Source: a virus. Taken from it: a DNA stretch of 22,062 bases. This document shows positions 1-22,062 of this stretch, piece by piece. Position numbers and translations under genes: made by a program. The notes beneath the pieces were generated by a model, which was not told the origin of the DNA, did no database searches, and saw only the letters and a program-made list of their open reading frames with translations. The stretch is from the IMG/VR virus record IMGVR_UViG_3300025769_000951, positions 1 to 22,062 of that record. One strand, written 5' to 3'. Numbering within the stretch: position 1 is the first letter of the stretch; each line of letters starts with the position of its first letter.

Positions 1-40
1 CTCTTCTTTTTTTCGCGTCTACTTGAAACCTAAAGGGAAA

Positions 41-57
41 CGCCCGTAAATTGGGCG
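41..57 (+). promoter_or_regulatory. small inverted repeat and TAAATTG box before terS
   Basis: CGCCC at 41-45 pairs with GGGCG at 53-57, with gtaaatt in the loop, ending one base before the terS ATG at 59. TAAATTG at 47-53 resembles the Bacteroidota -7 element TAnnTTTG minus one T, and TTG at 23-25 lies 21 nt upstream, within the spacing range of a -33 box. It could be a promoter for the packaging genes or a translational hairpin. It could also be chance. Confidence 0.35.
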
Positions 58-58
58 C

Positions 59-382
59 ATGAACGACGCACAATTCCAACGATATACGGAGCGCGTAGCG
101 GAATACAGCACGCGAAACGACCTCACAAGCGGCGTAAAATCGTTGATTCAAACGCTGGCCTGCGTAGAAATTGAAGAGGAAATGCTACAGGCGTATTGCA
201 ACGAAAACGGTACTTGCTACATGGTGACGGGCAAAAGCGGCGACGTGTACAGCCGTGCGCGCCCGGAATGGCAACAACTCAAGGAAGCGCGAATGCGTAA
301 GCAGGCCATGATTGCCACGCTCGAAAGGTTGGTAGGTACAACGACGGAAAGCGAAGAAAGCGTTGACGGCTATTTCTCCTGA
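59..382 (+). CDS. terminase small subunit (P27-like)
   Basis: A 107-residue protein directly upstream of the large terminase. Small subunits recognise the packaging site on phage DNA and bring it to the motor. The central stretch (about residues 49-85, NGTCYMVTGKSGDVYSRARP followed by a basic helix ending in ERLVGT) resembles the P27 family pattern, in which a tyrosine/threonine strand precedes an R-P-E and a helix. Length fits the family. The ATG at 59 lacks a Shine-Dalgarno sequence. It is preceded five bases upstream by TAAATTG inside a small inverted repeat (cgccc/gggcg). The 3' end overlaps the terL start by 20 nt, so the two are probably translationally coupled. Family assignment rests on weak similarity plus strong context. 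Confidence 0.75.
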   Translation: MNDAQFQRYTERVAEYSTRNDLTSGVKSLIQTLACVEIEEEMLQAYCNENGTCYMVTGKSGDVYSRARPEWQQLKEARMRKQAMIATLERLVGTTTESEESVDGYFS

Positions 383-1925
383 ATATTATTTCGACGAGGA
401 AAGCGCCAGCCGTGCCGTTGACTTCATTGAAAAGTTTTGTACTCACGTCAAAGGCGAGTTAGGCGGGCAACCGTTCCTGCTGGAGGATTGGCAAAAGGAC
501 GACATAATACGGCCGCTGTTTGGATGGAAGAAAGCCGACGGCCGCAGGAAGTACCGCACCTGCTACGTTGAGATACCAAGAAAGAACGGCAAGTCGAATT
601 TAAGTGCGGCCATTGCGCTGTACATGCTGTTTGCAGATAACGAACCCGGCGCGGAAGTGATAAGCGCCGCGGGCGACCGCAACCAAGCGAACATAGTTTT
701 TTCGATTGCGCAGGAGATGATCCACAACAACAAGCACTTGAGCCAGCGCGCCAAGGTGTTGCGTTCGCAAATCGAATACAAATCCAGCTTCTACAAAAGC
801 ATCAGCGCGGAAGCCAGCACGAAACACGGGTTTAACTGCCACGCCGTTATATTTGACGAGTTGCACACGCAGCCCAACCGCGATTTGTGGGATGTTCTCG
901 TCACGTCTACGGGCGCACGTACGCAGCCTTTGATTATCGCACTAACGACAGCAGGCCATGACCGTAATTCGATTTGTTTTGAAGTGCATGAGTACGCTAA
1001 ACAAGTGGCGGCGGGCACTCTACGCGACGAAACTTTTTTACCGGTACTTTATGCCGCTGATGAAAGCGATGATTGGACAAGCGAAGAAACATGGAAGAAA
1101 GCCAATCCGGGATATGGCAGCATCTGCACGAAAGCGTACTTTGAACAAGAAAGCAAGAAAGCGCAGAACGTCCCGTCGTACCTGAACACGTTTCTACGGC
1201 TGAACCTGAATATTTGGACGAGCGCCGAAACAGCTTGGATTCCCGATGACGTTTTCATGCGCGGCGCTGACCCTATACCGTGGGAAAAGCTGCCCAGCTT
1301 GCCGGCTTTTGGCGGCCTCGATTTAGCAAGTACGCAAGATTTAACCGCCTTTGCTTTGCTATTCAGGGACGACGAATGCGACTGCTTTTACTTGATCGTG
1401 CACCAGTTCGTAAACCAAGACAAAGCCGATTCCAAGAAACTAAGCGCGGGCATTGATTACCACCGATTCGCCAAGGATGGGCATATAACAATAACGCCGG
1501 GCAACGTAACCGATTTTCGGTACGTCAAAGAACACATAGTCGAGGCGTGCAGCAAATACGACGTGCGCAGCATTGGCTACGATCCGAGGTTCTCCACCTA
1601 CATCGTTAGCGAGCTGATACAAGACGATATTGAAATGCACCCAATGGCGCAGAACATTACGACGATGAACGGCCCAACGAAGGAATTTGAAATGCAAATG
1701 ATGAAAGGGAATATTGTTCACGGCGGTAATGAGGTGCTGCGCTGGCAAATGGGTTGCGCCGTGGTTTACACCGACGTAAACGAGAACAAGCGCGTGACGA
1801 AAGAGAAGCACGAAAGCAAAAAAGTCGACGGCGTTATAGCTTCAATAATTGCCATGAACGAATACGGCCACCACAAAACGAGCGGCGCAGCCGACACCAT
1901 ATTCGACATAATTTCCCTTTCGTAA
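363..1925 (+). CDS. terminase large subunit (ATPase/nuclease)
   Basis: The 520-residue packaging motor. Visible motifs are a Walker A-type loop IPRKNGKS at residues 71-78, Walker B VIFDE at 162-166 (D165, E166), coupling motif TTAG at 195-198, and nuclease aspartates in GGLDLAS (D320), GYDPRF (D407) and KKVDGVIA (D489). The N-terminal pattern, with EKFCTHVKGELGGQPFLLED followed by WQ, is typical of HK97/P27-type large terminases. The frame has no ATG before residue 88, and the only usable upstream start after the in-frame stop at 333 is TTG at 363. So the gene starts on a rare codon overlapping the end of terS by 20 nt, which suggests coupled translation. The stop codon TAA forms part of a TAAATTGC box ahead of the portal gene. 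Confidence 0.95.
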   Translation: MTAISPEYYFDEESASRAVDFIEKFCTHVKGELGGQPFLLEDWQKDDIIRPLFGWKKADGRRKYRTCYVEIPRKNGKSNLSAAIALYMLFADNEPGAEVISAAGDRNQANIVFSIAQEMIHNNKHLSQRAKVLRSQIEYKSSFYKSISAEASTKHGFNCHAVIFDELHTQPNRDLWDVLVTSTGARTQPLIIALTTAGHDRNSICFEVHEYAKQVAAGTLRDETFLPVLYAADESDDWTSEETWKKANPGYGSICTKAYFEQESKKAQNVPSYLNTFLRLNLNIWTSAETAWIPDDVFMRGADPIPWEKLPSLPAFGGLDLASTQDLTAFALLFRDDECDCFYLIVHQFVNQDKADSKKLSAGIDYHRFAKDGHITITPGNVTDFRYVKEHIVEACSKYDVRSIGYDPRFSTYIVSELIQDDIEMHPMAQNITTMNGPTKEFEMQMMKGNIVHGGNEVLRWQMGCAVVYTDVNENKRVTKEKHESKKVDGVIASIIAMNEYGHHKTSGAADTIFDIISLS

Positions 1926-1930
1926 ATTGC
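1923..1930 (+). promoter_or_regulatory. TAAATTGC box between terL and portal
   Basis: One of five copies of TAANTTGC found at gene borders in this window. Its TAA is also the terL stop codon, and the portal ATG follows 7 nt after the C. It resembles a Bacteroidota -7 promoter element (TAnnTTTG) lacking one T. Function is inferred only. Confidence 0.35.
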
Positions 1931-1937
1931 GAACCAT

Positions 1938-3134
1938 ATGGCAACACTTCGCGACAGATTCAACGCGCTTTTTCGTTACCGCGTAGGCAAATACGACAGC
2001 CAAGCAATTCCCAACGAGCTAGGGATTTACGGCCACACGATTAGCGGCGCGAACGTAAACGAAGCGACGGCCCTTACGATTTCCACGGTTTACGCTTGCA
2101 CGTACAAAATCGCAAGTACGCTTGCCAGCTTGAACCTCGATATTTACGAACGCAACGGCCGCAACATTGACGTTGCGAACGTGCATCCTGCGTTCGATGT
2201 AATCAAATACAAGCCGAACGAATATCAAACGGCGTTCGAATTTTGGGAAACCATTATTAGCCACGCCGTGTTGAATGGTTGCGGCTACGCGCTGATTGAA
2301 CGCGACGCACGCGGCTACGCAACGCAGCTTGTTTGCTTGGACTATTACGACGTCGACCGCAAGTTTGTTAACGGCCAGCCCGTTTTTTCGGTTAAGAATG
2401 TCGGAATGGTGCAGCCTGAAAACATGCTGGAAATTTGCAACCTGCAACGCAAAAGCCCGATCCGTTTGCACCGCGAAAACCTCGGATTAGCGAAAAGCGC
2501 CGAGGAGTTTGGCGCGGAATACTTTGGTAGCGGCGGGCAAATGACCGGCATACTATCCAGCGACCAGCCTTTGAAAAAGGAACAAATGGATATTATCCAA
2601 CAAAGCTGGAACAAGGCGCAGCAGCAGGCCGGCACGAAGCTTTTGCCGTTCGGGTTTAAGTATTCGCGAATCAGCATTAGCCCCGACGAAGCGCAATTCA
2701 TAGAAACGCGCAAGTTTCAGGCCGAAGAGATTTGCCGCATTTTCAGCGTGCCGCCTGCCTTAGTGCAACTGGAATCGCAGACGACGTACAACAACGTCGA
2801 GCAACAAAATTTGCAATTCGCACGCCATACCGTTACGCCGTGGGCAAAGCGCATCGAACAGGAAATTGATCGGAAGTTATTGCAGGCACGCGAGCGGCCG
2901 GAGCTGTACAGCAAGTTCAATTTGAACGATTTGTACCGTGGCGACATGCAAAGCCGTGCGGCGTTCTATACGCAGATGCTGCAAAACGGCGTTTTGAACA
3001 TTAACGAAGTGCGGCAAAAGGAAGATATGAACCCGACCGAGGGCGGCGATACGCACGTAGTTCAGGTAAACCAAATTGCCCTTGACAGGCTCGGCGCGTA
3101 CTCGGATAAACTTAGCACGGATGGCGTTCAATGA
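1938..3134 (+). CDS. portal protein (HK97 gp3-like)
   Basis: A 398-residue protein in the place and of the size expected for an HK97-type portal, the dodecameric ring at the head vertex through which DNA passes. Recognisable portal features are the early TALTISTVYACTYKIAS segment (about residues 44-60), an ISHAVLNGCGYALIERD strand (about 107-123), and the conserved C-terminal core FQAEEICRIFSVPPALV followed by QTTYNNVEQQNLQF, and TVTPWAKRIEQEIDRKLL. It ends with a loop on which the downstream protease frame starts. The ATG at 1938 is the only reasonable start, and the 12-nt gap before it holds the rest of a TAAATTGC box. It overlaps the next gene by 14 nt. Confidence 0.93.
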   Translation: MATLRDRFNALFRYRVGKYDSQAIPNELGIYGHTISGANVNEATALTISTVYACTYKIASTLASLNLDIYERNGRNIDVANVHPAFDVIKYKPNEYQTAFEFWETIISHAVLNGCGYALIERDARGYATQLVCLDYYDVDRKFVNGQPVFSVKNVGMVQPENMLEICNLQRKSPIRLHRENLGLAKSAEEFGAEYFGSGGQMTGILSSDQPLKKEQMDIIQQSWNKAQQQAGTKLLPFGFKYSRISISPDEAQFIETRKFQAEEICRIFSVPPALVQLESQTTYNNVEQQNLQFARHTVTPWAKRIEQEIDRKLLQARERPELYSKFNLNDLYRGDMQSRAAFYTQMLQNGVLNINEVRQKEDMNPTEGGDTHVVQVNQIALDRLGAYSDKLSTDGVQ

Positions 3135-5319
3135 TTACCCCGAAAGCGCGGTAAATAACGCCAAACGCGCGTTGAAATGGGCAGACGAAAACGGTTGGGG
3201 CAGTTGTGGCACGCCGGTAGGTAAATCGAGGGCTAACAGCATAGCCAAACGGGAAAAGCTATCTTTGGACACAGTAAAGCGCGTTTACAGCTTTTTAAGC
3301 CGTCACGCACAAAACGCCGACGTACCTTACGACGAAGGGTGCGGCGGTTTGATGTATGACGCATGGGGCGGTAAATCTATGCTCCCTTGGGCGCGCAAAA
3401 CAATAAATAAAATGGAAGAAAAGAACAACAACCACGAAGCCGAGCTGCGTGCGCAGTATGGTGAAGACGTGGAATTAAGAACCGCCGAAGTGCGGGCCGC
3501 CGGCGACGATTCGTTAATCGTGGAAGGTTACGCCAGCAACTTCGAAGTGGAATACGATTTAGGGTATTTCAAAGAGTCAGTAGCGCGCGGCGCATTCGAT
3601 GACGTGTTAGGCGACGACGTTCGGTTCTTGCTAAACCATACCGGCGCGCCATTGGCACGAACTACGAACGGTACGTTAGAACTTACCGTCGACGAAACGG
3701 GCTTGAGATACCGTGCGGCTTTGGCCGACACGCAAGACGGTCGCGACCTTTACAAGCTGATTAAGCGAGGCGACATTACCCAAAGTTCGTTTGCGTTTAC
3801 GATTGACGCCGACGAATGGAGCGAAGACCGTAGCACGCGAACCATTACCAAGGTAGGCAGGTTATTAGACACGAGCGCGGTGACTTATCCGGCTTCGGCT
3901 ACGACCTCAGTATACGCGCGAAACATGGCAGCGGCGGCGCAGGAAGCGGAGGAATTGAACGACGAACAGGTAGCAGCAGAACCGGCGACGGAAGAGCGCG
4001 CAGAACCTGAAACCATAAAAACCGAAGCGCGTAACTTTACGCAGAAATCAGAATTTAATTTATCAAATATGACTCTTAACGATTTAAAGGGCCAACGTTC
4101 CGCATACTACGAAGAGTTCGTAGGTATCGGACAGAAGGCCGACAGCGAAGGCCGTTCATTGACTGAGGCCGAGCAGGAACGATGCGACAAGCTCGACAAC
4201 ATGGTTGCCGACTTGGATGTAAAAATTAAGCACAAGCAGCGCGAGCAGGAAATGGTCGCACGCATGGCGCAAAGCGGATCGGCATCTAACGCCGAGCAGC
4301 GCGAAGTTGAGCGCGTGAACGGTTCGTTTAGCATCAGCCGAGCGGTTGCAGCAGTAGCCAACGGCCGCAACTTGGAAGGCGCGGAAGCTGAATGGGCAGC
4401 GGAAGCACAGAAGGAAGCACGTTCACAGGGCTTGCAGATGGCCGGACAGATTGCCATTCCTACCATTGCTTTGCGTGCTGGAGGTGCTGACGACTTCCAA
4501 GCAGGCAGCGGCGACGGTTCGGGCTTTGTTCCTACTTCCGTTCCGGCAGCAATTGAGGCTTTGCGCGCTCCAACCGTTATCGAAGGTTTGGGCACAACCG
4601 TTATCCGTAACGCTACCGGTAACTTGCAGTTCCCACGCGTAAGCGTTAAGGCGGCAGGAACTGGCGAAGGAGAAGTTGACGCGAACGCAGCTTCAAGCAT
4701 GGAGATGGACGAGTTGACACTCTCTCCACAACGCGTTTCTGCTAACACCACTTACAGCAAGCAATTGGTATTGCAGGGCGGTGCAGAAGTCGATTCATTG
4801 ATTGCCGGCGAATTGGCCGCAGCTATGAACGCTTACGTTGACGACGCTTGTTTCGATACGGTTTTAGCTTCAACTGCAATCAACGTCTCAACATCAGGCG
4901 ATACTGCTTTGAACGCTGCTTTGGCGTTTAAAATGGAAGCCGAAGTATTGGCAGACGGTGGCAACTTGGCCGGCGGCGTTTACGTCATGTCTCCACTTGC
5001 TTACCAGCTTTCCAAGGCTGAAGCGGCAGTAGCTTCTGTTTCTCCACTGTGGGAAAACGGACAGTTCAACGGTTTCCGTGCGGTTGCTACTCCTTATTTG
5101 GTGGATGGTTTGTTGGCTGATGCTTCAACCGCAGCCGGTCAAATGTTGTTCGGTAACTTCGCACAGGGCGGTATCCTCGCTTACTTTGGAGGAATCGACT
5201 TGTTAGTTGATCCATACAGCGCGGCAGGCACTGCACAAATCAAATTGCACGTCAACCGATTCTTCGACTTCGACGTACGCCAGCCCGGCGCACTCGCGAA
5301 GGCTACGCAATTGACTTGA
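3121..5319 (+). CDS. prohead protease - major capsid protein fusion
   Basis: One uninterrupted frame of 732 residues with four parts. Residues 1-100 form a Cys/Trp-rich domain (NNAKRALKWADENGWGSCG, then EGCGGLMYDAWGG) that occurs at the N-terminus of some phage capsid proteases. Residues 105-270 are an HK97-type (S78) prohead protease with the expected His in RFLLNH (H173) and Ser in ITQSSFAF (S222/S223), followed by TYPAS. Residues 275-395 are an acidic linker and a charged coiled-coil delta/scaffold domain. Residues 400-732 are the HK97-fold capsid protein, which is the shell subunit. The start at 3121 is preferred over ATG 3076, which would overlap the portal gene by 59 nt. Codon use shifts in the capsid part (many GCT, TCT, GGT, CCA), consistent with heavy expression. 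Confidence 0.9.
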   Translation: MAFNDYPESAVNNAKRALKWADENGWGSCGTPVGKSRANSIAKREKLSLDTVKRVYSFLSRHAQNADVPYDEGCGGLMYDAWGGKSMLPWARKTINKMEEKNNNHEAELRAQYGEDVELRTAEVRAAGDDSLIVEGYASNFEVEYDLGYFKESVARGAFDDVLGDDVRFLLNHTGAPLARTTNGTLELTVDETGLRYRAALADTQDGRDLYKLIKRGDITQSSFAFTIDADEWSEDRSTRTITKVGRLLDTSAVTYPASATTSVYARNMAAAAQEAEELNDEQVAAEPATEERAEPETIKTEARNFTQKSEFNLSNMTLNDLKGQRSAYYEEFVGIGQKADSEGRSLTEAEQERCDKLDNMVADLDVKIKHKQREQEMVARMAQSGSASNAEQREVERVNGSFSISRAVAAVANGRNLEGAEAEWAAEAQKEARSQGLQMAGQIAIPTIALRAGGADDFQAGSGDGSGFVPTSVPAAIEALRAPTVIEGLGTTVIRNATGNLQFPRVSVKAAGTGEGEVDANAASSMEMDELTLSPQRVSANTTYSKQLVLQGGAEVDSLIAGELAAAMNAYVDDACFDTVLASTAINVSTSGDTALNAALAFKMEAEVLADGGNLAGGVYVMSPLAYQLSKAEAAVASVSPLWENGQFNGFRAVATPYLVDGLLADASTAAGQMLFGNFAQGGILAYFGGIDLLVDPYSAAGTAQIKLHVNRFFDFDVRQPGALAKATQLT
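4069..5319 (+). CDS. major capsid protein from an internal start (alternative product)
   Basis: ATG at 4069, in frame inside the fusion ORF, opens a 416-residue protein that begins MTLNDLKGQRSAYYEEF. This matches the way free-standing HK97-type capsid proteins begin, with a helical delta domain acting as internal scaffold. The preceding bases are unusually A/T-rich for this genome (gaatttaatttatcaaat), as favoured for Shine-Dalgarno-independent initiation in Bacteroidota. Capsid protein is needed in far greater amount than protease, so a separate product is plausible. Cleavage of the fusion by its own protease is the alternative, and both could occur. Confidence 0.5.
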   Translation: MTLNDLKGQRSAYYEEFVGIGQKADSEGRSLTEAEQERCDKLDNMVADLDVKIKHKQREQEMVARMAQSGSASNAEQREVERVNGSFSISRAVAAVANGRNLEGAEAEWAAEAQKEARSQGLQMAGQIAIPTIALRAGGADDFQAGSGDGSGFVPTSVPAAIEALRAPTVIEGLGTTVIRNATGNLQFPRVSVKAAGTGEGEVDANAASSMEMDELTLSPQRVSANTTYSKQLVLQGGAEVDSLIAGELAAAMNAYVDDACFDTVLASTAINVSTSGDTALNAALAFKMEAEVLADGGNLAGGVYVMSPLAYQLSKAEAAVASVSPLWENGQFNGFRAVATPYLVDGLLADASTAAGQMLFGNFAQGGILAYFGGIDLLVDPYSAAGTAQIKLHVNRFFDFDVRQPGALAKATQLT

Positions 5320-5341
5320 TTTTAAGTGAATTCTAAGAAAG

Positions 5342-5368
5342 GGGCGGCTTCGGTCGCCCTTTTTTTTT
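5342..5368 (+). terminator. intrinsic terminator with UUCG tetraloop after capsid gene
   Basis: GGGCGGC (5342-5348), loop TTCG, GTCGCCC (5353-5359), then nine T. The stem has seven pairs including one G-U, closed by C(UUCG)G, the very stable tetraloop. It lies 22 nt after the capsid stop codon, so it would end or attenuate the packaging/capsid transcript and lower expression of the neck and tail genes. Confidence 0.9.
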
Positions 5369-5385
5369 GTCCGTATTTTAGCGAC

Positions 5386-5949
5386 ATGATGACCGTTGAA
5401 ATAACAGGTACGCCGACGCTCGACAGCGTGATAACGGTTGCCGACCTCAAAGAACATTTGCGCGTTGACCACAGCGACGAAGACACGCTAATAACAAGCC
5501 TGCGCGCGGCCGCTATTTCGTGGATCGAGGACTATTGCAATACGCGGCTGGGCGACGTTACGGCCGTGGGCTACCTCGACTTTTTTTATAACGCGCGGTT
5601 CCCAGTCGGGCCGGTGAACTCGATTTCTTCAGTCACGTACACCGACGCGAATGGCGACACGCAGACGCTGCCCGCAGCGAAGTATTGGTACGACATTAAA
5701 ACGAAGTCGGCGCGCATCACCTTCGACAACGTGCCACAGCTTTACGACGATACATTTCACGCCGTACAAATCAATATGAACGTAGGGTACGCCGAAGCCG
5801 ACGTACCCGAACCCGTTTTGCACGCGATCCGTTTACTCGTTGGGCATCTGTACGAGAACCGCCAGCAGGTAACGCGCACCAAGCTAAACGAGTTGCCGTT
5901 AGGTATTCATTCCCTTGTTTCACCGTACCGCAATATTTTAGCTGTATGA
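5386..5949 (+). CDS. head-tail connector (gp6-like)
   Basis: A 187-residue protein directly after the capsid gene. The N-terminal half (ITVADLKEHLRVDHSDEDTL, then helix LRAAAISWIEDYCNTRLG) is the classic pattern of HK97 gp6/YqbG-type connectors, which form the ring under the portal. The C-terminal VPEPVLHAIRLLVGHLYENR helix also fits. An upstream in-frame TTG-type opening at 5326 lies in the terminator and is unlikely, so the start is ATG 5386 (or 5389), preceded by tattttagcgac with no Shine-Dalgarno sequence. The end overlaps the next gene by 4 nt (ATGA). The central sequence LDFFYNARFPVGPVNSISSV is a beta insertion common in this family. Confidence 0.88.
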   Translation: MMTVEITGTPTLDSVITVADLKEHLRVDHSDEDTLITSLRAAAISWIEDYCNTRLGDVTAVGYLDFFYNARFPVGPVNSISSVTYTDANGDTQTLPAAKYWYDIKTKSARITFDNVPQLYDDTFHAVQINMNVGYAEADVPEPVLHAIRLLVGHLYENRQQVTRTKLNELPLGIHSLVSPYRNILAV

Positions 5950-6278
5950 GGTTTGGCACAATGGACAGGCGAATAACGTTGCAACGCGCTACGTTGGCAG
6001 CAAATGCGTACGGCGAACGCGCGGAAACGTGGGGTACGCTGGCGACGGTATGGGCGGAAATACAGTACAAAGAAGGCAGCGGCCGCGAAGCTGTACAAAG
6101 CGACCAACTTTACAGCCGGCAACCGGTGCATTTCATTATTCGTTATTCGTCCGACGTTAGCGGCGTACGGCCCAGCGACCGCGTAAGCTACAACGGCGAT
6201 ATTTATGAAATTGAAGGCGTGCAGGAAATCGGGCGCGCGGAAGGCTTAAGAATTGTAACCAGCTTGCGAGGTGAATAA
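5946..6278 (+). CDS. head-tail joining protein (SPP1 gp16-like)
   Basis: A 110-residue protein with the hallmark opening MDRRITLQRATLAANAYGER and a following W-G-TLATVWAEI strand, typical of the head-closure/joining family (SPP1 gp16, HK97 gp7). It also has the later DRVSYNGDIYEIEGVQEIG segment, a beta-barrel motif of that family. Such proteins sit below the connector ring and stop DNA leaking from the filled head. The start may be ATG 5946 (overlapping the previous stop as ATGA) or the internal ATG five codons later, which matches the usual family N-terminus more tightly. The stop codon overlaps the next start (TAATG). Confidence 0.88.
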   Translation: MRFGTMDRRITLQRATLAANAYGERAETWGTLATVWAEIQYKEGSGREAVQSDQLYSRQPVHFIIRYSSDVSGVRPSDRVSYNGDIYEIEGVQEIGRAEGLRIVTSLRGE

Positions 6279-6817
6279 TGGACGATATGCAACGACAATT
6301 GCGAAAAATCGAAAAGCGTTTAGATCGCGCTGCGCGGTTTGGAAGCATCCAGCACAAAGAACTGAAAAAGGTAAATCGTAAGGCGGCGCGCGTTTACGTA
6401 CCTATTCAGCGAGCCGAGATTACAAATTACCCTGAGGACATTATAATAAAGCGCAGAAAAAAAGGCGGCGGCACGACAAAAACAATCGTACGTAGCGGCC
6501 AATTGAAAGCGTCTATTGGCGTTTGGTTTAGCAAGGGAAGCAATACCGCCATAGCTGGGCCGCGAGTCAATCCGGGCGGCAGCAAACGCTTTAAACGCAA
6601 AGTTCGCGAAAGCGCAGACGGTTGGTTCGCTCACATCGTAGAAATGGGCGCACGGCCTTCGCAGATGGAGAAAGGAATGATACCCGGCCGACGTGGGGCA
6701 CGCTTAAAGACCAAAAACACGGGCGCATTCAAGCGCGGTTTGACCTTAGCGCAACCAGCGGTAAAAAAAGCGCAGGTAAGTTTGTACCGAAGCGAGTTTA
6801 AACGATACATGAAATGA
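6278..6817 (+). CDS. HK97 gp10-like neck/tail protein
   Basis: A 179-residue, strongly basic protein. A helical N-terminus (about residues 1-45, rich in Lys/Arg) is followed by VRSGQLKASIGVWFSKG, by ADGWFAHIVEMGA at about 110-125 (the F-x-x-x-V/E-x-G signature of gp10-like proteins), and by a Lys-rich C-terminal helix. Members of this family act in the neck or in tail completion, between the joining protein and the tail terminator, which matches the gene order here. Start and stop are fused to the neighbours (TAATG before, ATGA after). The exact role is inferred from family and position. Confidence 0.75.
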   Translation: MDDMQRQLRKIEKRLDRAARFGSIQHKELKKVNRKAARVYVPIQRAEITNYPEDIIIKRRKKGGGTTKTIVRSGQLKASIGVWFSKGSNTAIAGPRVNPGGSKRFKRKVRESADGWFAHIVEMGARPSQMEKGMIPGRRGARLKTKNTGAFKRGLTLAQPAVKKAQVSLYRSEFKRYMK

Positions 6818-9582
6818 CTGTAGGAAAAGCGATATACTACCTTTTGACCAATGCGACCGACGTAACGGACGTAGTAAGTACGCGCGTTTACCCGGAAATA
6901 GCGCAGCAGGATGCCGATTTGCCCTATATCGTTTACGCCATTGCCAACAACGAGCCGACCGATACGAAGCCCGAACCGTCGAAGCTCGATACCGCGCAAG
7001 TTGAGGTTAATATTTACTCGCAAAGCTACACGGAATGCATCGACTTAGCCGTAGCCGTTCGCGCTGCCCTCGACCGCGTGAAGGGTACGTACAACGGCGT
7101 TAACGTGCAAAGCATCCAGTACCTAAACGAAGTAATCGACTTCGACGAACCGCAACGCGCTTACAACATTAACGCCGACTACGACGTACGTATAAGCCGC
7201 AGCGGTTTTGAAATTGCGCAAGGTTCACCCATTACCGGCGTGGAGCTTGGCGAGCTTTCCGATGTAGATGTAACAGGCGTCACAAACGGGCAACTAATCG
7301 CATACAACAGCACCACGGGCAACTGGGAAGCGGCAGACGACGCGGGCGGCGCGGAAACGCTGGACGATCTTACTGACGTAGATGCGAGCGTACCGTCAGC
7401 GGGGCAGCTCCTTGCTTACGGGCAGGACACTTGGCAAACCATAGACCAAGACGAATTAACCTTGCCAATTAGTAGCGTCACGGGATTGCAGACGGAGCTA
7501 AATACCATACCTGACAATATTGACGATCTCGACGACGTTAAGATAGTTGGCACGCCTAGCGAGGGCGAAGCGCTTGTATACACAAGCGGCTTTTGGTCGC
7601 GCGGCACGGCGGGCGCTTCGACGCTGGACGAATTAGACGATGTGCAAGTACCAACGCCAAGTTCAGGCGCGGTGCTGCAATACAATGGCGCATACTGGGC
7701 GGCATCTGCTTTGTCTATTCCTTCCGTTCCCAACACGTACTACCACCAACGTTATAGCTCAGAAGCTGGCACATTGCGTTCAGGCGCTACGGAAACGGTC
7801 GAACTGTACTATACGGCACAAGCGGACGGCGACGGGTTAAGCGAATCGGCGTCAAGCGACACGCCCACCAGCGGTTACGATATTCGGCGAAAGTTGTGGT
7901 ACGCTGAGAAAGCGCAGGCCGACCCCGACACGTCAGCCGATTGGACGCAGTTTACAGCCATCGCCGACAATACGACATTCAACAATGCGAAGGCGGCTTT
8001 GCTTGCTTACCTGAAGGAACGCACGGGCGGCACGGTTCCGATTAGCCTAAAGATGACGTGGGAGGAGGTAGCGCAAGCGCCCGCGTTTACGGGTCTCTTA
8101 AATGAGAGCTACGGAAGCGGAGCAGAGGCGGCGTACTCCACGCGGCGGCTGAACGGCAACGTAACCGAATGCATGGTTATCCGCAGGGCATCGGATTCGA
8201 CGACGACTACGATAGGCTTTGTAGATGGAGACATCGACGAGAGCGCGATAGAAACGTTTTGCACGGGTACGACGTGTACCGTGGTAACGTGGAAAGACCA
8301 AAGCGGAAATTCAATAGATGCAAGTGCGGTGACGGAAGGCACAATATATGATTCAGGAGCTTTAAAAAAGATTAACGGAACGCTGTACATTGACGGCGGA
8401 ACATATGACGCATCTTTCACAGGAAGCTCAACGGGGCATCTTTTTATGACATTGCAACGTCCAACGGTCGCAACGCCGCGATATATAGCTACTTCGGACA
8501 GTACAAACAAATATTACTTTTATGGGTATGACGGCAATACAGGCGGCACAAGTAGCGGCGTAACTGTTAACAGCTACAGATTAAACGGAACTACAGCAAG
8601 CTCTGTAAATAGAGATTTTATATGGGATAACACCGAAAGCCAAACACAGGCAACGGTTGACGTTGACGACAGCAGTTTCATAGATAGGCGTTTGTATTTT
8701 AATGTTTTTTCGGCTCCTTATTATCAGGAATTTATTTATTATTCCTCGACAAAATCCACCGCAAACCGCAACTCCATCGAATCCAATATAGGCGACTACT
8801 TCACCCAAAACACGCCACTGCTCGACACGTACTCAGGGGCGGCGGCTGCTTATTCCTTGCGGCTTTTGGACTCGACGTATACAGGGAGCGCGGTAGAAGT
8901 TTACAACGGCTCGAGTTATGCGGACATCGGTTTCAACGTGTTCGGCGAGGTGGATACGGTTGCACTTGCTGCGCATTGCGGAAGTAACGACGGGTTTGTT
9001 TCGGTTTGGTACGACCAATCGGGAAACAGCAACGACGCGACGCAAGGAGTGACGGCGAATATGCCGAAGATTTACGACGGGACTACGGGCGTGGTGACGG
9101 AGAACGGGAAACCTGCGGTGGAGTTTGATGGAAGCGGTGATAATTTTGTAGCTTCATCCGTTAGCCTTACTCAAGCCGCAACCTCAACAATAGTTGCAAA
9201 AACAAACGACTCAAACGTAAATTATTTCTTTGATGGTGACGATAGTACCAATCGTTTATTAGCTTTTCAAAATAGTACGGCTGACGGATTTAGTTTGTTT
9301 GGCGGTTCTATTCTTGCATCAGGCACAAAGAACACAAACCAAAACCTGCACTTCGCTTTGTTTAATGGCGCTTCTTCTACCTATCATTTGAATGGAAATT
9401 CAATAGCAAGCGGTAACCTTGGTAGTAATTCTGCCGATGGTATAACGATTGGAGCGCGTTATAATGTAGATGGCAACGAATTAAACGGTAATATGCAGGA
9501 GCTTATTTTTTGGGACTCGGACCAATCCAGCAACCGCACGAACATCGAGGACAACATCAACACCTTCTATTCAATCTACTGA
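6814..9582 (+). CDS. tail terminator-like domain fused to adhesin/fibre
   Basis: A 922-residue protein. Residues 1-128 (KAIYYLLTNATDVTDVVSTR, then VYPEIAQQDADLPYIVY, with later strands) look like a gp11/DUF3168-type tail terminator, exactly where that gene belongs. With no stop codon the frame continues into four fibre repeats of the form L-x-D/E-L-x-D-V...G...Y...W (about 145-300), a linker (about 305-425), and two tandem concanavalin/arabinofuranosidase-lectin-like domains (about 428-665 and 667-922). Each lectin domain has the A-A-Y-S-x-R, IGF and W-x-DQSGNS motifs and ends in an NR-x-x-IE-x-NI helix. A receptor-binding role is inferred. The lectin parts contain AT-rich stretches unlike the first part, which suggests acquisition. 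If the fusion is translated whole, the fibres would project from the head-tail joint. Confidence 0.75.
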   Translation: MTVGKAIYYLLTNATDVTDVVSTRVYPEIAQQDADLPYIVYAIANNEPTDTKPEPSKLDTAQVEVNIYSQSYTECIDLAVAVRAALDRVKGTYNGVNVQSIQYLNEVIDFDEPQRAYNINADYDVRISRSGFEIAQGSPITGVELGELSDVDVTGVTNGQLIAYNSTTGNWEAADDAGGAETLDDLTDVDASVPSAGQLLAYGQDTWQTIDQDELTLPISSVTGLQTELNTIPDNIDDLDDVKIVGTPSEGEALVYTSGFWSRGTAGASTLDELDDVQVPTPSSGAVLQYNGAYWAASALSIPSVPNTYYHQRYSSEAGTLRSGATETVELYYTAQADGDGLSESASSDTPTSGYDIRRKLWYAEKAQADPDTSADWTQFTAIADNTTFNNAKAALLAYLKERTGGTVPISLKMTWEEVAQAPAFTGLLNESYGSGAEAAYSTRRLNGNVTECMVIRRASDSTTTTIGFVDGDIDESAIETFCTGTTCTVVTWKDQSGNSIDASAVTEGTIYDSGALKKINGTLYIDGGTYDASFTGSSTGHLFMTLQRPTVATPRYIATSDSTNKYYFYGYDGNTGGTSSGVTVNSYRLNGTTASSVNRDFIWDNTESQTQATVDVDDSSFIDRRLYFNVFSAPYYQEFIYYSSTKSTANRNSIESNIGDYFTQNTPLLDTYSGAAAAYSLRLLDSTYTGSAVEVYNGSSYADIGFNVFGEVDTVALAAHCGSNDGFVSVWYDQSGNSNDATQGVTANMPKIYDGTTGVVTENGKPAVEFDGSGDNFVASSVSLTQAATSTIVAKTNDSNVNYFFDGDDSTNRLLAFQNSTADGFSLFGGSILASGTKNTNQNLHFALFNGASSTYHLNGNSIASGNLGSNSADGITIGARYNVDGNELNGNMQELIFWDSDQSSNRTNIEDNINTFYSIY
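7246..7713 (+). repeat. four diverged fibre repeats in the adhesin
   Basis: About 30 residues per copy, with the pattern L-x-D/E-L-x-D-V, then a Ser/Thr/Gly-rich turn, then G-x-x-L-x-Y, then W. Examples are LGELSDVDVTGVTNGQLIAY, LDDLTDVDASVPSAGQLLAY, IDDLDDVKIVGTPSEGEALV and LDELDDVQVPTPSSGAVLQY. Such repeats build the shafts of phage tail fibres. The copies have diverged at DNA level. Confidence 0.75.
8095..8808 (+). other. first lectin-like domain of the adhesin
   Basis: Residues about 428-665 of the fusion protein. Landmarks are AAYSTRRLNG, TTTIGFVDGDID, TWKDQSGNSIDAS and STANRNSIESNIGDYF. The same landmarks recur in the same order in the following domain, so the two are tandem paralogues of a concanavalin-like fold seen in phage receptor-binding proteins. 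The 3' half (about 8480-8750) is markedly AT-rich. Confidence 0.6.
8812..9579 (+). other. second lectin-like domain of the adhesin
   Basis: Residues about 667-922. Landmarks are AAAAYSLRLLDSTYTGSAVE, YADIGFNVFGEVDT, VSVWYDQSGNSNDATQ, PAVEFDGSGDNF and SNRTNIEDNINTFYSIY. It is closest to the arabinofuranosidase-B/concanavalin-like repeats found in phage tail proteins. It is the C-terminal and presumably most exposed tip domain. Confidence 0.65.
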
Positions 9583-9977
9583 TGCAGTATATCATAGTAC
9601 TTCCAACCGCCACGCAGACAAGCGAACGAAGAGCGTACCAAATCACGCGAGAACTCTACAACATCTCGCGGCCCGTACTCATTCAGGCAGAAGGCGAAGC
9701 GGCTTCCACCGTGTTCGGTATCGTAGTCCACCCCGACGGCGTACAGAACGCGCTGCAAGTGGATACGGATTACCTGATCCACGTTCACGAAGCGGCGACG
9801 CTGGAGAAGCTGGTCGCTTGCTTTCCTGAGCTGACCAATGACGAGCGGTTTGAGCTGAGCGCATACGTGCAGACGAATCACAAATTTCCGTTCCAGCACA
9901 TCATACCCAGCACGACGACGGTGCGGGATCATGACTACATGGTGCAAAACGGTTGGTTCGAAACTGACGAAATTTAA
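9582..9977 (+). CDS. unknown 131-aa protein downstream of adhesin
   Basis: Starts at ATG 9582, fused to the previous stop (TGATG); the longer open frame upstream is a shadow of the adhesin gene. The protein is not recognised. It has an N-terminal hydrophobic strand (MQYIIVLP), a mid-section of alternating strands, and an acidic end (WFETDEI), with no TM segment or metal-binding motif. The sequence KLVACFPELTNDERFELSAY suggests a helical pair. Placed between the adhesin and the major tail protein, it could be an adhesin chaperone or a tail accessory protein. Both ideas rest on position only. Confidence 0.7.
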   Translation: MQYIIVLPTATQTSERRAYQITRELYNISRPVLIQAEGEAASTVFGIVVHPDGVQNALQVDTDYLIHVHEAATLEKLVACFPELTNDERFELSAYVQTNHKFPFQHIIPSTTTVRDHDYMVQNGWFETDEI

Positions 9978-9983
9978 ATTCAG

Positions 9984-9991
9984 TAAATTGC
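9984..9991 (+). promoter_or_regulatory. TAAATTGC box ahead of the 51-aa gene
   Basis: TAAATTGCACCC followed immediately by ATG at 9996. The string resembles Bacteroidota promoters of the form TAnnTTTGC with a very short leader. If it is a promoter, the transcript would start at or next to the start codon and serve the major tail protein. This is one of five border copies of TAANTTGC. Confidence 0.4.
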
Positions 9992-9995
9992 ACCC

Positions 9996-10151
9996 ATGAA
10001 GGTAACGATTCAAAAACCCTACAACAAAGACGGTTGGAAATGGCCCGCCGGTACGGTTGTAGATGTATCCAACAAATTTGCGGCAAAGCTCAAGAAAGGC
10101 GGATACTTGGACAAGCCCGAAAAGACAGAACCAAAAAAATCTAAGAAATAA
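9996..10151 (+). CDS. small basic protein (51 aa) before the major tail protein
   Basis: A short gene. The protein opens MKVTIQKPYNKDGWKWPAGT, continues with a V-V-D-V strand and KFAAKLKKGGYLDK, and ends in a Lys/Pro-rich tail. The pattern (strand, W/G-rich turn, V-x-V, then a helix ending K-G-G-Y) is that of small SH3-like or head/tail accessory proteins often found among phage structural genes. Codon use and the one-base overlap with the next start (TAATG) support expression. No specific function can be named. Confidence 0.7.
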   Translation: MKVTIQKPYNKDGWKWPAGTVVDVSNKFAAKLKKGGYLDKPEKTEPKKSKK

Positions 10152-10597
10152 TGGCCCAAACAACAGGCATCATTAACAGCTCGTCCATTCGCGTCTTTTT
10201 GGGCACGACGGACGACAGCGAGGTAGTAGTTGACCACGTAACAGAATGCAGCATCAGTATGTCCACCGACATGCGCGACATCACCACGAAAACAAGCGGC
10301 GGTTGGCGCGAGCTTTTGCCCGGCCTGAAGTCGGCAAGCCTGAGCCTTTCCGGTTTGTTTGCTGAGGATGCTACAAACGGTTTCAACGCTTTGGTAGATC
10401 ACCAAATCGCAGGCGACAAATTGTACGTAATCTTCACGAACACGGGTTCGGGTTCAGCGGCTAACGCAGGCGACGAGCAGTTCGATGTTGCTGGATACAT
10501 CACCAGCCTCGAACAAACCGCAGGCGTTGAAGACAACGTAGGTTTTTCAATGACAATCGAAGTTACTGGCACAGTTGTACGCGAAGTAATTGCGTAA
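10151..10597 (+). CDS. major tail protein (TP901-1-like)
   Basis: A 148-residue, mostly beta protein. Its features match the TP901-1-type tail tube subunit: an early strand SIRVFLGTTDD, then VTECSISMSTDMRDITTKTS with the following GGWRELLPG, the family's D-x-T-x-K-x-S-x-G-W-x-E hallmark, then SLSLSGLF, and a C-terminal SMTIEVTGTVV strand. Subunits stack as hexameric rings to form the tail tube. Position directly before the tail chaperones and tape measure is canonical. Codon use is similar to the capsid part, with many GGT/GCT codons, as expected for an abundant protein. Confidence 0.92.
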   Translation: MAQTTGIINSSSIRVFLGTTDDSEVVVDHVTECSISMSTDMRDITTKTSGGWRELLPGLKSASLSLSGLFAEDATNGFNALVDHQIAGDKLYVIFTNTGSGSAANAGDEQFDVAGYITSLEQTAGVEDNVGFSMTIEVTGTVVREVIA

Positions 10598-10609
10598 TAA
10601 CTTCGCTGC

Positions 10610-10912
10610 ATGGTAGAAATTAAACTCGACGGCAAGACGTTTCCGGTTCGCGCTACTATGCGAGCATGGAAACGCTTTGAAGACAACACCGGCAAAAAGG
10701 TTGCCGAGGTTGACAGCAACGACGTAACGTTAATTCCTGAGCTGGTTTATTACTTCGTTCAGGAAGGTTGCAAGGCGCAAGGCATGGCGTTCGAAATGGA
10801 CGTTGACGATTTCCTCGGACTGATTGAAATTGCCGACCTGCCTGCACTTAGCAAAACCGTTGCGGACTGTATGGGCAATCAAAAAAAAACGAGGGCCAAG
10901 GCAAGCCGTTGA
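10610..10912 (+). CDS. tail assembly chaperone, frame-0 product (gpG-like)
   Basis: A 100-residue, largely helical acidic protein. It begins VEIKLDGKTFPVRATMRAWK, with a following F-E motif typical of tail chaperones that bind the tape measure during tail assembly. It lies between the major tail protein and the tape measure, as in almost all siphoviruses. The coding frame passes through a run of nine A (10881-10889), read as CAA AAA AAA ACG, and then ends after a short basic tail (TRAKASR). The open -1 frame beyond the A run continues the chaperone, so this is the short form of a G/GT pair. Confidence 0.85.
   Translation: MVEIKLDGKTFPVRATMRAWKRFEDNTGKKVAEVDSNDVTLIPELVYYFVQEGCKAQGMAFEMDVDDFLGLIEIADLPALSKTVADCMGNQKKTRAKASR
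10882..10888 (+). promoter_or_regulatory. programmed -1 frameshift site A AAA AAA
   Basis: Within the A9 run at 10881-10889, the reading frame places heptamer A AAA AAA on the X XXY YYZ pattern. A -1 slip continues as AAC GAG GGC and joins the downstream open frame without a stop. The position, near the end of the first chaperone frame and ahead of the tape measure, is where this event is conserved in phages such as lambda. Confidence 0.75.
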
Positions 10913-11196
10913 GTTGGGACGAAATTGAGGAAATGGGGTTAGGCCAATTGCGGCTTAACCCCGTTTTGCTTTATGATCTTACGTTCTCGGAATTTGGTAA
11001 CGCCATGCGCGGGCACTACAAACAAATCGAAGAACGCGAAAAGGCGGAATGGGAGCGTACGCGCTGGCTGGCTGCCATCGTAGTAAATCCACACGTAAAG
11101 AAACGGATAACGCCGAAGGATTTGGCAACCTTCCCGTGGGAGCAGAAAGAAAAGGCCGCCGACGGGTTTAGTATCTTGCGTTCATTAGCACAATGA
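10888..11196 (+). CDS. tail assembly chaperone, -1 frame extension (gpT-like)
   Basis: An open frame lying -1 to the previous gene. Read from the slip site it adds 102 residues (NEGQGKPLSWDEIEEMGLGQ, then LRLNPVLLYDLTFSEFGNAM) to the first 93, giving a fusion of about 195 residues from 10610 to 11196. The ATG-less start seen at 10909 (TTG) is probably not used. The segment GQLRLNPVLLYDLTFSEFGN resembles the phage T-part chaperones that begin with a short helix contacting the tape measure. It ends one base before the tape measure start. Confidence 0.78.
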   Translation, partial: NEGQGKPLSWDEIEEMGLGQLRLNPVLLYDLTFSEFGNAMRGHYKQIEEREKAEWERTRWLAAIVVNPHVKKRITPKDLATFPWEQKEKAADGFSILRSLAQ

Positions 11197-11197
11197 C

Positions 11198-13210
11198 ATG
11201 GCGAAACTAGGCGATTTAATTTTACGAGTTGGCGCGGATACTTCGAAGCTCAACAAAGACCTTGGCGACGCTCGCAAAACCATTGCGAAGAACACGCGCG
11301 AAATCCAAAACCTAGGGCGCAACCTTACGGTAGGAGTTACCGCGCCGCTTGCTATTATGGGCGCGACCAGCGTGCAGGCATTCCGCGAACAAAATAAAGC
11401 GATCGCACAGGTCGAAGCCGGTTTAAAATCGACGGCCGGGCAAGTCGGGTTTACTTCTCAGGAGTTGCAAAAGATGGCGACCGATTTGCAAAACAAAACG
11501 CTGTTTGGCGATGAAGTTATTTTAAAGGATGCCACGGCGCAGCTTTTGACGTTTACGAATATCAGCGGCCAAAACTTTGCACGCACGCAGCAAGCCGCCT
11601 TAGATTTGGCTACGCGCTTGGACGGCGATTTGAAGGGCGCAAGTATTCAGTTGGGCAAAGCGTTGAACGATCCAGTTGCAAACCTCAGCGCGTTGAGTCG
11701 TTCGGGTATCCAGTTTAGCGAAGACCAAAAAGCGGTAATTAAAAGCCTCACGGAAACGGGCAACCTTGCCGAAGCGCAAACGCTGATACTGGACGAATTA
11801 AACAAGCAATACGGCGGCAGTGCAGAAGCAGCAGCCGAAGCCGACGGCGGATTCACGCAGCTCGCCAATTCGTTCGGCGATTTGCAGGAAGAAATTGGCC
11901 GTCTTTTGGTGCAGTATTTGCGCCCAATTGTAGACCGCTTAAAAACATTTGTGCAGTTTTTGCAAGGAACGAGCGACGGCACAAAAACTTTGGCGCTTGC
12001 CATTGCCGGCGTTGCTGCTGCCATTGGCCCTGTACTTTTGATTTTACCCAACCTCGTAAGCGGTATAAAGATGGCGCGCACGGCGTTCGCTTTGCTCAAT
12101 ACTACAATGCTTGCAAACCCGTTCGGCCTCGTTGCCGCTGGGCTTACGGTTCTCGTTGGTGCAATTATTATGCTGACCGACGAAACGAAACAAGCGGTAA
12201 CGGCCGTAGATGCGCTTGCAGAAGCCAACAAAGGTTTGACGCTTGAAGAGCAAAAGCGCAATATCGAAGAGCAGATAAAAAAGCAGCAAGAAATTGTAGA
12301 AGGTTTAAAAGCCGAACGCGACACGAAGCAAGCAATTGTTGACGAAGGTTACGGCGGTAAGGCGATAAAGGAAGCGAAAGAATCCGCAGCAGCGTACGCG
12401 GCAGCTACGTCCGAGCTGGACGAGATGAACGCGATGTTGACCAACGTGAACGAATCGTTGAACAGCAACGCGGAAAGCAACAAAGCGGCGGCAGCGACTA
12501 CAAACACGCTTACGCTCGAAATGGTCAAGGCATCGGCCGAAGCCTATAAGTTGCAGCAGGAATTGGCAAAGCTTGGCACGCAGGCCGACGAGTTAGTAGA
12601 TACCGACGTCAATTTAAACGAAGCCTTTTTTGGCAAGATTGAGCCGGATTTAGAGTTATCAGAATTCGATTTCGTTGATGAGGTTTTCGGCGATGAAGAC
12701 GAATTAGCTGCGGCAGGCGACCGTATACGGGCTACGGCAGCAGCAGCACAAGCAACCATGCAACAAGTTGCCGCGAATATTGGGGGATTCTTTACGCAAA
12801 CATTCCAAGGCGTAATTGCAGGAACAACTACGTTTAAGGATGCTTTGTTAGAAGCCCTCAAGGCCATTGCAATAAAACTTGCTGCAATGGTTGCAACTTT
12901 TGCTGTATTGTCGGCATTCATTCCCGGTTTTGCCGGTACGGTTGGCGGCTTAAAAGGCTTCGTTAAAAGCGGTTTTGGGTTTGGTATTCCACAGTTCAGC
13001 GAAGGCGGCATAGTAAGCGGCCCGACGCTTGGCCTTGTCGGTGAGTACCCCGGCGCAAAGACGAACCCGGAAGTTATCGCGCCACTCGACAAGCTGCGAG
13101 GCATGTTGGGCGGGCAGCAGGTACAAGTTACCGGCAAGATCAGCGGCCGCGACATATTGTTAACGAGCGAACGAAATGCAATTGACCGAAACCGTGTAAG
13201 AGGATTTTAA
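11198..13210 (+). CDS. tape measure protein
   Basis: A 670-residue protein that sets tail length and is ejected ahead of the DNA. N-terminal DLILRVGADTSKLNKDLGDA is the usual tape measure opening, followed by long helical stretches, the phage minor tail segment (AQLLTFTNISGQNFARTQQA and later LSRSGIQFSEDQKAVI), two hydrophobic regions (about 262-285 and 305-325), a coiled coil (about 340-470), and a C-terminal GFGIPQFSEGGIVSGPTLGL segment. Glycine-rich C-termini with P-T-L-G-L-V-G-E are common in this family. At about 1.5 Angstrom per residue the tail should be roughly 100 nm, short for a siphovirus. The stop overlaps the next start (TAATG). Confidence 0.92.
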   Translation: MAKLGDLILRVGADTSKLNKDLGDARKTIAKNTREIQNLGRNLTVGVTAPLAIMGATSVQAFREQNKAIAQVEAGLKSTAGQVGFTSQELQKMATDLQNKTLFGDEVILKDATAQLLTFTNISGQNFARTQQAALDLATRLDGDLKGASIQLGKALNDPVANLSALSRSGIQFSEDQKAVIKSLTETGNLAEAQTLILDELNKQYGGSAEAAAEADGGFTQLANSFGDLQEEIGRLLVQYLRPIVDRLKTFVQFLQGTSDGTKTLALAIAGVAAAIGPVLLILPNLVSGIKMARTAFALLNTTMLANPFGLVAAGLTVLVGAIIMLTDETKQAVTAVDALAEANKGLTLEEQKRNIEEQIKKQQEIVEGLKAERDTKQAIVDEGYGGKAIKEAKESAAAYAAATSELDEMNAMLTNVNESLNSNAESNKAAAATTNTLTLEMVKASAEAYKLQQELAKLGTQADELVDTDVNLNEAFFGKIEPDLELSEFDFVDEVFGDEDELAAAGDRIRATAAAAQATMQQVAANIGGFFTQTFQGVIAGTTTFKDALLEALKAIAIKLAAMVATFAVLSAFIPGFAGTVGGLKGFVKSGFGFGIPQFSEGGIVSGPTLGLVGEYPGAKTNPEVIAPLDKLRGMLGGQQVQVTGKISGRDILLTSERNAIDRNRVRGF

Positions 13211-15549
13211 TGGCTGACCCGATACGACTACAAGCAGAATTTACCGACGACCTCGGCAACGATTGGCAGGTAAATATCCACGACAGCGAGTACGTTGGAA
13301 GTATCGTGCCCTTTAAGCTGGGCGCGGATGGTTTTGTGCTGCGCTACAGCGGTAACAACGAAGACCGTTACCAACCCGTAATTGGTAGCGAAGTAACGTT
13401 TACGCTGACGGAAGAAAACAGCGACCATACGACCTTTATGGACTTGTTAGCCACGAACGTCGAAGTTCGGTTTTCGGTAAGCGTTCGCAAAGATCCCGAC
13501 GGCACTGATGAATTTTGGTGGGGCGGCATCTTGTTGCCTGAACAGGTGATTCGGCCGTTTGATTATTACCCGATTCAAAACACGCTTACAGCATCTGACG
13601 ACCTTGGCAATTTGCGCAGCGTCAAATACAACAACGGCGGCAGTGCATACACGGGTATTGAGTCAGGCGTTGAACACTTGTTAAACTGTTTAAACAAGAC
13701 GCGAGCCACGCACCTATGGAGCACGGACGACTTTCTGTACTATGTCAATGATTTTGACAGCACCGATTACACAGGCAGTGACCAGTTAGACGACACGCGC
13801 ATAAGCCATTACGGTCTATACAACCTTGACCAAAACGGCTTAAATCAATATTACAGCGCATTTGAAGTGCTCGAAAGCTTGGCGCGCGTCTTTAACGCCC
13901 GCGTTTTTCAAGCACAGGGGAAATGGTGGTTTTTGCCTGTAGGCGCGCAGAAGTACAGCACGACGCTTACGGTAGAAGGCACGCAGAAGGACGGCACAGC
14001 ACTCACGCAGCAAAGCCTTTCAGCCGCCAAAGCATTCGACAGCAATTTCGAACGCTTGCGCGGTTACGAATACAGCTATTTAGCACCACTCAAGACGGTA
14101 ACACGTACGCGCAGGTTCAACGGCAATTTGCCCGTAATACAGGACAACCTGTTCACCGAATCGCAATTCGGCACGACGTTAAGCGATACGGACATAGATT
14201 ACGACAGTGGTACAATTTTGGCCGTCAGCGGCACGTTCAACTACACTTATAACGGCGACGGTACAAGCACAGGCAACGACCGTGTAAGCCGCGTAGAATT
14301 AGAGTTCACTATAAAGATTGGCACGAAATATCTGCAACGAAACGTAACGTATGTAGGTTCGCAACTTGTATTCAACGGCTTTGGCGACGCTAGCGAATTC
14401 CCGTACGAATACGCGACGCATTCATACGGCGATACAGTGTTAATCAGTTCGCTAAACACGTACACCATAGTCAGCCCCATATTTGACAAGCGCGACGGTG
14501 AAAGCCTTTCCATTCCGTTTTTTATCGAGTTGCCAGCCTTAGCTACTGATGAAAGCGGCCTTGATATAACCGTGGACATCAACGGCATTGACGACACGGG
14601 TGCAACGGATACCGATTTAACAAACACCAGCGACGCGGATTATGAAATCGTCGTCCTGCGAGCCGACGTAATTGGCGACGAACCGTTAGGCGATACCGTA
14701 AGCTTTACCGCTACGAATAGCGATACGGCACGCGCCGATCTCGACCAAGGCGAAGTTCTGTTCGGCGATTATCAAACGGTAAACGCTGACGGTACAATAA
14801 GCTTTATCGAAGGCGTAACACAAACCTTTAGTACTTCATGGCAGTCGCTGAACTACACGGGTACAGGAAAAAGCATTAACAAGCTTGCAGTTTATGAAAT
14901 ACTGGGCGGCCAAGTAAAGCCGACGAGAATACAACGCGGATCGGTTTACGGCTTACCGATTTACATGTGGCAGGTTATCGACGACACGGACGGCGATTAC
15001 GCTTTATTCGAAATGACGTACACGGCACGCAGCCTTACGAACGAAGTAGAAGCGTTTTTAATTAGCCGCGACGTTACTACGGTAACGGCTGACCAAGACG
15101 ACGTAAAAGATACGACCACGCCAATAACGGAAGCCGATGTAGTAAAAGCTGCGACCGCGTTCCAAGCTTCAAACAAAATGCTTGGCGATGGTTACCGAGG
15201 GTACGGCAGCCGTGACCATCGAGTGAACCGTACAATAACCAACAGAGACGGTTCAACCGATAGTGTAGATGACGAAGATTTGCACATCATGAATACGTGG
15301 ACGGGTGGCAATGGTTCGGCTACTTTGTACCTGCCTAAAATCGGCCAAAGCCACGGGCGTATTGTTCAGTTCCATAGCGACAGCACCATAAGCGCGAATA
15401 CATTTGTGACGTTGACAGTAAACCCAAGCGACACAGGCACTACGATTGACGGCGCGAGCAGTTACGACTTTAACCGTGCCTACGATGGAATTACTATCTT
15501 AGGGCACACCGATGACAACTGGTACATAATCCAAAAGAAAGAAAAATGA
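13210..15549 (+). CDS. large tail-tip/baseplate protein
   Basis: A 779-residue protein after the tape measure, mostly beta and rich in Asp/Thr/Tyr. The N-terminal part (about 1-110) resembles the strand-rich domain of distal tail or hub proteins (FEW..GGILLPEQVIRPFDYYP). A middle part has FEVLESLARVFNARVFQAQG with KWWFLPVG, similar to hub proteins that rebuild a beta domain. The C-terminus (about 690-779: LPKIGQSHGRIVQFHSDSTI then TLTVNPSDTGTTIDG) resembles trimeric fibre-tip folds. It is the only large gene here, so it probably combines the Dit and Tal roles, hub and host contact. No peptidase motif was recognised. It shares ATGA with the next gene. Confidence 0.75.
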   Translation: MADPIRLQAEFTDDLGNDWQVNIHDSEYVGSIVPFKLGADGFVLRYSGNNEDRYQPVIGSEVTFTLTEENSDHTTFMDLLATNVEVRFSVSVRKDPDGTDEFWWGGILLPEQVIRPFDYYPIQNTLTASDDLGNLRSVKYNNGGSAYTGIESGVEHLLNCLNKTRATHLWSTDDFLYYVNDFDSTDYTGSDQLDDTRISHYGLYNLDQNGLNQYYSAFEVLESLARVFNARVFQAQGKWWFLPVGAQKYSTTLTVEGTQKDGTALTQQSLSAAKAFDSNFERLRGYEYSYLAPLKTVTRTRRFNGNLPVIQDNLFTESQFGTTLSDTDIDYDSGTILAVSGTFNYTYNGDGTSTGNDRVSRVELEFTIKIGTKYLQRNVTYVGSQLVFNGFGDASEFPYEYATHSYGDTVLISSLNTYTIVSPIFDKRDGESLSIPFFIELPALATDESGLDITVDINGIDDTGATDTDLTNTSDADYEIVVLRADVIGDEPLGDTVSFTATNSDTARADLDQGEVLFGDYQTVNADGTISFIEGVTQTFSTSWQSLNYTGTGKSINKLAVYEILGGQVKPTRIQRGSVYGLPIYMWQVIDDTDGDYALFEMTYTARSLTNEVEAFLISRDVTTVTADQDDVKDTTTPITEADVVKAATAFQASNKMLGDGYRGYGSRDHRVNRTITNRDGSTDSVDDEDLHIMNTWTGGNGSATLYLPKIGQSHGRIVQFHSDSTISANTFVTLTVNPSDTGTTIDGASSYDFNRAYDGITILGHTDDNWYIIQKKEK

Positions 15550-15749
15550 TGTATGAAATTATGCTGGCTTTGTTGCCCGTCGTTGCCGGCATTGTGGGCG
15601 TTTGGGTAAACCTAAATAGCACGGTTGCACGATTGAAAAGCCGCGTGATTCAACTCGAACTTGAAAACAACGATTTTAAGAACATCGCCAAAGAGTTGTT
15701 AGAAAGCGTTCACCGGCTTGAAATCATGATAACCAAAATGCAAAAATGA
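15546..15749 (+). CDS. small membrane protein with coiled coil (lysis cassette)
   Basis: 67 residues. A hydrophobic N-terminal segment (about residues 4-23, MLALLPVVAGIVGVWVNL) is followed by a charged amphipathic helix with heptad spacing (RLKSRVIQLELENNDFKNIA and onwards). This one-TM plus coiled-coil layout is found in holin-accessory and spanin-like proteins at phage lysis loci, and the M15 endolysin is two genes downstream. It overlaps the previous stop by ATGA and the next start by ATGA. It could be a holin partner or an antiholin. No direct homologue is recalled. Confidence 0.75.
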   Translation: MMYEIMLALLPVVAGIVGVWVNLNSTVARLKSRVIQLELENNDFKNIAKELLESVHRLEIMITKMQK

Positions 15750-15868
15750 TTTTCGTTATTTTAGCGACAGTATTCGCCAACATGGTATACAAAGCCCGCG
15801 AATACGGACGCGCTGACATTGCTGACCTGATAATCGCAATTGCTGCACTCGCAATAATTTTGTTTTGA
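15746..15868 (+). CDS. putative 40-aa double-TM holin-like protein
   Basis: An ORF of 41 codons, start ATG 15746 fused to the previous stop (ATGA), end TGA fused to the TTG start of the endolysin. Hydrophobic MIFVILATVFANMVY, a short charged loop KAREYGRADIAD, and hydrophobic LIIAIAALAIILF form a small helical hairpin as in class II holins. Tight coupling on both sides and position directly before the endolysin favour a holin role. The small size means the call could be wrong, and a start at the internal ATG (15782) would leave only one TM. Confidence 0.6.
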   Translation: MIFVILATVFANMVYKAREYGRADIADLIIAIAALAIILF

Positions 15869-16230
15869 GATACTTCAACTATCATGAGTTTGACAGCCCC
15901 GACGCAATCGGCAGCGGCGAGCACATGATGGACGCAGATTTTTTAGAAATGCTGGATCGTGCTAGACACCTCGCTGGCGTCAGCTTTCGTATCAATTCGG
16001 GCTACAGAACAAAAGAGCACAATAAAAAAGTAGGCGGCAAGCCGAACAGCGCTCACACGATGGGCTGCGCGGCCGACATACATTGCGTAGACAGCCGCAA
16101 CCGCTGCTACATACTTGGCGCGCTTTTAGAAGTCGGTTTCAATCGCATAGGCATTGCAAAAACCTTCATTCACGTCGATAACAGTTACGACGCCAGCCAT
16201 GACGAGGATGTAATTTGGTTATATGATTAA
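15865..16230 (+). CDS. endolysin, peptidase M15 family
   Basis: A 121-residue zinc D-Ala-D-Ala-type peptidase that cleaves peptidoglycan cross-links at lysis. Ligands are visible: SGYRT at 45-49, the S-x-H-x-x-G-x-A-x-D motif SAHTMGCAAD (H64, D71), and FIHVDN (H103, D105). The N-terminal RYFNYHEFDSPDAIGSGEHM is the conserved opening of phage M15 proteins, so the rare TTG start at 15865 is preferred over the internal ATG. Length fits single-domain M15 lysins. No signal peptide is seen, so export would need a holin, consistent with the upstream membrane genes. It overlaps the metallophosphoesterase by 8 nt. Confidence 0.93.
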   Translation: MRYFNYHEFDSPDAIGSGEHMMDADFLEMLDRARHLAGVSFRINSGYRTKEHNKKVGGKPNSAHTMGCAADIHCVDSRNRCYILGALLEVGFNRIGIAKTFIHVDNSYDASHDEDVIWLYD

Positions 16231-16936
16231 AGAACACCGGCCGAGAGTAAGCGCGCAGCAGTACAAAGCCTTGGACTTCATCCGGGCAAACGAACGACGT
16301 ATCTTGGTTGTAGGTGATTTGCATTGCCCCTTTGAGCTTAACGGTTATTTCGAATTCTGTTTGCAGCAGTACGACAACTTTAACTGCAACCACGTCGTTT
16401 TCATTGGCGACATCCTCGACAACCATTACAGCAGTTATCACGAAACCGACCCCAATGCGCTGGGCGGATCGTACGAGCTGAACGAAGCCATAAAGCACGT
16501 TCGCAAATGGGCGGAAGCATTCCCCGTTGCCGATGTGATTATAGGCAACCATGACCGGCTAATAATGCGCAAGGCGTTTAGTTCGTCAGTTCCGAAAGAA
16601 TGGATAAAGGACTATAACGAGGTATTGGGCACAAGCTGGCATTGGTGCGACCGTAAGGAATACGACGGCGTGCAATACGTCCACGGTGAAGGCGGCACGG
16701 CTCGCAACAAAGCAAAGAACGATATGCAAAGCACGGTGCAAGGGCATATACACACGCAGGCATATTGCGAATGGATGGTCGGCAACAGCTTTAAGATATT
16801 CGGCATGCAGGTAGGTTGCGGCATCGACCGCGACAGCTATGCGGCGGCGTATGCCAAGCACTTTAAAAAGCAGGCGATTGGGTGCGGCGTAGTGTTGGGC
16901 GGGCATACCGCTATTAATTGCCTGATGCCTTTGTAA
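16223..16936 (+). CDS. calcineurin-like metallophosphoesterase
   Basis: A 237-residue enzyme with the full dimetal motif set: GDLH (31-34), GDILDNH (62-68), GNHD (108-111), a His in VHGEGGT (H154), and GHIH (174-177). Such enzymes hydrolyse phosphodiesters or phosphomonoesters, and the phage ones have unknown substrates, possibly DNA ends or nucleotides. Position between the endolysin and a small TM protein is unusual for a DNA enzyme and may mean lysis-stage expression. The start overlaps the endolysin by 8 nt. The stop codon TAA opens a TAACTTGC box. Confidence 0.9.
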   Translation: MIKEHRPRVSAQQYKALDFIRANERRILVVGDLHCPFELNGYFEFCLQQYDNFNCNHVVFIGDILDNHYSSYHETDPNALGGSYELNEAIKHVRKWAEAFPVADVIIGNHDRLIMRKAFSSSVPKEWIKDYNEVLGTSWHWCDRKEYDGVQYVHGEGGTARNKAKNDMQSTVQGHIHTQAYCEWMVGNSFKIFGMQVGCGIDRDSYAAAYAKHFKKQAIGCGVVLGGHTAINCLMPL

Positions 16937-16941
16937 CTTGC
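16934..16941 (+). promoter_or_regulatory. TAACTTGC box before the 61-aa membrane gene
   Basis: Overlaps the stop codon of the phosphoesterase gene; ATG follows at 16958, 16 nt after the C. One of the five border copies of TAANTTGC. It may be a promoter variant of TAnnTTTG, which is inference. Confidence 0.3.
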
Positions 16942-16957
16942 GTTCAAATTCTTAAAC

Positions 16958-17143
16958 ATGGGAGAACTTATCCAAACGTACTGGGCCGAGATTGCTTTGG
17001 CGCTCATGGCCTTCGTAAAAGTTATCGTAAACCTTACGCCGACCGAGGCCGACAACAAGGTATTCGGCTGGCTTGACACGCTTATAAACGCAATTGTTGC
17101 CGACCGACGAAAGGAACGTCGAGAAGCGCGAAAAAATGACTAA
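16958..17143 (+). CDS. small membrane protein, holin candidate (61 aa)
   Basis: A hydrophobic segment at about residues 8-27 (YWAEIALALMAFVKVIVNL) is followed by TPTEADNKVFGWLDTLINAI and a strongly basic end (DRRKERREARKND). This layout, with one or two TM helices followed by a positively charged C-terminus, is frequent in Bacteroidota phage lysis loci and typical of holins. It is the last gene before a terminator. It competes with the 40-aa protein for the holin role; the two may act as a holin pair. The start follows an A-rich stretch, aaattcttaaac. Confidence 0.75.
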   Translation: MGELIQTYWAEIALALMAFVKVIVNLTPTEADNKVFGWLDTLINAIVADRRKERREARKND

Positions 17144-17148
17144 ATTGC
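17141..17148 (+). promoter_or_regulatory. TAAATTGC box at the end of the lysis genes
   Basis: Its TAA is the stop codon of the 61-aa membrane gene. No gene follows before the terminator at 17202, so as a promoter it would have to make a short non-coding RNA of about 70 nt. This copy may mean the motif has another function, or that it occurs by chance here. Confidence 0.25.
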
Positions 17149-17201
17149 AGCCGTGTAGACATTGAGAAGTTACAGGTTTGTTTTTGTTTCAGCAGCGAAA
17201 A

Positions 17202-17232
17202 GGGGTTACCTAACGAGGTAGCCCCTTTTTTT
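17202..17232 (+). terminator. intrinsic terminator at the late/early boundary
   Basis: GGGGTTACCT (17202-17211), loop AACG, AGGTAGCCCC (17216-17225), then seven T: a ten-pair stem with one G-U. It ends the tail and lysis transcript and insulates the early promoter that begins 30 nt downstream. A short A run before the stem could allow weak function on the other strand. Confidence 0.92.
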
Positions 17233-17261
17233 ATGCCCTAAGAAAAAAACCTCGAAAAAGT

Positions 17262-17291
17262 TTGCGTAACGAAATAAGTTGCGTATCTTTG
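17262..17291 (+). promoter_or_regulatory. Bacteroidota-type early promoter
   Basis: TTG (17262-17264), exactly 19 nt, then TATCTTTG (17284-17291). This matches the primary sigma factor consensus of Bacteroidota (TTG, 19-nt spacer, TAnnTTTG). The start of transcription should lie a few bases after 17291, giving a leader of about 25 nt that is very A-rich (caaacaaacaaaaacaaac) before the ATG at 17321. Such leaders favour initiation without a Shine-Dalgarno sequence. It directs the replication genes. A TAAGTTGC string (17275-17282) lies within the spacer. Confidence 0.88.
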
Positions 17292-17320
17292 ACTCAGTCA
17301 AACAAACAAAAACAAACGAC

Positions 17321-17476
17321 ATGAACAACGCAAGCAACATCTACAAAGCAGTCGAATTGGGAGGAATGTGGGTAGCAGAAGCCAACGGCAACACTTGGAC
17401 GGGCAAATACTACAAAACCCAAAAAGCTGCACAGCGCGCTGCCGACAAAATGAACAAAGTTTCAGGTTTGGCGTAA
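17321..17476 (+). CDS. first early gene, small unknown protein (51 aa)
   Basis: The first ATG after the promoter; the open frame extending to a TTG at 17279 overlaps the -7 box and is rejected. The protein begins MNNASNIYKAVELGGMWVAE and continues NGNTWTGKYYKTQKAAQRAA. It has the shape W-x-A-x-x-x-G-x-x-W-x-G...K-T-Q-x-A-A-x-x-A of small DUF2188-like alpha/beta proteins, whose function is unknown. As the first early product it may act on the host, but nothing in the sequence proves this. The stop is fused to the next start (TAATG). Confidence 0.75.
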   Translation: MNNASNIYKAVELGGMWVAEANGNTWTGKYYKTQKAAQRAADKMNKVSGLA

Positions 17477-17577
17477 TGTGGCGCGAAGGCTACGACTACC
17501 CCAGCGACGACGAAGAACAGGAAGACGATTTTTTCGAGCGCGCCGATCACGATTACGAACAACTAAACGACAAGTAA
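17476..17577 (+). CDS. very acidic small protein (33 aa)
   Basis: Starts at ATG 17476, overlapping the previous stop by one base (TAATG). Of 33 residues about half are Asp/Glu (SDDEEQEDDFFERADHDYEQ). A longer open frame upstream is a shadow of the preceding gene. Small, highly acidic early phage proteins sometimes mimic DNA or bind basic host factors; that is only a possibility here. It lies in the early operon with a one-base gap to the next ATG at 17579. Confidence 0.55.
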   Translation: MWREGYDYPSDDEEQEDDFFERADHDYEQLNDK

Positions 17578-17578
17578 C

Positions 17579-17737
17579 ATGAGCAAACCAATTTGCGTAC
17601 GTAGCAGCGTACACGTAAAGCCAACAAGCGACTTCAATGCTTGGCAGCAAGAACTGGCCGAGGAACGCCGGTTCGAACGACTGATGCAACAATTTAAAGC
17701 CGACTTGGTTGCGGCCTACACAAAGCGAAACAAATGA
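17579..17737 (+). CDS. small early protein (52 aa), unknown
   Basis: An ORF of 53 codons between the acidic gene and the next gene, overlapping the latter by ATGA. The N-terminus (SKPICVRSSVHVKPTSDFNA) is followed by one long charged helix (WQQELAEERRFERLMQQFKA). No family is recognised. Its coupling on the 3' side and codon use like its neighbours support a real gene. Confidence 0.6.
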   Translation: MSKPICVRSSVHVKPTSDFNAWQQELAEERRFERLMQQFKADLVAAYTKRNK

Positions 17738-18105
17738 GCGCAATTGACGAACTTAAAGCGTTATCGGACAAATACGATATGCGCGCCGACCATTTCCACA
17801 AAGACCAACGCGGCTTTGTGATTATGACGCGCCGAGGCGTCGAACACGTCCAAGCCAAAATAAAGGCCGTGGTGACCTTTGAAACGGTGCCTGAATGGTC
17901 AGACCCCAGCGAAGGGCGTTATTGCGTTAAAGCGCACGCAAAATGCGAAATTGGGCACGTTGAGACATACGGCGAGGTGAGCAAAAGCAACAACCGCAAC
18001 CAGTACCCAATTGCAATGGCTGAGAAGCGAGCGCTGTCTAGAGCCATCCTAAAACTCGCAGGTTTCTATCAGCTTGAAGTGTACGGAGAGGATGAACTTG
18101 AGTGA
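17734..18105 (+). CDS. early protein, possible annealing/recombination function
   Basis: 123 residues, alpha/beta. The central part has strands (HVQAKIKAVVTFETVPEWSD), and near the C-terminus is a conserved-looking block, NNRNQYPIAMAEKRALSRAI followed by LKLAGFYQLEVYGEDE. A block of this type (small residues, then A-x-x-K-R-A-x-x-R-x-x-L-x-x-A-G) occurs in phage single-strand annealing proteins of the Rad52/Erf type and in an uncharacterised phage family sharing the pattern. The neighbourhood, SSB-like protein, nuclease and NinG-like protein, would suit an annealing protein. The link is suggestive and no catalytic residue is available to prove it. Confidence 0.55.
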   Translation: MSAIDELKALSDKYDMRADHFHKDQRGFVIMTRRGVEHVQAKIKAVVTFETVPEWSDPSEGRYCVKAHAKCEIGHVETYGEVSKSNNRNQYPIAMAEKRALSRAILKLAGFYQLEVYGEDELE

Positions 18106-18376
18106 ACTGGACGCCTTTTTTGACGACGTTGAGGCGGATTACTGGACGCATCAAGACCGCCTTAAAGATTATGCGCTTTTGTTGCTACGCAATAGCACTA
18201 TGCGCGACGACGACGATGGCCTTATGGATGAAATCATTGACACATATCCAACCGATGCGCGATGGCGTGAGATATTCGAGCGCTTGAAGCTTAACCAACT
18301 ACGGACAATCGACCTGCCGAACTGGTCACAAACAGAATTCACTAAATCCTATAAAAAACATGGAATTAACAATTGA
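18092..18376 (+). CDS. unknown early protein (94 aa)
   Basis: Chosen start is ATG 18092; another in-frame ATG at 18074 would extend it six residues into the preceding gene. An acidic N-terminus (NLSELDAFFDDVEADYWTHQ), a run of Asp (TMRDDDDGLM), and an amphipathic C-terminus with WREIFERLKLNQLRTIDLPN. No family is recognised. The acidic helical content could suit a protein-protein adaptor in the replisome. It overlaps both neighbours, by 14 nt upstream and 17 nt downstream. Confidence 0.65.
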   Translation: MNLSELDAFFDDVEADYWTHQDRLKDYALLLLRNSTMRDDDDGLMDEIIDTYPTDARWREIFERLKLNQLRTIDLPNWSQTEFTKSYKKHGINN

Positions 18377-18713
18377 AGGCGTAGTGCGCCGAGTAAACCA
18401 GCCGCAAGAATTTGCAAGCGGCTTTCGCAAATGCGAAGTTCACGTAGAAGTGCCTGACGGCGAATACAAGGATATTTTCCCCGTCGAGTTTATTAAAGAC
18501 ATGGCCGACGAAGCCGGAACGCTTACGCCCGGCATGCAAGTAAAGATGCGTTGCAACGTACGCGGCCGCGAATGGGACGGCGGCGAAAAAGGCTGGCGCG
18601 CTTTTATGAGCCTGACCGTATGGAAGTACGAGATTTTGACAGAAACGGACGAGATGAAAGCGCAAGCCGCAGCAATCGAAAAAGTGGCAAAAGACGATGC
18701 ATTCCCGTTCTAA
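18360..18713 (+). CDS. SSB-like OB-fold protein (DUF3127-type)
   Basis: A 117-residue protein. Strands MELTIEGVVRRVNQPQEFAS, FRKCEVHVEVPDGEYKDIFP, LTPGMQVKMRCNVRGREWDG and WRAFMSLTVWKYEIL trace an OB-fold like DUF3127, a small Bacteroidota family. The C-terminus ends DDAFPF, matching the acidic-tip-plus-Phe signature by which single-strand-binding proteins recruit replication partners. A role in coating single-stranded DNA during phage replication or recombination is therefore likely. The ATG follows A-rich taaaaaac. It overlaps the next small ORF by 17 nt. Confidence 0.82.
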   Translation: MELTIEGVVRRVNQPQEFASGFRKCEVHVEVPDGEYKDIFPVEFIKDMADEAGTLTPGMQVKMRCNVRGREWDGGEKGWRAFMSLTVWKYEILTETDEMKAQAAAIEKVAKDDAFPF

Positions 18714-18873
18714 TTTGAGATTGGTGGTAAAGCTGCCCGAACACAAAACGCAGGTACGCTTTGAAAACCTCAAAAGCTGCCAACGCTACTGCCGCGATCT
18801 GTACCAAAAAAATATTAAGTATGAATGCTACTTCTATTATGAACCTGAAACAGTTTTTGAAACATCACTTTGA
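18697..18873 (+). CDS. small overlapped ORF (58 aa), unknown
   Basis: ATG 18697 to TGA 18873, overlapping the SSB-like gene by 17 nt and the next gene by about 53 nt. The protein (SNLRLVVKLPEHKTQVRFEN then LKSCQRYCRDLYQKNIKYEC) has a beta-alpha-beta look and fills what would otherwise be a gap of just over 100 nt between genes. No family is recognised. It is too short for certainty; conservation in relatives would settle it. Confidence 0.5.
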   Translation: MHSRSNLRLVVKLPEHKTQVRFENLKSCQRYCRDLYQKNIKYECYFYYEPETVFETSL

Positions 18874-19066
18874 GAACCTCGATGAAGCCGCGGAAGTGAT
18901 GGACGTAAGCCGGCGCACCGTCGAAAACTACATCTATGTGAACCCGTGCGGCATCTTAAAGCACAGCGCCAAATTCGTGCAGCGCAAAGATGTCAACCCG
19001 CTGGACTTATTCGACGCGGTTGCGGAAAGCATGGAGCAGATCAATGAAACAAAAGCGAAGCAATGA
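18821..19066 (+). CDS. helix-turn-helix DNA-binding protein (81 aa)
   Basis: The start ATG 18821 follows an A-rich stretch (ccaaaaaaatattaagt); a second ATG at 18839 is also possible, and the upstream TTG opening is not. The HTH lies at about residues 18-40: NLDEAAEVMDVSRRTVENYI, with the recognition helix SRRTVENY. The remainder is helical (LDLFDAVAESMEQINET). It could regulate early genes or take part in replication loading; no repressor function is shown. It shares ATGA with the nuclease gene. Confidence 0.7.
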   Translation: MNATSIMNLKQFLKHHFENLDEAAEVMDVSRRTVENYIYVNPCGILKHSAKFVQRKDVNPLDLFDAVAESMEQINETKAKQ

Positions 19067-19566
19067 TTAAACAACCTCTAACATCTACACAAATTGAACA
19101 GGCAAAGGCCAACGAAAGAGCCTTACCAAAAACGCTTAAATATGACGTAAGCGGAAACATAACCGAAAACAGGCAGGCGGGTTGCATAGGCGAGCTTGCT
19201 TGCGCTTTGTACCTAGGTTGCGAGCTGCAGCACGACTACGAATATGACATCGTGTTAAACGGTTGGAAAATTGACGTGAAAACTATGAAACGTAAATATG
19301 ATCCGCGCGAAGATTGGGTTTGCCGTATACCGATTACCGGGCACATGCAAGATTGCGACATATACGTATTTGCAAGCGTAAAGCACAAAAACGATGCTTT
19401 TGCACCCTACGCGCATTTGTGCGGTTGGGCGTATAAACACGAAGTGCAGAAATGGCCGCAAGTAAAGGAAGGCGACCCGTGGCCTGAAGCACCGGGCAAA
19501 ACGGAAAAAAGCGATGCCTACAAAAGCACCTACGCCAGCTTGCACAAAATGGAGGCGCTACGCTGA
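19063..19566 (+). CDS. PD-(D/E)XK-like nuclease
   Basis: 167 residues with a core that fits the PD-(D/E)XK nuclease fold: E44 in AGCIGELACALYLG, D62 in YEYDIVL, and DVK (71-73) in WKIDVKTM, followed by a DIYVFASVKH strand. Such phage enzymes act as recombination or junction nucleases, or as host-DNA degraders. The block order matches an uncharacterised phage nuclease family. It sits between the HTH protein and the replication initiator, consistent with a role in DNA metabolism. The stop is fused to the next start (TGATG). Confidence 0.7.
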   Translation: MIKQPLTSTQIEQAKANERALPKTLKYDVSGNITENRQAGCIGELACALYLGCELQHDYEYDIVLNGWKIDVKTMKRKYDPREDWVCRIPITGHMQDCDIYVFASVKHKNDAFAPYAHLCGWAYKHEVQKWPQVKEGDPWPEAPGKTEKSDAYKSTYASLHKMEALR

Positions 19567-20309
19567 TGCAACGCAAAGGTATTTTCATACCGTTGGAGCT
19601 TTGGAATCTTGGCGAGCTGCACCCTAACGAACGGGTGTTACTTGCCGAGGTTCTAAACTTCGAATCGCAGGGAAAAGAATGCTTTGCAAGTAATGCGCAC
19701 TTTGCCAATCTGCTCAACGTATCAGAAGCGACCGCACGCGGATACATTTCCAAGCTTTGCAACGCCGGTTTTTTGATTCGCGAAGGCGACAGATACAACC
19801 GACGACTGCGTAAATCTGCGCAAACGAGTGCGCAAATCCGCGCAGACGAGTGCGTAAAATCACGCAAACGAGTGCGTAAATCTACGCAAACGAGTGCGCA
19901 GAATTCAGCACATAATAAAACAGATAATAAAACAGAGAATAAAACACTTAATAAAAGCGCGCATACGCGCGAGGTTGTTTTACCCTTCCAAACGGATACC
20001 TTCGAAAGTGCATGGAACGAATGGAAGGAATACAAGCGCACCGATCACCGATTCAAATACAAAACCGCCCAAAGCGAACAGCGGGCACTAATCAAACTTC
20101 AAAATGAACACCCCACAGAAACAGACGCCATCGAAGCCATCCACACAGCTATCGCCAACGGTTGGAAAGGGCTTGTATTTGGCAAGTCCAAGAATGGCCG
20201 ACCTAACGCCCGAAGAGCGCAAAACCTTGAAAGCGATGTCAACCGCGAAAAGCTTGCAGAATTTGCAAGAACAGGACGTATCGACGCTGACGGTGGAAAC
20301 GTGCTTTAA
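19566..20309 (+). CDS. replication initiator with origin inside its gene
   Basis: A 247-residue protein. Residues 1-78 form a winged-helix DNA-binding domain (ELHPNERVLLAEVLNFESQG, then FANLLNVSEATARGYISKLC) as in lambda O-like and other phage replisome organisers. Residues 79-135 are a low-complexity, basic linker encoded by the iterons and AT-rich repeats. Residues 140-247 are a C-terminal domain with SAWNEWKEYKRTDHRFKYKT and EAIHTAIANGWKGLVFGK, typical of phage replication proteins that recruit the helicase or its loader. The protein should bind its own gene to start replication. The start is fused to the previous stop. Its 3' end overlaps the next gene by up to 116 nt. Confidence 0.88.
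   Translation: MQRKGIFIPLELWNLGELHPNERVLLAEVLNFESQGKECFASNAHFANLLNVSEATARGYISKLCNAGFLIREGDRYNRRLRKSAQTSAQIRADECVKSRKRVRKSTQTSAQNSAHNKTDNKTENKTLNKSAHTREVVLPFQTDTFESAWNEWKEYKRTDHRFKYKTAQSEQRALIKLQNEHPTETDAIEAIHTAIANGWKGLVFGKSKNGRPNARRAQNLESDVNREKLAEFARTGRIDADGGNVL
19807..19894 (+). repeat. origin iterons, four 22-bp direct repeats
   Basis: Copies at 19807-19828, 19829-19850, 19851-19872 and 19873-19894, head to tail with no spacer; a decayed fifth begins at 19895. Each has the form TGCGYAAATC, then YRCGCA, then RACGAG. The first 16 bases are an inverted repeat, TGCG...CGCA, and extended arms covary: TGCGC/GCGCA in copy 2, TGCGT/ACGCA in copy 3, TGCGTA/TACGCA in copy 4. They lie inside the initiator gene, as lambda iterons lie in gene O. 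They are expected to be bound by the winged-helix domain of the initiator. Confidence 0.9.
19912..19957 (+). repeat. AT-rich 12-bp repeats, likely unwinding element
   Basis: Four units beginning AATAAAA (aataaaacagat, aataaaacagag, aataaaacactt, aataaaag) directly after the iterons. Strongly A-rich on the + strand within a GC-balanced genome, they fit a DNA unwinding element. Because 12 is a multiple of three they encode an in-frame NKTD, NKTE, NKTL, NKSA repeat. Confidence 0.8.
19957..19970 (+). other. GC-rich hairpin at the edge of the origin
   Basis: GCGCG (19957-19961), loop CATA, CGCGC (19966-19970). It follows the AT-rich repeats and may bound the unwound region or act as a loading or priming hairpin. 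The stem is only five pairs, so it could be chance. Confidence 0.4.
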
Positions 20310-20811
20310 GGGCACGAACGTACAGACCGCCATGAAGGTGGACGAGGTAGCCACGCGGGCCGCACTGGTCGCCATGATTACCCGAACGGTAAAATTCATC
20401 GACGCCAACAAGACGTTAACCACGCCGGAGGAAATCAGCCTTACGATAAACGAACTTTTGAAAACATACCCCTGCTTCACCATTGAGGATTGGCGGCTGT
20501 GCTGCTACCACATGGCGAAGGAAGTTTATGGACCGTATTACGAACGCTTGAAGCTGGCGCAGTTCGTCGAGTGCTTCGGCAAGTACAACCAAGCAAAAGC
20601 GCCGATCGTGCAAACGATTCGCGACATGGAACGGCAGGACTTCGAACGCGAGATGAAAGAGGCTATACGCTACCTGCAACCCGAATACGCGACGCAGACG
20701 AACCCACAGGCCGCACGCGTGAGCGCGCCGGAATGGATGCGAGGCGAAGACCGGCTAACGTACACCGAACGCGAAGAGATGGAGAACCGAGCAAAACAAG
20801 CGAAGCAATGA
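20194..20811 (+). CDS. replication-region protein downstream of initiator (205 aa)
   Basis: Helical protein. The frame is open from 20104, but reasonable starts are ATG 20194 (MADLTPEERKTLKAM), 20236 or 20332. The first would overlap the initiator by 116 nt; the last gives 160 residues with no overlap. The core, TRTVKFIDANKTLTTPEEIS, then ELLKTYPCFTIEDWRLCCYH and KEVYGPYYERLKLAQFVECF, resembles a Bacteroidota phage/plasmid family near replication genes whose function is unclear, perhaps a helicase loader or primase partner. The C-terminus is a charged helix (LTYTEREEMENRAKQAKQ). It shares ATGA with the next gene. Confidence 0.7.
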   Translation: MADLTPEERKTLKAMSTAKSLQNLQEQDVSTLTVETCFKGTNVQTAMKVDEVATRAALVAMITRTVKFIDANKTLTTPEEISLTINELLKTYPCFTIEDWRLCCYHMAKEVYGPYYERLKLAQFVECFGKYNQAKAPIVQTIRDMERQDFEREMKEAIRYLQPEYATQTNPQAARVSAPEWMRGEDRLTYTEREEMENRAKQAKQ

Positions 20812-21200
20812 CACCAATCGAACGCTTTTGGCTCGACCTCATCGACGGGCGCAAACACCACATACAGACGCTGTACGGCACGGACGCCATGCAACGGTAT
20901 CGGCCGCATCCGATGGAACGCGAATACTTCGTTAACAACAACGGGCATATATGCAACCACCCCGAAGTGCTGAACTATAACCGCCGGTTCTACGACTACT
21001 GCGAAGAGCATTACCAAGAACAAAAGCAACGATACCTGCAGCAGATCGAGGCAAACAAACGCAAGTACGAAGCCAGCAGCAGCTACAAGGCGCTGCAACG
21101 CGAACGCGAAGAATTGGTATCGTACATTCGGGGTATAACCGTACGCGATGCCAGCAAAAAAGAAACTAACTCACGCACAACTAAAAAAGAAAGTCGATGA
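20808..21200 (+). CDS. unknown early protein with C-terminal coiled coil (130 aa)
   Basis: The real start is ATG 20808 (ATGA with the previous stop); the open frame upstream is a shadow of the preceding gene. N-terminal TPIERFWLDLIDGRKHHIQT, then an aromatic section (MEREYFVNNNGHICNHPEVL), then a long charged helix (EHYQEQKQRYLQQIEANKRK and on) with coiled-coil spacing. The protein is not recognised. It overlaps the NinG-like gene by 53 nt, and its last 17 residues are Lys/Ser/Thr-rich, so the extreme end may be unconstrained. Confidence 0.65.
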   Translation: MTPIERFWLDLIDGRKHHIQTLYGTDAMQRYRPHPMEREYFVNNNGHICNHPEVLNYNRRFYDYCEEHYQEQKQRYLQQIEANKRKYEASSSYKALQREREELVSYIRGITVRDASKKETNSRTTKKESR

Positions 21201-21639
21201 ATGGTTCAGCAAATACATACGTTGGCAAGCGGCCGACCGTGACGGTAACGCTGACTGCTTCACCTGCGGCAAGACGCTGCACGCGTCCAAACTCCAAGCT
21301 GGTCATTTCGTTTCCCGCAGGTACGCCGTGCATAGGTGGGAAGCTGACAATGTCCGACCGCAATGCGTTGCCTGCAATCTTTACGCCCAAGGAGAACAGT
21401 GGATTTTTGGCCGCAATATTGACCTGCAACAGCCCGGAAGAGCTGAAGAGCTTATGCGAACAAAGAACGAAAGCCGAAAGTTCACGGTTGCAGAACTACG
21501 AAACTTATATGATCATTACCGGAATGAATCCCTACGAATCGCGGAGCGAAAGAACGTCGCGCCTAGGCCGAGAGAAGCGGCAGAAGTACGACGAACTAAG
21601 GGAAGCAAGGAACGCCCTATTAAACGCCGGCCCGGATGA
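21148..21639 (+). CDS. ninG: NinG-like (Rap) recombination nuclease
   Basis: A 163-residue protein with the hallmark zinc-binding pattern of lambda NinG/Rap: CFTCGK (C37, C40), LQAGHFVSRR (H53), NVRPQCVACNLYAQG (C73, C76, N77), then RNIDLQQPGRAEELM. The family cleaves branched recombination intermediates and helps resolve phage recombination. The basic N-terminus (PAKKKLTHAQLKKKVDEWFS) is common in the family. The Arg/Pro-rich C-terminus (after about residue 135) is read in an overlap with the next gene, and such a tail is atypical, so the true protein may be functionally complete by about residue 135. Confidence 0.88.
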   Translation: MPAKKKLTHAQLKKKVDEWFSKYIRWQAADRDGNADCFTCGKTLHASKLQAGHFVSRRYAVHRWEADNVRPQCVACNLYAQGEQWIFGRNIDLQQPGRAEELMRTKNESRKFTVAELRNLYDHYRNESLRIAERKNVAPRPREAAEVRRTKGSKERPIKRRPG

Positions 21640-21748
21640 TTACCCAAGCAACGGAAAGGAATGGCGATGGAATCAATTCAAGCGCATTAACAAAGAGTTG
21701 TACGAACTAACGGGCCACCACGGTTACAACTATGGCAAGCATACCTAA
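21509..21748 (+). CDS. unknown protein (79 aa) overlapping ninG
   Basis: ATG 21509 or 21524, in a frame different from ninG and overlapping it by about 130 nt. The part after ninG (GPDDYPSNGKEWRWNQFKRI, then NKELYELTGHHGYNYGKHT) looks like a natural helical protein with a Trp/Arg-rich patch. The frame is open upstream to 21197, and a start at 21350 is possible (MSDRNALPAIFTPKENSGFL), which would make nearly 290 nt of dual coding. No family is recognised. The last 17 nt overlap the HNH gene. Confidence 0.5.
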   Translation: MIITGMNPYESRSERTSRLGREKRQKYDELREARNALLNAGPDDYPSNGKEWRWNQFKRINKELYELTGHHGYNYGKHT

Positions 21749-22037
21749 ACGACACAGGCCCAGCCCGTGGCACAACACACAACGCAAGCCGGGCGAACGT
21801 GTGAACCGCGAGCCACGATATAGCAGCACGCGCTGGCGTAAACTGCGCGCGCTATTCCTGCGCGAGAATCCCACATGCGTAGAGTGCGGACACCTTGCGA
21901 ACGTATGCGACCACATAACGCCCGTAACACAGGGCGGCGACTTTTGGCACGGGCCATTTCAAGCCATGTGCGACAGCTGCCATGCACGTAAGTCACGCAC
22001 AGAGCGCAAAGATTTGCAAGGGGGTAGGGGGTTTTGA
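21732..22037 (+). CDS. HNH endonuclease (packaging-linked)
   Basis: A 101-residue protein with a zinc-stabilised HNH motif: CVECG (C49, C52), VCDHITPVTQGGD (D60, H61) and AMCDSCHARKS (C80, C83, H84). The middle Asn usually seen as DNLQ is replaced here by a G-P-F-Q context, so the second catalytic position is not certain. HNH proteins of this type lie next to the terminase genes in cos-type phages and are needed for end cleavage in HK97-like systems. At the right edge of the window it would be directly upstream of terS if the ends join. N-terminal RHRPSPWHNTQRKPGERVNR is basic. Confidence 0.9.
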   Translation: MASIPKRHRPSPWHNTQRKPGERVNREPRYSSTRWRKLRALFLRENPTCVECGHLANVCDHITPVTQGGDFWHGPFQAMCDSCHARKSRTERKDLQGGRGF

Positions 22038-22062
22038 AATGTTTATCCGCCTCACGAAAAGT

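What the first reader, a model, noticed from the sequence alone, without database searches (positions are those of the whole stretch)
6814..9582. Tail terminator fused to a large adhesin
The first 128 residues look like a tail terminator and lie exactly at the tail-terminator position of the gene order. The same frame then runs on into fibre repeats and two lectin-like domains. Receptor-binding domains are normally at the tail tip. A fusion here would place up to six adhesins at the head-tail joint as neck fibres or whiskers, perhaps for host-surface or mucus glycans. No second tail terminator gene was found.
Basis: partly seen in the sequence, partly recalled or inferred. Interest (0 to 1): 0.7.

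Follow-up and report, generated by a model that had tools for sequence, protein, structure and literature searches.

The report
Tail terminator fused to swappable adhesin
In this uncultured marine phage the ring protein that caps the tail where it meets the head also carries a long, exchangeable, probably sugar-binding arm, so these viruses probably grip cells or surface sugars from the neck as well as from the tail tip.

Summary
Window 6814-9582 is one open frame of 922 aa. Residues 1-130 are a tail terminator by Pfam, PHROGs and predicted fold (best match the RcGTA terminator, Z 15.8). They sit at the canonical place, and no second copy was found. The rest is four fibre repeats, a compact domain (310-425) and two copies of a domain related to GH54 arabinofuranosidase B, with conserved ends and a variable middle.

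It is neither a one-off nor an assembly error. All 57 distinct complete terminator genes found in this phage group are extended (261-1224 aa); more distant relatives have standalone 129-133 aa terminators. The terminator part co-varies with the head-closure protein. The adhesin plus the next gene (9582-9977) is swapped as a cassette, also between phages with no other DNA similarity. In two other lineages the same cassette is fused to other terminator-like domains: one of terminator fold by a low-confidence model, one supported only by weak profile evidence. In one sister group the terminator carries a knob that the window phage has at its tail tip.

Placement at the neck, copy number and ligand are inferred; no virion was examined. 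The nearest known counterpart is the separate collar-fibre protein (NPS) of lactococcal phages.

The parts
6814..7203 (+). Tail terminator domain, residues 1-130
   Evidence: PF11367, PHROG 347; AF2 fold, RcGTA Z 15.8
7204..7740 (+). Linker and four fibre repeats (LxDLxDV...GQxLxY...W), residues 131-309
   Evidence: read from the sequence; PHROG 13853 match at residues 140-174; tail-fibre matches of residues 131-353
7741..8088 (+). Conserved compact domain AdH1, residues 310-425
   Evidence: up to 96% identical across phages with different anchors; AF2 pLDDT about 90 over most of it
8089..8817 (+). First GH54 AbfB-related domain (L1), residues 426-668
   Evidence: 28% identical to L2; PF09206 in the same place of relative L006
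8818..9579 (+). Second GH54 AbfB-related domain (L2), residues 669-922, variable middle
   Evidence: profile matches AbfB 1wd3 E 1.5e-6; variability
9582..9977 (+). Companion gene, 131 aa, start overlaps the adhesin stop; travels with the adhesin; possible chaperone or cap
   Evidence: follows the adhesin on different anchors; identity co-varies with AdH1, rho 0.52
5946..6278 (+). Head closure Hc1, expected partner of the terminator ring
   Evidence: PF05521; rho 0.87 with the terminator
10151..10597 (+). Tail tube protein, expected partner of the terminator ring
   Evidence: PF06199, PHROG 1407
15160..15546 (+). Knob at the C-terminus of the tail-tip protein; fused to the terminator instead in L128, L130 and L137 records
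   Evidence: single copy per record; tip protein without it in those records

Best explanation
The protein is the phage's tail terminator with an exchangeable adhesin as C-terminal arm. The first 130 residues probably form the usual ring that caps the tail tube and docks on the head-closure ring. The stretch from 131 on would leave the ring at its outside as a stalk of fibre repeats ending in a compact domain and two GH54-related domains with a variable face, giving up to six arms at the head-tail joint. The arms most likely bind glycans of the host surface, capsule or surrounding polysaccharide as an ancillary adhesion device, like the collar fibres of lactococcal phages. The small protein encoded next, swapped together with the adhesin, most likely assists its folding or caps it. 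Shown: the fusion, terminator family and predicted fold, absence of a detected second terminator in the record, conservation in the group, cassette swapping. Inferred: location in the virion, copy number, ligand, ancillary rather than primary role, role of the small protein.
For: Terminator identity by sequence and fold. Canonical position; Bacteroides phage Bacuni_F1 and MT835917 have the same order with a standalone 129-133 aa terminator. No second PF11367 copy found. 57 of 57 distinct complete group members are extended. Terminator co-varies with head closure (rho 0.87) and tube (0.57) but little with AdH1 (0.30); AdH1 co-varies with the companion gene (0.52). Cassette DNA is 68-93% identical in seven contigs that share no other detectable DNA similarity with the window. 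The same cassette sits on another terminator-fold anchor (L054 type, 36 of 36 complete genes extended) and on an anchor with weak terminator signals that is standalone in some phages (L039/L164 type). The knob sits either at the tail tip or on the terminator. Carbohydrate-binding collar fibres exist elsewhere (PMC6669499), and separate terminator decoration proteins exist in phage 812 (PMC12886913).
Against: No virion, proteome, cultured host or binding assay. All relatives with the fusion are metagenomic or uncultured. The GH54 match covers only about 70-90 residues at the N end of the domain and catalytic residues were not mapped. The L054-anchor model has mean pLDDT 54. How a hexamer would carry fibre stalks, which are often trimeric, is not explained. 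Proteolytic removal of the arm after assembly cannot be excluded.
Confidence: 0.74

Rival explanations
1. The arm is a dispensable or assembly-related extension: it stiffens the neck or helps assembly and binds no host structure.
For: Terminator decoration proteins of phage 812 were proposed to reinforce the neck; the NPS collar of TP901-1 is non-essential.
Against: Fast exchange as a cassette, a highly variable middle of the end domains, and the same cassette on collagen-like fibres of other phages fit a binding function better.
Confidence: 0.12
2. The fusion is a precursor: it is cleaved after translation, the terminator stays in the neck and the adhesin is released or attached elsewhere.
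For: Not excluded by sequence; the linker at residues 133-139 has low model confidence.
Against: No internal start or slippery site was found near the junction; an unsplit frame is kept in 57 distinct genes. No cleavage motif was searched for.
Confidence: 0.08
3. The neck-borne adhesin is the main receptor-binding protein and decides host range, rather than an ancillary binder.
For: No other large adhesin gene lies in the record apart from the knob on the tip protein; the cassette is the most freely exchanged part measured.
Against: The tail-tip protein keeps a conserved knob; neck fibres known elsewhere are ancillary.
Confidence: 0.15
4. Residues 1-130 are a former terminator used only as an anchor; a terminator of another family does the capping.
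For: The L054 type shows that terminator-fold proteins can be undetectable by sequence, so a second divergent one could be missed.
Against: The domain lies in the canonical place, co-varies with head closure at rho 0.87, and no second PF11367 match was found.
Confidence: 0.04

Closest known systems
Neck passage structure (NPS) collar fibres of lactococcal 936 and P335 phages
   Same: Adhesin arms at the head-tail joint; conserved N-terminal part, several classes of exchangeable C-terminal carbohydrate-binding modules, ancillary host binding (PMC6669499)
   Different: Separate gene with a BppU-like N-terminal ring domain, proposed to sit at the portal/adaptor level (PMC10747895); here the arm is part of the terminator chain
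Tail terminator / tail completion family (PF11367 gp17; lambda gpU fold)
   Same: Residues 1-130: family match, predicted fold, gene position, no second copy found
   Different: Known members are mostly 107-204 aa; among the best 50 viral structure matches only one clear extended terminator (385 aa, 'Bacterial repeat domain', ct6oU4) was seen
Terminator decoration proteins and beta-sandwich terminator domain of Staphylococcus phage 812
   Same: Additional protein mass on the outside of the terminator ring (PMC12886913)
   Different: Separate decoration proteins, proposed to reinforce the neck, not adhesins
Shared tail fibre + chaperone modules of distantly related Alteromonas phages
   Same: Host-recognition protein and small companion exchanged between unrelated phages as one unit (PMC10579305)
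   Different: Fibre sits at the tail end, not on the terminator; the companion here has no detected similarity to a known chaperone
GH54 alpha-L-arabinofuranosidase B (AbfB, 1wd3)
   Same: The adhesin domains match its N-terminal part
   Different: Match ends after about 70-90 residues; enzymatic activity not established

Membership tests
Tail terminator (PF11367 / gpU fold) | Sequence match above the curated cut-off | tested here: met
   43 bits against 24.5
Tail terminator (PF11367 / gpU fold) | Terminator fold | tested here: met
   AF2 residues 1-132; RcGTA Z 15.8, Bxb1 Z 14.5, T5 p142 Z 13.6, lambda gpU Z about 12
Tail terminator (PF11367 / gpU fold) | Encoded between head-completion genes and tail tube; no other terminator in the record | tested here: met
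   Gene order; one PF11367 match only; same place as in Bacuni_F1
Tail terminator (PF11367 / gpU fold) | Hexameric ring between head closure and tail tube in the virion | not testable with these tools
   no virion; multimer modelling not available
Neck/collar fibre (NPS type) | Separate fibre gene with its own N-terminal anchor ring domain | tested here: not met
   Adhesin and terminator are one ORF in the window; all 57 distinct complete terminator genes of the group are extended in frame
Neck/collar fibre (NPS type) | C-terminal carbohydrate-binding modules, exchangeable between phages | tested here: inconclusive
   Exchange shown; carbohydrate binding only suggested by the GH54-related domains
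Neck/collar fibre (NPS type) | Fibres seen at the head-tail joint | not testable with these tools
   no images
GH54 alpha-L-arabinofuranosidase | Match to the catalytic-domain family | tested here: inconclusive
   PF09206 above cut-off in relatives L006, L039, L048, L054, L036, but only for the first 80-90 of 315 positions; the window protein itself does not reach E 0.1
GH54 alpha-L-arabinofuranosidase | Catalytic residues present | not tested
   The match ends before most of the domain; residues were not mapped

The most novel reading that the evidence does not exclude
The terminator is a general platform for adhesin arms in several unrelated marine phage lineages, and host-binding modules move between tail tip and neck; in phages such as this one, without a separate large tail-tip fibre gene in the record, the neck arm is the main host-recognition device, so adsorption starts at the neck.
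Probability: 0.15. Interest if true: 0.88.

Novelty: new variant of a known kind. Interest (0 to 1): 0.68.

Why it matters
Neck and collar fibres are known, but how the lactococcal ones are attached was described as unknown (PMC10747895). Here the arm is covalently part of a ring that a long-tailed phage is expected to need, so its place and number follow from the terminator hexamer. The same adhesin cassette on terminator-like anchors in different phage lineages suggests that the neck is a second site of host-range evolution, which prediction tools that look for receptor-binding proteins only behind the tape measure gene would miss.

Tried and rejected
Assembly or frame artefact: rejected, 57 distinct complete relatives. 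Second hidden terminator: none by PF11367 in the record. Programmed frameshift or internal start giving free halves: no slippery heptamer or in-frame ATG near the junction. Named isolate with the same fusion: not found; the terminator alone hits only MT835917, and the companion protein, the L054 anchor and the L164 anchor hit nothing in the phage collection. PHROG 10356 matches both head closure (its positions 5-101) and the adhesin (315-624), suggesting head closure fused to a similar adhesin; no named example was seen among the rows listed. Host: one genome-collection hit, a 17-kb phage-like contig in a Pirellulaceae MAG, possibly mis-binned; Bacteroides phages share the gene order; host left open. 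Stop-to-stop frames of 296-392 aa for PF11367 in planctomycete genomes were not taken as extended terminators: the one checked in detail, L250, is a 132-aa gene from its start codon. Profile comparison of the L054 anchor with the terminator found nothing; only the structure model showed the relation, so no sequence homology is claimed. Literature searches for a terminator fused to an adhesin or lectin returned no report of one, in an open-access library only.

Full report
Observation. Window 6814-9582 (+) is one frame of 922 aa. It lies behind terminase, portal, protease-capsid fusion, Ad1 adaptor, Hc1 head closure and a gp10-like gene, and in front of a 131-aa gene, the tail tube protein, two chaperone-like genes, the tape measure and a 779-aa tail-tip protein. 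Residues 5-127 match PF11367 (E 5.9e-11) and PHROG 347 'tail terminator' (E 1.3e-18). NCBIfam 'phage neck terminator protein' gives a sub-threshold hit (E 0.0072). PF11367 finds no second copy in the 22,062-base record; related records of 22.8-23.9 kb suggest the record is close to complete, though this was not established.

Fold. An AF2 model of residues 1-430 (37 sequences, mean pLDDT 76.7) gives a terminator domain for residues 1-130. Foldseek and VIA-align give almost only terminators and injection-system caps for residues 1-132: RcGTA Z 15.8 (rmsd 2.3, 125 residues), Bxb1 14.5, phiXacJX1 14.1, T5 p142 13.6, lambda gpU about 12, SPP1 gp17 9.2. Residues 315-420 form a second confident domain that was not searched on its own.

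Adhesin. Residues 143-300 hold four repeats of the kind seen in phage fibres. L1 and L2 are related (28% identity, E 9e-11). In relatives they match PF09206, the GH54 arabinofuranosidase B catalytic domain, above cut-off but only over its first 80-90 positions; a profile of L2 matches AbfB 1wd3 at E 1.5e-6 over about 70 residues. Across 14 L2 domains the N part is 70% identical on average, the middle 21%, the C part 49%, a pattern expected for a scaffold with a varying binding face.

The fusion is the rule in this group. A search with the whole protein gave 68 IMG/VR loci, and one with the terminator profile alone 315 relatives, of which the best 80 were read. Of 57 distinct complete terminator genes of the group all are extended, 261 to 1224 aa; 20 more run off the contig (its 58th entry is the standalone outgroup L070). 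L122 (430 aa) and L140 (638 aa) have further adhesin pieces in neighbouring frames and may be broken by sequencing errors. Distant relatives with the same gene order have a standalone terminator: MT835917 133 aa, Bacteroides phage Bacuni_F1 129 aa. In the viral structure library most terminator matches are 107-204 aa; one extended example (385 aa) appears among the best 50.

Cassette swapping. Over 24 non-redundant loci pairwise identity of the terminator follows that of head closure (Spearman 0.87) and tube (0.57), but hardly AdH1 (0.30); AdH1 follows the companion gene 9582-9977 (0.52). The pairs are not independent, so these are descriptive values. L001 and L006, for example, share 46% in the terminator but 96% in AdH1. 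At DNA level the cassette is 68-93% identical between the window and L036, L039, L043, L048, L054, L065 and L067, which show no other DNA similarity to the window at the threshold used.

Other anchors. In L048, L056, L036, L065 and L067 the cassette sits on short or collagen-like anchors as in ordinary fibres. In L033, L042, L043 and L054 it sits on an anchor without sequence similarity to terminators. Its model has low confidence (mean pLDDT 54), yet the best Foldseek matches are lambda gpU (E 5e-4), Mu, pyocin R2 and other terminators, and VIA rows 1-44 are terminator or cap entries or same-fold proteins, best Z 9.8. All 36 complete genes with this anchor are extended, 470-1296 aa. The L039 anchor is standalone (133 aa) in five of the eleven distinct complete genes and fused to 992-1282 aa in the other six, five of them with this adhesin. 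It shows weak terminator signals: hhalign P 7.8e-5 but probability 33%, PF11367 E 0.11, NCBIfam neck terminator E 0.024. Three of the records with this anchor are 35-37 kb; none of the records tested has another PF11367 match. Its gene lies directly before the terminase genes; terminators outside the late cluster are described in ceduoviruses (PMC12474359).

Knob exchange. The tail-tip protein of the window ends in a 129-aa knob. The same knob occurs once per record: in a tail-tip-sized frame, as a short gene behind the tip (L025 record), or on the terminator (L128, L130, L137 records); in the two of these whose tip protein was read in full, it lacks the knob and is followed by other large genes. 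Binding modules thus appear to move between the two ends of the tail.

Mechanism. Six terminators are expected to form the cap ring; in contractile phages the terminator C-terminus reaches the outside, where it contacts the sheath (PMC10491603; PMC12886913), so an arm from residue 131 is sterically plausible. The best reading is an ancillary adhesion device at the neck, like the NPS fibres of lactococcal phages, whose N-terminal ~180 residues are nearly constant and whose carbohydrate-binding ends vary (PMC6669499). The companion gene behaves like a cognate chaperone or cap of the adhesin (compare PMC10579305) but matches no known family.

Limits. Location, stoichiometry, ligand and role are inferred. 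All relatives with the fusion are uncultured and the host is unknown. The literature library is open access only.

Noticed in passing
window 3076-5319: Prohead protease (PF04586) and major capsid protein (PF05065) are one 747-aa ORF with a further N-terminal domain; in Bacteroides phage Bacuni_F1 protease and capsid are separate genes.
   Followed up: no
L241 12120-13523 (- strand; record of L164): The head-closure protein is extended to 467 aa (weak PF05521 match at residues 5-110, then about 350 residues of unknown type) in phages whose L039-type anchor is standalone; similar long frames in three further records.
   Followed up: partly
PHROG 10356 (matches window 5946-6278 and 6814-9582): One PHROG profile covers both a head-closure domain (positions 5-101) and the GH54-related adhesin (315-624), suggesting that other phages fuse the adhesin to head closure.
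   Followed up: partly
L128-L139: Terminator of 261 aa carrying the knob that the window phage has at the end of its tail-tip protein.
   Followed up: yes
L036 4458-6694 and 7068-9926: Two adhesin genes of the same cassette type close together, both with collagen-like stalks, in one phage; the first is followed by the companion gene.
   Followed up: no
L090-L093, L101: Terminators with other C-terminal extensions (384 and 698 aa) without the AdH1 and GH54-related domains.
   Followed up: no
L072 (Rhodococcus phage REQ2) 5572-6600: A separate gene with the GH54-related domain lies two genes behind the annotated tail terminator.
   Followed up: no

Follow-up and report, generated by a model that had tools for sequence, protein, structure and literature searches.

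The virus record analysed here, a stretch of 22,062 bases that we refer to as the window, carries a block of short tandem repeats in the middle of a protein-coding gene, and the question this locus raises is what such a block is doing inside coding sequence. Here we report that the segment at 19802-19956 is most likely, and with only modest doubt, the replication origin of the phage, contained in the gene that encodes its initiator; we infer origin activity, iteron binding and unwinding for this segment. For phages whose hosts are uncultured and probably belong to the Bacteroidota, the replication origin has seldom been identified, and a narrow literature search found no paper on origins in Bacteroidota phages. 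A conserved in-gene array would allow an origin and its cognate domain to be read directly from sequence.

TRF places a repeat of period 22 and 4.4 copies at 19802-19898 with a score of 136, well above that of any other repeat in the 22 kb. On the plus strand it comprises four full iterons at 19802-19823 (ACGACTGCGTAAATCTGCGCAA), 19824-19845 (ACGAGTGCGCAAATCCGCGCAG), 19846-19867 (ACGAGTGCGTAAAATCACGCAA) and 19868-19889 (ACGAGTGCGTAAATCTACGCAA). The four 22-bp repeats described in the initial annotation are thereby confirmed, but a fifth plus-strand unit at 19890-19911 (ACGAGTGCGCAGAATTCAGCAC; TGCGCAGAATTCAGCA), degenerate in this lineage, had gone uncounted. Its right arm is the degenerate one, and it contains GAATTC; the unit is well conserved across 35 distinct relatives, its spacer being less variable there than those of the first three copies, and it forms a better dyad in other types, for example in the L025 group. 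Each full copy holds the dyad TGCGY-n-CGCA with 12-14 of 16 dyad matches (the best, 14/16, in the fourth), a background of 0.4% of window 16-mers reaching 12. At a lag of 22, 55 of 66 positions in the array match, against maxima of 39 in dinucleotide shuffles of the whole window, 37 in the rest of the window and 47 when codons are resampled to give the same peptide; none of 2000 such resamplings matched the observed periodicity. A search for iteron matches elsewhere in the window with up to three mismatches returned 17 against 12 expected, and those with few mismatches fell within the array, so the window contains no second array.

AT-rich 12-nt repeats follow at 19912-19956 on the plus strand, as initially described, and constitute a candidate unwinding element. 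TRF reports them with period 12, 3.8 copies and a score of 69 (second best in the window), the coding strand is A-rich, and no other 45-bp segment of the window has so low a stability by nearest-neighbour energy. Taken alone, the 12-nt repeat is weaker than the 22-nt array, 5 of 2000 codon resamplings reaching it.

The gene in which these elements lie (19566-20309, plus strand; 247 aa) had been read as that of a winged-helix initiator, and this holds: HTH_36 (PF13730) is matched at 27.5 bits, above the Pfam curated cut-off of 25, and PHROG replication initiation and O-like families are matched down to E 1e-13, with PHROG 678, 391 and 345 at E 1.7e-11, 5.9e-8 and 7.8e-6. An AF2 model built from 30 natural relatives has pLDDT mostly 68-86 in two domains, a winged helix at residues of about 10-83 and a three-helix C-terminal domain at about 144-198 followed by a tail, and under 50 in the linker between them (87-133). 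The array and AT tract correspond to codons 79-131, and the origin thus overlaps a linker predicted to be disordered, which is why the protein could tolerate an origin there.

One alternative concerns ancestry rather than function: the locus may be an in-gene origin that descends from plasmids of the RepA_N/pSK41-like kind, with no lambdoid descent and a likeness to lambda that is convergent, a reading that we consider possible though somewhat doubtful. In its favor, the top Foldseek rows for the N-domain are 4pql, 5kbj and 4pt7, which we take to be initiator/Rep N-domains of pSK41-type Rep, together with DnaD; none of these matches, however, reaches significance (best E 2.7e-3), and the fold similarity (VIA Z 8.9, rmsd 6.0 over 96 residues) is tied with that to other winged helices. 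Among Pfam matches to E 1, the window initiator has neither PF04492 (Phage_rep_O), an absence that favors plasmid descent, nor PF06970 (RepA_N), and by these profiles it appears to be neither a Phage_rep_O protein like lambda O nor a RepA_N member. The initial annotation had called the phage unrelated to lambda. The lack of a PF04492 match and an hhalign probability of 1.2 against the single lambda O sequence give no support to direct homology with lambda O. In the PHROG comparison, lambda O itself (PF04492 at 123 bits) matches families 678, 391 and 345, the same three as the window protein. These shared O-like families speak against plasmid descent and make common winged-helix ancestry with lambda O possible. 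The arrangement of pSK41, with its Rep boxes placed centrally in rep where they code for a linker, and the HTH_36 N-domain of pPR9 again favor a plasmid source (PMC5703833). The mechanism would be the same under either descent.

How general the array is was assessed in 84 distinct genes, obtained by a protein scan (34 loci) and by a scan whose sole queries were two C-terminal peptides (80); many relatives come from the latter and were therefore not picked for having repeats. Inspection of aligned sequences assigned an HTH_36-like N-domain to 68 of the 81 that were testable. An in-gene array with a period of 16-23 that exceeds same-peptide resampling is present in every one of the 68 (p=1/201 in 64 genes and 0.015-0.04 in the other four, which are type D). 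When the 45-mers of each locus are ranked by stability, the segment directly after the array falls within the least stable 2%, again in 68 of 68. The relatives share kinship, and these counts are not independent events. The proposed lambda order, iterons and then an AT-rich tract within the gene, is thus kept throughout, and no relative without iterons turned up among the 68. The 13 relatives with other N-domains are mostly without an array, and nine are without an unstable tract. Five genes that have only the C-terminal domain in common and possess different N-domains (L035, L036, L116, L118 and L119) show 11-, 15- or 18-nt low-complexity repeats in the same place, coding for KESK-type or similar linkers; these could represent a further type of origin, or no more than coding repeats. 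No in-gene array was found in the Bacteroides phage and Leptospira LE1 proteins that resemble the winged helix, and a search for plasmid relatives gave one weak Leptospira match.

Iteron sequences differ wholly between types, among them TGCGTAAATCTACGCA, TGCTCAAAAATGAGCA, GGTGGTAC-AAAC-GTACCA, GGGTGGGCGCAAACGGAC, GTAGCGTGGACGCTAC and CCGGCAGCCGG. With C-domain distance removed, iteron distance follows winged-helix distance (partial Mantel r 0.45, 0/2000 permutations), and the converse partial correlation is null (r 0.05, p 0.31). The changes are concerted, being symmetric in both dyad arms and common to all copies, and they pair with particular helices: TGCG...CGCA with ATARGYI, and GCTC...GAGC with STARRYL/ATAKRYL. 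In the pairs L034/L022 and L055/L017, identity stays at about 30-70% across the N-domain, array and AT tract and rises to 80-100% (mostly over 90%) in most of the C-domain, and a further cassette-swap pair, L092/L091, also regains 96% identity upstream. From this jump in identity it follows that the unit of exchange is the winged helix with its iterons and AT tract. Covariation and cassette swaps in the aligned genes indicate that repeat sequence and winged helix are matched to each other, and that the two are transferred together with the AT tract as a single cassette. A broader interpretation, to which we give a little less than an even chance, is that of a natural plug-in system, in which a winged helix, its cognate iterons and the unwinding tract pass as a whole from phage to phage, joined at the boundary with a shared helicase-recruiting domain, and the 22-bp phase is upheld in all three reading frames. 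If true, this would give rise to new specificities of replication and, through them, to compatible replicons, and the natural variants could be used to work out a legible code of protein-DNA recognition, for which the natural repeat types are a ready data set.

Operators likewise take the form of dyad repeats recognized by a winged helix, and the winged helix of the window protein resembles MarR/SlyA regulators in both sequence and fold. The repeats might accordingly be operator or partition sites, serving autorepression or acting as a parS-like centromere, with replication starting elsewhere. We regard this as quite unlikely: the array adjoins one of the least stable tracts of its locus in 68/68 relatives, the protein matches replication-initiation families, the 22 kb hold no further strong array, and the array lies mid-gene, the sole sigma-70-like site found in 17.0-22.1 kb being at 19244-19271. 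As a point against an in-gene origin, binding sites that a protein has within its own gene could also serve autoregulation. The GC-skew inflection that the initial annotation proposed to look for near 19.9 kb gave no usable support; the raw cumulative extreme at 19,695 is a maximum and not a minimum (block-shuffle p=0.085), the detrended extremes lie at 13,554 and 2,839, away from the array, and skew is uninformative as an origin marker in this window.

The strongest single result of the analysis is a test of phase. In 43 type-A genes the array aligns ungapped and in the same frame, with iteron number and phase kept, which is the outcome that alignment of relatives had been proposed to reveal. 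Across 35 distinct type-A sequences, 22-nt phase explains column entropy over four units with R2 0.68 (0/5000 permutations), whereas codon position explains none of it (R2 0.006, p 0.78). The control segments behave in the opposite way: codon phase gives R2 0.37 in the 88 nt before the array (winged helix) and 0.27 in the first 88 nt of the C-domain, and 22-nt phase is not significant in either. Since a 22-nt period returns to frame only after 66 nt, as was initially pointed out, RKSAQTSAQ and RKSTQTSAQ recur 22 residues apart in the linker. Selection on the array therefore acts at the DNA level and takes precedence over the reading frame, and the claim that the DNA rather than the peptide is conserved was correct. 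A tandem-repeat basic/polar linker kept for its peptide, with DNA repetition as a by-product, would suit the low-complexity sequence RKSAQTSAQ...RKSTQTSAQ but has a negligible chance of being right, given that same-peptide resampling never attains the observed periodicity, that codon phase accounts for no variability, and that the linkers of other types are unrelated peptides which nevertheless retain 22-nt dyad repeats; as sole cause of the repeats, a peptide feature is refuted by the phase test. A 22-nt phase that beats the codon is clean proof of DNA-level selection in coding sequence, and the test is applicable to any initiator gene.

Returning to the array as an origin, initiation would begin with the N-terminal winged helix binding the dyad repeats, probably as one dimer per 22-bp unit; with units about two helical turns apart, the bound copies would stack on one face. 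The nucleoprotein complex would then open the adjoining AT-rich 12-mers, and the C-terminal helical domain, which presumably resembles DnaD/DnaT helicase-loading domains, would recruit the host helicase, perhaps together with the product of the downstream gene. That gene (20194-20811, plus strand; 205 aa) overlaps the 3' end of the initiator gene by up to 116 nt, in the position of lambda P, and by this position may encode a helicase loader. Its product matches phrog_35728 (unknown function; E 9e-9), no PDB relative of it was found, and its model (pLDDT 52) is too poor for use; the lack of a recognized helicase loader adjoining the array, beside a protein with no informative match, counts against an in-gene origin.

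The small GC hairpin noted initially is present (GCGCG-CATA-CGCGC, 19957-19971, strand not assigned; -7.4 kcal/mol as DNA, z -1.7 alone), but it is kept, with different stems, in some lineages only. In several of these the position is retained, with 91% of cells paired (0/500 shuffles) and seven cells changed on both sides, although partners slid by -2 still pair in 73%; the hairpin is absent in L015-L023, L030, L033 and L055. A general third element is thereby ruled out, and the hairpin is accessory at most. Read on the minus strand it is followed by TTTTATTA and, at the right-hand end of the AT tract, resembles an intrinsic terminator that would stop antisense transcripts; other lineages show the same form, for example L096/L099 (GGGCGTTTTCGCCC then TTTTAGT).

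A NinG/Rap-like junction endonuclease (21148-21639) and an HNH endonuclease (21732-22037) come after the replication genes, and the large terminase gene starts at 363; for this reason the record may cover nearly the whole of a circularly permuted genome. Terminal repeats were looked for in the record and none were found. The assignment to a Bacteroidota phage is likely as regards the host but not proven: relatives of the C-domain in named genomes are Bacteroidota in 7/7 cases, and Pfam identifies near the initiator a DUF3127 gene, of a family that we take to be mainly found in Bacteroidota. The terminase was rejected as a host marker, its nearest relatives (41%, Streptococcus and gut phages) being too distant.

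By analogy, the window system would work like ori-lambda and the plasmid pSK41 rep, and an in-gene iteron origin is of an already known kind. As in lambda, dyad iterons stand mid-gene and are followed by an AT-rich tract, within the gene of an initiator with an N-terminal DNA-binding domain; A outnumbers T on the coding strand of the tract (A/(A+T) of 0.76 for lambda and 0.79 for the window), and the next gene overlaps the 3' end of the initiator gene. Lambda O contains four iterons mid-gene, at 39034, 39054, 39078 and 39101, joined to a 38-bp AT-rich sequence (PMC3349717). Unlike those of the window, spaced exactly 22, 22, 22 and 22 nt, the lambda iterons are 18 bp long, spaced 20, 24 and 23 nt, and unrelated in sequence; the N-domain is Phage_rep_O in lambda and HTH_36 in the window, no P is recognizable in the window, and some window-type lineages have a hairpin after the AT tract. 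Iteron number varies among relatives, as in Stx lambdoid phages, which have 4 to 6 (PMC7466680): type-D L034 has one more 18-nt repeat, or six codons, than L033, an in-frame change. According to older literature as cited in PMC6022878, O specificity has been exchanged between lambda, phi80 and 82.

The pSK41 rep gene has four Rep boxes at its center, its ori encoding a linker, and the chimera pPR9 bears a swapped N-domain (PF13730, HTH_36) and origin on a nearly identical C-domain (PMC5703833). A winged-helix N-domain and a central, origin-coded linker are features of the window protein as well, its N-domain being HTH_36 as in pPR9. The differences are that pSK41 is a staphylococcal plasmid, that a RepA_N domain is not detected in the window protein, and that the pSK41 C-domain, which binds DnaG, may not be related to that of the window protein. 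An HTH_36 N-domain (PF13730) like that of the window initiator is also found in Cellulophaga phage phi39:1 gp41 (L140), which has near-perfect in-gene dyad repeats of 21-23 nt, as do L150 and L153, initiator-like wHTH genes from genomes that were sampled in the phylum to which Segetibacter belongs (GACAAAATTGTC; AGAAG-AAAA-CTTCT; GGACA-AAAA-TGTCC). These three differ from the window in having another C-domain and 2.7-3 copies, and they are unannotated as origins; as in-gene dyad repeats occur in them too, the layout is widespread.
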